Source of the DNA: Kitasatospora xanthocidica | GTDB taxonomy: Bacteria > Actinomycetota > Actinomycetes > Streptomycetales > Streptomycetaceae | NCBI RefSeq assembly: GCF_014656195.1 | Contig: NZ_BNBY01000017.1 | Span: 1 to 64,000 of the forward strand | Direction: 5' to 3' | DNA length: 64,000 bases | Shown: in pieces, positions 1-64,000 of the stretch | Numbering within the stretch: position 1 is the first letter of the stretch | Layout of the letters: every line of letters starts with the position of its first letter | Made by a program: the position numbers and the translations under genes | The notes under the pieces: generated by a model | The model's database searches: none | The model's input: the letters and a program-made list of their open reading frames with translations, nothing else | Told to the model about the DNA's origin: nothing

Positions 1-32
1 GGGGCCGGCCACCCAAGCGGGTGGCCGGCCCC
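1..32. terminator. GC-rich terminator hairpin
   Basis: A 14-bp perfect stem (arms 1-14 and 19-32) closes a 4-nt loop at the left window edge. No U-tract follows, as is usual for strong Streptomyces terminators. It probably ends a transcript entering from outside the window; orientation cannot be decided. Confidence 0.6.
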
Positions 33-217
33 GATGCCGGGCGCCGATGTCTTTGTGGGGCCCCGAGGGCCCGGCGGTGCCCGGTTTCAGACGCTCTGAC
101 GGGATCCGTACACGCTTTCGAAAGAAGGCGCCGCCCTTACGGCACAAGGCCCGGTATGGTCTGGGGGTAACCGTGGACGCGGGGTATCGGAGTCCCCCTG
201 CGCGAGGAGCCCCCAAC

Positions 218-787
218 GTGCTGATCACCCATGACACCGAGTGCGCGCTGAGCATCCTCGTGGAACTGCTCAACACCGCGCCCGAGGTGTGCGGCGCCGA
301 GCGGCTGCCGGACGTCGCCGCGCTCGACGCCTTCGTGGTCCGCCAGGAGATCAGCGAGATCGACTCGCTGACCGAGGACGACCTGCACCGGGTGCACGAG
401 CTGCGCACCAAGCTGCGCGAGGTCTTCGCGATGGAGTCCACCGCGGCCGCCGCCGAGTTGGTCAACGCGATCGTCGCGGCCGCCGGCACGACACCCCGGC
501 TCACCGACCACGACGGCCACGACTGGCACATCCACTACTTCGCGCCGCACGCCGCGCTCGGCGACCACCTGGCGGCCGAGCTGGGCATGGCGCTGGCCTT
601 CATCCTGATGGCGGGCGAGCGGGAGCGGCTGCGCCGGTGCGAGGCACCGGACTGCGCGCGGGTCTTCGTCGACCTCTCCCGCAACCGCTCGCGGCGCTAC
701 TGCGACAGCCGTACCTGCGGCAACCGGCTGCACGTCGCCGCCTACCGGGCGCGGCAGCGCTCGGCGGAGTCCGTTCCCTCCGCCTGA
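218..787 (+). CDS. CGNR zinc-finger (ABATE-type) regulator
   Basis: A 189-aa protein starting at GTG 218, with GAGGAG about 8 nt upstream. The open frame runs back to 47, but that part has no ribosome site and looks non-coding. The N-terminal two thirds is an Ala/Leu-rich helical region of the stress-induced ligand-binding (ABATE) type. The C-terminus is a clear CGNR zinc finger: C-x4-C in RRCEAPDC, then YCDSRTCGNR and a basic tail. Actinobacterial proteins with this layout are putative transcription regulators. No ligand or target can be inferred. It lies alone, divergent from nothing visible on its left and convergent with the membrane-protein gene on its right. Confidence 0.85.
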   Translation: MLITHDTECALSILVELLNTAPEVCGAERLPDVAALDAFVVRQEISEIDSLTEDDLHRVHELRTKLREVFAMESTAAAAELVNAIVAAAGTTPRLTDHDGHDWHIHYFAPHAALGDHLAAELGMALAFILMAGERERLRRCEAPDCARVFVDLSRNRSRRYCDSRTCGNRLHVAAYRARQRSAESVPSA

Positions 788-844
788 GCGCCACGTCGGG
801 CCGCTGGGCGCGGCCCTCGGTCAGATCCCGCGCTCGGCCCCCGG

Positions 845-1303
845 TCAGATGCCGCGCTTGCGGAGGATCTCCTCGATGTCGGCGAAGTCGCCCAGTCCGT
901 CCTCGCGCTTGCCCCCGGCCTGCTTCTTCGGGGCCTTGGGCGCCGGGGCCACCGCCGGGCGCTCGGGCGCCGGGCCCGCGGCGGCGGGGCGCTCGGGCGC
1001 GCCCTCCACGGCGCTGCCGCGGCGGCCCACCCAGCGGGTGGTGACCAGCAGCGCGGCGGAGACGCCGAGCAGCACGACACCCACCCACACCCGGGGGTCG
1101 AAGACCAGCTTGGCCGCCCAGTCGGTGAAGGCCCGGCCGATCGTGCTCGCCAGCGGGAACAGGCCGGTCAGGTAGAGGCCGGCGGGCAGCAGGGCGACCG
1201 CGAACCAGCGGGTCGCCGAGAGGAAGCGCCGCTTGTAGGCCCGCAGGCCCGCGACGGCCACCCCGCCCGCCGTGAGGATGAAGCTGATCGCCGCGCTCAG
1301 CAC
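845..1303 (-). CDS. Small membrane protein with acidic/basic tail
   Basis: A 152-aa protein read from GTG 1303, behind an AAGGGG-type ribosome site; the frame continues to 1372 without a better start. Three hydrophobic segments occupy roughly residues 5-25, 35-60 and 75-95. A Pro/Ala linker (APAPKAPKK) follows, then a charged C-terminus ending DIEEILRKRGI, which may be cytosolic. No enzyme motif is visible. It is divergent from the thioredoxin-fold gene at 1414, so the two probably have back-to-back promoters in the 110-bp gap. Function unknown; the fold prediction rests only on hydrophobicity. Confidence 0.7.
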   Translation of the reverse strand: MLSAAISFILTAGGVAVAGLRAYKRRFLSATRWFAVALLPAGLYLTGLFPLASTIGRAFTDWAAKLVFDPRVWVGVVLLGVSAALLVTTRWVGRRGSAVEGAPERPAAAGPAPERPAVAPAPKAPKKQAGGKREDGLGDFADIEEILRKRGI

Positions 1304-1413
1304 GGGACCACCCCTTCGCGTCCGTTCGTCCCGGTCATCGGTGCCTCCCTGTCGGTCCGGCCTCGGACGCACCGCCGGCCGGAGCGGGCGCCCACTAGTG
1401 GAACACTGGGGGA

Positions 1414-1926
1414 ATGATCGATGGTTCCCTCCCCCGCCTCGAGTTCTGGTGCGACCTCCAGTGCCCGGACTGCCGCACCGCGCTGGACGACGTCCGGGCG
1501 CTGCGCGCCCGGTACGGCGACGCCCTGTCCGTGGAGCTGCGGTACTTCCCGCTGGAGAAGCACAAGCACGCCTACGCCGCCGCCGAGGCCGCCGAGGAGG
1601 CGTTCGCCCAGGGCCTGGGCTGGCCGTTCGTCGAGGCGCTGCTGGCCAGGGTCGAGGAGCTGGACGCGCGCGGGCAGCAGGTGCTGCTGGACGTCGCCCG
1701 GGAGGTCGGGGCGGACGTCGAGGAGGTCGACACCGCGCTGATCGACGGCCGGCACATGCTGACCGTCGACGCCGACCAGGCCGAGGGGAAGGCGATCGGG
1801 GTCACCGGCACGCCGACGTACGTGATCGGCCGCGAGCGGCTGGACGGCGGGAAGAGCCAGGAGGGGCTCCGGGAGCGGATCGAGGCCGTCGTCGAGGCGG
1901 CCGTCGAGGCGGCGAAGACGTCCTGA
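1414..1926 (+). CDS. DsbA-family thioredoxin-fold protein
   Basis: A 170-aa protein starting at ATG 1414. After a beta strand (LEFWCDLQCPDC) comes a CPDC redox-type CxxC motif at about residues 17-20. A helical insertion follows, and then the conserved cis-proline segment GVTGTPTYVIG near residue 130. This is the DSBA/FrnE-like arrangement. There is no signal peptide, so it should act in the cytoplasm as an oxidoreductase, or as a glutathione/mycothiol-linked isomerase-like protein. The natural substrate is unknown. It ends 7 bp before the convergent acetyltransferase gene. Confidence 0.85.
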   Translation: MIDGSLPRLEFWCDLQCPDCRTALDDVRALRARYGDALSVELRYFPLEKHKHAYAAAEAAEEAFAQGLGWPFVEALLARVEELDARGQQVLLDVAREVGADVEEVDTALIDGRHMLTVDADQAEGKAIGVTGTPTYVIGRERLDGGKSQEGLRERIEAVVEAAVEAAKTS

Positions 1927-1933
1927 CGGCACG

Positions 1934-2779
1934 TCAGAGCGCCTTGCCGTAGAGGCGTTCGGTGACCCGGTAGCCGAGCGAGCCGTAGAGCCGGACGGCG
2001 ACGGCGTTGTCGGCGAAGACGTTGAGGCCGAGGTTGCGCACCCCGGCGGCGAGGCACTCCCGCTCGGCGAGCAGCATCAGGGTGCGGCCGTGTCCCCGGC
2101 CCCGGTGGGCCGGGGACACCTCGACCACCATCACCCAGGCGAGCGGTTCGCCGTCCGGCAGGTCGCGCAGGTGCAGGGCCAGCCAGATCGAGCCGTACGG
2201 GCCGGGCCCGCCGTCGGCGCCGTACAGGCTGCTGAGGACGACGCCCGGGGCCTCGGCACCCTCCGGCAGCCGGTGCCGCCGTCCGCCGTCCACCTTGGCG
2301 CGGGCCTGCGCCTCGGTGAGGCCGGAGGCGACGAGCGCCCGGGTGAAGCGCTCCGCGCCCTCGTCGAGCCAGGCGCTGAGGGCTTCCGCGCCGATCGGGC
2401 GCACGGCAAGTCCGGTGGGCAGCGCCGGGGCGTCGGTCAGGCGCTTGCTCATGGTCCGCATCCGCTCGGTGTAGCCGAGGGTGGCGGCGAGGGAGCGGGC
2501 GATCGACGCCGGCTCGGGGATCCGGACGTCCACCCGGACGCAGCCCCAGCTGCGCAGCACCTCCTCCGCGGCGAGCGCGCCGAACGTCCCCCGGCCCCGG
2601 CCGCGCGCTTCGGAGACTTCCAACTCGGATATCTCACCCCAGAGTTGGCCGCCGTTCGGAGTGGCGGTGGTGCGCAGCGCGCCGACCGGGTGGCCGTTCG
2701 CCAGGATCCGCCAGCGTCTGGTGCGGCCGCCGGCCGCGATGGGTGTCTCCGGGCCCTCGGGGCGCAGCGTGGTGGTCAT
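1934..2779 (-). CDS. GNAT acetyltransferase, double domain
   Basis: A 281-aa protein starting at ATG 2779. The C-terminal half is a clear GNAT domain: strand VMVVEVSPAHRGRGHGRTLM contains the acetyl-CoA loop R-G-x-G-x-G, and the end reads NLGLNVFADNAVAVRLYGSLGYR. The N-terminal half (about residues 20-150) resembles a second, degenerate GNAT fold with SEARGRGRGTFGALAAEEVL. Tandem GNAT proteins of this type are common in Streptomyces; some acetylate small molecules or protein N-termini. Substrate unknown. It follows pabC on the same strand after about 100 bp, so co-transcription is possible. Confidence 0.85.
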   Translation of the reverse strand: MTTTLRPEGPETPIAAGGRTRRWRILANGHPVGALRTTATPNGGQLWGEISELEVSEARGRGRGTFGALAAEEVLRSWGCVRVDVRIPEPASIARSLAATLGYTERMRTMSKRLTDAPALPTGLAVRPIGAEALSAWLDEGAERFTRALVASGLTEAQARAKVDGGRRHRLPEGAEAPGVVLSSLYGADGGPGPYGSIWLALHLRDLPDGEPLAWVMVVEVSPAHRGRGHGRTLMLLAERECLAAGVRNLGLNVFADNAVAVRLYGSLGYRVTERLYGKAL

Positions 2780-2884
2780 GTGCTGGTCCCTTCCCCTTGC
2801 TCGGACGGTTATCCACGGGGCCGTCCGCCGGGCCGTCCACCCGGCCGGTTCCGTCGCCCGGGGGCGGGGATCACGGGGTGGGGA

Positions 2885-3715
2885 TCACGGGTCGAGGTCG
2901 TCGCCGGCGCGCTCGGTGAAGACGGCCATGGCCTTGGCGGTGACGGGGCCGATGCCCGGCAGTTCGCGGTCGTCGACGCGGGTGACGGCCTGGACGTCAC
3001 GGGTGGTGGAGGTCAGGAAGACCTCTTCGGCGTCCTGGAGGGCGTCGAGCGGGAGGTCGGCCTCCTCGGCGCCGCACCAGTCGATGACGAGCCGGCGGGT
3101 GATGCCGGCCAGGCAGCCGGAGGCGAGCACGGGGGTGAGCAGGCGGCCGCCGATGACCACGAAGACGTTGGAGCCGGTGCCTTCGCAGAGCCGGCCGGCG
3201 GTGTTGGCGAACAGGGCCTCGGAGGCGCCGGCCCTGTGGGCGGCGGCCAGGGCGACGACGTTCTCGGCGTACGAGGTGGTCTTGAGGCCGGCGACGGCGC
3301 TGTGCTCGTTGCGGCGCCAGGGGACGACGGCGACGGCGGTCTCGTCGGGGCGGCGGCTGATGGCGCCGAGGGCGACCACGAGGGTGGGGCCGGTGGTGCC
3401 GCGCTCGGAGCCGAGCGGGGCCTGGCCGCCGGTGTAGGTCACCCGCAGGCGGCCGAGCGGTGCGGGGTTGGCGGCGAGGACCTGGGCGCAGGCCTCGCGG
3501 ACCAGGTCGTGGTCGGGGTCCGGCAGGCCGAGGCCGCGGGCGGAACGGGTGAGCCGGTCGAGGTGCCGGGTGACCGCGAAGGCCCGGCCGTCGACGGTCT
3601 TCATGGTCTCGAAGACGCCGTCGCCGGTGGTGAGGCCGTGGTCGAGGACCGAGACGGCGGCGTCGGCGGAGTCGACGAGCCTGCCGTTGACCCAGCTCGT
3701 GGTGCGATTGTGCAT
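2885..3715 (-). CDS. pabC: Aminodeoxychorismate lyase
   Basis: A 276-aa class IV PLP aminotransferase-fold protein. The N-terminal strand WVNGRLVDSADAAVSVLDHGLTTGDGVFET and the segment GLKTTSYAENV (PLP lysine near residue 145) are typical. The C-terminal substrate loop EVFLTSTTRDVQAV is also present. It sits 33 bp downstream of the chorismate-binding gene, so the pair should make 4-aminobenzoate from chorismate: PabB yields 4-amino-4-deoxychorismate and this enzyme removes pyruvate. Class IV enzymes also include branched-chain and D-amino-acid transaminases, but the linkage to pabB favours the lyase. ATG 3715 is preceded by GGAGGGG-like bases. Confidence 0.88.
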   Translation of the reverse strand: MHNRTTSWVNGRLVDSADAAVSVLDHGLTTGDGVFETMKTVDGRAFAVTRHLDRLTRSARGLGLPDPDHDLVREACAQVLAANPAPLGRLRVTYTGGQAPLGSERGTTGPTLVVALGAISRRPDETAVAVVPWRRNEHSAVAGLKTTSYAENVVALAAAHRAGASEALFANTAGRLCEGTGSNVFVVIGGRLLTPVLASGCLAGITRRLVIDWCGAEEADLPLDALQDAEEVFLTSTTRDVQAVTRVDDRELPGIGPVTAKAMAVFTERAGDDLDP

Positions 3716-3748
3716 GGAGGGGTGCTCCTCAGCGGTGGGCGGTGCTGC

Positions 3749-4810
3749 TCATACCCCGGTCGGGTCGGGTTCGCTGCCCGACGCTATCGCGACCAGGCGG
3801 GCGGCCTTCAGTTCGGTTTCCGCCCACTCGCGTTCGGGGTCGGAGCCCCAGGTGATGCCGGCGCCGGTGCCGAAGCGCAGCAGGGGTGCGCCGGGGTCGG
3901 TCCGGTCGAGCCAGAAGGTGCGGATGCCGACGGCGAGCTCGGCCTCGCCGCGGTCGGCGTCGACCCAGCCGACGGCGCCGCAGTACGGGCCGCGCGGGGC
4001 GGTCTCCAGGGCGTCGATGATCCGCAGGGCGCTGGACTTGGGGGCGCCGGTGACGGAGCCGGGCGGGAAGGTGGCGGCGAGGAGCTCGGGCCAGCCGGCG
4101 GCCTCGCGCAGGGTGCCCTCGACGGTGGAGACCAGGTGGACCAGGCCGGGGTGCTTCTCGACGGCGCAGAGGTCGGGGACGGTGACGGTGCCGGTGTCGC
4201 AGACGCGGCCGAGGTCGTTGCGGACCAGGTCCACGATCATCACGTTCTCGGCGTGGTCCTTGTCGAGGAGGTCGGCCTCGGTGCGGCCGGTGCCCTTGAT
4301 CGGGCCGGAGGAGACGGTGCGACCGGTGCGGCGCAGGTAGAGCTCGGGCGAGGCGGTGGCGATCTCGACGCCGTGCTCGGGCAGCCGGATGGTGCCGGCG
4401 TAGGGGGCGGGGTTGCCGTGGGCGAGGAGGCCGGTGAGGGCGTCGATGTCGCTGAGGTCCGGGTCGGGCAGCGGTGCGGTCAGCACGCGGCAGAGGTTGG
4501 CCTGGTAGACCTCGCCGGCGGCTATGTGCTCGCGGATGCGGCGTACGCCCGCGGTGTAGGCGGCGCGGTCGAGGGAGCTGTGCCAGCTGCCGGCGTCCGG
4601 GCCGCGCCAGCCGGCGCCGGAGGGCGGGGCCGGGGCGGGGCGGACCCGGTCGAAGCGGGCGCAGGTCAGCCGGCCCTCGAAGTCGTAGGCGACGGCCCAG
4701 TGACCGGAGGAGTCGAGGGCGGCCGGGTCCGAGGTGACGTCGCGCAGCCCGGTGGCCAGGCGGCCGCCGAAGCGGGCGAGCGGGGTGCGGGGGTCGGGGT
4801 GGCCGGACAC
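3749..4810 (-). CDS. pabB: Aminodeoxychorismate synthase component I
   Basis: A 353-aa chorismate-binding enzyme. I place the start at GTG 4810, because AGGAGAA lies 5 nt upstream; the open frame runs on to 5059 but its sequence is low-complexity Pro/Arg. Hallmarks are YQANLCR, ASPELYLRRTGRTVSSGPIKGT, the HAENVMIVDLVRNDLGR block and PGSVTGAPK near the C-terminus. It catalyses amination of chorismate with ammonia from a glutamine amidotransferase partner. No amidotransferase (PabA) gene is next to it here, so it would rely on TrpG/PabA encoded elsewhere. It forms a tight unit with pabC downstream. Confidence 0.9.
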   Translation of the reverse strand: MSGHPDPRTPLARFGGRLATGLRDVTSDPAALDSSGHWAVAYDFEGRLTCARFDRVRPAPAPPSGAGWRGPDAGSWHSSLDRAAYTAGVRRIREHIAAGEVYQANLCRVLTAPLPDPDLSDIDALTGLLAHGNPAPYAGTIRLPEHGVEIATASPELYLRRTGRTVSSGPIKGTGRTEADLLDKDHAENVMIVDLVRNDLGRVCDTGTVTVPDLCAVEKHPGLVHLVSTVEGTLREAAGWPELLAATFPPGSVTGAPKSSALRIIDALETAPRGPYCGAVGWVDADRGEAELAVGIRTFWLDRTDPGAPLLRFGTGAGITWGSDPEREWAETELKAARLVAIASGSEPDPTGV

Positions 4811-5084
4811 GGTTCTCCTGCGCGGTGCTTGGGCGGCGGTGCCTGAAGTGTAGGTCGGGGGCGCGGGCGCGGCCCTGGTGAGCGCCTGTGCGACGGGGCG
4901 TACGGGCCGGAGCGCGGCCGGGACGGGAGTCGGGGTGTGAGCGGTTCCGGGCGTCGTGCGGGTGTGCGTCGGGTGGCCTGCGGATGATCGTCCGGGAGCG
5001 CCGCAGGTGGCGGGCGGTGGCCGTCCGCGGTGGCTGACGGAACGGCACGCGGAGGACATCCCCGCGGCACGCTGCGGGAACGGA

Positions 5085-5114
5085 TTTTTAGCTGGCCCGG
5101 GAATCCGCTAGAGT
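5085..5114 (+). promoter_or_regulatory. Candidate promoter of the tRNA cluster
   Basis: In an AT-richer island a good -10 box TAGAGT (5109-5114) lies 18 bp after TTTTTA (5085-5090). The first tRNA begins 57 bp further on. The -10 is convincing, but the -35 is only T-rich rather than TTGACA-like. Confidence 0.45.
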
Positions 5115-5170
5115 TCAACACGTCGCCAGGGAGCGCAGCCGGGAAAACCGGCCGGGGCCCTGGGAGACAG

Positions 5171-5243
5171 GCGGACGTAGCTCAGTTGGTAGAGCATCAC
5201 CTTGCCAAGGTGAGGGTCGCGAGTTCGAATCTCGTCGTCCGCT
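5171..5243 (+). tRNA. tRNA-Gly (GCC)
   Basis: A full cloverleaf. Acceptor GCGGACG pairs with CGTCCGC, the D-arm is TAGCTCAGTTGG, and the anticodon stem TCACC/GGTGA closes the loop TTGCCAA with anticodon GCC. T-loop TTCGAAT and discriminator T follow. No CCA is encoded. It is the first gene of a five-tRNA cluster. Confidence 0.97.
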
Positions 5244-5283
5244 CGATGGAGAACAGTGTAAGATCGTTCTTCATGCGTTGCCT

Positions 5284-5354
5284 GGTGGAGTGGCCGAGAG
5301 GCGAGGCAACGGCCTGCAAAGCCGTGTACACGGGTTCAAATCCCGTCTCCACCT
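5284..5354 (+). tRNA. tRNA-Cys (GCA)
   Basis: Acceptor GGTGGAG pairs with CTCCACC. The anticodon loop CTGCAAA carries GCA, and the T-arm is CGGG-TTCAAAT-CCCG. The discriminator is T, the base expected for cysteine tRNAs. The next three bases (5355-5357) read CCA, so the 3' end may be genome-encoded. It lies 40 bp after tRNA-Gly. Confidence 0.96.
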
Positions 5355-5394
5355 CCAAGAGGGTCCCCCGGTTCAACCGGGGGCATCCCCCTGC

Positions 5395-5466
<72 letters not shown>

Positions 5467-5507
5467 CGTCGGATCCTTCGGGGTCTGCTGCAAGACCGCC
5501 TCATCAG

Positions 5508-5579
<72 letters not shown>

Positions 5580-5620
5580 CGTCGGGCCCTTCGGGGTCTG
5601 CTGCAAGACCGCCTCACCAG

Positions 5621-5692
<72 letters not shown>

Positions 5693-5699
5693 CAGTAAC

Positions 5700-5741
5700 G
5701 GCCGGGGCCGCGATCCGTCAGGGGCGCGGCCCCGGCCTTTT
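5700..5741 (+). terminator. Terminator of the tRNA cluster
   Basis: A 13-bp perfect GC stem (5700-5712 and 5725-5737) is followed by TTTT. This is an intrinsic terminator placed directly after the last tRNA-Val. Confidence 0.9.
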
Positions 5742-6057
5742 GCGTTCGCCGGCCGTGTCGGCCGTGTTGGCGGTTCTGTGGCGAAGCGCCGGACATCAGG
5801 GAAACCGAAGAGCCGCGTACGGACGCCCTCACCGACGTCCGTACGCGGCGTCTCCGCCTGCCGGGGCGCTCTGCGCACCGCTCTCGCCCGTCCGCGTGTC
5901 ATCGCGGCCGCGGCCTCCCCGGCGGCACCGCTCCCCGTCCCCAGGGGATCGATGCCCGTCCTGTGGCCGCCCCCTGGGGGACGGCGGGTCCTACTCGGGT
6001 GCTCCCGGCATTCGGGTGCTCCCGGCTCTCAGTTGCTCCCTGCTCGCCCCGCCGTCC
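5742..6057. other. Intergenic, no gene seen
   Basis: 316 bp between the tRNA terminator and the small membrane-protein gene. The open frames here have no ribosome sites and no protein-like composition. I see no tRNA, hairpin with U-tract or other structure worth naming. Confidence 0.5.
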
Positions 6058-6258
6058 TCAGCGGCCGATCAGATCGGCGACGGCCTGGGCCTGGTTCGCC
6101 ATCTGGTCCCACCCGCCGAAGAGCAGCATCAGGAGCACGGCGCACGGCAGGGCCATGGCCAGCGCCACCGCGGGGTGCCGGGTGGGCTGCTCGGTGGTGG
6201 ACCGGGTCTGGACGAAGGCCGGCCGACGGCGGCGGGGGGTTCCCGTGAGCTGTGCCAT
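6058..6258 (-). CDS. Small single-span membrane protein
   Basis: A 66-aa protein starting at ATG 6258, with AGGAG 7 nt upstream, a near-ideal ribosome site that argues for a real gene. Residues 1-30 are basic and polar (PRRRRPAFVQTRSTTEQ). One hydrophobic segment VALAMALPCAVLLMLLFGG follows at about 31-49, and the tail is polar. The topology suggests an N-in membrane peptide. It is divergent from the Ser/Thr kinase gene 400 bp to its right. No family is recognised. Confidence 0.65.
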   Translation of the reverse strand: MAQLTGTPRRRRPAFVQTRSTTEQPTRHPAVALAMALPCAVLLMLLFGGWDQMANQAQAVADLIGR

Positions 6259-6663
6259 GCCCTTGCTCCTGATCCGGTCGAGTTGGCGCGGTGGACGGCT
6301 TACCTCGGGGGACGAGCTCCCCGTCCACCGCTGGACACAACGCTATTGGTCGGGGGCCCCTGCGGACGTCATGCCGTCGTACTGTTCCTCGGACGTCCCG
6401 GAGGATGACGGACCGCCTCAGGGCCTACTACCGGAGGGGGAGGGAAGCCTCGGCCGACCCCCGGGGGAACCCTGAGGGGTAACCCCGAGAAACGATCCGG
6501 CACCCCTGTGACCTGCGGGTCAGCGCAAGATCAGACAATCGCACGGCGGCTTCAGGTGTTGCGTATCAGCACACCGCAGCAGGCAGTCCGTAAGCTGTGC
6601 CAGACAGGAACTGACGATGGCCCAACCGACGGGGCCTCAACCACGGGCTGACGGGGAACGGAC
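6259..6663. other. Divergent intergenic region, no gene seen
   Basis: 405 bp separating the small membrane protein (leftward) from the kinase (rightward). It should hold both promoters, but I cannot identify a -10/-35 pair with confidence. The part nearest the kinase (about 6500-6650) is less GC-rich than the rest. No convincing ORF has a ribosome site here. Confidence 0.4.
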
Positions 6664-8568
6664 ATGGCGATGATGCGGCTGAGGCGTGAGGACCCCCGCA
6701 TCGTCGGGCCGTACCGCCTGCACCGGCGACTGGGCGCCGGCGGCATGGGCGTGGTCTACCTCGGCTCCGACCGCCGCGGCCAGCGCGTCGCCCTCAAGCT
6801 GATCCGCGCCGAACTCGCCGAGGACACGGAGTTCCGCACCCGCTTCGCCCGCGAGATCGCCGCCGCCTCCCGGATCCGCGGCGGCTGCACCGCGCGCGTG
6901 GTCGGCTCCGACATCGAAGCCGACCGGCCCTGGCTGGCCACCGCGTACGTACCCGGGCCCTCGCTGTACAAGCGGGTCGGCGACGAAGGACCGATGAGCT
7001 GGCCCGAAGCCGCCCGGATCGGAGCCGCGCTCGCCGACGGACTGGTCAAGGTGCACGAGGCCGGGGTCGTCCACCGGGACCTCAAGCCGTCCAACATCCT
7101 GCTCTCCCCGCGCGGCCCGCGCATCATCGACTTCGGCATCGCGTGGTCGCGCGGCGCCAGCACGCTCACCCACGTCGGCACCGCCGTCGGCTCCCCCGGC
7201 TTCCTCGCCCCCGAGCAGGTCCGCGGCGCCGCCGTCACACCGGCCACCGACGTCTTCGCCTTCGGGGCCACCCTCGCGTACGCCCTCACCGGCGACACCC
7301 CCTTCGGATCCGGGGCGTCCTCCGAGGTGATGCTGTACCGGGTCGTCCACGAGGAACCCGACCTGTCCGCGGTACCGCCCCAACTCGCACCGCTCATCCG
7401 GGCCTGCCTCGCCAAGGAACCCGCCGAACGGCCCGGCGCGGCCGCCCTCCACGAACGCCTCAGCGAACTCGCCGCACGCGGCGCGGCCGCCGGAGCCGCC
7501 GGCCCCGGAACGCGCGCGCCCCGACCCGGGCGCGGCGCACCCGCCGCCCCGCAGGACGGTGCCCGGCAGGGTGTCCCGGCCCCCGGACGCTCCCCCGAGC
7601 CGCCCGGCGTGGCACGGGCCAGAGCCGGCGCCGGCCGCCCCGGCGCGCAGGCCGCGGGCACCGCCGGGCGGCGCCCGCTCCCCCGGCCCGAGCCCACCCC
7701 CGTCACCCGACCGCTGCGGAGCCGGCCCGAACGACCGCAGACACCTCCCCCCGGCCGCCCCGGCCCCCGCGACCGGGGCCGCCAGCACACCCCCGCCCCC
7801 GGCGTACGGCCCGGCACCTCGCGGCAGCGGCTGCTGCGGCAACGGCTGGTGGTCTTCGTCACCGTGACCATCGGCGTGGCCCTCGCCATCGCCGCGGCAC
7901 AGGGCTGCGAGAACCGGGACAGCCAGGGACTGAAGCCGTCCACCGGGGCCGCCGTCGTGAGCACGGACACCGGTGCACGGGGCGGCGGCGAACTCGCCGT
8001 GCCGGGGACATCGGTGGACGTCGCCCCGCAGGCCTCGGCCACACCGCTCCCGGCCGCCGCGCGCGGCGGGGCCGCGGACGGCGCCCTGGCCGCCCCGCAA
8101 GGGCCGCTGCCCGCCGTCGACTGGCCGAACCGCAGCTACCCCGACGGGGCCGGCGGACCCGCCATCGCCCTGCGCGACGGACACTCCGCCGGCGCCGGGC
8201 CCCAGGTCGCGCTCAGCGCGGTGCTGCCGGCCCGGTACAAGGGCCAGCCGGCCGCGGTCGTCGTGCTGCGCCGGGCCGAGGGCTCCGCACCGGTCGACCT
8301 CGTCCAGCTCTACACCTTCGCCGGGGACACCCCGGTCGCCACCACCTCCCGCACCTCGGCCGCCGACCCACAGGCGACGGCCACCTGGCGGCTGGACGGC
8401 ACCGCGGTCGTCCGCGAGGAACGCGTCGCCGCCACCGGCGCGACCACCTCCACCCGCTACACCGTCCGCGCCGACGGCACCCTCGACGAGTCCTGGCCCG
8501 GCGCCCCCGGCAGCACCACCCCACCCCCCGCCGCCGCCCCGGCCCCGCCCACCTCCCCAGCCAGCTGA
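6664..8568 (+). CDS. Transmembrane Ser/Thr protein kinase
   Basis: A 634-aa Hanks-type kinase starting at ATG 6664. The kinase domain covers about residues 15-270: glycine loop LGAGGMGVVY (23-32), ATP lysine K45 in VALKL, catalytic H137-R-D139-LKPSN, metal-binding D156-FG, and the APEQ segment. It is therefore predicted active. A Pro/Arg/Gly-rich juxtamembrane linker runs from about 275 to 390, then one membrane span (VVFVTVTIGVALAIAAA, about 394-413). An extracytoplasmic domain of about 220 aa has no PASTA repeats and contains a beta-rich part (IALRDGHSAGAGPQVALSAVL) that I cannot name. Such kinases sense envelope signals in actinobacteria; ligand and substrates are unknown. Its 3' end runs into a long palindrome array. 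Confidence 0.93.
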   Translation: MAMMRLRREDPRIVGPYRLHRRLGAGGMGVVYLGSDRRGQRVALKLIRAELAEDTEFRTRFAREIAAASRIRGGCTARVVGSDIEADRPWLATAYVPGPSLYKRVGDEGPMSWPEAARIGAALADGLVKVHEAGVVHRDLKPSNILLSPRGPRIIDFGIAWSRGASTLTHVGTAVGSPGFLAPEQVRGAAVTPATDVFAFGATLAYALTGDTPFGSGASSEVMLYRVVHEEPDLSAVPPQLAPLIRACLAKEPAERPGAAALHERLSELAARGAAAGAAGPGTRAPRPGRGAPAAPQDGARQGVPAPGRSPEPPGVARARAGAGRPGAQAAGTAGRRPLPRPEPTPVTRPLRSRPERPQTPPPGRPGPRDRGRQHTPAPGVRPGTSRQRLLRQRLVVFVTVTIGVALAIAAAQGCENRDSQGLKPSTGAAVVSTDTGARGGGELAVPGTSVDVAPQASATPLPAAARGGAADGALAAPQGPLPAVDWPNRSYPDGAGGPAIALRDGHSAGAGPQVALSAVLPARYKGQPAAVVVLRRAEGSAPVDLVQLYTFAGDTPVATTSRTSAADPQATATWRLDGTAVVREERVAATGATTSTRYTVRADGTLDESWPGAPGSTTPPPAAAPAPPTSPAS

Positions 8569-8634
8569 CCTACGGGGAACAGCCGCTGACCCCGGGCCCG
8601 AAGGGGAGCGGCACCCCATCCGCACGAGCGCACA

Positions 8635-9475
8635 GGAAGTCGAGCGGATCGACTTCTGGTGCCGCGGTGTGCCGGGCTGGTGGCTGGAGGGTCGACTTCT
8701 CCCGGCGTGCTGCGCCCAGTGGGTTGGCACGGATTCGGGCCGGCAAAGCGGCCACCCCGCCCGAGCGAGCGCGTGAGGAGTCGGGCAGGCCGACTTCTGG
8801 TGACGCGCTGGGCCGGGCTGGTGGCTCTCAGCACAGGGGTGGGGTGTCGGCGGACCGCAACGCAGGAAGTCGGGCGGGCCGACTTCTGATGGCACGCCGG
8901 GACGGGTCTCTGTCGGCGCGGGCGATGGGGGCGATGGCGAGTTACAGCCGCGCAGGAAGTCGGATGGGCCGACTTCTCCCGGCGTGCTGCGCCCAGTGGG
9001 TTGGCTCGGATTCGGGCAGGCAAAGCGGCCACCCCGCCCGAGCGAGCGCGCGGGAAGTCGAGCGGATCGACTTCTGGTGCCGCGTGGAGTTCTGTGGTCG
9101 GGGCGGGAAATGAGCCCGCCGGAGGCGCAGCGTGAGGAGTCGGGCAGGCCGACTTCTGGTGACGCGCTGGGCCGGGGCGGTGGCTCTGGGCGTAGGCATC
9201 GGGGGTACCGGCATGGCGATGTGCTGAGCCCCGGGGCCAGCAGCAGTACTGCCCCTCCTCGTGAGTGCGTAGGAAGTCAGGCAGGCCGACTTCCTACGCC
9301 CGCGGGCGGCGCGCGAAGGCGGGCAGGCTGGCCCGGCCGGGGCGGGTGCCAGTGGAGGGCTGCGTAGGAAGTCGGGTGGGCCGACTTCTGGTGCTGCGGT
9401 GTGCCCGGGCCAGCCAGGGAAGGCGGGTTTAGGGGCGGGCAAAGCGGCGCGGGTGGTCGGGCCGGGCGGCTTCTG
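8635..9475. repeat. Interspersed 21-bp palindrome array
   Basis: A non-coding stretch with eight copies of an imperfectly conserved palindrome GAAGTCGR-N5-YCGACTTC, at 8636-8656, 8777-8797, 8866-8886, 8956-8976, 9054-9074, 9136-9156, 9273-9293 and 9368-9388. There is also a half-site at 8692-8699 and a decayed copy near 9450-9475. Starts are about 80-140 bp apart. Two copies use GAAGTCGA/TCGACTTC arms and most use GAAGTCGG/CCGACTTC; the paired change keeps the stem intact. Loops vary (gcgga, gcagg, gcggg, atggg, gtggg). The copy at 9267-9299 replaces inner pairing with longer 12-bp outer arms. Flanks are shared too (often TTCTGGTG after the right arm). The elements lie between the kinase and the trmH-like gene, whose 3' ends face each other. 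They look like a REP/MITE-type family, but no mobilising enzyme is in the window. Confidence 0.9.
8693..9050. repeat. 81-bp direct duplication within the palindrome array
   Basis: The segments 8693-8773 and 8970-9050 match at 79 of 81 positions. Separate shorter exact duplications exist: 8635-8666 with 9053-9084 (32 bp), and 8772-8817 with 9131-9176 (46 bp). The order of blocks differs between copies, so the region is a mosaic of rearranged units rather than a simple tandem array. Confidence 0.85.
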
Positions 9476-9493
9476 GTGGTGGTGTCGGTGCTT

Positions 9494-10306
9494 TCAGGGG
9501 GTGGGGGTGGTGACGGCGTAGAAGGCCACGGCTGCGGCGGCGCCGACGTTGAGGGAGTCGATGCCGTGGGCCATGGGGATGCGGACGGGGTGGTGGGCGG
9601 CGGCGATGGCGTGGGGGGTGAGGCCGTCGCCTTCGGCGCCGAGCAGGAGGGCGGCCTTGGGGAGGCGGTGCGGGGTGAGGGTGGCGAGGTCGACGGCGTT
9701 GTCGGCGGGGGTGAGGGCGAGGAGGGTGAAGCCGGCGGCGCGGACGGTGTCCAGGGCGACGGGCCAGGGGTCGAGGCGGGCGTACGGGACCGCGAAGACC
9801 GCGCCCATGGAGACCTTGACGGCCCGCCGGTAGAGCGGGTCGGCGCAGTCGGGCGAGAGCAGGACGGCGTCCATGCCGAGGGCGGCGGCGCTGCGGAAGA
9901 TTGCGCCGAGGTTGGTGTGGTCGACCAGGCCCTCCAGGACGGCGACCCGGCGGGCCCCGGCGAGCAGGTCGGCGGCGTCCGGGAGGGGCTTGCGCTCCAT
10001 CGAGGCGAGGGCGCCGCGGTGGACGTGGTAGCCGGTGACGGCTTCGGCGAGCCCGGGTTCGACCACGTGGACCGGGGCGTCGGCCTCGGCGATGACGTCG
10101 GCCATCACGTCCAGCCACTTCGCGGTGAGCAGCATCGACCGCATCCGGTAGCCGGCGGCGAGGGCGCGGCGGATGACCTTCTCCCCTTCGGCGATGAACA
10201 GGCCCTCGGCGGGTTCGCGGCGGCGGCGCAGTTCGACGTCGGTGAGGCCGGTGTAGTCGGCGAGGCGGGAGTCGGCCGGGTCGGTGATGGTGCTGGGTTC
10301 GGACAC
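9494..10306 (-). CDS. SpoU/TrmH-family RNA 2'-O-methyltransferase
   Basis: A 270-aa protein read from GTG 10306; the frame is open to 10498, but that part lacks family similarity. The N-terminal substrate domain (FIAEGEKVIRRAL, residues about 30-45) precedes a SpoU catalytic domain. That domain has motif 1 DHTNLGAIFRSAAALG, motif 2 LLLGAEGDGL and motif 3 IPMAHGIDSLNVGAAAAV, which form the deep trefoil knot that binds SAM. The target is an rRNA or tRNA ribose; the nucleotide cannot be deduced. It is divergent from the SpoIIE-type gene with an 89-bp gap, and the ribosome site is weak, so the message could be nearly leaderless. Confidence 0.88.
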   Translation of the reverse strand: MSEPSTITDPADSRLADYTGLTDVELRRRREPAEGLFIAEGEKVIRRALAAGYRMRSMLLTAKWLDVMADVIAEADAPVHVVEPGLAEAVTGYHVHRGALASMERKPLPDAADLLAGARRVAVLEGLVDHTNLGAIFRSAAALGMDAVLLSPDCADPLYRRAVKVSMGAVFAVPYARLDPWPVALDTVRAAGFTLLALTPADNAVDLATLTPHRLPKAALLLGAEGDGLTPHAIAAAHHPVRIPMAHGIDSLNVGAAAAVAFYAVTTPTP

Positions 10307-10395
10307 CCTGCGATCTTGCCAAGCGGGGGCGGGGAAGGCCAAACGGCCGACCGGACGGGGTGGTCCCCGGCTAGCCGGAGTGCAAATATGACCGT

Positions 10396-13146
10396 ATGGC
10401 CCGTTATCCGGGCCGATCCTGGGCACCGTCGGCCTCTGGCGCCTCTGACGCCACTGGCTCCGCCGGCTCCTCCGGTGGCCGCCCACACGGTCGGCCACAG
10501 CTGCCGCGCGCGAGGCGGGCGTGGCCGGTGTGGCACCGGTCGGTTGCCGGGCAGGTGTTCGCCCTGCAGATCCTGGTCGTGCTGCTGCTGGCGGCGGCCG
10601 CGGTGATCGCCCTGGTGGTGCAGTCGCGCAACGACGCCGACAACGAGGCGCGCAACCGGTCGGTGGCGGTCGCCCAGACCTTCGCCAACTCGCCGGGCAT
10701 GGTGGACGCGCTCCGCTCCCCCGACCCGACCGCGATCCTGCAGCCGAAGGCGCAGTCCGCGCGGATCGGGTCCGGCGTGGACTTCATCGTCGTCCTGAAC
10801 AACCAGGGCATCCGCTACACCCATCCGAACCCGGCCCGGATCGGCCAGAAGTTCATCGGCACCTACGAGCCCGCGCTGCACGGCCAGGTGGTGACCGAGC
10901 ACGTCACGGGCACGCTCGGTCCGCTGGTGCAGGCGGTGGTCCCGGTGTACTCGCCGGACGGCCAGGTGGTCGGGCTGGTCTCGGCGGGCGTCACGCTGGC
11001 CAACGTCAGCACGGCGAGCGAGCGTCAGCTGCCCGTGGTGCTGGGCGCGACGGCGGGCGCGATCGGGCTGGCCACACTGGGGAGCGCGCTGATCAGCCGT
11101 CGGCTGCGGCGGCAGACGCACGGGCTGGGCCCGATCGAGATGACCAGGATGTACGAGCACCACGCGGCCGTGCTGCACGCGGTGCGCGAGGGCGTCATGA
11201 TCGTCGGCGGGGACGGGCTGCTGCTGCTCTGCAACGACGAGGCGCGCCGGCTGCTGGACCTGCCGCCGGACGCCGAGGGCCGCCCGGTGGCCGAGCTGGG
11301 CCTGGAGCAGGCGCCGCTGGAGCTGCTGACCGCCAACCGCCAGGTGACCGACGAGGTGGTGCTGGCCGGGGAGCGGCTGCTGGCCGTGAACGTCCGGCTG
11401 ACCGACCAGGCCGGCGGCCCGCCCGGCTGCGTCGCCACGCTGCGTGACTCCACCGAGCTGCTGGCGCTGTCCGGCCGGGCCGAGGGGGCGCAGCGGCGGC
11501 TGCGGCTGCTGTACGACGCCGGGGTGACGGTGGGCAGCACGCTGGACGTGACGCGGACGGCGGAGGAGCTGGCGCAGGTCGCGGTGCCGCGGTTCGCGGA
11601 CTTCGTCACGGTGGACCTCGCGGAGCAGGTCCTGGTGGGCGAGGAGCCGCCGCCGGGCGTCGTCCTGGGGCGGATGCGGCGCGCGGCGGTGGCGGGCGTA
11701 CGGGACGACGGGCCGTTCTACCCGGTCGGCACGGTGCTGGAGGTGGTGCCGTCGAGCCCGCTGGCCGGGGCGCTGCACAGCGGCGAGCCGGGCCTGGAGC
11801 CGGATCTGGCGGAGGCCCTGCGCTGGCGGGAGCAGGACCCGGAGGGGTCGGCGCGGGCGCTGGCGTACGGGGTGCACTCGCTGGTGCGGGTGCCGCTGCG
11901 GGCGCGCGGGGTGCTGCTGGGGGTGGCCCGGTTCTGGCGGGCGCAGCGGCCGGAGCCGTTCGAGCCGGACGACCTCGCGCTGGCGGAGGAGCTGGTCTCG
12001 CACGCGGCGGTGTGCATCGACAACGCCCGCCGCTACACCCGGGAGCACGCGATGGCGGTGACGCTGCAGCACAGCCTGTTGCCGCGCAGCCTGCCGGCGC
12101 AGAACGCGCTGGACGTGGCGCACCGCTACCTGCCGGCCCAGGCCGGGGTGGGCGGGGACTGGTTCGACGTGATCCCGCTGCCGGGCGCCCGGGTGGCGCT
12201 GGTGGTCGGGGACGTGGTGGGGCACGGGCTGCACGCGGCGGCGACGATGGGCCGGCTGCGGACGGCGATCCACAACTTCTCGACCCTGGACCTGCCGCCG
12301 GACGAGCTGCTGGGGCACCTGGACGAGCTGGTGAACCGGATAGACCAGGACGAGGCGGCGAGCGGCGAGAGCGCCGGGCTGACCGGGGCGACCTGCCTGT
12401 ACGCGATCTACGACCCGGTGGCGCGCCGGTGCACGCTGGCCACCGCCGGGCACCCGCCGCCGGCCGTGGTGGACCCGGAGGGCCGGGTGGTGTTCCCGGA
12501 GCTGCCGACCGGGCCGCCGCTGGGGCTGGCGGTGCTGCCGTTCGAGACCGCCGAGCTGGAGCTGGCCGAGGGCAGCCGGCTGGTGCTGTACACGGACGGG
12601 CTGGTGGAGGACCGCGACCGGGACATCGACGAGGGGCTGGAGCTGCTGCGCTCGGCGCTCTCCGGCCCGCCGCGCACCCCCGAGCAGACCTGCGCGGACG
12701 TGCTCGGGGCGATGCTGCCGGCGCACCCGCAGGACGACATCGCGCTGCTGGTGGCGCAGACCCGGGTGCTGGCGCCGGACCAGGTGGCGCAGTGGGACGT
12801 GCCGTCGGACCCGGCGGCCGTGGGCACCGTCCGGGCGGACGTGGCGCGGCGGCTGGAGTCCTGGGGGCTGGAGGAGGCCGCGTTCGCCACCGAGCTGATC
12901 CTGAGCGAGCTGGTGACCAACGCGATCCGGTACGGCTCGGGGCCGATCCGGGTGCGGCTGCTGCGGGACCGGGCGCTGATCTGCGAGGTGTCGGACGGCA
13001 GCAGCACCTCGCCGCACCTGCGGTACGCGGCGACCGAGGACGAGGGCGGGCGCGGGCTGTTCCTGGTCGCGCAGTTCGCGGACCGCTGGGGGACGCGGTA
13101 CACGGCGACCGGGAAGGTGATCTGGACGGAGCAGCCGCTGGAGTAG
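10396..13146 (+). CDS. Multidomain sensor phosphatase (CitA-like/PAS/GAF/SpoIIE/HATPase)
   Basis: A 916-aa membrane protein. Order: a Pro/Arg-rich N-terminus; TM1 (VFALQILVVLLLAAAAVIALVV, about 54-75); an extracytoplasmic CitA/DcuS-like sensor (about 80-205, with YSPDGQVVGLVSAGVTL); TM2 (about 213-235); a PAS domain (HAAVLHAVREGVMIV); a GAF domain (about 370-545); a PP2C/SpoIIE phosphatase (GGDWFDVI near 585, ATAGHPPPAV, LVLYTDGLVE, DDIALLVA); and a C-terminal RsbW-like HATPase (LILSELVTNAIRYG near 830, GGRGLFLV). It combines a serine phosphatase and an anti-sigma-type kinase in one chain, the layout of actinobacterial partner-switching regulators. Its anti-anti-sigma target is not encoded nearby. 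The stop codon overlaps a terminator hairpin. Confidence 0.93.
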   Translation: MARYPGRSWAPSASGASDATGSAGSSGGRPHGRPQLPRARRAWPVWHRSVAGQVFALQILVVLLLAAAAVIALVVQSRNDADNEARNRSVAVAQTFANSPGMVDALRSPDPTAILQPKAQSARIGSGVDFIVVLNNQGIRYTHPNPARIGQKFIGTYEPALHGQVVTEHVTGTLGPLVQAVVPVYSPDGQVVGLVSAGVTLANVSTASERQLPVVLGATAGAIGLATLGSALISRRLRRQTHGLGPIEMTRMYEHHAAVLHAVREGVMIVGGDGLLLLCNDEARRLLDLPPDAEGRPVAELGLEQAPLELLTANRQVTDEVVLAGERLLAVNVRLTDQAGGPPGCVATLRDSTELLALSGRAEGAQRRLRLLYDAGVTVGSTLDVTRTAEELAQVAVPRFADFVTVDLAEQVLVGEEPPPGVVLGRMRRAAVAGVRDDGPFYPVGTVLEVVPSSPLAGALHSGEPGLEPDLAEALRWREQDPEGSARALAYGVHSLVRVPLRARGVLLGVARFWRAQRPEPFEPDDLALAEELVSHAAVCIDNARRYTREHAMAVTLQHSLLPRSLPAQNALDVAHRYLPAQAGVGGDWFDVIPLPGARVALVVGDVVGHGLHAAATMGRLRTAIHNFSTLDLPPDELLGHLDELVNRIDQDEAASGESAGLTGATCLYAIYDPVARRCTLATAGHPPPAVVDPEGRVVFPELPTGPPLGLAVLPFETAELELAEGSRLVLYTDGLVEDRDRDIDEGLELLRSALSGPPRTPEQTCADVLGAMLPAHPQDDIALLVAQTRVLAPDQVAQWDVPSDPAAVGTVRADVARRLESWGLEEAAFATELILSELVTNAIRYGSGPIRVRLLRDRALICEVSDGSSTSPHLRYAATEDEGGRGLFLVAQFADRWGTRYTATGKVIWTEQPLE

Positions 13147-13173
13147 GAAGTCGGACGGGCCGACTTCCCACTC
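13141..13173. terminator. Bidirectional terminator made from the array palindrome
   Basis: Arms 13141-13154 and 13160-13173 pair over 14 positions with one mismatch around loop acggg. The core GAAGTCGG-acggg-CCGACTTC is the same palindrome as in the 8.6-9.5 kb array. It contains the TAG stop of the phosphatase gene and lies between two convergent genes, so it can end both transcripts. Confidence 0.75.
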
Positions 13174-13197
13174 CCGACTCTCCCGCTCGGGGCGGCC

Positions 13198-14445
13198 CTA
13201 CCGCTGGAAGGCGGCGGCCAGGACGTTGACGACGTCGCCGATGACGATGACCGCCGGCGGCTTGACCCCCTCGGCCTCGACCACCGCGGCGACGGTGCCC
13301 AGGGTGGCGTCCACCCGGCGCTGGGCGGCGGTGGTGCCCTCCTGGACGATCGCGACCGGGGTGTCCGCCGGGCGGCCGTGCTCGACCAGCCGGGCGGCGA
13401 TCGCACCGATCTTGTCCACGGCCATCAGCAGCACCAGGGTGCCGCTCATCTTCGCGGCGGCCTCCCAGTTGGTCAGCGAGCGCTCGTCGTCCGGGCCGAC
13501 GTGGCCGGAGATCACGGTGAACTCGTGCGTCATGCCCCGGTGGGTGACCGGGACACCGGCCGCCGCGGGGACGCTGATCGAGCTGGAGATGCCGGGCACG
13601 ACCGTGACCGGCAGACCGGCCTCGGCGCAGGCCAGCAGCTCCTCGCCGCCGCGTCCGAAGACGTACGGGTCGCCGCCCTTGAGCCGGACCACGAACTTGC
13701 CGGCCTTGGCGTGCTCGATCAGCGTGCGGTTGATCGCCTCCTGGGCCATGAACCGGCCGTACGGGATCTTGGAGGCGTCGATCACCTCGACGTGCTCGGG
13801 CAGCTCGGCGAGCAGCTCGCGCGGGGCGAGGCGGTCGGTGACCACCACGTCGGCGTCGGCGAGCAGGCGGCGGCCGCGCACGGTGATCAGGTCCGGGTCG
13901 CCGGGGCCGCCGCCGACCAGGGCGACGCCGGCGCCGTGCGAGCGGTACTGGCGGGCGGCCAGCGAGCCGTCCCGCAGGCCCTCCACGATCGAGTCGCGCA
14001 GGGCGGCGGAGTGGCGCGGGTCGCCGGTGAGGACGGCCACGGTGGCGCCCGCGTCGCGGCCGCTGGCCGGGGTCCAGGCGGTGGCGGCGGAGGCGTCGTC
14101 GCTGCGGGAGCAGAACACCCGGGCCCGCTCGGCCTCGGCGCTGACGGCCGTGTTGACGGCCGGGTCGTCGGTGGCGACCAGCACGTACCAGGCCTCGGCC
14201 AGGTCGCCCTCCTCGTACGGACGGGCGTGCCAGGTGAGCTCCCCGGCGTCGGCCATCGCCTGGACGGCGGGGGTGGTGGCCGGGGATATCAGGTGCAGGT
14301 CGGCGCCGGTGGCGATCAGGGCGGGCAACCGACGCTGGGCGACCTGGCCGCCGCCGACCACGACGACGCGGCGGCCGGCCAGCAGCAGGCCGACCGGGTA
14401 CGGGGTGCGGCCCTCGGTGCTCGGGTGCGGATTGGGCGCGGTCAT
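13198..14445 (-). CDS. cobA: Uroporphyrinogen-III C-methyltransferase with precorrin-2 dehydrogenase domain
   Basis: A 415-aa CysG-type fusion. Residues about 15-165 form the NAD-binding precorrin-2 dehydrogenase/ferrochelatase domain (VVVVGGGQVAQRRLPAL; VLVATDDPAVN). From about residue 172 the SUMT methylase domain begins: GVALVGGGPGDPDLITVRG, VVTDRLAP, VVRLKGGDPYVFGRGGEE and VPGISSSISVPAAAGVPVTHR. It converts uroporphyrinogen III to precorrin-2 with two SAM and can oxidise it to sirohydrochlorin, feeding siroheme (sulfite/nitrite reductase) and cobalamin. It lies downstream of bluB-cobT but is separated from it by a strong hairpin. Could equally be named cysG. Confidence 0.93.
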   Translation of the reverse strand: MTAPNPHPSTEGRTPYPVGLLLAGRRVVVVGGGQVAQRRLPALIATGADLHLISPATTPAVQAMADAGELTWHARPYEEGDLAEAWYVLVATDDPAVNTAVSAEAERARVFCSRSDDASAATAWTPASGRDAGATVAVLTGDPRHSAALRDSIVEGLRDGSLAARQYRSHGAGVALVGGGPGDPDLITVRGRRLLADADVVVTDRLAPRELLAELPEHVEVIDASKIPYGRFMAQEAINRTLIEHAKAGKFVVRLKGGDPYVFGRGGEELLACAEAGLPVTVVPGISSSISVPAAAGVPVTHRGMTHEFTVISGHVGPDDERSLTNWEAAAKMSGTLVLLMAVDKIGAIAARLVEHGRPADTPVAIVQEGTTAAQRRVDATLGTVAAVVEAEGVKPPAVIVIGDVVNVLAAAFQR

Positions 14446-14496
14446 CGGCGGTGCTCCTGGATCGGGGTGCGGATGTGGGGACGGTACGGCAAGACG

Positions 14497-14540
14497 CCGC
14501 TCCGCGGACCGGCGCGCCCTCGGGCCGGTCCGCGGAGCGG
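14497..14540 (-). terminator. Terminator after bluB-cobT
   Basis: A 17-bp perfect stem (14497-14513 and 14524-14540) with a 10-nt loop sits between the bluB-cobT stop and the cobA start. It should end or attenuate the cobT transcript, so cobA probably has its own promoter or receives only read-through. Confidence 0.8.
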
Positions 14541-14554
14541 TGACGAGGTGCGCG

Positions 14555-17500
14555 TCAGGCCTTCTCGGTGACCCCGGCGGAGTCGAAGGTGGCTACATCG
14601 TGCATCGCCCGGGCCGCGCTCTGCACCAGCGGCAGGGCCAGCAGGGCACCGGTGCCCTCGCCGAGCCGCAGGTCCAGGTCGATCAGCGGACGCAGGCCGA
14701 GCTTCGCCAGCGCGGCCTGGTGGCCGGGCTCGGCGGAGCGGTGGCCGGCGATGCAGGCGGCCAGCACCTCGGGGGCGATCGCCTTGGCGGCCAGCGCGGC
14801 CGAACCGGCGATGACGCCGTCCAGGACCACCGGGGTGCGCAGCGAGGCGGCGCCCAGCAGGAAGCCGGCGATGGCCGCGTGCTCCAGGCCGCCGATGGCC
14901 GCGAGGACGCCGATCGGGTCGTTCGGGTCGGGCTGGTGCAGGGCCAGCGCGGCGCGGATGACCTCGATCTTGCGGGCGTGGGTCTCGTCGTCGATGCCGG
15001 TGCCGCGGCCGGTGACCTCGGCCGGGTCCAGGCCGGTGAACACCGAGATCAGGGCCGCCGAGGCGGTGGTGTTGGCGATCCCCATGTCGCCGGTGACCAG
15101 TGCCTTGTTGCCCGCCGCGACCAGGTCGCGGGCGGTCTCGATGCCGACCTCGATGGCCTTGAGGGCCTCCTCGCGGGTCATCGCCGGGCCCTGGGTCATG
15201 TCGGCGGTGCCGGGACGGACCTTGCGCGGCAGCAGACCGGTGGCACGGCCCTGCTGGACGGCGTCGGGCAGCTCGGCGGCCACGCCGACGTCGACCACGC
15301 AGACCTCGGTGCCGATCTGCTTGGCGAAGGAGTTGATCACCGCTCCCCCGGCCAGGAAGTTGCCGACCATCTGGGCGGTCACCTCCTGCGGCCACGGGCT
15401 GACGCCCTGGGCGTGCACGCCGTGGTCGCCGGCGAAGATCGCCACGCAGGCGGGCTCCGGGATCGGCGGCGGGCACTTGCGGGACAGGCCGCACAGCTGG
15501 GCGGAGATGATCTCCAGCATGCCGAGCGAACCGGCCGGCTTGGTCATCCGCTTCTGCCGGTCCCAGGCCTCGCCGAGCGCCTTGGCGTCCAGCGGGCGGA
15601 TGCCGCGCAGCGTCTCGGCGAGCAGGTCCTGCGGCTCCTCGCCGGGCAGCGCGCGGTTGCCGTACTGCTCCTCGTGGACGACCCAGGCCAGCGGGCGCTT
15701 CTTCGCCCAGCCCTGCTGCTCCAGCTCCGGCTCGTCCGGGAAGGAGTCGACGTAGCCGACGCACAGGTAGGCGACGACCTCCAGGTGCTCCGGCAGGCCG
15801 AGCTCGCGGACCAGCTGCTCGTCGTCGAAGAAGCTCACCCAGCCGACGCCCAGGCCCTCGGCGCGGGCGGCCAGCCAGAGGTTCTCGACGGCCAGGGCGG
15901 CCGAGTACGGGGCCATCTGCGGCTGGGTGTGCCGGCCCAGGGTGTGCCGGCCGCCGCGGGTGCGGTCGGCGGTCACCACGATGTTGACCGGGGTCTCGAG
16001 GATGGCCTCGATCTTGATTTCCTTGAACTGCTTGGCCCGGCCCTTGGGCAGCGAGTCCGCGTACGCCTCGCGCTGGCGCTCGGCCAGGGCGTGCATCCGC
16101 CTGCGGGTCTTGCCGGAGCGGATCACCACGAAGTCCCAGGGCTGCGAGTAGCCGACGCTGGGCGCGGTGTGGGCGGCCTCCAGGACCCGGATCAGCACCT
16201 CGTGCGGGATCGGGTCCGGGCGGAAGCCGTTGCGGACGTCGCGGCGCTCACGGATCACCTGGTGGACGGCCTCGCGGCCGGCCTCGTCGTAACCGGGGGC
16301 GGCCGGGCCGCGCGGCTCGGCGGGCTCCTCGGGCTGCGGGTCCTCGGCCACCGGCTGCTCGGCGGCGGGCTGCTCGGCGACCGGCTGGTCGGCGAGCTGC
16401 TGCTCGGCCTGCGGCTCGGCCTGCGGCTCGGCCTGGGGCTCCCCGGCGGCGGGGGCCTCAGGGGCCTGCTCGACGGTCTCGACGGTCTCGACGGCCTCGG
16501 TGGCCTCGGCGGTGACGGGCTCCGCGGTCTCGGCGGCGGCGTCAGCCGTGCCCTCGGCCGGTGCCTGCTCGGCGGCGGCCTCGGCCGGGACCTCGACGGG
16601 CGCGGCCTCCTGCGGCTGCTCGCCCTCCGCGGTCTGCTCCACCACGGCCTGCTCGGCCGCGGCGTTCTCCGCCACGGCGTTCTCCGCGACGGCCTCGGCG
16701 GCGGGCTCGGCCTGCTCGGCGGCGGGCTGCGGCTCGCCCTCCGGCAGGACGGCGTCGGTCGGCTGCGCGGCCTCGGCCGCGGGTGCGGCGGCGGCCTCGG
16801 CACCCTGCTTGGCGGCTTCGGCCGGGACCTCGGCCTGGGCCTGCTCGGCGACCGGCTCGGCGGCGGCCTCGGCCGGGGTCTCGACGGGCGCGGCCTGCTG
16901 CGGCTGCTCGCCCTCGACGGCCTGCTCCACCACGGTGTTCTCCGCGACGGTGTTCTCCGCGACGGCCTGGCCGGACGGCATCTCGCCGGTGCCGGCGGCG
17001 GTCTCGGCGACCGGCTCGGCCACGGCCTCCGGCGCGCTCGCGACGGCCTCGGCGGTCTCCGCACCCTGGACGGGCTCGGCGGCGGCCGGAGCGGCCTCGG
17101 CGGTCTCGCCGCCCTCGACGGCCTGCGGCGCGTCGGCGGCCGCTATGGGCGCGGGCTGCTGCGGCGCGGCCTCGCCGGCTGCCGGGGCCTGCTCGACAGG
17201 CGCGACCTTGGGCAGGCCGTGCGGGGTGGGCGCGGCGAGGAAGGCGGAGATCCGGCGCGGCTGACCGGCCGGAGTGGCGGCCTCGGCCTGCTCGGCGGCA
17301 CCGTCGGCGACGGCACCCTCGGCGACGGCCTCCTCGACCGCGACGGACTCGACGGCCACGGACTCGACGGCGACCGACTCGACGGCCACCGACTCCACCG
17401 CGACGGATCCGACCGCGACCGGCTCGACCGCACCGGGAGCGGCGTGGGCCTCGGCGCCCGGCTGGGCGGCCTCGGCCGGGACCGGCTCGGCGACGACGGC

Positions 17501-18547
17501 CTGCGCCGCGAAGGCCGAAGCCTCCGCGACGGCCTCGGCGGGCTGGGCGCCCTGGACGGTCTGGGCGGCGTCCGGGGTCTCGACGACCTCGATCACCTCG
17601 ATCGCGCCGACCGTCTCGATGGCCATGACGGCCTCGACCGGCTGCGAGGCCAGCGGCACCTGCGCCACCTGCTGGACGTCCTGCGGCAGCACCTGCTGAC
17701 CCTCCGCCACGGGAGCCCCCGGAGCCATCGGAGCCATGGGGCCCGCCGGAGCGGCCGGAGCCGCCGCGGCCTGCGCCATCGGAGCCCCCGCGACCAGCGG
17801 AACGACCGGCGCCGCCGGAGCGGCCTGCGGCACGGCAGCCGGAGCCGGGGCGACGGTCTCGGCCATCGGCGGCCGGCCGACGACCGGGATGCCGTGCGCG
17901 GGCGTGCCGCCCTGCGACGGCCCGCGGTCGGCCAGCGAGCGGACCGGGACCTGGCCGGTCATCAGCGACGGGTCCGGGATCGGCGGGCCGGCGTGCAGCG
18001 GGCGGCGCGGCGGCTGAGCCTGCGTCACCGGCTGCTGTGCCTGCGGCTGCGACGGGAAGGGCTGCTGCTGGAACTGCTCGGCGCCGAGCGCCGGCGGGTC
18101 CAGCGGCGGCCAGGAGGGCTCGACCGGCATGCCGTCCTGCTGCGGCGCGAGCGGCGTCTGCTCGACCGGGACGGCCGCCATCGGCTCGCCCCAGGAGCCC
18201 TGCGGACCGGGCATCAGCAGCACGTCGTCCTCGTCGTCCAGGCCGTCGGGCTGGTCGAGGAAGTGGAAGGCCGGGCGCTGGGCGCCCTGGTCGACGGCCC
18301 ACCCCTCGCCGGGGACGGCATAGCCGGGCTGGCCCTGCGGCGGGATGGCGCCGGCGCCCGGGGGCATCCCGCCGGGCACGGCACCGACCGGGGCCGCCGG
18401 GTTCGGGATCATTCCGCCGTCCGTCGCGACGCCCTGCAGAGGTGCAACGCCCGCGACGCCCTCCGGTCCGCCGAGCGGGTCGGGCCCGGCGTTCAGGTGC
18501 TCCGGCAGTCCCTCGCCCGGGACGTGGCCGCCATCGGTCATTGTCAA
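14555..18547 (-). CDS. BluB-CobT fusion with long low-complexity N-terminus
   Basis: A 1330-aa protein starting at ATG 18547, with AAGGAGC 7 nt upstream. The first ~745 residues are Ala/Glu/Val/Pro/Gln-rich and probably disordered, with internal repeats (SVAVE x5; AENxVAENxx..EGEQPQ blocks twice; PQAE x3). Residues about 750-955 are a nitroreductase-like BluB domain (RRDVRNGFRPDPI, PSVGYSQPWDFVVI, YLCVGYVDSFP), which makes 5,6-dimethylbenzimidazole from FMNH2. Residues about 965-1330 are CobT (KPAGSLGMLE, AGDHGVHAQGVS, GDMGIANTTASAAL, TGRGTGIDDE, DGVIAGSAAL), which makes alpha-ribazole phosphate from that base and nicotinate mononucleotide. Fusion channels the lower-ligand base into activation. 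The length of the N-terminal extension is what stands out. Confidence 0.93.
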   Translation of the reverse strand: MTMTDGGHVPGEGLPEHLNAGPDPLGGPEGVAGVAPLQGVATDGGMIPNPAAPVGAVPGGMPPGAGAIPPQGQPGYAVPGEGWAVDQGAQRPAFHFLDQPDGLDDEDDVLLMPGPQGSWGEPMAAVPVEQTPLAPQQDGMPVEPSWPPLDPPALGAEQFQQQPFPSQPQAQQPVTQAQPPRRPLHAGPPIPDPSLMTGQVPVRSLADRGPSQGGTPAHGIPVVGRPPMAETVAPAPAAVPQAAPAAPVVPLVAGAPMAQAAAAPAAPAGPMAPMAPGAPVAEGQQVLPQDVQQVAQVPLASQPVEAVMAIETVGAIEVIEVVETPDAAQTVQGAQPAEAVAEASAFAAQAVVAEPVPAEAAQPGAEAHAAPGAVEPVAVGSVAVESVAVESVAVESVAVESVAVEEAVAEGAVADGAAEQAEAATPAGQPRRISAFLAAPTPHGLPKVAPVEQAPAAGEAAPQQPAPIAAADAPQAVEGGETAEAAPAAAEPVQGAETAEAVASAPEAVAEPVAETAAGTGEMPSGQAVAENTVAENTVVEQAVEGEQPQQAAPVETPAEAAAEPVAEQAQAEVPAEAAKQGAEAAAAPAAEAAQPTDAVLPEGEPQPAAEQAEPAAEAVAENAVAENAAAEQAVVEQTAEGEQPQEAAPVEVPAEAAAEQAPAEGTADAAAETAEPVTAEATEAVETVETVEQAPEAPAAGEPQAEPQAEPQAEQQLADQPVAEQPAAEQPVAEDPQPEEPAEPRGPAAPGYDEAGREAVHQVIRERRDVRNGFRPDPIPHEVLIRVLEAAHTAPSVGYSQPWDFVVIRSGKTRRRMHALAERQREAYADSLPKGRAKQFKEIKIEAILETPVNIVVTADRTRGGRHTLGRHTQPQMAPYSAALAVENLWLAARAEGLGVGWVSFFDDEQLVRELGLPEHLEVVAYLCVGYVDSFPDEPELEQQGWAKKRPLAWVVHEEQYGNRALPGEEPQDLLAETLRGIRPLDAKALGEAWDRQKRMTKPAGSLGMLEIISAQLCGLSRKCPPPIPEPACVAIFAGDHGVHAQGVSPWPQEVTAQMVGNFLAGGAVINSFAKQIGTEVCVVDVGVAAELPDAVQQGRATGLLPRKVRPGTADMTQGPAMTREEALKAIEVGIETARDLVAAGNKALVTGDMGIANTTASAALISVFTGLDPAEVTGRGTGIDDETHARKIEVIRAALALHQPDPNDPIGVLAAIGGLEHAAIAGFLLGAASLRTPVVLDGVIAGSAALAAKAIAPEVLAACIAGHRSAEPGHQAALAKLGLRPLIDLDLRLGEGTGALLALPLVQSAARAMHDVATFDSAGVTEKA
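17333..17430 (-). repeat. In-frame 15-bp minisatellite in bluB-cobT
   Basis: About six tandem 15-bp units of type gactcgacggccacg encode repeated Ser-Val-Ala-Val-Glu in the disordered N-terminus of BluB-CobT. Unit length is a multiple of three, so copy-number change would keep the frame. Confidence 0.8.
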
Positions 18548-19035
18548 AGCTCCTTCCAGGCCGCTGCCGCGCCCTTGGCGACGCGATCACCGATCGCAGC
18601 GCCCATCCGCACGGGCCGGGCCTGCACCGACCCGCCCCTCAACCACACGCGGCCGCCGCGCCGAAGCGCTGCGGCCCGAGTCCTTCCGGCGCACTGCGGC
18701 ACCCCGGCCCGGCACACCGCCCACACGGGGGCGGCGCATCGTCTGAAACAACGACAACCCGGAGCGACCGGCACGACCGCACCGGACCCTACGGCATTCT
18801 CCAGGTCCGGCACGAGGCGCGTCGAATTGCCCACACTCCGAGCGGAACGGGGTTGCACCACGTCAAAAAGGTGACAAACCGACCGAATCGGGTGGGTCGC
18901 CGACAGCTGCAGCCGCCCAGGACGTCACACTACCGGCCCGGCGCGGTCACCTCTCGAATCATTGTCCGGATGCGACCTGGATCACCGTCGATCACCGTCC
19001 CGCCGCGCGCGGCCCCCCGGCCGCACCCGAGGCCT
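18548..19035. other. Upstream region of bluB-cobT, no gene seen
   Basis: 488 bp between the bluB-cobT start and the cobL stop. It should hold the bluB-cobT promoter. I searched the leftward strand for a cobalamin riboswitch (B12-box, GCCACTG core) and found none. A short direct repeat (ATCACCGTC twice) occurs around 18980-19003. No ORF looks protein-like. Confidence 0.5.
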
Positions 19036-20292
19036 TCACACGATCTGCTCACCCCAGAGCACCAGCGCGCCGGTCCCGTCCGCCCCCAGCGCCAGTCCGC
19101 CGCCGTCCCCGGTGGAGCGCAGCGGGGTCGACTGGAGCAGCGCGCCGTCCGCCCGGTAGCCGGCCTCGCCGATCGCCCGGCGGATCTCCTCCGCCTCGGC
19201 GAGGGTCCGGGGCAGCGCGACGAACCGCTCCGGCTTGCGGGCCAGTACGGCGCGCACCACGTCCGGTCCGCCGGACTCCACGACCGCCGCGTCCGGCTCC
19301 GGCAGGCCGCCGAGCACTTCGGGGCCGCTGCCGTGGACGGCCTCCACCTCGACGCCGTACCGGCGGGCGTTGACGGTCAGCCGGGCGCAGGCCGAGCGGG
19401 AGCCCTCGACGGCGACCACGGCGGCGCCGAACCGGGCCGCCTCGACGGCGAGGGCTCCGCTGCCCGCGCCGACCGACCAGACCAGGTCCCCCGGACGTGC
19501 ACCCAGACGGGCCAGCACCAGGGCGCGTACGTGCGCGGGGAGCGTGTCCGGCGCGCCCGTCTCACCCCCCGTGCGCCCGGCGCCCGCGTAGGCATCGCCG
19601 GGGAGCGCCCAGCCGCGCTCCGCGCCGGGGTAGCCGACCGGGCGCCCGGCCAGCCAGCCGGCCGCCTGGTCCACCGGGCCGGCCAGGGCGGAGCCGCCGA
19701 TCACCAGCACCACGTTGGGGTCGCGCCAGACGTGGTCGGCGATCCGGTCGGAGGTGAGGACGGTGATGTCCTCCTCGGGGGTGCCGAGGGCCTCGCAGAC
19801 CACGAAGGTCCGGTGCACCCCGCGCAGCATCAGGGCGAGTTCGGCGGGCCCGGCGCCCGGGGCGGTGAGCACCGCGACCTTGGGGTTGGCCCGGCAGATG
19901 TTCGCCGCGCGGCGCAGCCGGCCGCCGTGGGCGCTGACCACCTGGGCGTCCTCCCAGGGCATGCCGGCCCGGGCGAAGGCGGTGGCCACGGAGGAGACGG
20001 CGGGCAGGACTTCGAGTTCGAGGCCGTACTCGGGGCGGCGCAGGGTGCGCACCACGCCGAAGAAGCCCGGGTCGCCCTCGGCGACCACGACGGCGGCGCC
20101 GCGGTGTTCGGCGATCCGGCGGGCGGCCTGCCGGATGTCGCCGAGGGCGATCCGTTCGGCGTCGTCCGGCACCGGGAGGGCGCTCAGTTGGTAGGGGGCT
20201 CCGGCCACCAGGGTCGCCGCGGCGAGGGCCGCACCGGCGGCCTCGGTCAGCGGCGTGCCGTCCCACCCGATGACCGTGATCCGGTCAGCCAT
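19036..20292 (-). CDS. cobL: Precorrin-6Y methyltransferase/decarboxylase (CbiE-CbiT type)
   Basis: A 418-aa protein from ATG 20292; an alternative ATG 15 codons upstream (20337) is less like the family. Residues about 1-200 are the CbiE methylase domain (ITVIGWDGTPL, VVVAEGDPGFFGVVRTL, AFARAGMPWEDAQVVSAHGG). From about 240 the CbiT domain follows (LARLGARPGDLVWSVGAGSGALAVEAARFG, a SAM-binding Rossmann motif; AVVAVEGSRSACARLTVNARRYG). It methylates C5 and C15 and decarboxylates the acetate side chain at C12 of precorrin-6Y in corrin synthesis. Together with bluB-cobT and cobA it makes a partial cobalamin set; the remaining cob genes are elsewhere. Confidence 0.92.
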   Translation of the reverse strand: MADRITVIGWDGTPLTEAAGAALAAATLVAGAPYQLSALPVPDDAERIALGDIRQAARRIAEHRGAAVVVAEGDPGFFGVVRTLRRPEYGLELEVLPAVSSVATAFARAGMPWEDAQVVSAHGGRLRRAANICRANPKVAVLTAPGAGPAELALMLRGVHRTFVVCEALGTPEEDITVLTSDRIADHVWRDPNVVLVIGGSALAGPVDQAAGWLAGRPVGYPGAERGWALPGDAYAGAGRTGGETGAPDTLPAHVRALVLARLGARPGDLVWSVGAGSGALAVEAARFGAAVVAVEGSRSACARLTVNARRYGVEVEAVHGSGPEVLGGLPEPDAAVVESGGPDVVRAVLARKPERFVALPRTLAEAEEIRRAIGEAGYRADGALLQSTPLRSTGDGGGLALGADGTGALVLWGEQIV

Positions 20293-20492
20293 CTGCGGCC
20301 GTTCTCCCTCGACTCGGTGCGCCACGCGGTACGCCACTCAGCACGCCACTCACTTGCGGCGCGGTTCGGCGCGGTGCGGCGCCGGTCAGAGGCTACCGGG
20401 TGTGATCGTCCGGGGGTGGACATCTCGTACACATGTCCGTGACGGGCGGGTGGCGGCCCGCCGTCCGGTCGGGCGCCGCCGGGCCTGGCGGG

Positions 20493-21155
20493 TCAGTCGC
20501 GCAGCACGTAGCGGTGCTCGCCGTGCCAGCCGCCCCGGTGCGCTCCGGGCGACTCCAGGTCCTCCGGGAGCAGGCTCCACAGGATGAGGTCGCTGCGGCT
20601 CTCCTCCCCGGTCCGGCGGCCGGGAGCCCCCACGAAGGCCTCCCCGGGCTCGCCGCGCACTATCCAGGCGCTGCGCAGCACGCCCTCGCTGATCGCGCCG
20701 ATCTTCCCGGCGACCTGCTGGGCGGCGGTGTTGCCGGCGGCGGTGCGCATCTCCAGGCGCAGGAAGCCGCGGTCCTCGAACAGCCACTGGGCGACGCCGA
20801 GGACGGCCTCCGGGGCGTAGCCCTCGCCGCGCGCCCAGGTGGCGGTGACGTAGGAGATCTCGGTGCTGCGCAGCCGCCAGTCGGTGTTGCGCAGCTCGAC
20901 CAGGCCGACCAGGCGCTGGGTCAGGTGTTCGGTGACGGCGAAGACGATGCCGCGCCCGGCGGCCCGGTGGGCCGGGGCGTGGGTGCGGACGAGCTCGGCC
21001 GCGTAGGCCTCGGTGAAGGGGTGCGGGAGGTCCGTCCAGGCCAGTACGAGGTCATCCGCCATCATCGCGGCCAGGCCGGGGGCGTCGTCCTCCGCAAGGG
21101 GACGCAGCAGCAGCCGTTCGGTGCTGATGGCGGTCTCGGGGAAGCTCGCTGCCAT
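20493..21155 (-). CDS. RimJ/RimL-type GNAT acetyltransferase
   Basis: A 220-aa protein of the Acetyltransf_3 class: TERLLLRPLAEDDAPGL at the start, then EISYVTATWARGEGYAPEAV with the acetyl-CoA loop. LRLEMRTAAGNTAAQQVAGKIGAISEGVLR is the typical N-x-x-S/A helix segment, and the C-terminus carries a strand ending HRYVLRD. Family members acetylate ribosomal-protein N-termini or small molecules. The substrate cannot be predicted. It stands alone between cobL and metQ, with a strong hairpin separating it from metQ. Confidence 0.88.
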   Translation of the reverse strand: MAASFPETAISTERLLLRPLAEDDAPGLAAMMADDLVLAWTDLPHPFTEAYAAELVRTHAPAHRAAGRGIVFAVTEHLTQRLVGLVELRNTDWRLRSTEISYVTATWARGEGYAPEAVLGVAQWLFEDRGFLRLEMRTAAGNTAAQQVAGKIGAISEGVLRSAWIVRGEPGEAFVGAPGRRTGEESRSDLILWSLLPEDLESPGAHRGGWHGEHRYVLRD

Positions 21156-21284
21156 GCCGTCTCTCCTCGCCGGGTCGTGAACACAACACCGTACGCCTCC
21201 GTCGCACTCCGGGTATCACGCGGTGCGCCGCGCGCACGACGGTACGTCAGAACGCCTTTGCCCGGGGCGTCCCTGGTGCATACT

Positions 21285-21329
21285 GCCCGACCGGGCCCCC
21301 GCCGAGGTGCGGCGGGGGCCCGGTCGGGC
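21285..21329 (-). terminator. Terminator of the metNIQ operon
   Basis: A 19-bp perfect stem (21285-21303 and 21311-21329) with a 7-nt loop lies 50 bp beyond the metQ stop. It is the strongest simple hairpin in this part of the window and lacks a U-tract. Confidence 0.85.
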
Positions 21330-21378
21330 GTTGCGGGGGGACGGCGGTGCGACGGCGCCGCGACGGAGGTGCGTCGGA

Positions 21379-22203
21379 TCAGAAGGCCGGGACGACCGAG
21401 CCCTGGAAGGTGTCGTTGATGTACTTCTTGACCTCGTCGGAGTGCAGCAGCTCGGCGAGCTTCTTGACCCGCGGGTCGTTCTCCTTGCCCTTCTTGACGG
21501 CGAGGATGTTGGCGTACGGGTTGCCCTCGGCCTTCTCCAGCACCAGGGCGTCGGTGGCCGGCTTCAGGCCGGAGTCGAGCGCGTAGTTGCCGTTGATGAC
21601 GGCGGCGTCGACGTCCGTGATGGAGCGGGGCAGCTGGGCGGCCTCCAGCTCCTTCCACTTGAGGTTCTTCGGGTTGCCCGTCACGTCGGCCGGGGTGGCG
21701 GCGGTGCCGGCGCCGTCCTTGAGGGTGATGAGCTTGTTGTCCGCGAGCAGCTTGAGCGCGCGGCCCTCGTTGGTGGCGTCGTTCGGCAGGCCGATGGTGG
21801 CACCGTCCGGAAGGTCGGTGATCGACTTGACCTTCTTGGAGTAGACGCCGAGCGGCTCCAGGTGCACCGTCTCGACCGAGACGATGTCGGTGCCACGCTT
21901 CTTGTTGAAGTCCTCCAGGTACGGGACGTGCTGGAAGTAGTTGGCGTCGGCCGAACCGTCCTGCACCGCCGTGTTGGGGGTCACGTAGTCGGTGACCTCC
22001 TTGATGTCGAGCTTGAGGCCCGCCTTGTCCGCGAGGTTGTCCTTGACGAACTTGAGGATCTGCCCGTGCGGGGTGGGGCTGGCGACGACCTTCAGCGGCG
22101 CGTTCGGGTCCGAGGAGGACGAGCCCGAGCTGCTGCAGGCGGCCACGGAGAGGGCGAGGCCGGCGGTGGCGAGGATGCTGGTGAACTTCAGAACGTTGCG
22201 CAC
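21379..22203 (-). CDS. metQ: Methionine ABC transporter substrate-binding lipoprotein
   Basis: A 274-aa lipoprotein of the NlpA/MetQ family. The signal peptide ends in lipobox LSVAAC (lipidated Cys at about residue 23), followed by a Ser/Gly linker. The family core is LKVVASPTPHGQILKFVKDNL, VTDYVTPNTAVQDGSADANYFQHVPYL, EPLGVYSKKVKSI and TIGLPNDATNEGRALKLL. It binds D/L-methionine outside the membrane and delivers it to MetI. It is the last gene of the metN-metI-metQ operon, 57 bp after metI. Confidence 0.95.
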   Translation of the reverse strand: MRNVLKFTSILATAGLALSVAACSSSGSSSSDPNAPLKVVASPTPHGQILKFVKDNLADKAGLKLDIKEVTDYVTPNTAVQDGSADANYFQHVPYLEDFNKKRGTDIVSVETVHLEPLGVYSKKVKSITDLPDGATIGLPNDATNEGRALKLLADNKLITLKDGAGTAATPADVTGNPKNLKWKELEAAQLPRSITDVDAAVINGNYALDSGLKPATDALVLEKAEGNPYANILAVKKGKENDPRVKKLAELLHSDEVKKYINDTFQGSVVPAF

Positions 22204-22260
22204 GAAAAGTGCCTTTCTGCGTGATGCGGGGAGCCGCGTCCAGGGTCGGACGGGGGAGGT

Positions 22261-22995
22261 CTAGGAGGCGACGGCGGATTCGTCGGCTTCGGGGGTGGCG
22301 GCGCGCGGGCGGAGCAGGCGGGTGCGTCCGCCGCCCTGGCCCCGGTTCGCCAGCCGGCGCACGGCGTAGTCGCCGGCCAGCTGGATGATCGTCACGATGA
22401 TCGCGATCTCCGCCACGATGATCCACATGAAGGCGGTCTCGAAGCGCAGGTAGCCGTAGCGGTAGGCGAGGTCGCCCAGGCCGCCGCCGCCGACCGTGCC
22501 GGCCATCGCGGAGTAGCCGATCAGCGCGATGATCGTGGTGGTGACGGAGGCCACGATGCCGGGCAGGGCCTCGGGCACCAGCGTCTTGCGGACGAGCGTC
22601 CAGGTGCCGCCGCCCATCGACTGGACGGCCTCGATCAGGCCGCGGTCGACCTCGCGGACGGAGGTCTCGACCAGGCGGGCGAAGAACGGGATCGCGCCGA
22701 CGGTCAGCGGCACGGTGGCGGCCTGCCAGCCGAGGGAGTTGCCGGTCAGCCACCGAGTGAAGGAGATCAGCGCGATCATCAGGATGATGAACGGCAGCGA
22801 GCGCGCGAGGTTCACGATCGCGCCGAGCACCTTGTTCACCGGCTGGTTCTGCAGCGCTCCGCCCTTGGAGGTGAGCACCAGCAGGACGCCGAGGGGCAGC
22901 CCGAGGATGACGGTGCAGACGGTCGCGACCCCGACCATCTGGAAGGTCTCCTGGGTGGCGGGCCACATCAGTTCCCACATCTGGTCCCAGGTCAT
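22261..22995 (-). CDS. metI: Methionine ABC transporter permease
   Basis: A 244-aa permease with five or six membrane spans. The coupling-helix EAA loop appears as GLIEAVQSMGGGTWTLVRKTLVPEALPGI, and the family motif ARSLPFIILMIAL lies near residue 65. The start codon overlaps the metN stop by 4 nt (ATGA), a sign of translational coupling. The last ~25 residues are a Arg/Ala-rich cytosolic tail without family meaning. Confidence 0.95.
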   Translation of the reverse strand: MTWDQMWELMWPATQETFQMVGVATVCTVILGLPLGVLLVLTSKGGALQNQPVNKVLGAIVNLARSLPFIILMIALISFTRWLTGNSLGWQAATVPLTVGAIPFFARLVETSVREVDRGLIEAVQSMGGGTWTLVRKTLVPEALPGIVASVTTTIIALIGYSAMAGTVGGGGLGDLAYRYGYLRFETAFMWIIVAEIAIIVTIIQLAGDYAVRRLANRGQGGGRTRLLRPRAATPEADESAVAS

Positions 22996-24017
22996 GCCAC
23001 CGCTCCGTTCGCCGCGCCGATCACGTCCACCTGCAGGCCCTGCTCGCGCAGGTAGCCGATCGGCACCACGTTGTCCTGGTGGCCGCCGGACAGTTCGACC
23101 CGCATCCGCCCGACCATCCGGCCGGCGATGGTCTCCACGGCGGCGCCGAGGATGTTGATGTCGATCTGGTAGGTGCGGGCCAGCTGGGAGACGAACGGCT
23201 GGGCCGAGGTGTCGCCCTGGAAGGTGATCTCCAGCACGGTGGAGCCGGGGTGTCCGGTGCCGAACTCGCTGAGCGGGAACAGCTCGCGGGCCAGCTCGGA
23301 GGCGGGCTCGGCCAGCAGGTCGGTGAGACTGCCGGACTCGACCACCCGCCCGCCGCGCATCAGGGCGGCCGAGTCGCAGACGGACTTGATGACGTCCATC
23401 TCGTGGGTGATCAGCAGGACGGTGAGGCCGAGCTGCTGGTTGAGGTCGCGCAGCAGCTTGAGGATCGAGCGGGTGGTCTCCGGGTCGAGCGCCGAGGTGG
23501 CCTCGTCGGAGAGCAGCACCTTGGGGTCGCCGGCCAGGGCGCGGGCGATGCCCACGCGCTGCTTCTGGCCACCGGAGAGCTGGTTGGGGTAGCTGCGGGC
23601 CTTGTCGCCGAGGCCGACCAGGTCGAGCAGTTCGGCGGCCTTGCGGCGGCGCTGGGTGCGGTCCAGGCCGATGATCTCCAGCGGGAGTTCGACGTTCTGC
23701 TGCACCGTCCGCGAGGCGAGCAGGTTGAAGTGCTGGAAGACCATGCCGATCCGCCGGCGGGCCTCGCGCAGCTCCCGTCCCGCGCGGTTCTCGCCACCGG
23801 ACAGCGCGGTGAGTTCGAGCCCGTCCACGGTGACGGTGCCGGAGGTCGGGCGCTCCAGCATGTTCACGCAGCGGATGAGGGTGGACTTGCCGGCACCGCT
23901 GGTGCCGACGACTCCGTAGACCTCGCCCGGGCGGACGTGCAGGTCGACGCCGGCGAGGGCGGTCACCTCGCGGCCTCGGGAGCGGTAGACCTTCGTGAGG
24001 TCCGTGGTGGTGATCAC
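22992..24017 (-). CDS. metN: Methionine ABC transporter ATPase
   Basis: A 341-aa ATPase: Walker A GTSGAGKST (about 37-45), Q-loop MVFQHFNLLASRTV, signature LSGGQKQR, Walker B VLLSDEATSALD and H-switch LITHEMDV. The C-terminal ~80 residues form a NIL domain, which binds methionine and inhibits transport (trans-inhibition) in characterised MetN. It reads from GTG 24017 with GGAAG upstream. First gene of the operon. Confidence 0.95.
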   Translation of the reverse strand: MITTTDLTKVYRSRGREVTALAGVDLHVRPGEVYGVVGTSGAGKSTLIRCVNMLERPTSGTVTVDGLELTALSGGENRAGRELREARRRIGMVFQHFNLLASRTVQQNVELPLEIIGLDRTQRRRKAAELLDLVGLGDKARSYPNQLSGGQKQRVGIARALAGDPKVLLSDEATSALDPETTRSILKLLRDLNQQLGLTVLLITHEMDVIKSVCDSAALMRGGRVVESGSLTDLLAEPASELARELFPLSEFGTGHPGSTVLEITFQGDTSAQPFVSQLARTYQIDINILGAAVETIAGRMVGRMRVELSGGHQDNVVPIGYLREQGLQVDVIGAANGAVA

Positions 24018-24502
24018 AGCGGCTTCCGTGGGTCGGGGGCGGGCGGCGTGGGTCGACCGCCCGACCGGCGTGCGGTCGGCGGCGTCTTACGTCGCTTCGC
24101 CAGGGGGATCCGGACCTGCCACCCCTTGATCGTGGCCGCTGGACGGCCGGGCCGCGCGACGGCGTGGCCCTTACGAGTCACCGGTGCCCGCGGGTGGGCG
24201 GGCACGGCAGGGGGAGGGGTACGGGATGACGGACGCGCTCGCACGGGCGGGAGCGGCGCCGGAGTCTCGCTTCGGGGCGCGAGGGGAAGGGCACCCGCAG
24301 GGGGCGCCGGGGGCGGTGGCCCTCAGCAGTGACACATTCGACGACACATGGCACGCTCACCTGCCGGCATTGTGCCGGTGGGGGTGCAGTTCGTCGTCGC
24401 AGTCATGTGAGCCAGTAAAACAGATGGCTCCGGGTACGCCCAATTATTTGACGAGGCTGTCCGCAATGCGGACATGTTCGGCTCTGACCTGCGGAAACAC
24501 GG
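24018..24502. other. Upstream region of metN with an operator-like inverted repeat
   Basis: 485 bp before metN. An AT-rich island at about 24405-24480 contains the perfect inverted repeat TGTCCGCA-a-TGCGGACA (24458-24474), possibly a repressor site. I looked for SAM-riboswitch signatures on the metN strand and saw none. A rightward frame from ATG 24226 has a strong GGGGGAGGGG ribosome site but reads through low-complexity and Cys-rich sequence, and I do not call it. A leftward frame (24014-24244, 76 codons) overlaps metN by GTGA and is basic and unrecognised. Confidence 0.45.
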
Positions 24503-24545
24503 CTCGGCGCCGCCACCGTACCGTCCGGATGGTGGCGGCGCCGAG
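24503..24545 (-). terminator. Terminator of the GNAT gene
   Basis: A 15-bp perfect stem (24503-24517 and 24531-24545) with a 13-nt loop lies 20 bp after the acetyltransferase stop. On the leftward strand it is followed by CGTGTTTCC, a weak U-tract. Confidence 0.85.
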
Positions 24546-24565
24546 GGGGCGCGGAGCGGCGGGGC

Positions 24566-25066
24566 TCAGGCCGTCGCGGCGAGCGGCGTGCTGACGGGCT
24601 TCTCCAGGTGGACGAAGCTCAGCCGGTTGTTGACCTGCTCGACCCGGGTCTGCCGGTAGCCCTGGCGGGCGTACAGGCGCAGGTTGCCGAGGCTGCGGTG
24701 GCCGGTGAACAGGCGGAAGGCGGACACCCGACCGTCCTCGACGAGGCGGCGCTCCAGCGCGTCCAGCAGACGGCCGCCGAGGCCGTGGCGCTGCATCCGC
24801 GGGTGGACGACCAGACGCCCTATCCGGCCGACACCGTCGGCGCCGACGTGGCCCCGGACGGTGCCGACCACCTCGTCGCCCAGCCGGGCGACCAGGAAGT
24901 GCTGCTCGGTCAGTTCGGCGCGCAGGCTCTCCAGGCTCTGCGTCAGGGGCTCGATCGCCCAGTCGCCGTACAGCTCGGCCTCGGGCTGGTAGCCGAGGTA
25001 CTGGAGCTTGAGGATCTGCTCCGCGTCCTCGGCCGCCGCGGCCGAGATGATCACGCTCATGCCCAT
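24566..25066 (-). CDS. GNAT acetyltransferase
   Basis: A 166-aa protein from ATG 25066 (GGAGG about 9 nt upstream; a second ATG lies two codons later). It is a single GNAT domain: MSVIISAAAAEDAEQILKLQYLGY at the N-terminus, GRIGRLVVHPRMQRHGLGGRLLDALE (acetyl-CoA loop Q/R-x-x-G-x-G) and FRLFTGHRSLGNLRLYARQGYRQTR. The substrate is unknown. It has its own terminator, and upstream lies the sigma-like gene in the same direction after 234 bp. Confidence 0.88.
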   Translation of the reverse strand: MGMSVIISAAAAEDAEQILKLQYLGYQPEAELYGDWAIEPLTQSLESLRAELTEQHFLVARLGDEVVGTVRGHVGADGVGRIGRLVVHPRMQRHGLGGRLLDALERRLVEDGRVSAFRLFTGHRSLGNLRLYARQGYRQTRVEQVNNRLSFVHLEKPVSTPLAATA

Positions 25067-25300
25067 GTGGAGGGGCCTCCCCAGTCGTCGTGCCCGGCGC
25101 GCAGAGGGTGGCGCGCTCACGCTCAGTATCCGAGTGATCGCGGCACCGTCAAGAGCTGCGTTCGCCAGCGCTCTACCCGGGTGTCAGCTCCCCTCAACCT
25201 TCGCGGGGCCGGACGTGGCGAGGGTCACGCCCGTTCGGGGAGGGGCCGGGGCGCCCGGTCGGGCGGCGCGGACGGGCCCGGCGGGAGCCGCCCCCGGGCC

Positions 25301-25567
25301 TCACGGGTACCGCTCCGCGTGGAGCAGCGTACGCAGGCAGGCGAGGCAGCGGGAGCGGGTGGGGCCGATGGAGCCGCGGGGCATGCCGAGGCGCTCGGAG
25401 AGCTCGCGGTAGGTCGGCGGCGGGTCCTCGGCCAGGGCGGCGACCAGCTGCGGGCAGCGGCCGGGCAGCGCGGCGACGGTCTCGCGGACCACCCGGCGGC
25501 GGCGTTCGGCGAGGTAGACGTCCTCGGCGGAGGGGACGGGGGGAAGGGTTGTGCACACACCGTGCAT
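25301..25567 (-). CDS. Sigma-70 region-4-like small DNA-binding protein
   Basis: An 88-aa protein. Residues about 18-85 match only sigma region 4: a helix VVRETVAALPGRCPQLVAALAE, then the HTH TYRELSERLGMPRGSIGPTRSRCLACLRTLL, whose recognition helix carries GSIGPTRSR as in ECF sigma factors. Region 2 (core binding, -10 melting) is absent, and no open frame upstream supplies it. It could be a stand-alone regulator that binds -35-like DNA or an anti-sigma partner, or the relic of an ECF sigma. The start is uncertain: ATG 25567 or GTG 25558, neither with a good ribosome site. Confidence 0.7.
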   Translation of the reverse strand: MHGVCTTLPPVPSAEDVYLAERRRRVVRETVAALPGRCPQLVAALAEDPPPTYRELSERLGMPRGSIGPTRSRCLACLRTLLHAERYP

Positions 25568-25665
25568 GACGCCCGGGGGCGGGGCCGGTTACGCCCGGGC
25601 CGGGGCGCGGACGCCGGAGGGGCGCGCCGGTCGGACCGCCGCGCCCCTCCTCCCCCGGCCCCGGG

Positions 25666-27102
<1,437 letters not shown>

Positions 27103-27123
27103 TCATGCCTGTACAGCGGACGG

Positions 27124-27148
27124 CATAAGTATGCACGATGGCGTATGA
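27124..27148 (-). promoter_or_regulatory. ARG-box-like operator before argH
   Basis: Read leftward, TCATACGCCATCGTGCATAC is followed by TTATGCCG. The core GCATA-CT-TATGC is an inverted repeat and matches the AT-rich ARG-box half-site style. It sits about 35 bp before the argH start and directly after the argR terminator. It is the expected binding site of the ArgR encoded next door. Confidence 0.65.
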
Positions 27149-27153
27149 AACAC

Positions 27154-27186
27154 AAAACCCCGGCCGACGGGGTCCGTCGGCCGGGG
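27154..27186 (-). terminator. Terminator of the argCJBDR operon
   Basis: A 13-bp perfect stem (27158-27170 and 27174-27186) with a 3-nt loop is followed on the leftward strand by TTTTGTGTTTC. This is a textbook intrinsic terminator 18 bp after argR. Confidence 0.93.
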
Positions 27187-27203
27187 TCGTGGGTGTCCGG
27201 ACG

Positions 27204-27752
27204 CTACTGCGCCTTCGCCTGGGCGAGTTGCATGAGGTGGTCGGCGAGCGCCTGGCCGCCGGCCGGGTCGCGGCTGATCAGCAGCACGGTGTCGTCACCG
27301 GCGATGGTGCCGATGATCTCGAACACCTCCGCCTGGTCGATCGCCGAGGCCAGGAACTGGGCGGCGCCCGGCGGGGTGCGCAGCACCACCAGGTTGCCGG
27401 AGGCCGTCGCGGAGACCATCAGCTCGCCGGCCAGCCGGGCCATCCGGCCCTCGCTGGCCGACTCCCCCATCGGCGCGCGCGGCGTGCGGTCGCCGCCCTC
27501 TGCGGGGACGGCGTAGATCAGCGCGCCGTCCCGGTTGCGGATCTTGACCGCGCCCAGCTCGTCCAGGTCCCGGGAGAGGGTGGCCTGGGTGACCACGAGT
27601 CCGTCGTCGGCGAGCAGCTTGGCGAGCTGGCTCTGCGAACGCACGGGCTGGCGGGTGAGCAGGTCCACGATCCGCCGGTGGCGCGCGGTGCGGGTCTGCG
27701 GGACCTGCGGCGTCGGGCCGGCGGCGGACGGGCCGGAGTGGGAAGCGGTCAT
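27204..27752 (-). CDS. argR: Arginine repressor
   Basis: A 182-aa ArgR from ATG 27752 (GGAG upstream); a TTG overlapping the argD stop (27779) would add nine residues. The N-terminal winged helix ([50 protein letters not shown]) binds ARG boxes. The C-terminal domain senses arginine and forms hexamers ([33 protein letters not shown], with the conserved aspartate pair). It ends the argC-J-B-D-R operon and should repress it and argH when arginine is abundant. Confidence 0.95.
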
Positions 27753-27775
27753 GTGATTATTCTCCCGGACGACGG

Positions 27776-28981
27776 TCAACTCGCATCGGCCGGGGCGTTC
27801 TCCCGCACCGTCCGGAGGATGCCCGGCAGCGCCGCGAGGAAGGCGTCCGCCTCCTGCTCGGTCAGGACCAGCGGCGGGGCCAGCCGTACGGCGTCCGGGA
27901 CGGCCGCGTTGACCAGGAAGCCGGCCTCCTGCGCGACGGCCTGGATCCGGGCCGCGACCGGCTCGGTGAGCACGATGCCGAGCAGCAGGCCGGCCCCGCG
28001 CACGTGCGAGACCAGCGGGTCGCCGATCGCCTCGACGCCGTGCCGCAGCCGCTCGCCCAGCTTGCGGACGTGCTCCAGCAGGCCCTCGGACTCGATGGTG
28101 TCCAGCACCGCGAGCCCGGCCGCGGCGGCCACCGGGTTGCCGCCGAAGGTGGTGCCGTGCTGGCCCGGGGTGAGCAGGTCGGCGGCCGGCCCGAAGGCGA
28201 GGGTCGCACCCATCGGCAGGCCGCCGCCGAGCGCCTTGGCCAGCGTGACGACGTCCGGCTCGACGCCCTCGAAGGCCTGGTGGGCGTACCAGTGGCCGGT
28301 GCGGCCGACACCGGTCTGGATCTCGTCCAGGACGAGCAGGGTGCCGGTGGCCCGGGTGATCTCGCGCGCCGCCCTGAGGTAGCCGTCCGGCAGCGGGATC
28401 GCGCCGTTCTCGCCCTGGATCGGCTCCAGGAAGACGGCGGCGGTCTCGGTGGTGACGGCCGCCCGCAGCGCCTCCACGTCACCGAAGGGGACGTGGGTGA
28501 CGTCGCCCGGCAGCGGGCGGAACGGGTCCTGCTTGGCGGGCTGGCCGGTGAGCGCGAGGGCGCCCATGGTCCGGCCGTGGAAGGCGCCCTGGAGGGCGAC
28601 CAGGTGGGTGCGGCCGGTCCGCCGGCTGATCTTGAAGGCGGCCTCGTTGGCCTCGGCGCCCGAGTTGCAGAAGAACACCCGGCCGCCCGGCCGGCCGTCC
28701 AGCTCCAGCAGCCGCTCGGCGAGCGCGACGGTCGGCTCGGCCATGAACAGGTTGGAGACGTGGCCGAGGGTGGCGATCTGCCGGCCGACCGCCTCGACGA
28801 CGGCCGGGTGGGCCGTACCGAGGGCGTTCACGGCGATGCCGCCGAGCAGGTCGGTGTACTCCTTGCCGTCCGCGTCCCACAGCTTGCTGCCCGCACCGCG
28901 CACCAGCGGGATCCGGGGGGTGCCGTAGTTGTCGGTGAAGGTGTGCTGCCACCGCTCGGTGAGCTGCTCGTTGTGCGTCAT
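27776..28981 (-). CDS. argD: Acetylornithine aminotransferase
   Basis: A 401-aa class III PLP aminotransferase. The segments [71 protein letters not shown] and [14 protein letters not shown] (PLP lysine) are all intact. It transaminates N-acetylglutamate semialdehyde to N-acetylornithine. The start codon overlaps the argB stop by ATGA, so translation is coupled. Confidence 0.97.
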
Positions 28982-29910
28982 GCCAGTCCCCCGGTCACGG
29001 TCGGCTCGTCGTCCGGCACGACCATCGTGCCGATGCCCTCGTCGGTGAAGATCTCCAGCAGCAGGCTGTGCGGCACCCGGCCGTCCAGGACGCGGGCGGT
29101 GCCCACCCCCGAGCGGACGGCGCGCAGGCAGCCCTCCATCTTGGGGAGCATGCCGCTGGCCAGGCCCGGCAGCAGCTCATCCAGCTCGCTCGCGTTGAGC
29201 TGGCTGATCACGTCGTCGGAGTTCGGCCAGTCCTTGTAGAGGCCCTCGACGTCGGTGAGGACGACGAGCATCTCGGCGCCGAGCGCGACCGCCAGGGCGG
29301 CGGCGGCCGTGTCGGCGTTGATGTTGTAGACGTGGCCGTCCGCGCCCCGGGCGATCGAGGAGATGACCGGGATCCGGCCGTCCCCGATCAGCGCCTTCAC
29401 CGCGCCGGCCTCGATGTTGACGATGTCGCCGACCAGGCCGATGTCCACCTGCTCGCCGTCCACCACCGCGTAGCGCTTGACCGCCGTCATGGTGTGCGCG
29501 TCCTCGCCGGTCATGCCGACGGCGAACGGGCCGTGCGAGTTGAGCAGGCCGACCAGCTCGCGCTGCACCTGGCCGGCCAGCACCATCCGGACCACGTCCA
29601 TGGTCTCGGGGGTGGTGACCCGCAGGCCGTTGGTGAAGCTGGACTCCAGGCCGAGCTTCTCCAGCTGGGCGCTGATCTGCGGGCCGCCGCCGTGCACCAC
29701 GACGGGGTGCAGACCGGCGTACCGCAGGAACACGACGTCCTGGGCGAACGCCGCCTTCAGCTCCTCGTCCACCATGGCGTTGCCGCCGAACTTGATCACG
29801 ACGGTCTTGCCGTGGAAGCGCTCCAGCCACGGCAGTGCCTCGATCAGCGTCATGGCCTTGGGCAACGCGGTGTTGTTGCGGGCCTGTTCGCCCTTGGGTG
29901 CGATCTGCAC
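28978..29910 (-). CDS. argB: Acetylglutamate kinase
   Basis: A 310-aa amino-acid kinase from GTG 29910, with GAGGGA 6 nt upstream. Motifs: [13 protein letters not shown] (phosphate loop), [35 protein letters not shown] and [30 protein letters not shown]. It phosphorylates N-acetylglutamate. The N-terminal ~20-residue extension before [13 protein letters not shown] is the kind found in arginine-feedback-inhibited enzymes, so feedback control is plausible. It starts 114 bp after argJ. Confidence 0.97.
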
Positions 29911-30024
29911 GGGTATCCCTCGTCGATGGGGGTCCCCCCGGCCGGAGGTTGGCGGAGGATGTCGCGGATCAGGTGGCGCCGGTCGCGTGTCGCTGGTCGC
30001 GGGTCGCCGGTCAGGCGTCGCGGC

Positions 30025-32321
<2,297 letters not shown>

Positions 32322-32338
32322 TCAGGGCCGCTCCCGGA

Positions 32339-33550
32339 TCAGCGCTTGACCGCCCGCAGCACCACGAACTTGGGGTTGCCCGCGACGAGTTGGCAGTTGC
32401 CGAAGAGCCGGCGCAGCTTGACGTGGTAGCCGAGATGACGGTTGCCGACCACCCAGAGTTCACCGCCGGGCCTCAGCGCCCGCTTGGCGCCGGTGAACAT
32501 CCGCCACGCGGTGGCGTCGGTGGTGGCCTGGTGGGAGTGGAACGGCGGGTTGTTGAGCACCAGGTCCACCGAGCCGGGGGCGACCACGTCCGCCGCGAGC
32601 GCGTCGGCGGTCAGGAACTCGGCCGGGGCCTCCGGGCCCAGATTGGTGCGGAAGGTCTCCTCCGCGGAGGCCACCGCCTGGTGCGACTCGTCCACGAAGA
32701 CCAGCTCCGCGCCGGGCCCGGCCAGCGCCGCCGCCGTACCGACCACGCCGTTGCCGCAGCCGAGGTCCACCACCCGGGCCCCCAGGGCGGGGACGGGCAG
32801 GTGGGCGAGGAGGAAGCGGGTGCCGATGTCGAGCCGCTCGGCGCAGAAGGTGCCGGCGTGGTTGACCACCGTACGGCCGGCGGCGGGGCCGATGTCCGGG
32901 GGCAGCGCGTAGCGGTGCGGCCACGGGTTGGGGCCCGGATCGAGCGCCGGGTCGGGGGTGCAGAGGATCAGCCGGGCCTTGCGGACGGCGAGCGAGGTGC
33001 GGGTCGGGCCGAGGATCCGCTCGAAGAGCTGGAGGGTGGAGGTGTGGATCTCGGCGACCATGCCGGCGCCGACCACCACGGTGCCGGGGTGGATCGCGGG
33101 GGCGAGCCGGTGCAGCTGGTCCTCCAGCAGGGCCAGGCTCTTGGGGACGCGCACCAGCAGCACGTCGATCCGGTCCGGCGGGGTGTCCCGGGTGGTGAGC
33201 AGCAGGCCCTCGTCGACGGCGGCGCCGGCCCGGGCCAGGTTCGCGCGGGTGGCCTGCCGGCCGAGGTGCGAGTCGGAGATCTGGACCGGGCGGTGCTCGG
33301 CCAGCGCGGTGGTCAGCGCGCCCCAGCGGTCGCCGAGGACGGCGATCCGGCGGCCGGACAGCTCGGTCGCGGCACCGGCCGCGCTGTCCGCCTCGCCCGC
33401 CAGGTGGCGCAGCAGGTACTCGTCGGCGGCGTCCCAGGCCCGCAGCCGCTCGCGCGGGTCCTCGGGGAAGCGGGTGAGGTCGAGGGTGCCCCACGGGCTG
33501 GTCAGCGGGGTGGCCTGCGGGGTCGCGGCGGGCGTGGTCTGGGGATTCAT
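32339..33550 (-). CDS. RlmG/RsmC-like rRNA guanine N2-methyltransferase
   Basis: A 403-aa two-domain methylase. The N-terminal half is a degenerate methylase-like domain (RRIAVLGDRWGALTTALAE; LVRVPKSLALLEDQLHRL). The C-terminal half is catalytic, with SAM motif VVDLGCGNGVVGTAAAL and the N-P-P-F motif (LVLNNPPFHSH) typical of exocyclic-amine methylation of guanine. This double layout is that of RlmG (23S G1835) and RsmC (16S G1207); the length and LxxCTPDP segment favour RlmG. It diverges from the VOC gene. Confidence 0.87.
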   Translation of the reverse strand: MNPQTTPAATPQATPLTSPWGTLDLTRFPEDPRERLRAWDAADEYLLRHLAGEADSAAGAATELSGRRIAVLGDRWGALTTALAEHRPVQISDSHLGRQATRANLARAGAAVDEGLLLTTRDTPPDRIDVLLVRVPKSLALLEDQLHRLAPAIHPGTVVVGAGMVAEIHTSTLQLFERILGPTRTSLAVRKARLILCTPDPALDPGPNPWPHRYALPPDIGPAAGRTVVNHAGTFCAERLDIGTRFLLAHLPVPALGARVVDLGCGNGVVGTAAALAGPGAELVFVDESHQAVASAEETFRTNLGPEAPAEFLTADALAADVVAPGSVDLVLNNPPFHSHQATTDATAWRMFTGAKRALRPGGELWVVGNRHLGYHVKLRRLFGNCQLVAGNPKFVVLRAVKR

Positions 33551-33646
33551 CGTGTTCTCAGGCTATCGGACGGCCGGCGGGGAACAGTTTTGGATGAGTG
33601 CCGCCGGACGGATACTGGAAGAGCCCGACCGAGAGGGGTGAGGGCG

Positions 33647-34051
33647 ATGGACTGGAAGCTCGAAGTCGTCGTGGTCCCGGTGTCCGACGTGGACCGCGCG
33701 AAGCTCTTCTACGAGGAGCAGGCAGGCTTCACGGTCGACCACGACACCCGCCTGCGGGACGGGGTCCGGGTGGTCCAGCTGACTCCCCCGGGCTCGCCCT
33801 GCTCGATCGTGGTGGGCCGGGGGATCATCGACTCCCCGCCCGGCTCGGTCAAGGGCCTCCAGCTGGTGGTGGCCGACATCGAGAAGGCGCACGCCGAACT
33901 GCTGGCGCGGGGCGTCCAGGTCAGCCCGGTCCAGCACTTCGTCGCCGGGTCCCGGGTGAACGGACACGGCGAGCCGTGGAACAACTTCGTGTTCTTCAAC
34001 GACCCGGACGGCAACGGCTGGGCGGTCCAGGAGGCGCCGTCGGCCGCGTAG
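33647..34051 (+). CDS. VOC-family (glyoxalase-like) protein
   Basis: A 134-aa protein from ATG 33647 behind GAGAGGGG. A beta-alpha-beta-beta-beta pair is readable: LEVVVVPVSDVDRAKLFYEEQAGF at the start and NNFVFFNDPDGNGWAVQE at the end. Possible metal ligands are Gln (VVQLTPPG) and the terminal Glu in QEAP. Family members are glyoxalases, dioxygenases or antibiotic-binding proteins; nothing here selects one. It precedes the S4 gene by 77 bp on the same strand. Confidence 0.85.
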   Translation: MDWKLEVVVVPVSDVDRAKLFYEEQAGFTVDHDTRLRDGVRVVQLTPPGSPCSIVVGRGIIDSPPGSVKGLQLVVADIEKAHAELLARGVQVSPVQHFVAGSRVNGHGEPWNNFVFFNDPDGNGWAVQEAPSAA

Positions 34052-34128
34052 GGCTCCCGACGGAGGCTGCCTGGGTCGACCCGCTCGGGCAGACCGGCTC
34101 GGGCAGACCGCTTGGGTAGGCTCCGGGG

Positions 34129-34503
34129 ATGGCTGAACACGAGGGAAGCGTGCGGGTGGACAGCTGGATCTGGTCGGTCCGGCTGGTCAAGACCCGGGCA
34201 CTGGCGGCGGCCGCCTGCCGGGCCGGGCACGTCCGGGTGAACGGCGAACGGGCCAAGCCGGCCCAGGCGCTGAAGCCCGGGGACGAGGTACGGGTCCGCG
34301 AGGAGAACCACGAGCGGGTCGTGGTGGTGCGGAAGCTGATCCGCAAGCGCGTCGGCGCCGAGGCCGCGGCGGAGTGCCTGGTCGACAACAGCCCGCCGCG
34401 GCCGCCGCGCGAGTTCGTCGCGGCGGCCGGACAGCGGGAGCGCGGGGCCGGGCGCCCCACCAAGCGGGAGCGCCGCGAGTTCGACCAGCTGCGCGGCCAC
34501 TGA
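34129..34503 (+). CDS. S4-domain RNA-binding protein (Hsp15/HslR-like)
   Basis: A 124-aa protein. The S4 RNA-binding motif occupies about residues 5-60 (VRVDSWIWSVRLVKTRALAAAACRAGHVRVNGERAKPAQ, then LKPGDEVRV). A basic Arg/Lys-rich C-terminal tail (RPTKRERREFDQLRGH) follows. This is the Hsp15-like layout; E. coli Hsp15 rescues 50S subunits carrying nascent chains. The role in actinobacteria is inferred only. It is convergent with the FBP-domain gene. Confidence 0.9.
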   Translation: MAEHEGSVRVDSWIWSVRLVKTRALAAAACRAGHVRVNGERAKPAQALKPGDEVRVREENHERVVVVRKLIRKRVGAEAAAECLVDNSPPRPPREFVAAAGQRERGAGRPTKRERREFDQLRGH

Positions 34504-34543
34504 GGGCACCGCGACGCCGCCGGGGCCCGGGACGCCCCGGACG

Positions 34544-35059
34544 CTAGGCGGCGGTGGCGGAGGTGTCGGTGAGCACCCGGCCGAGGAAGGCGTCCAGGTT
34601 GGCCCTCGTCCGGGCGATCTGGTCCTCCAGCGGCAACGACTCGTCGGGCCGGGTGACCAGGGTGGACTTCTTCAGCCCGCGGACGTAGAGCGAGCAGGCG
34701 AGGTCGGCGCAGATGTACGTCCCGACCGTGTTGCCCTCGCGCCCGGCCGCCCCGGCCCGGCGGGCGGCGAGCAGCGCGACGCCGGTGCCGGCGTGCGCGG
34801 TGATGCAGAGCGAGCAGACGTTGGTCTTGGTCAGGCTGCGCCGGACCGTCGGCACCCGCAGCGTGACGCCGACCGGCTCGCCGCCGTACGACGCCACCAG
34901 GTACGCCCGGTCGGGCGCGCCCTGGTCCCGCCAGCCGAGGAAGTCCAGGCTCTCCCAGGGCAGTTCGGCCAGACCCCGGGGCAGGTTGAGCCGACGGGCC
35001 TCGCCCTTGGAGCAGTTGACGAAGGACGCGCGGATCTCGTTCTCACTCAGGGGTTCCAT
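34544..35059 (-). CDS. FBP/FusB-like EF-G-binding zinc-finger protein
   Basis: A 171-aa protein from ATG 35059; the open frame continues 14 codons but without similarity. The N-terminal region (LSENEIRASFVNCSKGEARRLNLPRGLAELPWESLDFLGWRD) is the FBP domain found in FusB/FusC. The C-terminal treble-clef finger has CSLC and CADLAC (four cysteines) around the segment TGVALLAARR. FusB-type proteins bind EF-G and release it from fusidic-acid-stalled ribosomes; the chromosomal actinobacterial versions have unknown function. Fusidic-acid protection should not be assumed. Confidence 0.82.
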   Translation of the reverse strand: MEPLSENEIRASFVNCSKGEARRLNLPRGLAELPWESLDFLGWRDQGAPDRAYLVASYGGEPVGVTLRVPTVRRSLTKTNVCSLCITAHAGTGVALLAARRAGAAGREGNTVGTYICADLACSLYVRGLKKSTLVTRPDESLPLEDQIARTRANLDAFLGRVLTDTSATAA

Positions 35060-35097
35060 GCGCCGGAAGCTAACACCGGCCCGCCCGCCCTGTCGCG

Positions 35098-35655
35098 TCA
35101 ATTTCTCCCGGTTCGTACGGGGTACCCGGCCTGGACGCCGAGCCGCCGCGGGGCGTCCTCACCGATCCGGGTGAGCAGGTCGTCCAGGGCGAGGAAGGCC
35201 TCCCAGCGCTCCCGGCCGGTGGCGGCGGCGAGCCGGTCCACCACCCGGTCCTCCAGGTCCGGGACGCGCTTGTTCTTCCAGGCCTTGTCGGCCAGGCTGA
35301 CCAGCAGTTCCTCGACGGTGACACCGGGTCCGGCCCAGCTCGCGTGGCTGCGGGCGAAGCGGGCGAGCCGCTCCGGGACCCCGTGGGCCAGCAGCAGGGC
35401 GTGGCCGGCGGCCTCGTGCGCGGAGCCGGGCGCCGAGAGCTCCTCGGTGTGGATCGTCTTGCCGATGTCATGGGTGGCGGCGCCGTACCGGACGGCCTCG
35501 CGGTCGAACTCCAGGCCCTCGCCGGCGCAGAAGTCGGCGATCAGCTCGGCGACCTCGTGCACCAGCGCGAGGTGGGCGACCAGTCGGGGCGGGGCGTCGA
35601 CGGCGCGCAGCAGGTCGGCGACGCCGGGGGGCAGCGGCGGCAGGGTGGTGGTCAC
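35098..35655 (-). CDS. HD-domain phosphohydrolase
   Basis: A 185-aa protein from GTG 35655 (weak ribosome site). The HD signature is ATHDIGK, with metal ligands H in LALVHEVAELI, HD, and distal H and D (HEAAGHALLLAHG; VSLADKAWKNKR). This is the general layout of HD hydrolases that act on nucleotides or phosphates; the substrate is unknown. It starts 110 bp from the 177-bp inverted-repeat segment, in the same direction as the SAM-methyltransferase upstream. Confidence 0.85.
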   Translation of the reverse strand: MTTTLPPLPPGVADLLRAVDAPPRLVAHLALVHEVAELIADFCAGEGLEFDREAVRYGAATHDIGKTIHTEELSAPGSAHEAAGHALLLAHGVPERLARFARSHASWAGPGVTVEELLVSLADKAWKNKRVPDLEDRVVDRLAAATGRERWEAFLALDDLLTRIGEDAPRRLGVQAGYPVRTGRN

Positions 35656-35765
35656 GCCGCAGGCTACCCCGGGCGGGTGAGGCGTTGTCAGTGGCGGTGC
35701 GTAGGTTGGGCTGACCCGGTCCCGGCGTAGGAGGGAGGCGCCGGGGCCGGGGTCGAGCGGGCCGC

Positions 35766-35942
35766 TAGGGCTCGTCTTCGAGCCCCCGTCGTCCGCCCGC
35801 CAGGGCGGGCGGGGCGGCGTTGGGGTGCGTGCATCGCAAGGCGGAGGAGGGAGTCCATGCGGAGCATCGGCGACCGACGACAACGCCGCGAGGCGCGTGC
35901 CCCGGCGTCGGCCCGCAGGCGGGGGTTCGAAGACAAGCCCTA
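35766..35942. repeat. 177-bp segment with imperfect terminal inverted repeats
   Basis: The left end 35766-35789 and the reverse complement of 35920-35942 match at 21 of 23 positions. Inside, a second inverted pair GCGGCGTTG/CAACGCCGC is present. The right end includes the stop codon of the methyltransferase gene. The segment has no coding potential. It resembles a small non-autonomous element (MITE); alternatively it is a large composite terminator. Confidence 0.55.
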
Positions 35943-36824
35943 GGGCTTGAACGCGACGCCCGCGTAGGCGGAGACGTCCTGCCAGCCCTCGGGGAGTTCG
36001 CTGGTGGGGACGTGACCCGCGGTGGGGCGCCAGAGCGGGAGCTGGACGAGCCCGGGGCCGACGAACTCGAAGTCGCCGAAGAAGGGTTCGACGCCGGCCC
36101 GCGGGCGCAGGACGAGCGGGGCGCTGGCGCTCCGGTAGATCCGGGTGCCCTCGGCGGCGCTCTCCCGGGAGGCGAAGTCGGGGCTGCCGTGGGAGAGGAT
36201 CAGGGCGCTGCCGGGGGCGAGCGCGTCGCGCAGGGTGCTGACGATGCGCTGCGCGCCGTCCTCGTCCCGGATGAAGTGCAGGACGGCGACCAGCATCAGC
36301 GCGACGGGCTGGGAGAGGTCGACGGCGGCGGCCAGCGCCGGGTGGGCCAGGATCGAGGCCGGGTCGCGCAGGTCGGCCTCGATCACCGAGGTGTGCCCGG
36401 CGGGGTGGCTCGCCAGGAGGGCGCGGGCGTGGGTGGCGACGATCGGGTCGTTGTCCACGTACACCACGCGGGCGTCCGGGGCGACCCGCTGGGCGACCTC
36501 GCTGGTGGAGCCGACGGCCGGGATGCCGGTGCCGATGTCGACGAACTGGCGGATGCCCCGGCCGGCCACGGACTCCACGGCGCGGCCGAGGAACTGCCGG
36601 TTGGTGCGGGCCAGCAGCGGCAGTGCGGGGTAGGCGGCTATCGCGGCCTGCGCGGCCTTGCGGTCGACCTCGAAGTTGTCCTTGCCGCCCAGGTAGTAGT
36701 CGTACATCCGGGCCGTGTGCGGGACGCCGGTGTCCAGCTCGCTCGGCGGTCGCCAGTCGTCCGCTCTGGCCCAGTGCCAGTCGGTGCCGGTCGGCTGGCC
36801 GATCGCCGCGGTGTCCTCGTGCAT
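35940..36824 (-). CDS. SAM-dependent methyltransferase (Methyltransf_19 type)
   Basis: A 294-aa protein. The N-terminal signature (PHTARMYDYYLGGKDNFEVDRKAA) and the SAM site IRQFVDIGTGIPAVGSTSEVAQ identify the large Streptomyces family of this type. VVYVDNDPIVATHARALL and VALMLVAVLHFIRDED follow. Substrate unknown; these genes are highly paralogous in streptomycetes and often neighbour regulators. The stop codon falls inside the right end of a 177-bp inverted-repeat segment. Confidence 0.88.
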   Translation of the reverse strand: MHEDTAAIGQPTGTDWHWARADDWRPPSELDTGVPHTARMYDYYLGGKDNFEVDRKAAQAAIAAYPALPLLARTNRQFLGRAVESVAGRGIRQFVDIGTGIPAVGSTSEVAQRVAPDARVVYVDNDPIVATHARALLASHPAGHTSVIEADLRDPASILAHPALAAAVDLSQPVALMLVAVLHFIRDEDGAQRIVSTLRDALAPGSALILSHGSPDFASRESAAEGTRIYRSASAPLVLRPRAGVEPFFGDFEFVGPGLVQLPLWRPTAGHVPTSELPEGWQDVSAYAGVAFKP

Positions 36825-37032
36825 CCTGTCCGCCCCCCATGCGCAATGCCGGAATTGTGCGACCGCCCGTCAACACGCGGTGCGCGGTGATCGTATCCAA
36901 CGACACGCCGTGGAAACAGCGGGAGTTCAGGTTTACGCAACGCCCGTAGACCGAATGTGTGCACGTCAAAGGCGGGTCCCACCGGTCATGCCGGATCGCC
37001 CGCCGCAGCCGCCCTCTCTATGCTGGCTGCCG

Positions 37033-37965
37033 ATGACTGCCGACCGCCGCACCGTACTGCGCACCGCCGCCCAGCTGGCCGCCCTCGCCGCCACCGGCGG
37101 CCTCCTCACCGCCTGCGGCACCGGCGCCCACCGCCGGGCCGACCCGGGGGCGCTGGCCGCGCACCCCGGCACCGTCGACCCGCAGCACACCACCGACCCG
37201 GCCTGGAACGGCGGCGAGGGCCCGGCCTCCCCCGCCCCGACCACCCCGGGCGAGCCCCTGCCCACCACCGAACCGGCCGGCGAACCGACCGCCGGGCCGA
37301 CCGCGGCCGCCGCCCAGGCCTCCGCCCCGCCGACCCCGCCCCCGCTGCCGCCGCTCGCGCCCGGCACCCCGGTCGAGGTCGCGTACGGCGCGCGGACCGG
37401 CAAGAACGTGGCGCTCACCTTCCACGGCAGCGGCGACCCGAAGCTGGCCACCGCGCTGCTGGAGATCGCCGAGCAGCGCGGCGCCAAACTGACCGTGATG
37501 GTCGTCGGCAGCTGGCTCGACCAGCAGCCGCAGATGGCCCGGCGGATCCTGGACGGCGGCCACGAGCTGGGCAACCACACCCAGAACCACCTCAACATCT
37601 CCGCCATGACGCCGGACCAGGCACGTGCCGAGATCGCCCAGTGCGCCGACCGGCTGCAGCGGCTCACCGGCTCGATCGGCCGCTGGTTCCGCCCCTCCGC
37701 CGCCCAGTACGCCACCCCGATGGTGCGCGAGCAGGCCAGGGCCGTCGGCTACGAGCACGTGCTGTCCTTCGACGTCGACCCGCGCGACTACAACGACCCC
37801 CCGGCCGCCGAGCTCCAGCGCCGGGTGCTTAACGCGGTGCGCGGCGGCTCGGTGGTGGCCCTGCACATGGGCCACCAGTGCACGGTGGACGCGCTGCCCG
37901 CCATCCTGGACGGGCTCGCCAAGGCCGGGCTCAAGCCGGTGACCGCCAGCCAGCTCTGCGCGTAG
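37033..37965 (+). CDS. Polysaccharide-deacetylase-like Tat lipoprotein
   Basis: A 310-aa protein. The signal has twin arginines (DRRTVLR) and a lipobox LLTAC with Cys28, so it should be a Tat-exported lipoprotein. Residues about 35-115 are a Pro/Ala/Thr linker. The NodB domain (about 118-310) keeps metal histidines ELGNHTQNHLN, the arginine loop WFRPSAAQY and the LHMG end. Motif 1, normally TFDDGP with two aspartates, reads LTFHGSGDP, so the catalytic base and one metal ligand appear replaced. It may use a shifted site or be a binding protein. The start ATG 37033 lacks a clear ribosome site; ATG 36988 is possible. Confidence 0.85.
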   Translation: MTADRRTVLRTAAQLAALAATGGLLTACGTGAHRRADPGALAAHPGTVDPQHTTDPAWNGGEGPASPAPTTPGEPLPTTEPAGEPTAGPTAAAAQASAPPTPPPLPPLAPGTPVEVAYGARTGKNVALTFHGSGDPKLATALLEIAEQRGAKLTVMVVGSWLDQQPQMARRILDGGHELGNHTQNHLNISAMTPDQARAEIAQCADRLQRLTGSIGRWFRPSAAQYATPMVREQARAVGYEHVLSFDVDPRDYNDPPAAELQRRVLNAVRGGSVVALHMGHQCTVDALPAILDGLAKAGLKPVTASQLCA

Positions 37966-38023
37966 GGCGGCGCGGGACGCGCGGGGCCCGCAGGACGCGC
38001 AGGGCCCGCAGAGGCGGGACCGG

Positions 38024-38842
38024 TCAGACCATCGGGTCGTCGTCCTTGTACGGGCGCAGCCGCAGCGTGCGGGCGTCCGAGGCCCGGATCGCGTCGGCCC
38101 GGTCGACCAGCTCCTGCAGGTCGTCCCGCCCGACGTGGATGAACCGCCCGTGCAGCCCGTCGAAGCGGCCGCGGGCGGCGTCCACGGTGACCGCGACCAT
38201 GTACGGGATGGAGCCCCAGGCCTTCATGTCCCGGAACATCGGCATCCCGGCGGTCATGTCGGTGGCGACCGCGCCCGGGCTGATGTCGAGGACCACGACG
38301 TCGTGCCGGGCGAGCGAGTCCGCCATGTTGTCGGAGAGCTGGAGCAGCGCGCCCTTGGACGTGGCGTACGCGGTGTAGTGGCCGTCCGGGCGCAGCGCGA
38401 AGCCGGAGTTGAGGTTGAGCACCCGGCCGCGCCGCCGGGCGACCATGCCGGGCAGCACGCAGCGCAGCAGGTTGTAGGGGCCGCGCAGGTTGGTCTCGAC
38501 GACCTGCCACCACTGGTTGGCGTCGGTCTCCCAGATCGGCACCTCGGCGCGGTCGACCAGGCCGGCGTTGTTGACCAGGAGGTCGATCGGGCCGAGGTCG
38601 CGCTCGACGAGCCGCACGGCCTCGCGCACCGAGCCGGGGCGGGTGACGTCCGCGGCGACGGCGACGCCCCGGGAGCCGTGCTTGACGCACTCCTTGAGGG
38701 TGTCGGTCAGCGTCCCGTGGGTGCGGCCGACCAGGCCGACGGCCATGCCCTCGGCGGCCAGGCCGATGGCGATCTCCCGGCCGATGCCCCGGCCTGCGCC
38801 GGTGATCAGGGCGACCTGTCCTGTGAGCGATCCCGTCGACAC
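38024..38842 (-). CDS. Short-chain dehydrogenase/reductase
   Basis: A 272-aa classical SDR from GTG 38842, with GGAAGGGAG upstream; the frame continues 33 codons in low-complexity sequence. Cofactor loop TGAGRGIG (about 13-20), NNAG at about 90, catalytic YTAYATSKG. It should be an NAD(P)-dependent oxidoreductase. The C-terminal extension (DARTLRLRPYKDDDPMV) is specific to this subgroup. Substrate unknown. Confidence 0.88.
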   Translation of the reverse strand: MSTGSLTGQVALITGAGRGIGREIAIGLAAEGMAVGLVGRTHGTLTDTLKECVKHGSRGVAVAADVTRPGSVREAVRLVERDLGPIDLLVNNAGLVDRAEVPIWETDANQWWQVVETNLRGPYNLLRCVLPGMVARRRGRVLNLNSGFALRPDGHYTAYATSKGALLQLSDNMADSLARHDVVVLDISPGAVATDMTAGMPMFRDMKAWGSIPYMVAVTVDAARGRFDGLHGRFIHVGRDDLQELVDRADAIRASDARTLRLRPYKDDDPMV

Positions 38843-39125
38843 CGTGTGTGCTCCCTTCCGCCCCCCGGCCCCGTCTGCGGCATTCTGTCGGCCACCGGGC
38901 GGCGGTGCCCCCGGGCGCACGGGCCCGGGCCCCCGGCTCACCCGTTCGGGGGGTCCTCGGCGGTGGCACTCGGCCGGGGAGGGGGTGACCTACTGGCCGG
39001 TACGGAGTAGTAACGTCGTCGGGGCGGTGACCGGTGCACCCATTCCGGTTCACCGACCCGCTGACCAGCAGCTCGCTGGGCCACCAGTCGCTGGGCGACC
39101 CCCAGCACCACCGAAGGGCAACTGA

Positions 39126-39995
39126 GTGAGTGACATCGCGCGCGTCGGAGTAGTCGGCTGCGGTCTGATGGGGTCGGGCATCGCCGAGGTCTTCGCCCGG
39201 GCCGGGCTGGACGTCCTGGTGTCGGAGGCCACCGGTGAGGCGCTGGAGTTCGGCCGCACCCGGCTCACCAACTCCCTGGACACCGCCGTCAAGCGCGGCA
39301 AGCTGACCCCCGAGCAGCGGGACGAGGCGATGTCCCGGCTGTCCTTCACGATCGACCTGTCCGACTTCGCCGACCGCGACCTGGTGGTCGAGGCGGTCGC
39401 CGAGCGCGAGGACATCAAGGTCAAGATCTTCCAGACCCTGGACCAGGTCGTCGAGCGCCGCGACGCGATCCTCGCCTCCAACACCTCCTCGATCCCGATC
39501 GTGAAGCTGGCCGCCGCCACCTCGCGCCCGGAGCAGGTCATCGGCCTGCACTTCTTCAACCCGGCGCCGGTGCAGAAGCTGGTCGAGGTCATCCCGACCC
39601 TGACCACCTCGGCGGCCACCACCGAGCGGGTCGAGGCCTTCGCCTCCCAGGTGCTCGCCAAGGAGCCGATCCGCGCCCGCGACCGGGCCGGCTTCGTGGT
39701 CAACGCGCTGCTGGTGCCCTACCTGCTCTCCGCGGTCCGGATGTTCGAGTCGGGCGTGGCCACCGCCTCCGACATCGACAAGGGCATGGAGGCCGGCTGC
39801 GCCCACCCGATGGGCCCGCTGCGGCTGTGCGACCTGATCGGCCTGGACACCATCGTCTCGATCGCCGAGTCGATGTACGACGAGTACAAGGAGCCGCTGT
39901 ACGCCGCTCCCCCGCTGCTCTCCCGGATGGTCGACGCGGGCCTGCTCGGCCGCAAGTCCGGCCGCGGCTTCTACGACTACACCGCCGGCGCCTGA
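39126..39995 (+). CDS. 3-hydroxybutyryl-CoA dehydrogenase
   Basis: A 289-aa enzyme from GTG 39126 (GAAGGG upstream). The NAD motif is GVVGCGLMGSGIAEVFARAG, and the catalytic His-Glu pair lies in IGLHFFNPAPVQKLVEV. The C-terminal domain has DRAGFVVNALLVPYLL and GPLRLCDLIGLDT. It interconverts acetoacetyl-CoA and 3-hydroxybutyryl-CoA, in fatty-acid/butyrate metabolism or supply of ethylmalonyl-CoA. Symbol hbd or paaH cannot be separated by sequence alone. It stands alone and ends in a terminator. Confidence 0.93.
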   Translation: MSDIARVGVVGCGLMGSGIAEVFARAGLDVLVSEATGEALEFGRTRLTNSLDTAVKRGKLTPEQRDEAMSRLSFTIDLSDFADRDLVVEAVAEREDIKVKIFQTLDQVVERRDAILASNTSSIPIVKLAAATSRPEQVIGLHFFNPAPVQKLVEVIPTLTTSAATTERVEAFASQVLAKEPIRARDRAGFVVNALLVPYLLSAVRMFESGVATASDIDKGMEAGCAHPMGPLRLCDLIGLDTIVSIAESMYDEYKEPLYAAPPLLSRMVDAGLLGRKSGRGFYDYTAGA

Positions 39996-40046
39996 TCCCT
40001 TCCGGCGCAAACGCGACGGAAACGCGGCAGGAGCACGGCGAGAACG

Positions 40047-40089
40047 CGGCGGGGCCCGGCGACCGGATGACGGCCGCCGGGCCCCGCCG
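40047..40089. terminator. Bidirectional terminator
   Basis: A 14-bp perfect stem (40047-40060 and 40076-40089) followed by TTCG lies between the convergent dehydrogenase and chitosanase genes and can serve both. Confidence 0.85.
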
Positions 40090-40108
40090 TTCGACCTTCG
40101 ACCGGGCG

Positions 40109-40951
40109 TCAGCTGTTGATGGCGTAGCTGTCGCCGTAGACCTTCCACTTCAGCGGCGGGTTGAGGTCGAAGTTCCTGGCGTTGAGGAAGACCAGCTGCT
40201 CGGTGTCCACCCGGCTGGTGTCGGAGTGGGCCTCCTCCTTCTTCATGACGACCTTGCGGGCGTCCAGGAACGCCTTGAGGTAGGTGGCCTCGTCGCCGCC
40301 CTGGGCGGGCGTCTTCGCCTTCTTCATGGCGGCGGCGCGGATGCCGCCGAAGCTGTCCGAGCTGTTGCCCGGGCCGTGCATGACGATGGCGTCGTAGTAG
40401 GCGAACTGGCCGAGCGCGCGCAGGCCGTCGGCCTTGGCCTGCTGGACGGCGGGGTTGAAGTACACCCGGTCGCGCTCGTCGTTCTGGGCCTGCTGGAACA
40501 CGGTGTCCTTGGCGGCGGTGGCCCAGTCCCGCTCGAACGCGGAGCCGAGGCCGGCGTGCGATTCGGTGCCGTTGACCTTCTTCAGCGCGGGCAGGTACTT
40601 GGCCAGGACGTTGCCGGGCTTGACGTCGGTGTAGTGCTGGACGAGCTCCAGCATGTCGCCGGTGCCGGAGCAGAAGCCGATGATGCCGGCGGTGTAGCCC
40701 CGCCCGTCCTTGATGTCCTCGATGTACTTGTACTGGGCCTTCCAGTCCAGCGACGAGTTCTCCGCGCTGGACACCAGCTGCATCGCGATGTCCTTCTTGT
40801 GCGGGTCGTCCAGGCCGGCGGCCTTGAGCTGGGCGGCCGAGGCCGGGGCGGGGGCGGCCTGGGCCGCCGTGGTGGCCGCGAGGGTGAGGGGCGCGGCCAC
40901 CAGGGCCGCGGCGAGGGCTATGCGGAGGGCACGACGGGGCTGAGGGCGCAT
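40109..40951 (-). CDS. Secreted GH46 chitosanase
   Basis: A 280-aa precursor. Signal peptide about 1-32 (MRPQPRRALRIALAAALVA, ending AQA-AP), so it should be secreted. The GH46 core is complete: QLVSSAENSSLDWKAQ holds the acid Glu and IEDIKDGRGYTAGIIGF the nucleophile-activating Asp. GTGDMLELVQHY and YFNPAVQQAKADGL also match. It hydrolyses chitosan to oligomers. The upstream CsnR-type palindrome indicates repression lifted by chitosan fragments. It resembles csnA of S. lividans. Confidence 0.96.
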   Translation of the reverse strand: MRPQPRRALRIALAAALVAAPLTLAATTAAQAAPAPASAAQLKAAGLDDPHKKDIAMQLVSSAENSSLDWKAQYKYIEDIKDGRGYTAGIIGFCSGTGDMLELVQHYTDVKPGNVLAKYLPALKKVNGTESHAGLGSAFERDWATAAKDTVFQQAQNDERDRVYFNPAVQQAKADGLRALGQFAYYDAIVMHGPGNSSDSFGGIRAAAMKKAKTPAQGGDEATYLKAFLDARKVVMKKEEAHSDTSRVDTEQLVFLNARNFDLNPPLKWKVYGDSYAINS

Positions 40952-40974
40952 GGGACGCTCCGATTCCTCGTAGG

Positions 40975-40993
40975 GTTAGGAAACTTTCCTAAC
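40975..40993 (-). promoter_or_regulatory. CsnR-type operator
   Basis: A perfect 19-nt palindrome GTTAGGAAACTTTCCTAAC, 24 bp before the chitosanase ATG and in the middle of an AT-rich patch. It matches the box described for the ROK-family repressor CsnR that controls chitosanase genes in Streptomyces. No csnR gene is in the window. Confidence 0.85.
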
Positions 40994-41074
40994 GAGAAGA
41001 AAGGAAAGCGGTCCCGCCCGCACTCCCGCAAGGGTTTTGACGGAAACTCTTCAAGCGATCATCGGACCCGCAGC

Positions 41075-42040
41075 TCAGACCGCCCGGCGCCGCACCCACC
41101 AGACCGCCGCCGCGCACAGGGCCACGGCGAGCAGGGCCGTCCAGCCGAACTCGACGAACTGGAAGGTCCAGTAGCGGCTGTCCGGCTGGTAGGACTCGTG
41201 CAGCGAGTAACCGCCTTCGCTCAGCAGCTTCTGGGCCCCGTAGTAGTCGCCGCCCAGGTCGTAGAGCCGGCCGAGGCCGAGCCGCTCCCCCGCCGGATCG
41301 GTGACCCAGAGGCCGCCCTCCCAGCGGTGGTCGAGCGAGGCCTGGGCGAGGGTGTGCAGCGTGTCCTCGAGCGGTGCGCGGTAGTGGAAGCGCAGCGACT
41401 CGGCGACCAGGGTGGTCACCACCGAGGCCGCCACCCCGACCCCGACCGCCACCAGTGTCCGGCGCAGCACGGCCCCCACGAGCGCGGACAGCGCGAAGAC
41501 CAGCAGCACCCGGCCTACCAGCGCGGGCGGGGCACTGGTGAACGCCAGCGGGGTGAACCGGCCCCCGTGGACGGCCAGCGGCGCGATCCACCAGTCGAGC
41601 ACCACCGCCGTCAGGGCCGTCGCCACGGCCAGCACGCTGCCGACGAGCACCAGCCCGCCGACCGTCCAGCGGGTGCGCCCGGCCCCCTGGGTCCAGGCGA
41701 AGCGGACCGTGCCGTGCTCGAACTCCCGGGCCAGCAGCGGAGCCCCGAGGAACGCCCCGAGGGCACCGCCCAGGAAGTAGACCAGGTTCCCGCCGAGCGC
41801 CAGCTCGGCGCCGTACTCGCGCAGGAAGTCCTTCCAGTGCTCGTTGCAGCTCCGCAGCGCCATGTCGCACCCCTGGGCGCCGGAGCGCTCGAGCCCCGCG
41901 TGGAGCCGGTACCCGGTGACGGCCAGTACCAGGAGCAGCCCGGCCAGGACGCCCGACAGGGTCCGTAGCGCGGGGCGGTGCCGCAGCCCGGCCGCCCGCA
42001 GGACGGCGGAGCGGGGCGGCGCGAGGGTCAGGGAGCTCAC
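41075..42040 (-). CDS. ABC-2 type permease
   Basis: A 321-aa membrane protein with about six hydrophobic segments (for example LSGVLAGLLLVLAVTGY, VGSVLAVATALTAVVL, LVFALSALVGAVL and TALLAVALCAAAVWWVRRR). A REFEHGTVRFAWTQGAGRTRW segment is characteristic of YtrC-like permeases. The start overlaps the ATPase stop by ATGA. With the ATPase and GntR regulator it forms a YtrA-type stress-exporter operon. Substrate unknown. Confidence 0.87.
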   Translation of the reverse strand: MSSLTLAPPRSAVLRAAGLRHRPALRTLSGVLAGLLLVLAVTGYRLHAGLERSGAQGCDMALRSCNEHWKDFLREYGAELALGGNLVYFLGGALGAFLGAPLLAREFEHGTVRFAWTQGAGRTRWTVGGLVLVGSVLAVATALTAVVLDWWIAPLAVHGGRFTPLAFTSAPPALVGRVLLVFALSALVGAVLRRTLVAVGVGVAASVVTTLVAESLRFHYRAPLEDTLHTLAQASLDHRWEGGLWVTDPAGERLGLGRLYDLGGDYYGAQKLLSEGGYSLHESYQPDSRYWTFQFVEFGWTALLAVALCAAAVWWVRRRAV

Positions 42041-42963
42041 GGCAGCAGCACCTTCTCGTTCGGACGGACGGCCCCGCGCGGGCCGGGGAGGGCGGAGGCG
42101 GTCGGCTCGCGCAGGTAGGCGAGCACCAACTCCTCCAGGCCGACGCGCTGTTGGCGCCAGCCGTCGGAGACCGGGGCGTCCACCCCGCCGGTGCGCACCA
42201 GCAGGTGGGACTGGGCGCCGGCCCGGCGGTCGCGGACCACCGGCAGCCGATCGGCGACCCGGTCCGCCTCGGCGGTCGGGCCGGTCAGCATCCGGTGGCC
42301 GCCGAGCAGGTCGTCCACCTCCCCCGCCACCTGGACCCGGCCGCCGCCGAGCACCACCAGGTAGTCGCAGCTCTGCCGCAGCTCGTTGACGGCGTGCGAG
42401 GAGAACACCACGGACAGCCCGTCCTCGGCCACGGCGGTCAGCAGCACGGCCATGAAGTCGTGCCGGGCGAGCGGGTCGAGGGCGGCCAAGGGCTCGTCCA
42501 GCAGCAGGAGTTCGGGGCGCTTGGCGAGCGCGAGGGCGAGCGAGACCTGGGCCTGCTGGCCGCCGGAGAGGCGGCCGTACCGGCGGTCCCGCGGGATGCC
42601 GAGGCCGTCCAGGTGGGCCCTGGCCCTGGCGTCGTCCCAGCGGCGGTTGAGGTGGCGGCCCATCGCGAGCAGGTCCCGGACCCGCAGGCCCGGGTAGAGC
42701 GCGGCGTTCTGGGCGACGAAGCCGATCCGGTCCAGGGCCCTCGGCGAGCCCGGCACCTGGTCGCCGAGGACGGTGATCGCGCCCTCGGTGGGCAGGGTCA
42801 GCCCGGCGGCCAGGCCGAGCAGCGTGGACTTGCCGGCGCCGTTCGGGCCGACCAGGGCCACCACGTGCCCGGCGGGGACGGCCAGCCGGCAGTCCCGCAG
42901 CGCCCAGGTGCGGCGGTAGCGCCTGCCGAGCCCGGCGCAGTCGATCACTGTGTCCGCGGCCAT
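42037..42963 (-). CDS. ABC transporter ATPase
   Basis: A 308-aa ATPase. Walker A GPNGAGKST (about 39-47), Q-loop IGFVAQNAALYPGL, signature LSGGQQAQVSLALAL, Walker B LLLLDEPLAALDP and switch His in FSSHAVNELRQS. About 80 extra C-terminal residues follow. It starts at the last base of the gntR stop (TGATG), so all three genes of the operon are translationally coupled. Confidence 0.92.
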   Translation of the reverse strand: MAADTVIDCAGLGRRYRRTWALRDCRLAVPAGHVVALVGPNGAGKSTLLGLAAGLTLPTEGAITVLGDQVPGSPRALDRIGFVAQNAALYPGLRVRDLLAMGRHLNRRWDDARARAHLDGLGIPRDRRYGRLSGGQQAQVSLALALAKRPELLLLDEPLAALDPLARHDFMAVLLTAVAEDGLSVVFSSHAVNELRQSCDYLVVLGGGRVQVAGEVDDLLGGHRMLTGPTAEADRVADRLPVVRDRRAGAQSHLLVRTGGVDAPVSDGWRQQRVGLEELVLAYLREPTASALPGPRGAVRPNEKVLLP

Positions 42964-43400
42964 CAGGCCACCACCCCGTCCCGGCCCTCGCGCAGGTCGC
43001 GCAGCGCGTCCTCGAACACGGCGACCATCCCCTCCTCGTCCAGCCCGGCGGTCCGCGCCGAGCGCATCCAGTCCAGCAACCCCCGCCGCAGCGCGGCCCG
43101 TTCGCGCAGCGGCACCACTCCGGCGGGCAGCCCCCGTACGAAGGTGCCCTGGCCCCGGCGGCCGACCGCGAGGCCGCGGTGCTCCAGCTCGCGGTACGCC
43201 TTGAGCACGGTGTTCGGGTTGATCGCCAGCCCGGCCACCGCCTCGCGCACCCGGGGCAGCCGGTCCCCCTCGGTCAGCCAGCCCATCCGCAGCGCCTGTT
43301 CGACCTGTTGCACGAGCTGCAGGTAGGTCGGGACGCCGGAGGCCGGGTCCAGGCGGAACTCGATGGGAGAGGGCTGGTCGTCGACTTTATCTACTTCCAT
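42963..43400 (-). CDS. GntR-family (YtrA-like) repressor
   Basis: A 145-aa protein. The winged helix (TYLQLVQQVEQALRMGWLTEGDRLPRVREAVAGLAINPNTVLKAYRELEHRGLAVGRRGQGTFV) is followed by a short all-helical effector domain, the YtrA subfamily layout. ATG 43400 has no ribosome site. A promoter whose -10 ends 7 bp before the ATG predicts a leaderless mRNA. It controls the ABC operon that it heads, most likely by autorepression. Confidence 0.92.
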   Translation of the reverse strand: MEVDKVDDQPSPIEFRLDPASGVPTYLQLVQQVEQALRMGWLTEGDRLPRVREAVAGLAINPNTVLKAYRELEHRGLAVGRRGQGTFVRGLPAGVVPLRERAALRRGLLDWMRSARTAGLDEEGMVAVFEDALRDLREGRDGVVA

Positions 43401-43437
43401 AGGTAAAGAGATAAAGGACGGACTGAGGCACCGTCAA
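43386..43437 (-). promoter_or_regulatory. Leaderless gntR promoter with overlapping operator
   Basis: On the leftward strand TTGACG (43432-43437), an 18-bp spacer and TATCTC (43408-43413) place transcription start at or next to the ATG at 43400. The inverted repeat TTTATCT (43386-43392)/AGATAAA (43409-43415) spans the -10 and the start codon. It is the likely binding site of the encoded repressor. Confidence 0.75.
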
Positions 43438-43472
43438 GTCAAGCCTCGGCAAAGCCGGGGGTCCGGGCCGGG

Positions 43473-43528
43473 CCCCGGGTACGCGAAAGGCCCCGGACAC
43501 GCGAAAGGGCCCCGGGTACGCGAAAGGG
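43473..43528. repeat. Three 18-19-bp tandem repeats before pheT terminator
   Basis: Units CCCCGGGTACGCGAAAGG, CCCCGGACACGCGAAAGGG and CCCCGGGTACGCGAAAGGG follow each other, and the last runs into the terminator arm. They are non-coding. Confidence 0.75.
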
Positions 43529-43563
43529 CCCCGCCGCGGACCTCGTGGTCCGTGGCGGGGCCC
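43526..43563 (-). terminator. Terminator of pheST
   Basis: Outer stem of 10 bp (43526-43535 and 43554-43563) with an inner 5-bp stem CGGAC/GTCCG, located 16 bp after the pheT stop. Confidence 0.8.
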
Positions 43564-43578
43564 CTCCGGGCTACCCGG

Positions 43579-46080
43579 TCAGGCGCCGCGCAGCACCGCG
43601 CCCGTACGGGCGACGGCCTCGGCGACGGCCGCCTCGCGGGCGGCGGTGGCCTCGTCGGCGGTCAGGGTGCGGTCGACGGCGCGGAAGCGCAGCGCGTACG
43701 CCAGCGACTTCTTGCCCTCGCCCACCTGCTCGCCGGTGAACACGTCGAACAGCCGGAGGGCCTCCAGCAGTTCGCCCGCGCCGGCGCGCAGCGCCGCCTC
43801 GACGTCGGCGGCCGGAACCGCCGTGTCGACGATCAGCGCGACGTCCTGGGTGGCCACCGGGAAGCCGGAGACGGTCGGGCCGCTGACCCGCTCGGCGCCG
43901 TCGGCGGTGAGCAGGTCGACGTCGATCTCCATCGCGGCGGACCGGGCCGGCAGCCCGAGCGCCTTGACCACCCGCGGGTGCAGCTCACCGGCGTGGCCGA
44001 CCACCCGGTCGGTGCCGGCCACGACCAGCTCGGCGCAGCGGCCCGGGTGCCAGGGCGCCAGCTGGCCCTGGCGGACGGTCAGCTCGACGCCGGCCGCGCG
44101 GGCCACCGTGCGGGCCGCCTCGACGGCGTCCGCCCAGGAGGCCTCGGAGCCCTTGCCCCACCAGCCCGACGGCAGCCGCTCGCCCGCGAGGGCGACGGCG
44201 ATCCGGCGCGGCTGGTCCGGCAGCGCGGCGTCCAGCTCGGCCAGCTCCTCGGCGCTGGGCCGGTGGTCGACGGCCGGGCGCGGGGCCACGGACAGCTCGT
44301 CCTTGGGCAGGAAGACGGTACCGGTCTCGTAGATCGCGAGGTCGGTGTTGCCCCGGCCGATGTTGCGGCGCAGCGCTCCGAGCAGGCCCGGCAGCAGCGT
44401 GGTGCGCAGCGCCGGCTCCTCGTCGTTGAGCGGGTTGACCAGCTTCACCGTCCGGCGGCGGCGGTCGTCCGCCTCCAGGCCGAGCGCGTCCCAGGCGGTC
44501 TCGCCGAGGAACGGGTAGTTGTTGACCTCGACGTAGCCGGCCGCGGCCAGGGCGACCCCGATCCGGCGGTTGATCCGCTGGCCCTCGGTCAGCCCCTTGC
44601 CCGGCGGCACGTTCGGCATCCGGGCGGGGACGTTGTCGTAGCCCTCCAGCCGGATGACCTCCTCCGCGAGGTCGTACGGGTCGGTGAGGTCGGGGCGCCA
44701 GGTCGGCGGGGTGACCTCCAGGACGTCGGCGCCGGCGACCGAGCAGCCGACCTCCTGCAGACGCCGGGTGACGGTCTCGCGGCCGTACGCCGTGCCGGCC
44801 ACCCGGTCGGGCAGGTCGGCGGCGATGGTGATGGTGCGCACCGGGTGCGGGGCCGCGATGTCGGTGACCCCGGCCTCGTCGGTGCCGCCGGCGATCAGGA
44901 CCAGCAGGTCGACGGCGCGCTGCGCGGCGGCGCGGGCGGCCTCCGGGTCGACGCCGCGCTCGAAGCGCTTGGACGCCTCGGAGGGCAGCTTGTGCCGCTT
45001 GGCGGTGCGGGCGATGGCGACCGGGTCGAAGTGCGCCGCCTCGATGATCACCTCGGTGGTGCCCGGGCCGGCGGCCGGGTCGAGGATCTCGGTGGAGGCG
45101 CCGCCCATGACGCCGGCCAGGCCGATCGGGCCGCTGTTGTCGCAGATCAGCAGGTCCTCGGCGGCGAGCTTGCGCTCGACCCCGTCGAGCGTGGTCAGGG
45201 TCTCGCCCTGCTCCGCCCGGCGGACCGTGATCGGGCCGTTCACGCGCTGCTTGTCGTAGGCGTGCAGCGGCTGGCCGACCTCCAGCATCACGTAGTTGGT
45301 GATGTCGACGGTCAGCGAGATCGGGCGGATGCCCGACTTCTGCAGCCGGCGCTGCAGCCACAGCGGGGACTTGGCGTTCGGGTCGACGCCGACGACCGTA
45401 CGGGCCACGAAGCGGTCGCAGCCGGCCGGGTCGTTGACCTTGACCAGGTAGCCGAAGGAGTTGGCCGGCGGCACGTCGAGCAGCGCCGGGTCGGCCAGCG
45501 GCAGCCCGTACGCGGCGGCGGCCTCACGGGCCACGCCGCGCATGGACAGGCAGTAGCCGCGGTCCGGGGTGACGGCGATGTCGAGCACCTCGTCGACGAG
45601 CTGGAGCAGCTCGACGGCGTCGGTGCCGGGCTCGTACTCCGGCGGGAGCACGATGATGCCGTTGTGCTCGTCGCCCATGCCCAGCTCGCGGGCGGAGCAG
45701 ATCATGCCGGCCGAGGTGTGGCCGTAGGTCTGGCGGGCCGCGATCGGGAACGGGCCGGGCAGCACGGCGCCGGGCAGCACGACGACGACCTTGTCGCCGA
45801 CGGCGAAGTTGGTCGCGCCGCAGACGATCTCCTGCGGCTCGCCGGTGCCGTTGGCGGCGCCGACGTTGACGAAGCAGTGCCGGATCGGCTTCTTGAAGCC
45901 GGTCAGCTCCTCGATGGAGAGCACCTCGCCGACCACCAGCGGACCCTTGAGGTCGGCGCCGATCTGCTCGACGGTCTCGACCTCCAGGCCGGCCCGGACC
46001 AGGCGCTCCGCGACGTCACGGCCGGTCGCCCCGGCCGGCAGGTCGACGTACTCGCGCAGCCAGGAAAGCGGGACGCGCAT
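43579..46080 (-). CDS. pheT: Phenylalanine-tRNA ligase beta subunit
   Basis: An 833-aa subunit. The N-terminal EMAP-like tRNA-binding domain (about 40-155, [15 protein letters not shown]) is present. B3/B4 editing domain, B5 ([26 protein letters not shown]) and core B6-B7 ([23 protein letters not shown]) follow. A C-terminal ferredoxin-like anticodon-binding domain ([20 protein letters not shown]) completes it. It pairs with PheS in an alpha2-beta2 enzyme. Its ATG shares one base with the pheS stop. Confidence 0.97.
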
Positions 46081-47201
46081 CAGATCTCCATCCCGAACGG
46101 GAGGGTGAAGCGCACGTCACCCTCGACCATGTCGCGCATGTCGGCGACGTTGTGGCGATTCATCAGGATCCGCTCCAGGCCCAGGCCGAAGGCGAACCCG
46201 CTGTAGCGGTTCGGGTCGACACCGCAGGCGACGAGCACCCGCGGGTTGACCACGCCGCAGCCGCCGAGCTCGATCCAGCCCTCGGAGGAGCAGGTGCGGC
46301 ACGGCCGGTCCGGGTTGCCGACGCTCGCACCGAGACACACGAAGCACTGCAGGTCGACCTCGGCCGACGGCTCGGTGAACGGGAAGTACGAGGGCCGCCA
46401 GCGCAGCTCCAGGTGGTCGCCGATCAGCTTCTCGACCAGGACCTCGATGGTGCCCTTGAGGTCGGCGAAGGTGATGCCCTCGTCCACCGCGAGGCCCTCG
46501 ACCTGGCGGAAGACCGGCGTGTGGGTCGCGTCCAGCTCGTCGGTCCGGTAGACCCGGCCGGGGCAGATCACGTAGATGGGGGGCTCGCGGTCGAGCATGG
46601 TGCGGGCCTGGACCGGGGAGGTCTGGGTGCGCAGCACCACGCCGGAGTCGGCGGAGCCGTCCGGGGCCTGGACGAAGAACGTGTCCTGCATCGAGCGGGC
46701 CGGGTGGTCCGGGCCCAGGTTGAGGGCGTCGAAGTTGAGCCACTCGGCCTCGACCTCGGGGCCCTCGGCCACCTGGTAGCCCATCGCGACGAAGGTGTCC
46801 TCGATGCGCTCGGCCATGGTGGTCAGCGGGTGCCGGGCGCCGCGCGGGGCGCGGTCGAACGGCAGCGTGACGTCCACCGCCTCCTCGACCAGCACGCGGG
46901 CGTCCCGCTCCGCCTCCAGCTCGGCCTGCCGCTTGGCGAGGGCCTGGTTGACGGCCCCGCGGGCCTGGCCGATCAGCTTGCCCGCGGCGGCCTTGGCGTG
47001 CGGGGGCAGGGCGCCGATCTCGCGGTTGGCGAGCGAGAGCGGGGACCGGTCGCCGGTGTGGGCGACCTTGGCCTGCTTCAGCTCGTCCAGGGTGCCGGCG
47101 GCGGCGAAGGCGGCGATCGCCTCGTCCCGCGCCTGCTCCACCACCTCGGGCTTCAGGGCCTCGACCTCTACCGGGTCGTACGACTTGTTGGGTGCCGACA
47201 T
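46080..47201 (-). CDS. pheS: Phenylalanine-tRNA ligase alpha subunit
   Basis: A 373-aa class II synthetase. The N-terminal coiled coil (about 1-100) binds tRNA. Motif 2 is [16 protein letters not shown] and motif 3 is [19 protein letters not shown] Cys cluster ([19 protein letters not shown]) in the [15 protein letters not shown] region is the zinc-type insertion seen in actinobacterial PheS. It charges tRNA-Phe together with PheT. The 275-bp upstream region has no clear Phe-rich leader peptide or T-box. Confidence 0.97.
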
Positions 47202-47465
47202 CTCTATCTTCCCGTGCTCCTGCTCGTCCGTGCTCAGGTGTGTGGGCTCGCCTTCACGTCACGCCCGGCGGGGCCGGGGCACGGGCAGCCGGTCACCGTT
47301 CACCGGAGGCTCACGGGAGTGGGTGTCCGCGGCTCAGCCGCGCAGGGCGTTGCGCGACGCCAAAGGTCGAGTGTAGTCGCAGCGCGTAGCGCCGCTGGCG
47401 CGAAGCCCGTCCGGCGGGACCTCAGAGCTCCTTCGGAGCATGCTCACAGCATGCTCTGCTCGTCG

Positions 47466-47488
47466 TTCATGCTCTTTCAGAGCATGAA
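47466..47488 (-). terminator. Hairpin over the histidine-kinase stop codon
   Basis: Perfect 9-bp arms TTCATGCTC (47466-47474) and GAGCATGAA (47480-47488) enclose tttca and include the TGA stop and last codons of the kinase gene. Two more GAGCATGCTC-like palindromes lie just beyond (47436-47445, 47448-47455). Likely mRNA 3'-end structure. Confidence 0.6.
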
Positions 47489-48580
47489 GTCGGGCACGCC
47501 GGCGGGCAGGATAAATCGGAACCGGGCGCCGCCGCCGGGCGCGCGGTCGACGCGGATCGAGCCGCCGTGGGCCTCCACGATGCCCTTGACGATGTAGAGG
47601 CCGAGGCCCGTGCCGCCGCGCTTGGAGCCGCGCCAGAAGCGGGTGAAGACGCGCGGCATCGACTCCTCGGGGATGCCGCTGCCTTCGTCGCTCACGGTGA
47701 CCGCTGTGCCTTCCACGATGCGGGGCGGGGTGCCGGAGCGCTCCCAGACGGGTGCCTCGACGACCTCCTTGGCCGGTGCCACCTCGATCGTGACAGTTCC
47801 CTCCCCGTGCCGCACCGCATTTTCCAGCAGGTTGCCGAGCACCTGGTCGACCTTGTCCGGGTCGGCCCACAGCACGGTCAGCGGCTCGGCGATCCGGACG
47901 TCGAAGCGCTCCTCGGGGATGCCGGTGGCCACCTTGCGCTCGACGTGCCGGCGCACCGCCGCGGCCAGGTCGACCACCTGCTTGCGCAGCTCCAGCCGGC
48001 CCGCGTCGATCCGGGAGATGTCCAGCAGCTCGGCGATCAGCCGGGTGACCCGGTCGGCGTCCGCGTCCACCGTCTCCAGCATCAGCCGCTTCTGCCCGTC
48101 GGTGAACCGCTCCCACTTGGCCAGCAGCGTCGCCGTGAAGCCCTTGACGCTGGTGAGCGGGGAGCGCAGCTCGTGCGCGACGGTGGCGATCAGCTCGGCG
48201 TGGCTGCGCTCGGTGCGGCGCCGGGCCTCGGTGCCCCGCAGGGCGATCACCAGGCGCTCCAGCGGCCCGCAGGGCACCGTACGGACGTACCGGGCGGACA
48301 CCAGCACCTCCCGGCCCCCGGGCAGCAGCAGGTTGCGCTCCGGTTGGCGGGTCCGGGTGGCCAGGCCGCCGTACGGGTCGGTCAGCTGCCACCAGCGGCG
48401 GCCGTCCAGGTCCTCCAGCGGGAGGACGTCCTCCAGCCCGCAGCCGAGCGCGGCCTCCGGGAGCACGCCGGTGAGCCGGGCCGCGGCCCGGTTGAAGCAG
48501 ACCACCCGGCCCAGCGCGTCGGCGACCACCAGGCCGTCCGGCAGGTCGTCCGGGTCGAGCTCGGGCCCGCTGCCGACCAT
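47477..48580 (-). CDS. PAS-containing sensor histidine kinase
   Basis: A 367-aa soluble kinase from ATG 48580 (GGGGAGG upstream). A PAS domain fills about residues 5-125 (LVVADALGRVVCFNRAAARLTG). HisKA carries the phospho-acceptor in VAHELRSPLTSVKGF (His near 135). The HATPase domain has N-box NLLENAVRHG, G1 VSDEGSGIPEE and G2 GGTGLGLYIVKGI. There is no membrane span and no partner response regulator in the window, so it is an orphan kinase. It lies between the trmH-like gene and pheS on the same strand. Confidence 0.93.
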   Translation of the reverse strand: MVGSGPELDPDDLPDGLVVADALGRVVCFNRAAARLTGVLPEAALGCGLEDVLPLEDLDGRRWWQLTDPYGGLATRTRQPERNLLLPGGREVLVSARYVRTVPCGPLERLVIALRGTEARRRTERSHAELIATVAHELRSPLTSVKGFTATLLAKWERFTDGQKRLMLETVDADADRVTRLIAELLDISRIDAGRLELRKQVVDLAAAVRRHVERKVATGIPEERFDVRIAEPLTVLWADPDKVDQVLGNLLENAVRHGEGTVTIEVAPAKEVVEAPVWERSGTPPRIVEGTAVTVSDEGSGIPEESMPRVFTRFWRGSKRGGTGLGLYIVKGIVEAHGGSIRVDRAPGGGARFRFILPAGVPDFML

Positions 48581-48767
48581 GGGTTGCCTCCCCGATTACC
48601 CACCGTGCCGTTCCCCCCACCGAGGCAGACCCTAGCGCCTCGCAGGCCCCCGCAGTAGGGCTTGCAACGGGGTGATCCCGGCGCGCCCGGGGCGTGTCCC
48701 GCGGGTTCCGCCGGATCGGGCCGCGGCGGGCCCGGCGGGGACCCGTACGGCACGCCCGTCCGGTGCG

Positions 48768-49634
48768 TCAGGCGTTCGAGCGGCAGCCGCCGGGCGAACG
48801 CTGCGCCCGGGCCGAGGCGTACAGGCAGACGGCCGCGGCGGTGGCCAGGTTGAGGCTCTCGGCGTGGCCGTGGATCGGGACGCGCACGACCTCGTCGGTG
48901 AGCGCGCGGGTCTCCTCCGGAAGCCCCCACGCCTCGTTGCCGAACAGCCACGCGCCGGGCGCGCCCAGGGTGCCCTCGTCCAGCTCCTGGTCCAGGTCGC
49001 GCTCCCCCGCGCCGTCCGCGGCGAGCACCCGGATGCCGGCCTCGCGCAGCCTGGCGACGGCCTCCTCGACCGGTACGCCGACCGCCACCGGCAGGTGGAA
49101 CAGGCTGCCCACGGAGGCCCGGACGGCCTTCGGGTTGTAGAGGTCGACCGAGGCGTCGGTGAGCACCACGGCGTCCGCGCCGGCCGCGTCGGCGGTGCGC
49201 AGCACGGTGCCGGCGTTCCCGGGGTCGCGCACGTGCGCGAGGATCGCGACCAGCTTCGGGCGGGCCTCCAGCACCTCGGCGAACGGGGTGTCGATGAAGC
49301 GGCAGAGCGCCACGATGCCCTGCGGGGTCACCGTGTCGCAGATGTCGGCGATCACCTCGTCCGTGGCGGTCAGCACGGGCAGCCCCTCGGCCAGCGCGGC
49401 CTCGACGATGTCCGCGTGCCGTTCGGCGGCCTCCAGGCCCACGTAGACCTCGACCACGGCGTGCTCGGACGTGCCCGGCAGCCTGCCGAAGGCCACGGCC
49501 TCCCGGACGGCCTGCGGGCCCTCCGCCAGGAAGCGCCGCTCCTTGGTGCGCTGGTTGCGCTTGGCCAGCCGGCGGGCGGCGACGACGCGCGGGGAGCGCA
49601 GGGAGGTCAGCAGGGGGGTCTCGGTGCTCGGCAT
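48768..49634 (-). CDS. TrmH-family RNA 2'-O-methyltransferase
   Basis: A 288-aa SpoU-class enzyme from ATG 49634; the longer frame overlaps the rplT region. An N-terminal substrate-binding domain (RVVAARRLAKRNQRTKERRFLAEGPQAV) precedes the knot motifs VRDPGNAGTVLRTADAAGADAV, LFGNEAWGL and VPIHGHAESLNLATAAAVCLY. This gene after rplT is conserved in many bacteria and modifies a ribosomal RNA ribose; the target is not known here. Confidence 0.92.
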   Translation of the reverse strand: MPSTETPLLTSLRSPRVVAARRLAKRNQRTKERRFLAEGPQAVREAVAFGRLPGTSEHAVVEVYVGLEAAERHADIVEAALAEGLPVLTATDEVIADICDTVTPQGIVALCRFIDTPFAEVLEARPKLVAILAHVRDPGNAGTVLRTADAAGADAVVLTDASVDLYNPKAVRASVGSLFHLPVAVGVPVEEAVARLREAGIRVLAADGAGERDLDQELDEGTLGAPGAWLFGNEAWGLPEETRALTDEVVRVPIHGHAESLNLATAAAVCLYASARAQRSPGGCRSNA

Positions 49635-49710
49635 GGTCTCGTTCTCTGGAGGCGCCGGCGTTCTCGGGGGCGCCGGCGGACGGAGGTCACTGAGGGGCGG
49701 AAAAGCAGAA

Positions 49711-49740
49711 CCGGACCCGCAGGAGAGCCTGCGGGTCCGG
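49711..49740 (-). terminator. Terminator of infC-rpmI-rplT
   Basis: A 13-bp perfect stem (49711-49723 and 49728-49740) with tetraloop, followed leftward by TTCTGCTTTT. It lies 25 bp after rplT. Confidence 0.93.
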
Positions 49741-49765
49741 TCAGAGCTCAACCGATCTCGGAAGA

Positions 49766-50161
49766 TCAGGCGGCGTCCGCGGCGGCCTTCGGGGCGTTCA
49801 CGTCGGCCGGCAGCGCCTTCTGGGCGACCTCGACCAGGGAGGCGAACGCACCCGGGTCGTTGACGGCCAGGTCGGCCAGCATCTTGCGGTCGATCTCGAC
49901 GCTGGCGGCCTTCAGGCCCTGCACGAAGCGGTTGTAGGTGATGCCGTTGGCACGGGCCGCAGCGTTGATGCGCTGGATCCACAGCTGACGGAAGTCGCCC
50001 TTGCGCTTCTTGCGGTCGTTGAAGTTGTAGACCAGCGAGTGGGTGACCTGCTCCTTGGCCTTGCGGTACAGGCGCGAGCGCTGGCCACGGTAGCCGCTGG
50101 CGCGCTCCAGGATGACCCGGCGCTTCTTGTGGGCGTTGACTGCCCGCTTGACGCGTGCCAC
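49766..50161 (-). CDS. rplT: 50S ribosomal protein bL20
   Basis: A 131-aa L20. The highly basic N-terminus [19 protein letters not shown] and [17 protein letters not shown] are diagnostic. It binds 23S rRNA early in 50S assembly. The last ~12 residues ([10 protein letters not shown]) are an Ala-rich actinobacterial extension. A small hairpin in the 5' UTR (GGACCACG 50180-50187 with CGTGGTCC 50198-50205) could take part in autoregulation, which L20 does in other bacteria. Confidence 0.98.
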
Positions 50162-50270
50162 TTGATTACTCCTTGGGTTGGACCACGGACTACTTCACGT
50201 GGTCCGTCATTCGAATGGGTCGGGAAGGATCAGCTGCCCCGCGCACGGCTCGCACCGGGCGGGAAGGCGA

Positions 50271-50465
50271 TCACTTGCCGAGAAGCTTCTTGATCTTCTT
50301 GGCGTCAGCGGGGGCCAGCTCGACGGTCCCGGCCAGCTTGCGGGTCAGCGTCGAGGGCTTGTGCTCCAGGAGGTGGCGGCGGCCGGCGCGCTCGCGCAGC
50401 ACCTTGCCAGAGCCACTGATCTTGAAGCGCTTGCTGGCGCCACTGTGCGTCTTCTGCTTCGGCAT
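50271..50465 (-). CDS. rpmI: 50S ribosomal protein bL35
   Basis: A 64-aa L35, from ATG 50465: [20 protein letters not shown], then basic [15 protein letters not shown] and the KKIKKLLGK end. It sits between infC and rplT as in most bacteria. The upstream frame beyond the ATG is not part of the protein. Confidence 0.98.
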
Positions 50466-50606
50466 TTCGCCGTATCTCCTCGTCGGTCCCGTCCACGCCC
50501 GCGCGGCTTCTGCCACACGGGCGTGAACTGGATGGATCTGCGGTGACCGGGCGGGACGCCCGTCACCCTTGGGGGCCGGTCTCCCGGGCCGTCCTGGCCG
50601 TGAGGC

Positions 50607-51368
50607 TCAGGCGCCCTGGGAGGCGGCCGGCTGCTCGACCGGAGCGTCGGCCTCGTCGGCCGCCGCCTCGGCCGGGGCGTCCTGCGCCTCGGCCACCTCG
50701 TCGTCGGCCTCGAGGTCCTCGGTCAGCAGGTCCTCGGTCACCAGGTCCTCGGCCAGCGCGTCGTCGTCCGCGGCGGCGTCGGAGCCGGCGACCCGGCCCT
50801 GACGCTCGGCCTTGCGGGCGTCCGCGAGGGCACGGGCCTCGGCCATCGCCTCGGTCTTCTTCTTGTGCGGGCCAAGAACCATGATCATGTTACGGCCGTC
50901 CTGCTTGGGCGAGGACTCCACGAAGCCCAGGTCCTGGACGTCGTCGGCGAGCCGCTGCAGCAGGCGGAAGCCCAGCTCGGGGCGGGACTGCTCGCGACCA
51001 CGGAACATGATCGTGATCTTGACCTTGTCGCCCTGCTTGAGGAACCGGACGACGTGACCCTTCTTGGTGTCATAGTCGTGCGGGTCGATCTTCGGCCGGA
51101 GCTTCATCTCCTTGATGACCGTGTGCGCCTGGTTCTTGCGCGCCTCACGGGCCTTCATGGCCGACTCGTACTTGAACTTGCCGTAGTCCATGAGCTTGCA
51201 CACCGGCGGCCGGGCGGTCGCCGCGACCTCGACCAGGTCGAGGTCGTACTCCTGCGCAAGCTCCAGCGCCTTGGCAAGCGGCACGATGCCGACCTGCTCG
51301 CCGCTGGGACCGACGAGTCGCACCTCCGGAACGCGGATCCGGTCGTTGATGCGGGGCTCGGTGCTGAT
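50607..51368 (-). CDS. infC: Translation initiation factor IF-3 with ATC start
   Basis: A 253-aa IF-3. The conserved N-terminus ([20 protein letters not shown]) is preceded by ATC at 51368, not by ATG/GTG/TTG, and GAGGAGG lies 4 nt before it; no other in-frame start is near. The GTG inside VPEVRLVG (51323) would cut the conserved strand. infC uses rare starts (AUU) in other bacteria, where IF-3 itself discriminates against them, giving autoregulation. Domains: N-terminal about 1-75 and C-terminal to about 180 ([19 protein letters not shown]). A ~65-residue acidic, probably disordered tail ([19 protein letters not shown]) follows. Confidence 0.95.
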
Positions 51369-51441
51369 GGGGCCTCCTCGGTTGCACCTTCTGCGATGCG
51401 GCCGTCGGACGGCGGTCGCACGTAGTGGACTCGACCACTGG

Positions 51442-51532
51442 GCGGGGCTTCATTCGTGCTGCGCTGCCCGGGTACCTCAGGCACCGTGTGCACCGCGACA
51501 CGAAAAAAGCCCCGCTCGGTACAAGCGGGGCT
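51442..51532 (-). promoter_or_regulatory. infC leader attenuator
   Basis: In the infC 5' leader a 9-bp hairpin (AGCCCCGCT/AGCGGGGCT, 51508-51532) is followed leftward by TTTTTT (51503-51508), a complete intrinsic terminator inside the untranslated region, about 140 nt before the ATC. Further downstream AAGCCCCGC (51442-51450) repeats the first arm and could pair with the second arm, giving a competing antiterminator. The full gap to the DUF1844 gene (51369-51857) contains this leader and no other gene. Confidence 0.75.
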
Positions 51533-51857
51533 CCACACAACCGGGGGCGGCACCCGGTGAGGGGTGCTGCGGCGACTCGGCGCCAGGCGCCCGTCGCGGA
51601 CCGGGGACCCGTCGGCCCTCGGGCCGACCAGGTGGGAGACTTTCGCGGTTGCCCTCTCGGGCCTCCTCAGTGGAGCCTCCACTTGCTGGCCAGGCGCCCA
51701 TGCGGGATCCCGGCCGGTCAGTCTCGAAGCTTACAGCGTCACGCTGTCGAACGCTATTCCGCCGCCGTTCCGCCCCCGCGCACTGCCCCGTCCACGTGCT
51801 CCGGGGCCCTTGTACGCTCCACCTGTACCCATCACGGCACGACGGAACGAGCCCCCC

Positions 51858-52235
51858 TTGAGCAGCGAGCCCACCCAGACCCCCGGCCCGGACGACGACG
51901 CGATCGGCTTCGACGACCTCACCCGCGACATCGCGGAGGTCCCGGCCGTCGAGGTGATCACCACCGTCGCCGTCCACCTGATGAGCGCGGCCGCCGTCAA
52001 GTGCGGTCTCGCCGAGGGCGGCGAGAAGGACAAGGACCTGGACGAGGCCCGCAAGCTGATCACCGCGCTGGCCGGGCTGGTCACCGCCGGAGCCCCGGAG
52101 ATCAGCAACTTCCACGCCGCGCCGCTGCGGGACGGGCTGCGCTCGCTGCAGCTCGCCTTCCGCGAGGCCTCCCTCGTCCCGGACGCGCCGGGCGCGGGCC
52201 CGGGCGAGAAGTTCACCGGGCCGGTCTACGCCTGA
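51858..52235 (+). CDS. DUF1844 protein
   Basis: A 125-aa protein read from TTG 51858; the frame is open upstream but overlaps the infC leader. The core (EVPAVEVITTVAVHLMSAAAVKCGL; DEARKLITALAGLVTAG; LRDGLRSLQLAFREAS) is the DUF1844 family, small alpha-helical proteins of unknown function that neighbour infC in many actinobacteria. Divergent from infC, so both promoters share the 489-bp gap. Start uncertain. Confidence 0.82.
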   Translation: MSSEPTQTPGPDDDAIGFDDLTRDIAEVPAVEVITTVAVHLMSAAAVKCGLAEGGEKDKDLDEARKLITALAGLVTAGAPEISNFHAAPLRDGLRSLQLAFREASLVPDAPGAGPGEKFTGPVYA

Positions 52236-52243
52236 GACCGCCG

Positions 52244-52291
52244 GAACGGGTCCGCCCGCATGCTCACGTGAGCATGCGGGCGGACCCGTTC
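52244..52291. repeat. 48-bp perfect palindrome
   Basis: Arms 52244-52267 and 52268-52291 are exact reverse complements with no central spacer; the centre reads GCTCACGTGAGC. It lies 9 bp after the DUF1844 stop and 22 bp before the stop of the convergent SseB-like gene, so it probably works as a shared terminator. Confidence 0.92.
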
Positions 52292-52313
52292 GTGCCAGCG
52301 TTCGTCTCACCGC

Positions 52314-53087
52314 TCACCGCTTGTACAGCGGCTCCCACGGCAGCTCCGCGCCCGCCGGCAGTACCGCGAGCTCCAGCCCCCGGTCCAGCCGCACCCGCAG
52401 CAGCGGATCGGCCGCCACCGCCCGCCCGACCCGCTGCGCGGCCGCCTGCAGCCCCGGCTGGTCCAGCGCCGGGTCGAACACCACCGCGAGCACCGCGTCC
52501 GCGCTCCCGGACGCCCCCAGCAGCCCGGTGACCACCTGCGGCTCGGCTGCCAGCAGCGCCCGCACCGCCTCGCGCACCTCCGGGTCCCGGGCCGGCGGCA
52601 GGAACGGCCGGTTCTCCGCGAGCGCCCGCAGCCGGGCCCCGCTCAGCTGGAAGGGCACCGGCCCGGCCGGGTCGATCACCAGCGTGTCGGCGCGCTCCGC
52701 ATAGGCCACCATCGCCGCCTGCGGGGCGGCCGTCGGCGCCGGACGGGCGTCGGCGCGCCAGCGGGCCAGCGACTCCAGCGACGTGAAGGCCGGCAGCGCG
52801 CGGCGCCCGTCCGGGGCCTCCAGCACCGGGACGGCCATGTCGCTGCTCTTGTCGTGCTTGTGCCCGTGCTCGTCCACCTCCACCTCGCCGAGGATCGCGA
52901 CGATCGGGACCATCAGCCGGGTGGGGATCAGCGCCGCCAGCACCGCGGGCTCGGCCGCGCGGTCCTCCGACCAGCGGGCCAGGGCCTCGGCGAGCGCCGG
53001 ATCGGCGGTGCCGTCGTCGTCGCCGAAGCCGGGGTTCGGGATGTTCTTGCCGACGAACGCCGGGTTGGAGAAGTCTTTGCGGTCCAC
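52314..53087 (-). CDS. SseB-family protein
   Basis: A 257-aa protein from GTG 53087; the open frame extends further but without similarity. SseB-type blocks: LARWSEDRAAEPAVLAALIPTRLMVPIVA, then a DEHGHKHDKSSDMAVPVLEAPDGRRALPAFTSLESLARW core, followed by a second repeat-like domain ending AVLPAGAELPWEPLYKR. The family occurs widely in actinobacteria with unknown function and does not imply a secreted effector. Convergent with DUF1844. Confidence 0.85.
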   Translation of the reverse strand: MDRKDFSNPAFVGKNIPNPGFGDDDGTADPALAEALARWSEDRAAEPAVLAALIPTRLMVPIVAILGEVEVDEHGHKHDKSSDMAVPVLEAPDGRRALPAFTSLESLARWRADARPAPTAAPQAAMVAYAERADTLVIDPAGPVPFQLSGARLRALAENRPFLPPARDPEVREAVRALLAAEPQVVTGLLGASGSADAVLAVVFDPALDQPGLQAAAQRVGRAVAADPLLRVRLDRGLELAVLPAGAELPWEPLYKR

Positions 53088-53238
53088 CCCGCCGACCCTA
53101 TGCCACCTCCCCCGACCGGCCCCATTTCCCCGCCCGCGCCCCGGAGGGACTGTCCTGCGGACCCTTGCCGGGCCCGGGGCGCCAAAATCCACGAGACAGG
53201 CCCTACCCACCGGTAGTCCGCTGTGGCACCCTGCGCCC

Positions 53239-54456
53239 ATGGTGATCCTCGACGCGCCCGCGCCCGCCCCGGTCTCCGACCGCCTCCGGTACGACCGCGC
53301 CACCGCCCACCTCGACGGCCCGGTGGCGATCGTCGACCTCGCCGCGTTCGACGCCAACGCCGCCGACCTGGTGCGCCGGGCGGGCGGCAAGCCGGTCCGG
53401 GTCGCCAGCAAATCGGTGCGCTGCCGGGCCCTGCTGGAACGGACCCTGAACACGGACGGCTTCACCGGGGTGATGAGCTTCACCCTGGACGAGTCGCTCT
53501 GGCTGGCCCGCACCGGCGTCCGCGACATCCTGCTCGCCTACCCCTCCGCCGACCGGGACGGCTTCGCCCAGCTGACCGCCGACCCGGAAGCCGCCCGGGA
53601 GATCGCCGTCGTCCTCGACGACCCGGCCCAGCTCGACCTCATCGACAAGGCCCGGGGCGGCGACGCCGAAGTACGGGTCTGCCTGGAACTCGACACCGCG
53701 CTGCACCTGCTCGGCGGACGGGTCCGGGTCGGCGCCCGCCGCTCCCCGCTGCGCACCCCCGAGGACCTCGGCGCCTTCGCCGAACTCGTCCAGCAGCGCC
53801 GGGGCTTCCGGGTCGTCGGCCTGATGGCGTACGAGGGACACGTCGCCGGGGTGGGCGACCGGCTGCCCGGACGGCCGGTGCGCTCGCGGCTGATCCGGCT
53901 GATGCAGGACAGGTCCCGGACCGAACTGGCCGAGCGGCGCGCCGCCGTGGTCCGGCGGCTGCGGCGGGTGGCCGACCTGGAGTTCGTCAACGGCGGCGGC
54001 ACCGGCAGCGTGGAGTCCACCGTCGCCGAACGCGCCGTCACCGAGGTGGCGGCCGGCTCCGGGCTCTACCAGCCCCGGCTGTTCGACAACTACCGCTCGT
54101 TCCGGGGCCGCCCGGCCGCCCTGTTCGGCCAGCCCGTGGTCCGGCGACCCGGCGTCGGCGTGGTCACGGTGCTCGGCGGCGGCTACCCCGCCTCCGGCGC
54201 GGCCGGCCCCGACCGCTCACCGCAGCCGTACCTGCCGGAGGGCCTGCGCTACGACCCGATGGAAGGCGCCGGGGAAGTGCAGACCCCCCTGCTCGGCTCC
54301 GCCGCGGACGACCTGCTGATCGGCGACCGGGTCTGGTTCCGGCACGCCAAGGCGGGCGAACTGTGCGAACGCTTCGCCGAACTGCACCTCGTCGAGGGCG
54401 ACCGGATCGTACGGACCGTGCCGACGTACCGGGGCGAGGGGAAGACGTTCCTCTGA
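53239..54456 (+). CDS. PLP-dependent alanine-racemase/D-threonine-aldolase-like enzyme
   Basis: A 405-aa protein from ATG 53239. The alanine-racemase N-terminal barrel fold is suggested by GPVAIVDLAAFDANAADLVRRAGGKPVRVASKSVRCRALLE, where K of VASKS is the probable PLP lysine. VCLELDTALHLLGGRVRVGARR, GLMAYEGHVAG and FVNGGGTGSVEST (phosphate-binding) support it. The C-terminus has PTYRGEGKTFL. Related enzymes are annotated amino-acid deaminase/aldolase; they act on D-threonine or hydroxy-amino acids. Exact reaction unknown. Confidence 0.85.
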   Translation: MVILDAPAPAPVSDRLRYDRATAHLDGPVAIVDLAAFDANAADLVRRAGGKPVRVASKSVRCRALLERTLNTDGFTGVMSFTLDESLWLARTGVRDILLAYPSADRDGFAQLTADPEAAREIAVVLDDPAQLDLIDKARGGDAEVRVCLELDTALHLLGGRVRVGARRSPLRTPEDLGAFAELVQQRRGFRVVGLMAYEGHVAGVGDRLPGRPVRSRLIRLMQDRSRTELAERRAAVVRRLRRVADLEFVNGGGTGSVESTVAERAVTEVAAGSGLYQPRLFDNYRSFRGRPAALFGQPVVRRPGVGVVTVLGGGYPASGAAGPDRSPQPYLPEGLRYDPMEGAGEVQTPLLGSAADDLLIGDRVWFRHAKAGELCERFAELHLVEGDRIVRTVPTYRGEGKTFL

Positions 54457-54516
54457 CGCTTCGTCCGGCTTTGCCCTACGGTGGTGGCGACGAGTGGCAG
54501 TGACGAGGGGAGCGGC

Positions 54517-54930
54517 ATGGAAGCCGAGATCACGGACCTTGCAACGAGGGGCGCGACGGCGCTGGTCGGCCTGATGGTCACCGAGGCCTGGGCGCGGGTC
54601 CGGCCACGCTTCGCGGCGCTGTTCGGGCGGGACCAGGAGGAGGACGTGTCGCTGGAGCTGGACGAGATCCAGGGCGAGATCTCCGAGGACCCGGGGCTCA
54701 GCGAGGGGGAGGCCACCCAGTGGAAGCGCCGGCTCCGGCGCGCACTGCAGAACAACCCGGAGGCGATCGCCGAACTCCGGTCGCTCCTCGACGAGTTCAG
54801 CCCCCAGCAGGCCGAGCAGCCGGCGAACGTGATCCACAATGAGCTCAAGGACATGACGGTCCACGGCAACGTCGTCCAGGTCGGCAAGTCCGTCCGGGCC
54901 GACACCATCAACGGCAATCTGAACTTCTGA
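54517..54930 (+). CDS. Small helical protein with RHIM/BASS-like C-terminal motif
   Basis: A 137-aa protein from ATG 54517, with GAGGGGAG 6 nt upstream. Residues about 1-100 are helical: a hydrophobic ATRGATALVGLMVTEAW stretch, then charged DEIQGEISED and RRLRRALQNNPEAIAELRSLLDEF. The last ~30 residues change character to a polar beta-prone segment with the core VHGNVVQVGKSVRADTINGN. The V-Q-V-G tetrad with flanking Asn/Gly is the pattern of RHIM-type amyloid signalling motifs (bacterial BASS motifs). This would allow homotypic assembly with an effector carrying the same motif, but none is in the window. Function is inferred from pattern alone. Confidence 0.75.
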   Translation: MEAEITDLATRGATALVGLMVTEAWARVRPRFAALFGRDQEEDVSLELDEIQGEISEDPGLSEGEATQWKRRLRRALQNNPEAIAELRSLLDEFSPQQAEQPANVIHNELKDMTVHGNVVQVGKSVRADTINGNLNF

Positions 54931-55042
54931 CCTTTCCCCAGCCTTAACCGGGCCCGATGGAACGGCTAACCACCGTCATCCATCGGGCCTTTGCGCTGCC
55001 CGGGGCCCTACAGTCCGTCAACAAGAGGTCCACGCGCGGCTA

Positions 55043-55072
55043 TTGCGCTCTGGTCCAGACCAATCCTACGCT
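55043..55072 (+). promoter_or_regulatory. LPMO promoter with embedded DasR-type site
   Basis: TTGCGC (55043-55048) and TACGCT (55067-55072) are 18 bp apart. The spacer contains TGGTCCAGACCA (55051-55062), an exact palindrome matching the dre consensus (TGGTCTAGACCA) of the GlcNAc regulator DasR and the 12-bp repeats of chitinase promoters. A repressor bound here would block RNA polymerase. Confidence 0.85.
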
Positions 55073-55171
55073 CTGGCCGGGGGTCGCGCGCCGGGCCGGC
55101 AGCCCCCGAACGGGCAGGCGTGCCCGTTCCCCCACACCCGCCCGGAACGACGGTCAAGGAGTCCCCACCCC

Positions 55172-56086
55172 ATGTCCATCAAGCGAAGTGCCCTGTCCGT
55201 CGGTGTGGTCGGCGCCGCGGTCCTCGCGGTGGCCGCGACCACCGCCGGCACCGCCAGTGCCCACGGCACGATGACCAACCCCGTCAGCCGGGTCGCCGCC
55301 TGCTACGCGGAGGGCCCCGAGCACCCGGTGTCCCAGGTCTGCAAGGACCTCGTCGCGGCGAGCGGCACCCAGCCGCTGTACGACTGGAACGAGGTCAACA
55401 TCGCCAACGCCGCCGGCAACCACCAGGCGCTGATCCCGGACGGCAAGCTCTGCTCGGCCAACCGCGACAAGTACAAGGCCCTGGACTGGCCGCGCACCGA
55501 CTGGCCGGCCACCGCGGTCAAGCCCGGCGCGTTCACCTTCCAGTTCCGCACCACCGCGCCGCACGTCGGCACCCAGACCGTCTACATCACCAAGCCGACC
55601 TACGACCCGACCAAGCCGCTGAAGTGGTCGGACCTCGACCCGACGCCGGTGGCCCAGGTGCAGGTCACCCGGACCGCCACCGACGGGTACTACACCTACT
55701 CCGGCACGCTGCCGCAGCGCACCGGCCGCCAGCTGCTGTACATGGTCTGGCAGCGCAGCGACAGCCCGGAGGCGTTCTACAGCTGCTCCGACGTCGACTT
55801 CGGCAAGGCCGACGCGGCCGGTACGGCGCTCACCGCCAACGCCCCGGCCGCGCCCAGCGACGCCCAGATCGCGGCGGACGCCCCCAAGTCCACGGTCGCC
55901 CACCACGGGCACGGCGGGGACCCGAACGCCCCGGCCGGCCAGATCGTCCCGACCACCTCCGCCGCCGTGGCCGGTACCTCGGCCACCGGTCCGCTGCTGC
56001 TCGCCGGCGCCGCGGCGATCGGCGTCGGCTGGGCCGGCATGGTGCTCCGGCGCCGTCGCGTCGAGGCTGTTCGACGCGACTCCTGA
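55172..56086 (+). CDS. AA10 lytic polysaccharide monooxygenase, membrane-anchored
   Basis: A 304-aa precursor from ATG 55172 (AAGGAG upstream). The signal peptide ends ASA-HG, exposing His31, first ligand of the copper histidine brace; the second histidine is in FRTTAPHVGTQTVYI. Domain AA10 (HGTMTNPVSRVAACYAE to QRSDSPEAFYSCSDVDF) covers about 31-215. A Pro/Ala/Gly linker and a C-terminal membrane helix (LLLAGAAAIGVGWAGMVLRRRR) follow. No LPxTG-type sorting signal is visible, so the enzyme should stay attached to the membrane. It should cleave chitin oxidatively; the dre-controlled promoter supports a chitin role. Confidence 0.94.
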   Translation: MSIKRSALSVGVVGAAVLAVAATTAGTASAHGTMTNPVSRVAACYAEGPEHPVSQVCKDLVAASGTQPLYDWNEVNIANAAGNHQALIPDGKLCSANRDKYKALDWPRTDWPATAVKPGAFTFQFRTTAPHVGTQTVYITKPTYDPTKPLKWSDLDPTPVAQVQVTRTATDGYYTYSGTLPQRTGRQLLYMVWQRSDSPEAFYSCSDVDFGKADAAGTALTANAPAAPSDAQIAADAPKSTVAHHGHGGDPNAPAGQIVPTTSAAVAGTSATGPLLLAGAAAIGVGWAGMVLRRRRVEAVRRDS

Positions 56087-56200
56087 CGCCGGACGCGGGC
56101 GCCGGGCCGGTCACACCCCCGTCCGGCCCGGTTCCCGCGGCGCCGCGGCACGGCCCGGCGAGGAAGCGAACGGCGGGGCAGCGAGCGGCGAGCAAGCGAA

Positions 56201-56248
56201 CGGCGGCGGCCCGCCCGGGAGGGAGGACCTCCGGGTGGGCCGCCGCCG
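56201..56248. terminator. Bidirectional terminator
   Basis: 18-nt arms (56201-56218 and 56231-56248) pair with one G-T exception between the convergent LPMO and DUF2510 genes. Confidence 0.85.
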
Positions 56249-56272
56249 TGTGCCGTGTGAGGAGCGCGGGGC

Positions 56273-57463
56273 TCAGGTGGTGGTGCCGCCCGCGTCCCCG
56301 GCGCCGCCGGCCCCGGAGCCCGAGCCGGGCAGCCCCGGGATGCTCGGCAGCTTGCCCTTGTAGTCGGTGATGCCCTTGACGATGGTGTCCATCACGGCGA
56401 CGTCCGGCGCCTTGTCGGCGATGTCGAAGCCGAAGTGCACCGACACCAGCCCCTTGCCGTCGGCGGACGGGAAGACCACGGTCTGCACGTAGCCGTTGTT
56501 GCCCTTGGGCGCGTCCACCTTCCAGCGGACCAGGTAGCCGTCCTTCCCGTTGACCTTGACGGCCTCGGACTTGAGCTCCTGGTGCCCGGTGACGTCGCTG
56601 TACGACTCCTTGGCGACCGCCGCGATGTCGGCCTTGGCCGCCGCCTGGACGTCGGTGCCGCCGCCGTCGATCCGGCCGGTGTTGACCCCGCCGAGGGTGC
56701 ATTCGCCGTTGCCGTCGGCGCAGGTGTACGAGCCGACGGTGATCATCGCGTAGCCCTTGCCGGTGGTGCCGGCCTGCCAGCCGTTCGGGACCGGCAGGGT
56801 GAGGCGGTTCACCACGTCGATCGCGGTGTCGGCGTTCGGCCGCACCTTGCCGTTGCCGTTGCCCTTCCCGTTGCCCTTGCCGTCCCCGCTGCCGCCGTTG
56901 CCGTTCCCGCCGTTCCCGCCGCTTCCGCCGTCACCGCTGCCGCCGTCGTTGCCGCCGGGGCCGCCGGGGCCGCCCGGGTAGCCGTCCCAGGGACCGAAGC
57001 CGCCCTTGGGGACGTGCTGGGCCGTCGGCTTGGCCTTGTCCCCGTGGCCGTCCATCGCCAGGTAGGTGATCCCGGAGCCCGCGCCCAGGCCGAGCAGGGC
57101 GGCGACAGCCGTCGCCACGACCAGCTTGGACGGCTTGCGCCAGGGCTTGCGCGGCGGCGGCGCGGGCGAACCGTAGGCGGCGCCGAAGGGCGGCGGCTCC
57201 GGGTAGCGGACGGTCGGGCCGCTCCCCAGGACCTCGCCCTCCAGCACCCTGGGCTGCTCGGTCGTCTCCGGCCCCGGAGCGCCGGCCGCATCGGACGCGT
57301 CGGGCGCAACGGCCGCATCGGGCGCAACGGGCTCCGGGGCGTCCGAGGGTGCGGGCCGGGTGTCGGCCGTCCAGCCCTTGCCGTCCCACCACCGCTGCGG
57401 CCTCGGGTCGCCGGTGGGGTCCTTCGGGTCCGGGTACCACCCGGCGGGGATCTGCTCACTCAC
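56273..57463 (-). CDS. DUF2510 membrane protein
   Basis: A 396-aa protein. The N-terminal DUF2510 motif (PAGWYPDPKDPTGDPRPQRWWDGKGWT) lies at about 6-32. A Pro/Ala linker, one membrane span (LVVATAVAALLGLGAGSGITYLAM, about 118-140) and an extracellular Gly/Asn-rich stretch (GGSGGNGGNGNGG) follow. The C-terminal domain of ~180 residues (RLTLPVPNGWQAGTTGKGYAMITVGSYTC) has two conserved-looking cysteines (YTCADGNGECTLGG). DUF2510 is an actinobacterial domain of unknown function. Divergent from nothing close on its right: 98 bp away lies the SDR stop. Confidence 0.85.
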   Translation of the reverse strand: MSEQIPAGWYPDPKDPTGDPRPQRWWDGKGWTADTRPAPSDAPEPVAPDAAVAPDASDAAGAPGPETTEQPRVLEGEVLGSGPTVRYPEPPPFGAAYGSPAPPPRKPWRKPSKLVVATAVAALLGLGAGSGITYLAMDGHGDKAKPTAQHVPKGGFGPWDGYPGGPGGPGGNDGGSGDGGSGGNGGNGNGGSGDGKGNGKGNGNGKVRPNADTAIDVVNRLTLPVPNGWQAGTTGKGYAMITVGSYTCADGNGECTLGGVNTGRIDGGGTDVQAAAKADIAAVAKESYSDVTGHQELKSEAVKVNGKDGYLVRWKVDAPKGNNGYVQTVVFPSADGKGLVSVHFGFDIADKAPDVAVMDTIVKGITDYKGKLPSIPGLPGSGSGAGGAGDAGGTTT

Positions 57464-57561
57464 AGCAAAGAATCTAAAGGCAGCCGGATAAACGCGAAAT
57501 CAGCGCGGCAGCCGATTCCCGCGGTTTTCGATGAGATTACGGTGAGAAGGTCCCCGCGGGC

Positions 57562-58362
57562 CTACAGCGGGGTGACGTACGCCCCGGAGATGCCGCCGTC
57601 CACCAGGAACTCGCTCGCCGTGATGAACGAGGAGTCGTCGCTGGCCAGGAACGCGACCGCGGCGGCGATCTCCTCGGCCCGGGCGAACCGGCCGAGCGGG
57701 ATGTGGACCAGTCGGCGGGCGGCCCGCTCCGGGTCCGCGGCGAACAGCTCGCGCAGCAGTGGGGTGTCCACCGGCCCCGGCGAGAGCGCGTTGACCCTGA
57801 TCCCCTCCCGGGCGAACTGCACGCCCAGCTCGCGGGACATCGCCAGCACCCCGCCCTTGGACGCGGTGTAGGAGATCTGCGAGGTGGCCGCGCCCATCCG
57901 GGCCACGAAGCTGGCGGTGTTGATGATCGAGCCCCGCCCGTGCCGGCGCATGTACGGCAGCGCGGCCTTGCAGCAGAGGTAGACCGAGGTCAGGTTGACC
58001 TCCTGGACCCTGCGCCAGGCGTCCAGGGCGGTGGTCAGGATGGAGTCGTCCTCCGGCGGGGAGATGCCCGCGTTGTTGAAGGCGACGTCCACGCTGCCGT
58101 AGGTCTCGTACGCCTCGTCGAACAGCGCCTCGACCATGTACGGGTCGGTGACGTCGGTGTGCACGAACAGCCCGCCGGTCTCCTTGGCGGCGGCCCGCCC
58201 GGTCTCCTCGTCGAGGTCCGCGCAGACCACCTTCGCCCCCTCCGAGGCGAGCCGGCGGGCGGCGGCCAGGCCGATGCCGCTGCCCGCGCCGGTGACCACG
58301 GCGGTGCGGCCGACCAGCCGGCGGCAGACCACCGCGTCCGGCGCGGCGTGCTTCTCGCTCAT
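57562..58362 (-). CDS. Short-chain dehydrogenase/reductase
   Basis: A 266-aa classical SDR from ATG 58362 (GAGGAG upstream). Cofactor loop TGAGSGIGLAAARRL, acidic D in VVCADLDEETGR (NAD preference), NNAG, catalytic YTASKGG and the PG motif LSPGPVDTPLLREL. It lies 107 bp after the glutamine-synthetase-like gene on the same strand, so the two may act together on an amine/alcohol pathway; this link is inference from position. Confidence 0.9.
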   Translation of the reverse strand: MSEKHAAPDAVVCRRLVGRTAVVTGAGSGIGLAAARRLASEGAKVVCADLDEETGRAAAKETGGLFVHTDVTDPYMVEALFDEAYETYGSVDVAFNNAGISPPEDDSILTTALDAWRRVQEVNLTSVYLCCKAALPYMRRHGRGSIINTASFVARMGAATSQISYTASKGGVLAMSRELGVQFAREGIRVNALSPGPVDTPLLRELFAADPERAARRLVHIPLGRFARAEEIAAAVAFLASDDSSFITASEFLVDGGISGAYVTPL

Positions 58363-58403
58363 GGGGCTGTCACTCCTCGCTCTGGGTGGAGACGTTCGTG
58401 GTC

Positions 58404-58475
58404 CGTCACGCGTCATGCGTCATGCGTCATGCGTCACGTCCAACGCTCGTGCGCCACCTCCGTCACGCGTCACAT
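58404..58475. repeat. GCGTCAT heptamer repeats
   Basis: Between the glutamine-synthetase-like stop and the SDR start, GCGTCAT/C heptamers repeat four times in tandem (58410-58437), with a further CGTCACGCGTCAC near the stop (58461-58473). On the leftward strand they read ATGACGC, giving several out-of-frame ATGs before the SDR start. Confidence 0.7.
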
Positions 58476-59930
58476 CCGCTCGAAGGACCGGTAGCGCTCC
58501 CAGTCGGTGACGGAGCCGTCGTAGGCGGACTGTTCGACCCGGGCCATGTTCAGGTAGTGGTCGACCACGTCACCGCCGAAGGCCTCCCGGGCGAGCTCGC
58601 TCCCAGCCCACAGGTCGGCGGCCTCGCGCAGCGATCCGGGCACCCGGGCGTACTCCTCGACCGCGTAGGCGTTGCCCAGGCAGGGCGCGGGCAGCTCCAG
58701 CTTGTGCCGCAGCCCGTGCAGGCCGGCCGCGATCATCCCGGCCACCGCGAGGTACGGGTTGACGTCGCCGCCGGGCACCCGGTTCTCCATCCGCAGCCCG
58801 GGGCCGTGGCCGACCACCCGGTAGGCGCAGGTGCGGTTGTCCCGGCCCCAGGCGACGGCGGTCGGGGCGAAGGAGCCGGGGCGGAAGCGCTTGTAGGAGT
58901 TGATGTTCGGCGCGTAGAGCAGGCTGAACTCGCGCAGCGCCCTCAGCTGCCCGGCCAGGAAGTGCCGCATGGTGTCGGTCATCCGGCCGTCCCGGTCCGC
59001 GAAGGCGGGCGCGCCGACCGTGTCGCGCAGCGACAGGTGGATGTGGCAGCTGTTGCCCTCGCGCTCGTCGTACTTGGCCATGAAGGTGAGTGCGCAGCCG
59101 AGTTGGGCGGCGATCTCCTTCGCGCCGGTCTTGTAGACGCTGTGCTGGTCGCAGGTGGTGAGGGCGTCGGCGTAGCGGAAGGCGATCTCGTGCTGGCCGA
59201 GGTTGCACTCGCCCTTCGCGGACTCCACGACCAGGCCCGCGCCGGCCATCTCGTTGCGGATCCGGGAGAGCAGCGGCTCGACCCGGGCGGTGCCCAGCAT
59301 CGAGTAGTCCACGTTGTAGAGGTTCGCCGGGGTCAGGCCGCGGTAGCCGCCGAGCCAGGCCTGCTCGTAGGTGTCGCGGAAGACCAGGAACTCCAGTTCG
59401 GTCCCGATGTCGGCGGCCAGGCCGTACTCGGCGAGCCGGGCGATCTGGCGGCGCAGCATCTGGCGCGGGGCGGCGTCCACCGGGTGGCCGCCGTGCCGGG
59501 CGAGGTCGGCGGTCACCTGGGCGGTGCCGGGCTGCCAGGGGGTCAGCCGCAGGGTGCCGAGGTCGGGGCGCATCGCGAAGTCGCCGTAGCCGGTGGCCCA
59601 GGAGGAGAAGGCGTAGCCGTCCACGGTGTTCATGTCGACGTCGACGGCCAGCAGGTAGTCGCAGGCCTCGGAGCCGTGCTCGGCGACCTCGTCGAGGAAG
59701 AACCGGGCGGCGAAGCGCTTGCCCTGCAGGCGGCCCTGCATGTCGGTGAAGGCGAGGGCCACGGTGTGCACCTCGCCGGCGTCCACCAGGGTGCGCAGCT
59801 CGTCCAGGGTCAGCGGCGGCCGGGGGCGCGAACCGGCGGTGGCGTTCCCGGGTGCGGCGTTCCCGGGTGCGGCGTCCCCGGGGGCGGTGTTCTCAGGTAC
59901 GGCGTTCTCAGGTGCGGCGTTCTCGGACAT
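58470..59930 (-). CDS. Glutamine-synthetase-family gamma-glutamylamide ligase (GlnA4/GlnA3-like)
   Basis: A 486-aa GS-fold enzyme. Residues 1-35 are repeats of AAPxN-type pentapeptides. The beta-grasp domain follows (EVHTVALAFTDMQGRLQGKRF). The catalytic domain has metal and substrate motifs DIGTELEFLVF, ESAKGECNLGQHEIAF, NSCHIHLSLRD and RDNRTCAYRVVGHGPGLRMENRVPGGDVNPYLA. It has no adenylylation-loop tyrosine in the GlnA1 sense. Related S. coelicolor enzymes glutamylate ethanolamine (GlnA4) or polyamines (GlnA3); gene order suggests the GlnA4 type. Divergent from the class I amidotransferase, a logical partner. Confidence 0.9.
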   Translation of the reverse strand: MSENAAPENAVPENTAPGDAAPGNAAPGNATAGSRPRPPLTLDELRTLVDAGEVHTVALAFTDMQGRLQGKRFAARFFLDEVAEHGSEACDYLLAVDVDMNTVDGYAFSSWATGYGDFAMRPDLGTLRLTPWQPGTAQVTADLARHGGHPVDAAPRQMLRRQIARLAEYGLAADIGTELEFLVFRDTYEQAWLGGYRGLTPANLYNVDYSMLGTARVEPLLSRIRNEMAGAGLVVESAKGECNLGQHEIAFRYADALTTCDQHSVYKTGAKEIAAQLGCALTFMAKYDEREGNSCHIHLSLRDTVGAPAFADRDGRMTDTMRHFLAGQLRALREFSLLYAPNINSYKRFRPGSFAPTAVAWGRDNRTCAYRVVGHGPGLRMENRVPGGDVNPYLAVAGMIAAGLHGLRHKLELPAPCLGNAYAVEEYARVPGSLREAADLWAGSELAREAFGGDVVDHYLNMARVEQSAYDGSVTDWERYRSFERM

Positions 59931-60086
59931 GGCGGAACCCTCCTTCCTCGATCACTCTTCGAGATCACGCGGTCACAGCGAACCGTACGGCCTGCGACTC
60001 GCGGGGCGGAAGAGGGCGGACGGGTGTGGCGCGCCGATATGCGTGGTTGACGATGGATCAGGTGTTTCGGGAGGAGAATGCGCGCC

Positions 60087-60860
60087 ATGGATCGCAGGCC
60101 TTTGATCGGCGTCAGCACCTACCTGGTGGACGCGAGTTGGAGCGACTGGCGGGCCCGGCGGGTGGCCCTCGTCCCCGAGCGGTACACCGCGTACGTCCAG
60201 AACTCCGGCGGCATCGCCGTCCTGCTGCCGCCGGACGCCCCGGAGCGCGCGCCCGAGGTGCTGGCCCGGCTGGACGCCCTGGTGATCGCGGGCGGCCCGG
60301 ACATCGACCCGGCGTACTACGGCGAGCCGGCCCACCCGGCGACCGAGGTGGACTCGCCGGAGCGGGACGTCTGGGAGGTCGCGCTGCTGCGGGCGGCCCT
60401 GGCGGCGGGGATGCCGCTGCTGGGCGTCTGCCGGGGGATGCAGGTCCTGAACGTGGTGTGCGGCGGGACGCTGGTGCAGCATCTGCCGGACGTGGTGCCG
60501 GTGGACGTGCACGGCGGCTCGCCGGGGCGCTACGGCTCGCACCTGGTGCGGCCGGTGCCGGGGACGCTGCTGGGCGGGCTGCTGCCGGAGAGCGAGCTGG
60601 AGGTGCCGACCTTCCACCACCAGGCCGTCGGCCGGCTCGGGGCGGGCCTGCGGGTGAGCGCCCACGCGCCGGACGGCACGGTGGAGGCGGTGGAGGGGCC
60701 GGGCTTCACCCTCGGGGTGCAGTGGCACCCGGAGCAGGGGGACGATCTGCGGCTGATGCGCGCCCTCGTCCGGGCGGCCACCCCGGCGTCCCTGGACGCC
60801 TTGGTCCCGGACGCGGCGGCACTGGGCTCCCCGGCCCTGGACGCGGTGGCGCTCCACTGA
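60087..60860 (+). CDS. Class I amidotransferase-type gamma-glutamyl hydrolase (PuuD-like)
   Basis: A 257-aa protein from ATG 60087 (GGGAGGAG 9 nt upstream; ATG 60078 is too close to that site). Peptidase C26 family: LDALVIAGGPDIDPAYYGE, nucleophile Cys in LLGVCRGMQVLNVVCGG, and the His-Glu pair in LGVQWHPEQGDDL. PuuD removes the gamma-glutamyl group from gamma-glutamyl-GABA-like products. Its divergent neighbour glutamylates amines, so the two can form a glutamylation/deglutamylation route for amine nitrogen. Confidence 0.92.
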   Translation: MDRRPLIGVSTYLVDASWSDWRARRVALVPERYTAYVQNSGGIAVLLPPDAPERAPEVLARLDALVIAGGPDIDPAYYGEPAHPATEVDSPERDVWEVALLRAALAAGMPLLGVCRGMQVLNVVCGGTLVQHLPDVVPVDVHGGSPGRYGSHLVRPVPGTLLGGLLPESELEVPTFHHQAVGRLGAGLRVSAHAPDGTVEAVEGPGFTLGVQWHPEQGDDLRLMRALVRAATPASLDALVPDAAALGSPALDAVALH

Positions 60861-60889
60861 GGGGCGGCGAAGTTCGGGCACGACCCCCG

Positions 60890-60931
60890 CCGTTCCCCCC
60901 GCGCTCCCCGGTCGGGGCGCGGGGGGAACGG
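60890..60931. terminator. Bidirectional terminator
   Basis: A 15-bp stem (60890-60904 and 60917-60931) between the convergent amidotransferase and SGNH genes. Confidence 0.85.
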
Positions 60932-60936
60932 CCGGT

Positions 60937-61686
60937 TCAGGGGGTCGCCGGGCTGGGGGCCGGGTGGTGGAGGTGCTCGGCGGCGGCCAGCAGGGTGGGA
61001 AGCATCCGGGTGGCGTGGGCGGCGTAGCCGTGGGGTGAGGGGTGGATGCCGTCGGGGCCGAGCAGCCGGGGGGCCTGGTCGCGGAACTCCGGGCCGGAGG
61101 TGGGCGCGAGGTGGGCACCGGTACGGGTGGCCGTGCGGGTGTGGCGGCGGGCGAGGCGTCGGGAGCGGTGGTGGCCGATCCAGCGGGCGGGGGCGCGGAA
61201 GCCGGGGCCGTAGCCGGGGTTGGGGCAGGGGACGACGACGAGTTGCCAGCCGGCCTCCCGCAGGGACCGGGCGAAGTGGGCGTGCCGACGGGCGGCGCGG
61301 CCGAGCGGGGCGGGCAGCAGGACGTCGTTGCCGCCGACGATGAGGACGGCGATGCCGGGGCGCAGCGGGGCGGCCCGCAGGAGCTGGCGGCCGACGGCCG
61401 CGGTGGTCGAGCCGACCCGGGCGTGGACGCGCAGGTCGACGGGCCGGCCGGTGCCCTCGGCGAGGCCGGCGGCGAGCCGGGCCCCGAGGGTCTGGTCGGG
61501 GCGGTGGGCGCCGAAGCTCTGGGCGAGGGAGTCGCCGAGCATCAGCAGGGTGAGCGGACGGCCGTCGGGGACGGGCTCGGGCGGGGCGTACCGTCCGTCG
61601 GCGACCGGGACGGTCCAGTCGGTGGGCGGGCGGTGGGCCAGCAGGTGCATGTACAGCCGGGCGAGCCGGAGGGCGAGGCGACGCAT
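60937..61686 (-). CDS. SGNH/GDSL hydrolase
   Basis: A 249-aa protein. Block I LLMLGDSLAQSFGAH (nucleophile Ser), block III VLIVGGNDVLLP and block V DGIHPSPHGYAAHA (Asp/His) are intact, so it should be an active esterase/lipase-like enzyme. The N-terminus has a short hydrophobic stretch (LALRLARLYMHLLA) but no clear export signal. It follows the ketosynthase by 19 bp and is probably the last gene of that operon; a role in acyl release or transfer is possible. Confidence 0.88.
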   Translation of the reverse strand: MRRLALRLARLYMHLLAHRPPTDWTVPVADGRYAPPEPVPDGRPLTLLMLGDSLAQSFGAHRPDQTLGARLAAGLAEGTGRPVDLRVHARVGSTTAAVGRQLLRAAPLRPGIAVLIVGGNDVLLPAPLGRAARRHAHFARSLREAGWQLVVVPCPNPGYGPGFRAPARWIGHHRSRRLARRHTRTATRTGAHLAPTSGPEFRDQAPRLLGPDGIHPSPHGYAAHATRMLPTLLAAAEHLHHPAPSPATP

Positions 61687-61705
61687 GGTGGGCAGGGCTC
61701 CCGGG

Positions 61706-63001
61706 TCAGGCGGCGGTGAGGACGACGGCGGCGTTCTGCCCGCCGAAGCCGCTGGAGACGGACAGGGCGGTGGGGACGTCGACCGGTCGCGGCACCTTGG
61801 TGACCACGTCGAGGCCGATGGCGTCGTCGAGCCGGTCGAGGTTGGCGGTGGGCGGGACCAGCCGGTGCTGCAGCGCGAGCACCGTGAGCGCCGCCTCGAT
61901 GGCGCCGGCCGCGCCCATGGTGTGCCCGATCACGCTCTTGTTGGCGGTGACCGGCGGCGGCCGGCGGAAGACCTGCCGCAGGGCCGCCGCCTCGGCCGGG
62001 TCGTTGAGCGCGGTGCCGGTGCCGTGCGCGTTGATGTGTCCGATCTCCTCGGGCGCCAGCCCGGCGTCGGCGAGCGCCGCCCGTACGGCTCGGGCCAGGC
62101 CGTCGCCGCCGGGGTGCGGGGCGGTGAAGTGGTGGGCGTCCGAGGAGGCGCCGTGCCCGACGAGGTGGGCCCGGGGGCGGGCACCCCTGGCGCGGGCGTG
62201 TTCGGGGTGTTCGAGCAGCAGCACGCCCGCCCCTTCGCCGAGGACGAAGCCGTCCCGGTCGGCGTCGAAGGGGCGGGAGGCGCCGGCCGGGTCGTGCCGG
62301 CGCCGGGAGAGCGCGCCGAGGCGGTCGAAGGCGACGCAGGTCATCCGGGTGCGGGGGCTGTCGGTGCCGCCGGCCAGGACGAGGTCACAGGTCCCGGAGG
62401 CGATCAGGTCGCGGCCGAGGGCGAGCGCGCTGGTGCCGGAGGCGCAGGCGGTGCTGACGACCAGGCCGGGACCGCGGGCGCCGAGGTCGAGGCTGACCTC
62501 GCCGGCGGCCATGTTGGGGATGGAGCGGGGCAGCATCAGCGGGGAGACCCGGTCGGCCCGGCCCTCGGCGAGCCGGGCGTACTCGACGGGGTAGGTGTGC
62601 ACGCTGTTGGCGCTGACGCCGAGGACGACGCCGACCCGGTCGCCGTCCCACTCCGCCGGGTCGAGCCCGGCGTCGGCCACGGCCTGCCGGGCGGCGACCA
62701 CGGCCATCTGGCTGAAGCGGTCCAGGCGCCGGGCGAGCCGCCCGCCGAGCAGGGCGGGCGGCTCGAAGTCGGCCAGCCGACAGGAGAAGTCGACGGCGAG
62801 GCCGTCGAGTTCGGGGTCGGGCCGGGCGGTGGGACCGGCGCCGAGGAAGTGCGCCCAGACGGCGTCCGGCCCGTTCCCGGCCGGGGTGACCAGGCCGAGG
62901 CCGGTGACGGCGACCGTGCGCGGGGCGGCGGCCGTACGCGGGGCGGCGGCCGTACGCGGGTCGGCGACCGTACGCGGGTCGGCGACCGTACGCGGGCTCA
63001 A
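61706..63001 (-). CDS. FabF-type beta-ketoacyl-ACP synthase
   Basis: A 431-aa ketosynthase from TTG 63001, overlapping the ACP stop as TTGA. The first ~30 residues are hexapeptide repeats (RTVADP, RTAAAP) encoded by an 18-bp minisatellite. The thiolase-fold core starts at VAVTGLGLVTPAG. Active-site Cys186 in STACASGTSAL and two histidines (HINAHGTGTALND; KSVIGHTMGAAGA) complete the Cys-His-His set, so it should catalyse decarboxylative condensation of malonyl-ACP. It acts with the adjacent ACP. It is not a chain-length factor, since Cys is present. Confidence 0.92.
   Translation of the reverse strand: MSPRTVADPRTVADPRTAAAPRTAAAPRTVAVTGLGLVTPAGNGPDAVWAHFLGAGPTARPDPELDGLAVDFSCRLADFEPPALLGGRLARRLDRFSQMAVVAARQAVADAGLDPAEWDGDRVGVVLGVSANSVHTYPVEYARLAEGRADRVSPLMLPRSIPNMAAGEVSLDLGARGPGLVVSTACASGTSALALGRDLIASGTCDLVLAGGTDSPRTRMTCVAFDRLGALSRRRHDPAGASRPFDADRDGFVLGEGAGVLLLEHPEHARARGARPRAHLVGHGASSDAHHFTAPHPGGDGLARAVRAALADAGLAPEEIGHINAHGTGTALNDPAEAAALRQVFRRPPPVTANKSVIGHTMGAAGAIEAALTVLALQHRLVPPTANLDRLDDAIGLDVVTKVPRPVDVPTALSVSSGFGGQNAAVVLTAA
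62908..62997 (-). repeat. 5 x 18-bp in-frame minisatellite at the ketosynthase N-terminus
   Basis: Five consecutive 18-bp units of type cggcgaccgtacgcgggt fill exactly 90 bp and encode repeats of V-A-D/A-P-R-T. They end one base before the ACP stop, that is at the start of the ketosynthase frame. Confidence 0.85.
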
Positions 63002-63240
63002 CTGGCCGACTCCTTGGCCAGGGTGGCTTCCGCGTGGGCGGCGAGTTCGCCGAGGGTGCGGTCCGGGGTGATGTCGGCGACGGTGACGCCGATCCGCTCC
63101 TCGACCACCAGGGAGAGTTCGACCAGGGCGAGGCTGTCCAGGGCGAGTGAGGCCAGGGTGGCGTCGGGGGTGACCACGGCCGGGGACACGTCGAACTCGT
63201 CGACCAGGCAGGCGCGGATCGTCTCGTAGGTGCTGGGCAT
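62998..63240 (-). CDS. Acyl carrier protein
   Basis: An 80-aa ACP from ATG 63240 (AAGGAAA upstream). The phosphopantetheine serine is in ASLALDSLALVELSLVVEE (D-S-L), with typical helices IRACLVDEFDV and TLGELAAHAEATL. It is dedicated to the overlapping ketosynthase rather than being the housekeeping FabC, whose genomic context differs. Confidence 0.93.
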   Translation of the reverse strand: MPSTYETIRACLVDEFDVSPAVVTPDATLASLALDSLALVELSLVVEERIGVTVADITPDRTLGELAAHAEATLAKESAS

Positions 63241-63254
63241 GGTGAATTTTCCTT

Positions 63255-64000
63255 TCAACTGGGGTGGTTGGTGAGGTCGAGGGCGGTGGCGGAGGGCTGC
63301 CGCCCGGGCAGTCGGGCCCAGGCGAGGACGGCGCCGAGCACCGCGACCGCGCCGCCCACGACGGCGGCCGCGGCCAGGCCGTCGGTGAAGGCGGCCGGGT
63401 CGCCGGGGGCGGCACCGGTGAGCGAGGTGGCGAGCACGGAGCCGAGCACAGCCACACCGAGGGTCGAACCGACCTGCCGGGTCGCATCGTTGAGGGCCGA
63501 GCCGACACCCGCGGCGGCGACCGGGACGGCGCTCATCACCACCTCGGTGGCGACCGGGGCGAGCAGTCCGGCACCGAGCCCGGACAGTCCCTCGAACAGC
63601 AGCACCGGCCCGTCCCCCGATCCGGCGGCCAGCCCGCCGAGCTGGACGAATCCGGCGGCGATCAGCAGCAGTCCGCCGGCCGAGGGCACCCTGGCCCCCG
63701 ACTGCCGTGCCACCAGCGGCCCGAGGAGCGCGCCGGTGGCCAGGCCGAGGGAGAGCGGGACCATCCGCAGCCCGGCCTGCCAGGCGCTCAGGCCGCGGAC
63801 CTGCTGGAGGTAGAGGGTGAGCAGGAACATCGCGCCGAACATCGCGAAGGACATCAGCGCCAGCGAGACGGTGGCCGGCCAGACCGGCCCGCCGCGCAGC
63901 AGCCGGACCGGCACCATCGGTGCGGGGCAGCCGAGTTGGCGACGGACGAAGGCCGCCAGCAGCAAGGCGCCGAGGGTGAACGCGAGGAGGACGGCGGCAC
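63255..64000 (-). CDS. MFS transporter, cut by the window edge
   Basis: The C-terminal 248 codons of a membrane transporter that runs beyond 64000. At least six hydrophobic segments are visible (for example VSLALMSFAMFGAMFLLTLYL, GLSGLGAGLLAPVATEVVMSA and GLAAAAVVGGAVAVLGAVLAW). The layout, with QQVRGLSAWQAGLRMVPLSLGLA, fits the DHA2 14-span drug-exporter family. It lies 14 bp upstream of the ACP gene and heads, or is inside, the same operon; a role as product exporter is plausible. Confidence 0.85.
   Translation of the reverse strand, partial: AAVLLAFTLGALLLAAFVRRQLGCPAPMVPVRLLRGGPVWPATVSLALMSFAMFGAMFLLTLYLQQVRGLSAWQAGLRMVPLSLGLATGALLGPLVARQSGARVPSAGGLLLIAAGFVQLGGLAAGSGDGPVLLFEGLSGLGAGLLAPVATEVVMSAVPVAAAGVGSALNDATRQVGSTLGVAVLGSVLATSLTGAAPGDPAAFTDGLAAAAVVGGAVAVLGAVLAWARLPGRQPSATALDLTNHPS

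Follow-up and report, generated by a model that had tools for sequence, protein, structure and literature searches.

The convergent gap and its palindromes

The DNA analysed here, which we call the window, is a stretch of 64,000 nucleotides from Kitasatospora xanthocidica in which a kinase gene and a SpoU-type methyltransferase gene converge on a gap of 925 bp. That gap is occupied by an array of short palindromes, the copies of what we term hairpin A. A preliminary description of this DNA had listed eight 21-bp palindromes, one half-site and one decayed copy, and our recount returned the same inventory at 8636-9473, with palindromes starting at 8636, 8777, 8866, 8956, 9054, 9136, 9273 and 9368 and Watson-Crick pairing at seven or eight of the eight arm pairs. 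A ninth copy, with its core at 13147-13167, had been overlooked. The features are listed in order of position; genes carry a strand and were identified with Pfam, and the repeats are given without strand.

6664-8568, + strand: Ser/Thr protein kinase gene; the array follows its 3' end
8625-8666: 42-bp duplicate with P1/P5 (partner 9043-9084, 40 positions identical)
8636-8656: palindrome copy P1, GAAGTCGAGCGGATCGACTTC
8689-8788: 100-bp duplicate, one end in a palindrome (partner 8966-9065, 92% identical)
8692-8699: half-site TCGACTTC, with the right flank of P4
8771-8817: 47-bp exact duplicate with P2/P6 (partner 9130-9176)
8777-8797: palindrome copy P2
8866-8886: palindrome copy P3
8956-8976: palindrome copy P4
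9054-9074: palindrome copy P5, the same sequence as P1
9136-9156: palindrome copy P6, the same sequence as P2
9267-9299: copy P7, with canonical outer arms GCGTAG/CTACGC and core palindrome 9273-9293
9368-9388: palindrome copy P8
9453-9473: decayed copy, GTGGTCGGGCCGGGCGGCTTC
9494-10306, - strand: SpoU-family RNA methyltransferase gene, convergent, right of the array
10528-13146, + strand: sCache/GAF/SpoIIE phosphatase gene, left of the single copy
13141-13173: ninth, single copy, between convergent genes and abutting the stop codon at 13146
13198-14445, - strand: tetrapyrrole methylase / NAD-binding (siroheme synthase type) gene, convergent, right of the single copy

The window holds 17 matches to GAAGTC-N9-GACTTC with at most two mismatches, against 1.4 expected, and none of 100 shuffled sequences reached 17. 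As had been noted before, the genes of the window are free of copies and the array copies share flanks; all three duplications (42 bp, 47 bp and 100 bp) either contain a palindrome or have one end in or adjoining one. On the + strand the majority of array copies can still fold, with a 9-bp core stem and partial outer pairing. The copy at 9267-9299 had been taken for an alternative form, but the relation is the reverse: its long stem is the canonical one, and in the other seven copies of the array the outer arms are eroded. A scan of 8500-9700 found no T-run terminators, and no sigma-70-type promoters were detected in the array. Elsewhere in the window, at 5171-5692, lie five consecutive tRNA genes, of which three score identically and are spaced 113 bp apart, probably a recent tandem duplication.

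A hairpin family with a near-invariant core

The canonical unit spans about 33 bp and comprises a nearly invariant core, GAAGTCG...CGACTTC, a variable loop of 5 nt and six outer pairs in which both partners vary. The aligned copies give the consensus G-[CA]-[GA]-[CT]-[GAC]-[GA], then GAAGTCG-R, N5, Y-CGACTTC and the complement, with about 1.8-2.0 bits of information at core positions and 0.5-1.7 bits at outer ones. Standard pairs fill 94% of 616 pair cells, with 44 double changes, compared with 36-44% paired in slid-partner controls. The proposal that the hairpin is kept rather than its bases thus stands in one half only: covariation across the genome speaks for the hairpin, but the bases of the 7-bp core stay, and the outer six pairs, together with the loop, take almost all of the free drift. 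In the window, the inner arms change in step, as first reported from the array, but at a single pair; the strong covariation is that of the outer six pairs, genome-wide. The core is invariant in single and array copies alike, and outer pairing is lost in arrays. The 33-nt unit of single copies has a mean folding energy of -26 kcal/mol. Counts of G.U against A.C pairs were mixed and gave no clear sense-strand bias, and a wobble bias was dropped as an argument for an RNA role. The aligned copies carry no fixed GTAG or CGTC tag at their ends.

Family status had been made to depend on the motif recurring elsewhere in the genome and in relatives, and it does. The assembly that holds the window contains 79 exact GAAGTC-N9-GACTTC sites and none of the reversed control, and a covariance model trained on 44 copies of hairpin A returned 150 matches over both strands. 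The array locus has its closest named relatives within Kitasatospora, among them K. aureofaciens and K. purpeofusca. Our survey of strict sites covered 298 genomes of the taxonomic family, 70 of them from the genus Kitasatospora: 38 of these 70 carry between 6 and 109 sites and 32 carry none, and the 228 other genomes have 0 or 1. Within the 298 genomes surveyed, hairpin A is confined to Kitasatospora. A tree of 30 genomes, built from one gene, unites the thirteen genomes with at least 25 sites in one clade with a support of 0.995; G005, with 15 sites, falls outside this A-rich clade. For the low-count genomes G005 and G033 (L201-L212), 6 of 12 sampled sites are intergenic and the rest lie in genes with weaker pairing, and their membership of the family is less clear than elsewhere. 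At or above gathering score, Rfam 15 matched only tRNAs in the window and six loci, and no description of the family in Kitasatospora or Streptomyces was found in the literature covered, which included few subscription journals. A viral source was rejected: among 2.9 million contigs there were 93 stretches, and those listed hold one palindrome each and no array.

Comparison among relatives separates the position of the hairpin from its number. Along some 60 kb of syntenic DNA (40 kb in G022), the A-positive genomes compared carry hairpin A at the array slot and the 13147 slot alone; G007 carries it only at the array slot, and the A-negative G024 nowhere. Recognised copies at the array slot number none in G024, G032, G003, G005 and G033, one in G016, G020, G007 and G010 (there slightly altered and abutting the stop codon), two to about five in further relatives, and eight in the K. 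xanthocidica window; K. aureofaciens ATCC 10762 has a gap of more than 1.3 kb, filled largely with degenerate look-alikes. Because relatives share the two slots and differ in copies from 0 to 8, core positions are old and stable and the copy number at one slot is fluid. The 13147 slot holds hairpin A in 12 relatives with loop or arms altered, for example from GAGTGG/CCACTC to GAGCAG/CTGCTC in G022, and different hairpins in G024, G032 and G007, the one in G032 not clearly above shuffles (z -1.7). Noncoding flanks do not align between genomes, and no clean empty or insertion site, where the target-site duplication of a MITE would show, could be aligned. In this genome an alpha/beta hydrolase - MarR gene pair (L108:6065-7580) is flanked by hairpin A on either side, and its orthologues in 7 relatives have no adjoining hairpin A; copies have therefore been gained or lost.

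A hairpin behind genes

Ninety copies were sorted by context with our own gene finder, run on the stretches around them, in which small genes may be misplaced. Convergent gaps make up only 18% of intergenic DNA, yet they hold 48 of the 90 copies; tandem genes flank a further 35 and divergent genes 5, and called ORFs contain the remaining 2. Single copies follow the stop codon at a median of 26 nt. At the same loci we found 65 unrelated perfect hairpins, whose median distance is 31 nt compared with 23.5 for hairpin A and which have no core in common apart from low-complexity GC words. No U-tract follows hairpin A (1.30 U per 8 nt, where 1.16 is expected, with three or more U in 11%). Of the two marks of an L-shaped terminator it thus shows the GC-rich hairpin close behind the stop codon and lacks the U-rich tract. 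The missing U-tract, the terminator slot and the unrelated hairpins found as replacements are what is expected of an I-shaped (U-lacking) terminator.

This positional evidence makes termination, or protection of 3' ends, the best reading. We consider it fairly probable that hairpin A is a Kitasatospora family of bidirectional, U-tract-less (I-shaped) terminators or 3'-end barriers placed behind genes, which would stop RNA polymerase, or block 3' exonucleases, on both strands. The closest counterparts are the I-shaped terminators of high-GC actinobacteria, with a GC-rich stem, a short loop and no U-tract after the stop codon; such U-lacking structured 3' ends have been mapped in S. clavuligerus (Streptomyces), and hairpin A sits in the matching slot (PMC8269248). 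Those terminators have no common sequence, however, and hairpin A has a near-invariant 7-bp core restricted to one clade.

Between the convergent kinase and methyltransferase genes the array probably acts as a redundant row of terminators, or else it is a by-product of palindrome-driven recombination. It is best read as one terminator slot whose unit was multiplied through short duplications with junctions at or beside palindromes; amplification would have proceeded by recombination at the palindromes, with the core retained in the extra copies and much of their outer stem lost. Against the terminator reading, eight copies at one gene junction exceed the need, some copies lie between divergent genes or in called ORFs, the wobble counts show no clear sense-strand bias, and arm covariation could arise by quasi-palindrome correction.

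Terminators are normally alike in shape and not in sequence, and they do not need a fixed core. Termination alone therefore does not explain the invariant GAAGTCG, and the fixed core calls for a factor that reads it or for a homogenising or dispersal process. The core is probably held by more than folding, and the simplest holder would be a clade-specific protein, or dispersal or conversion machinery, that reads it. Sequence-specific termination, in which a clade-specific factor would read the GAAGTCG core in RNA or DNA and make hairpin A a factor-dependent bidirectional terminator, seems to us improbable. If true, read-through at about 60 gene junctions would be governed by a single trans-acting protein.

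Terminator-slot hairpins with a near-invariant core in one genus suggest a novel mechanism of recognition or dispersal. The natural variants, with drifting outer arms, a fixed core and 0 to 8 copies at one junction, could be used for probing 3' ends, which is relevant to high-GC actinomycetes, where these ends often lack U-tracts. Annotators could also give a name to a repeat that is now read as unexplained noncoding DNA.

Competing readings and a second palindrome

The possibility of a protein-binding array, raised in the preliminary description, is best put as an operator or nucleoid-type site: a dimeric protein would bind the 21-bp core palindrome, and arrays would gather that protein. We regard this as unlikely. 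The core that persists in single and array copies while arrays lose their outer pairing is consistent with such a site, as is the alternation, elsewhere in the genome, of hairpin A with a second palindrome that is itself a putative TetR-family operator (below). Single copies, however, follow stop codons or fill convergent gaps and are rare in divergent promoter regions, and a site bound as duplex needs no covarying outer arms. Protein binding may thus apply to the core, but it is not the simplest account of single copies that sit in a terminator slot.

It is also improbable that hairpin A is a non-autonomous mobile element of REP/MITE-like kind, mobilised in trans by a transposase such as a RAYT. 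Like REP and BIME sequences, which are intergenic palindromes of 20-40 bp present in tens of copies and sometimes in mosaic clusters (PMC2817692, PMC3733652), hairpin A occurs as many short intergenic palindromes that share one core. Its loci cluster, with 9 neighbouring pairs closer than 3.5 kb where 1.2 are expected, and the gene pair flanked in this genome and bare in its relatives points to gain or loss of copies. The definition of REP sequences, however, includes a GTAG or CGTC end tag (PMC3733652), and hairpin A has neither this tag nor a link to a RAYT; its stem is perfect and its positions are conserved in the core genome. The Y1 transposase (PF01797) is missing from the A-rich genomes G001, G007, G019, G015, G006, G010, G011 and G031, this genome has only a partial match to it, and no new site appeared over about 60 kb in each of 8 A-positive relatives. 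These comparisons do not support the earlier REP/RAYT suggestion and rule out a RAYT as a general partner. A composite transposon around paired copies was likewise rejected, with only ordinary genes, and no transposase, enclosed between them.

It is also conceivable, but very unlikely, that the family reflects neutral drift of palindromes, in which descent and local duplication would supply the copies and template-switch (quasi-palindrome) correction would match their arms, with no present function. Such correction could produce the arm covariation instead of selection, and the joint changes of the arms, the array junctions at palindromes and the varying copy number at one slot all fit. Against drift, about a dozen species retain the core and its position amid noncoding DNA that cannot be aligned, the placement is that of ordinary terminators, and the outer arms drift while the core does not.

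A DNA-uptake-like signal, suggested by analogy with the inverted uptake-sequence pairs that serve as terminators in Neisseria (PMC2397512), which share with hairpin A a fixed short sequence, inverted pairing and the terminator slot, is scarcely credible and largely refuted: unlike what such pairs would predict, single half-sites are not in excess, with GAAGTCGG outside palindromes found 46 times in genes (48 expected) and 16 times in intergenic DNA (16.4 expected).

The second palindrome, AATATGTAGACCGGTCTACATATT, alternates with hairpin A at a period of about 55 bp in further arrays, both in this genome and in G112, and has no copy in the window array. These mixed arrays lie at the following positions.

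L022:5880-6480
L023:5670-6390
L027:9900-10450
L028:5920-6790
L034:10070-10690
L097:5900-6500
L217:2050-2800

In seven genomes AATATGTAGACCGGTCTACATATT stands just upstream of, and usually also after, an LmrA/YxaF-type TetR-family gene (PF21993; locus L099:5900-6481, orthologues L341-L348, with a divergent form of the motif in G024). Because it adjoins this gene in seven genomes, AATATGTAGACCGGTCTACATATT is most likely the operator of the LmrA/YxaF-type regulator. Clusters of AATATGTAGACCGGTCTACATATT also occur without hairpin A, in G020 (L345) and G024 (L347). Finally, in the array of G010 (L219:2480-2800) and in the G022 gap, a GAAACGTTTC / ATCGTTTCTGCT-like motif lies amid the hairpins and is perhaps another type of operator.
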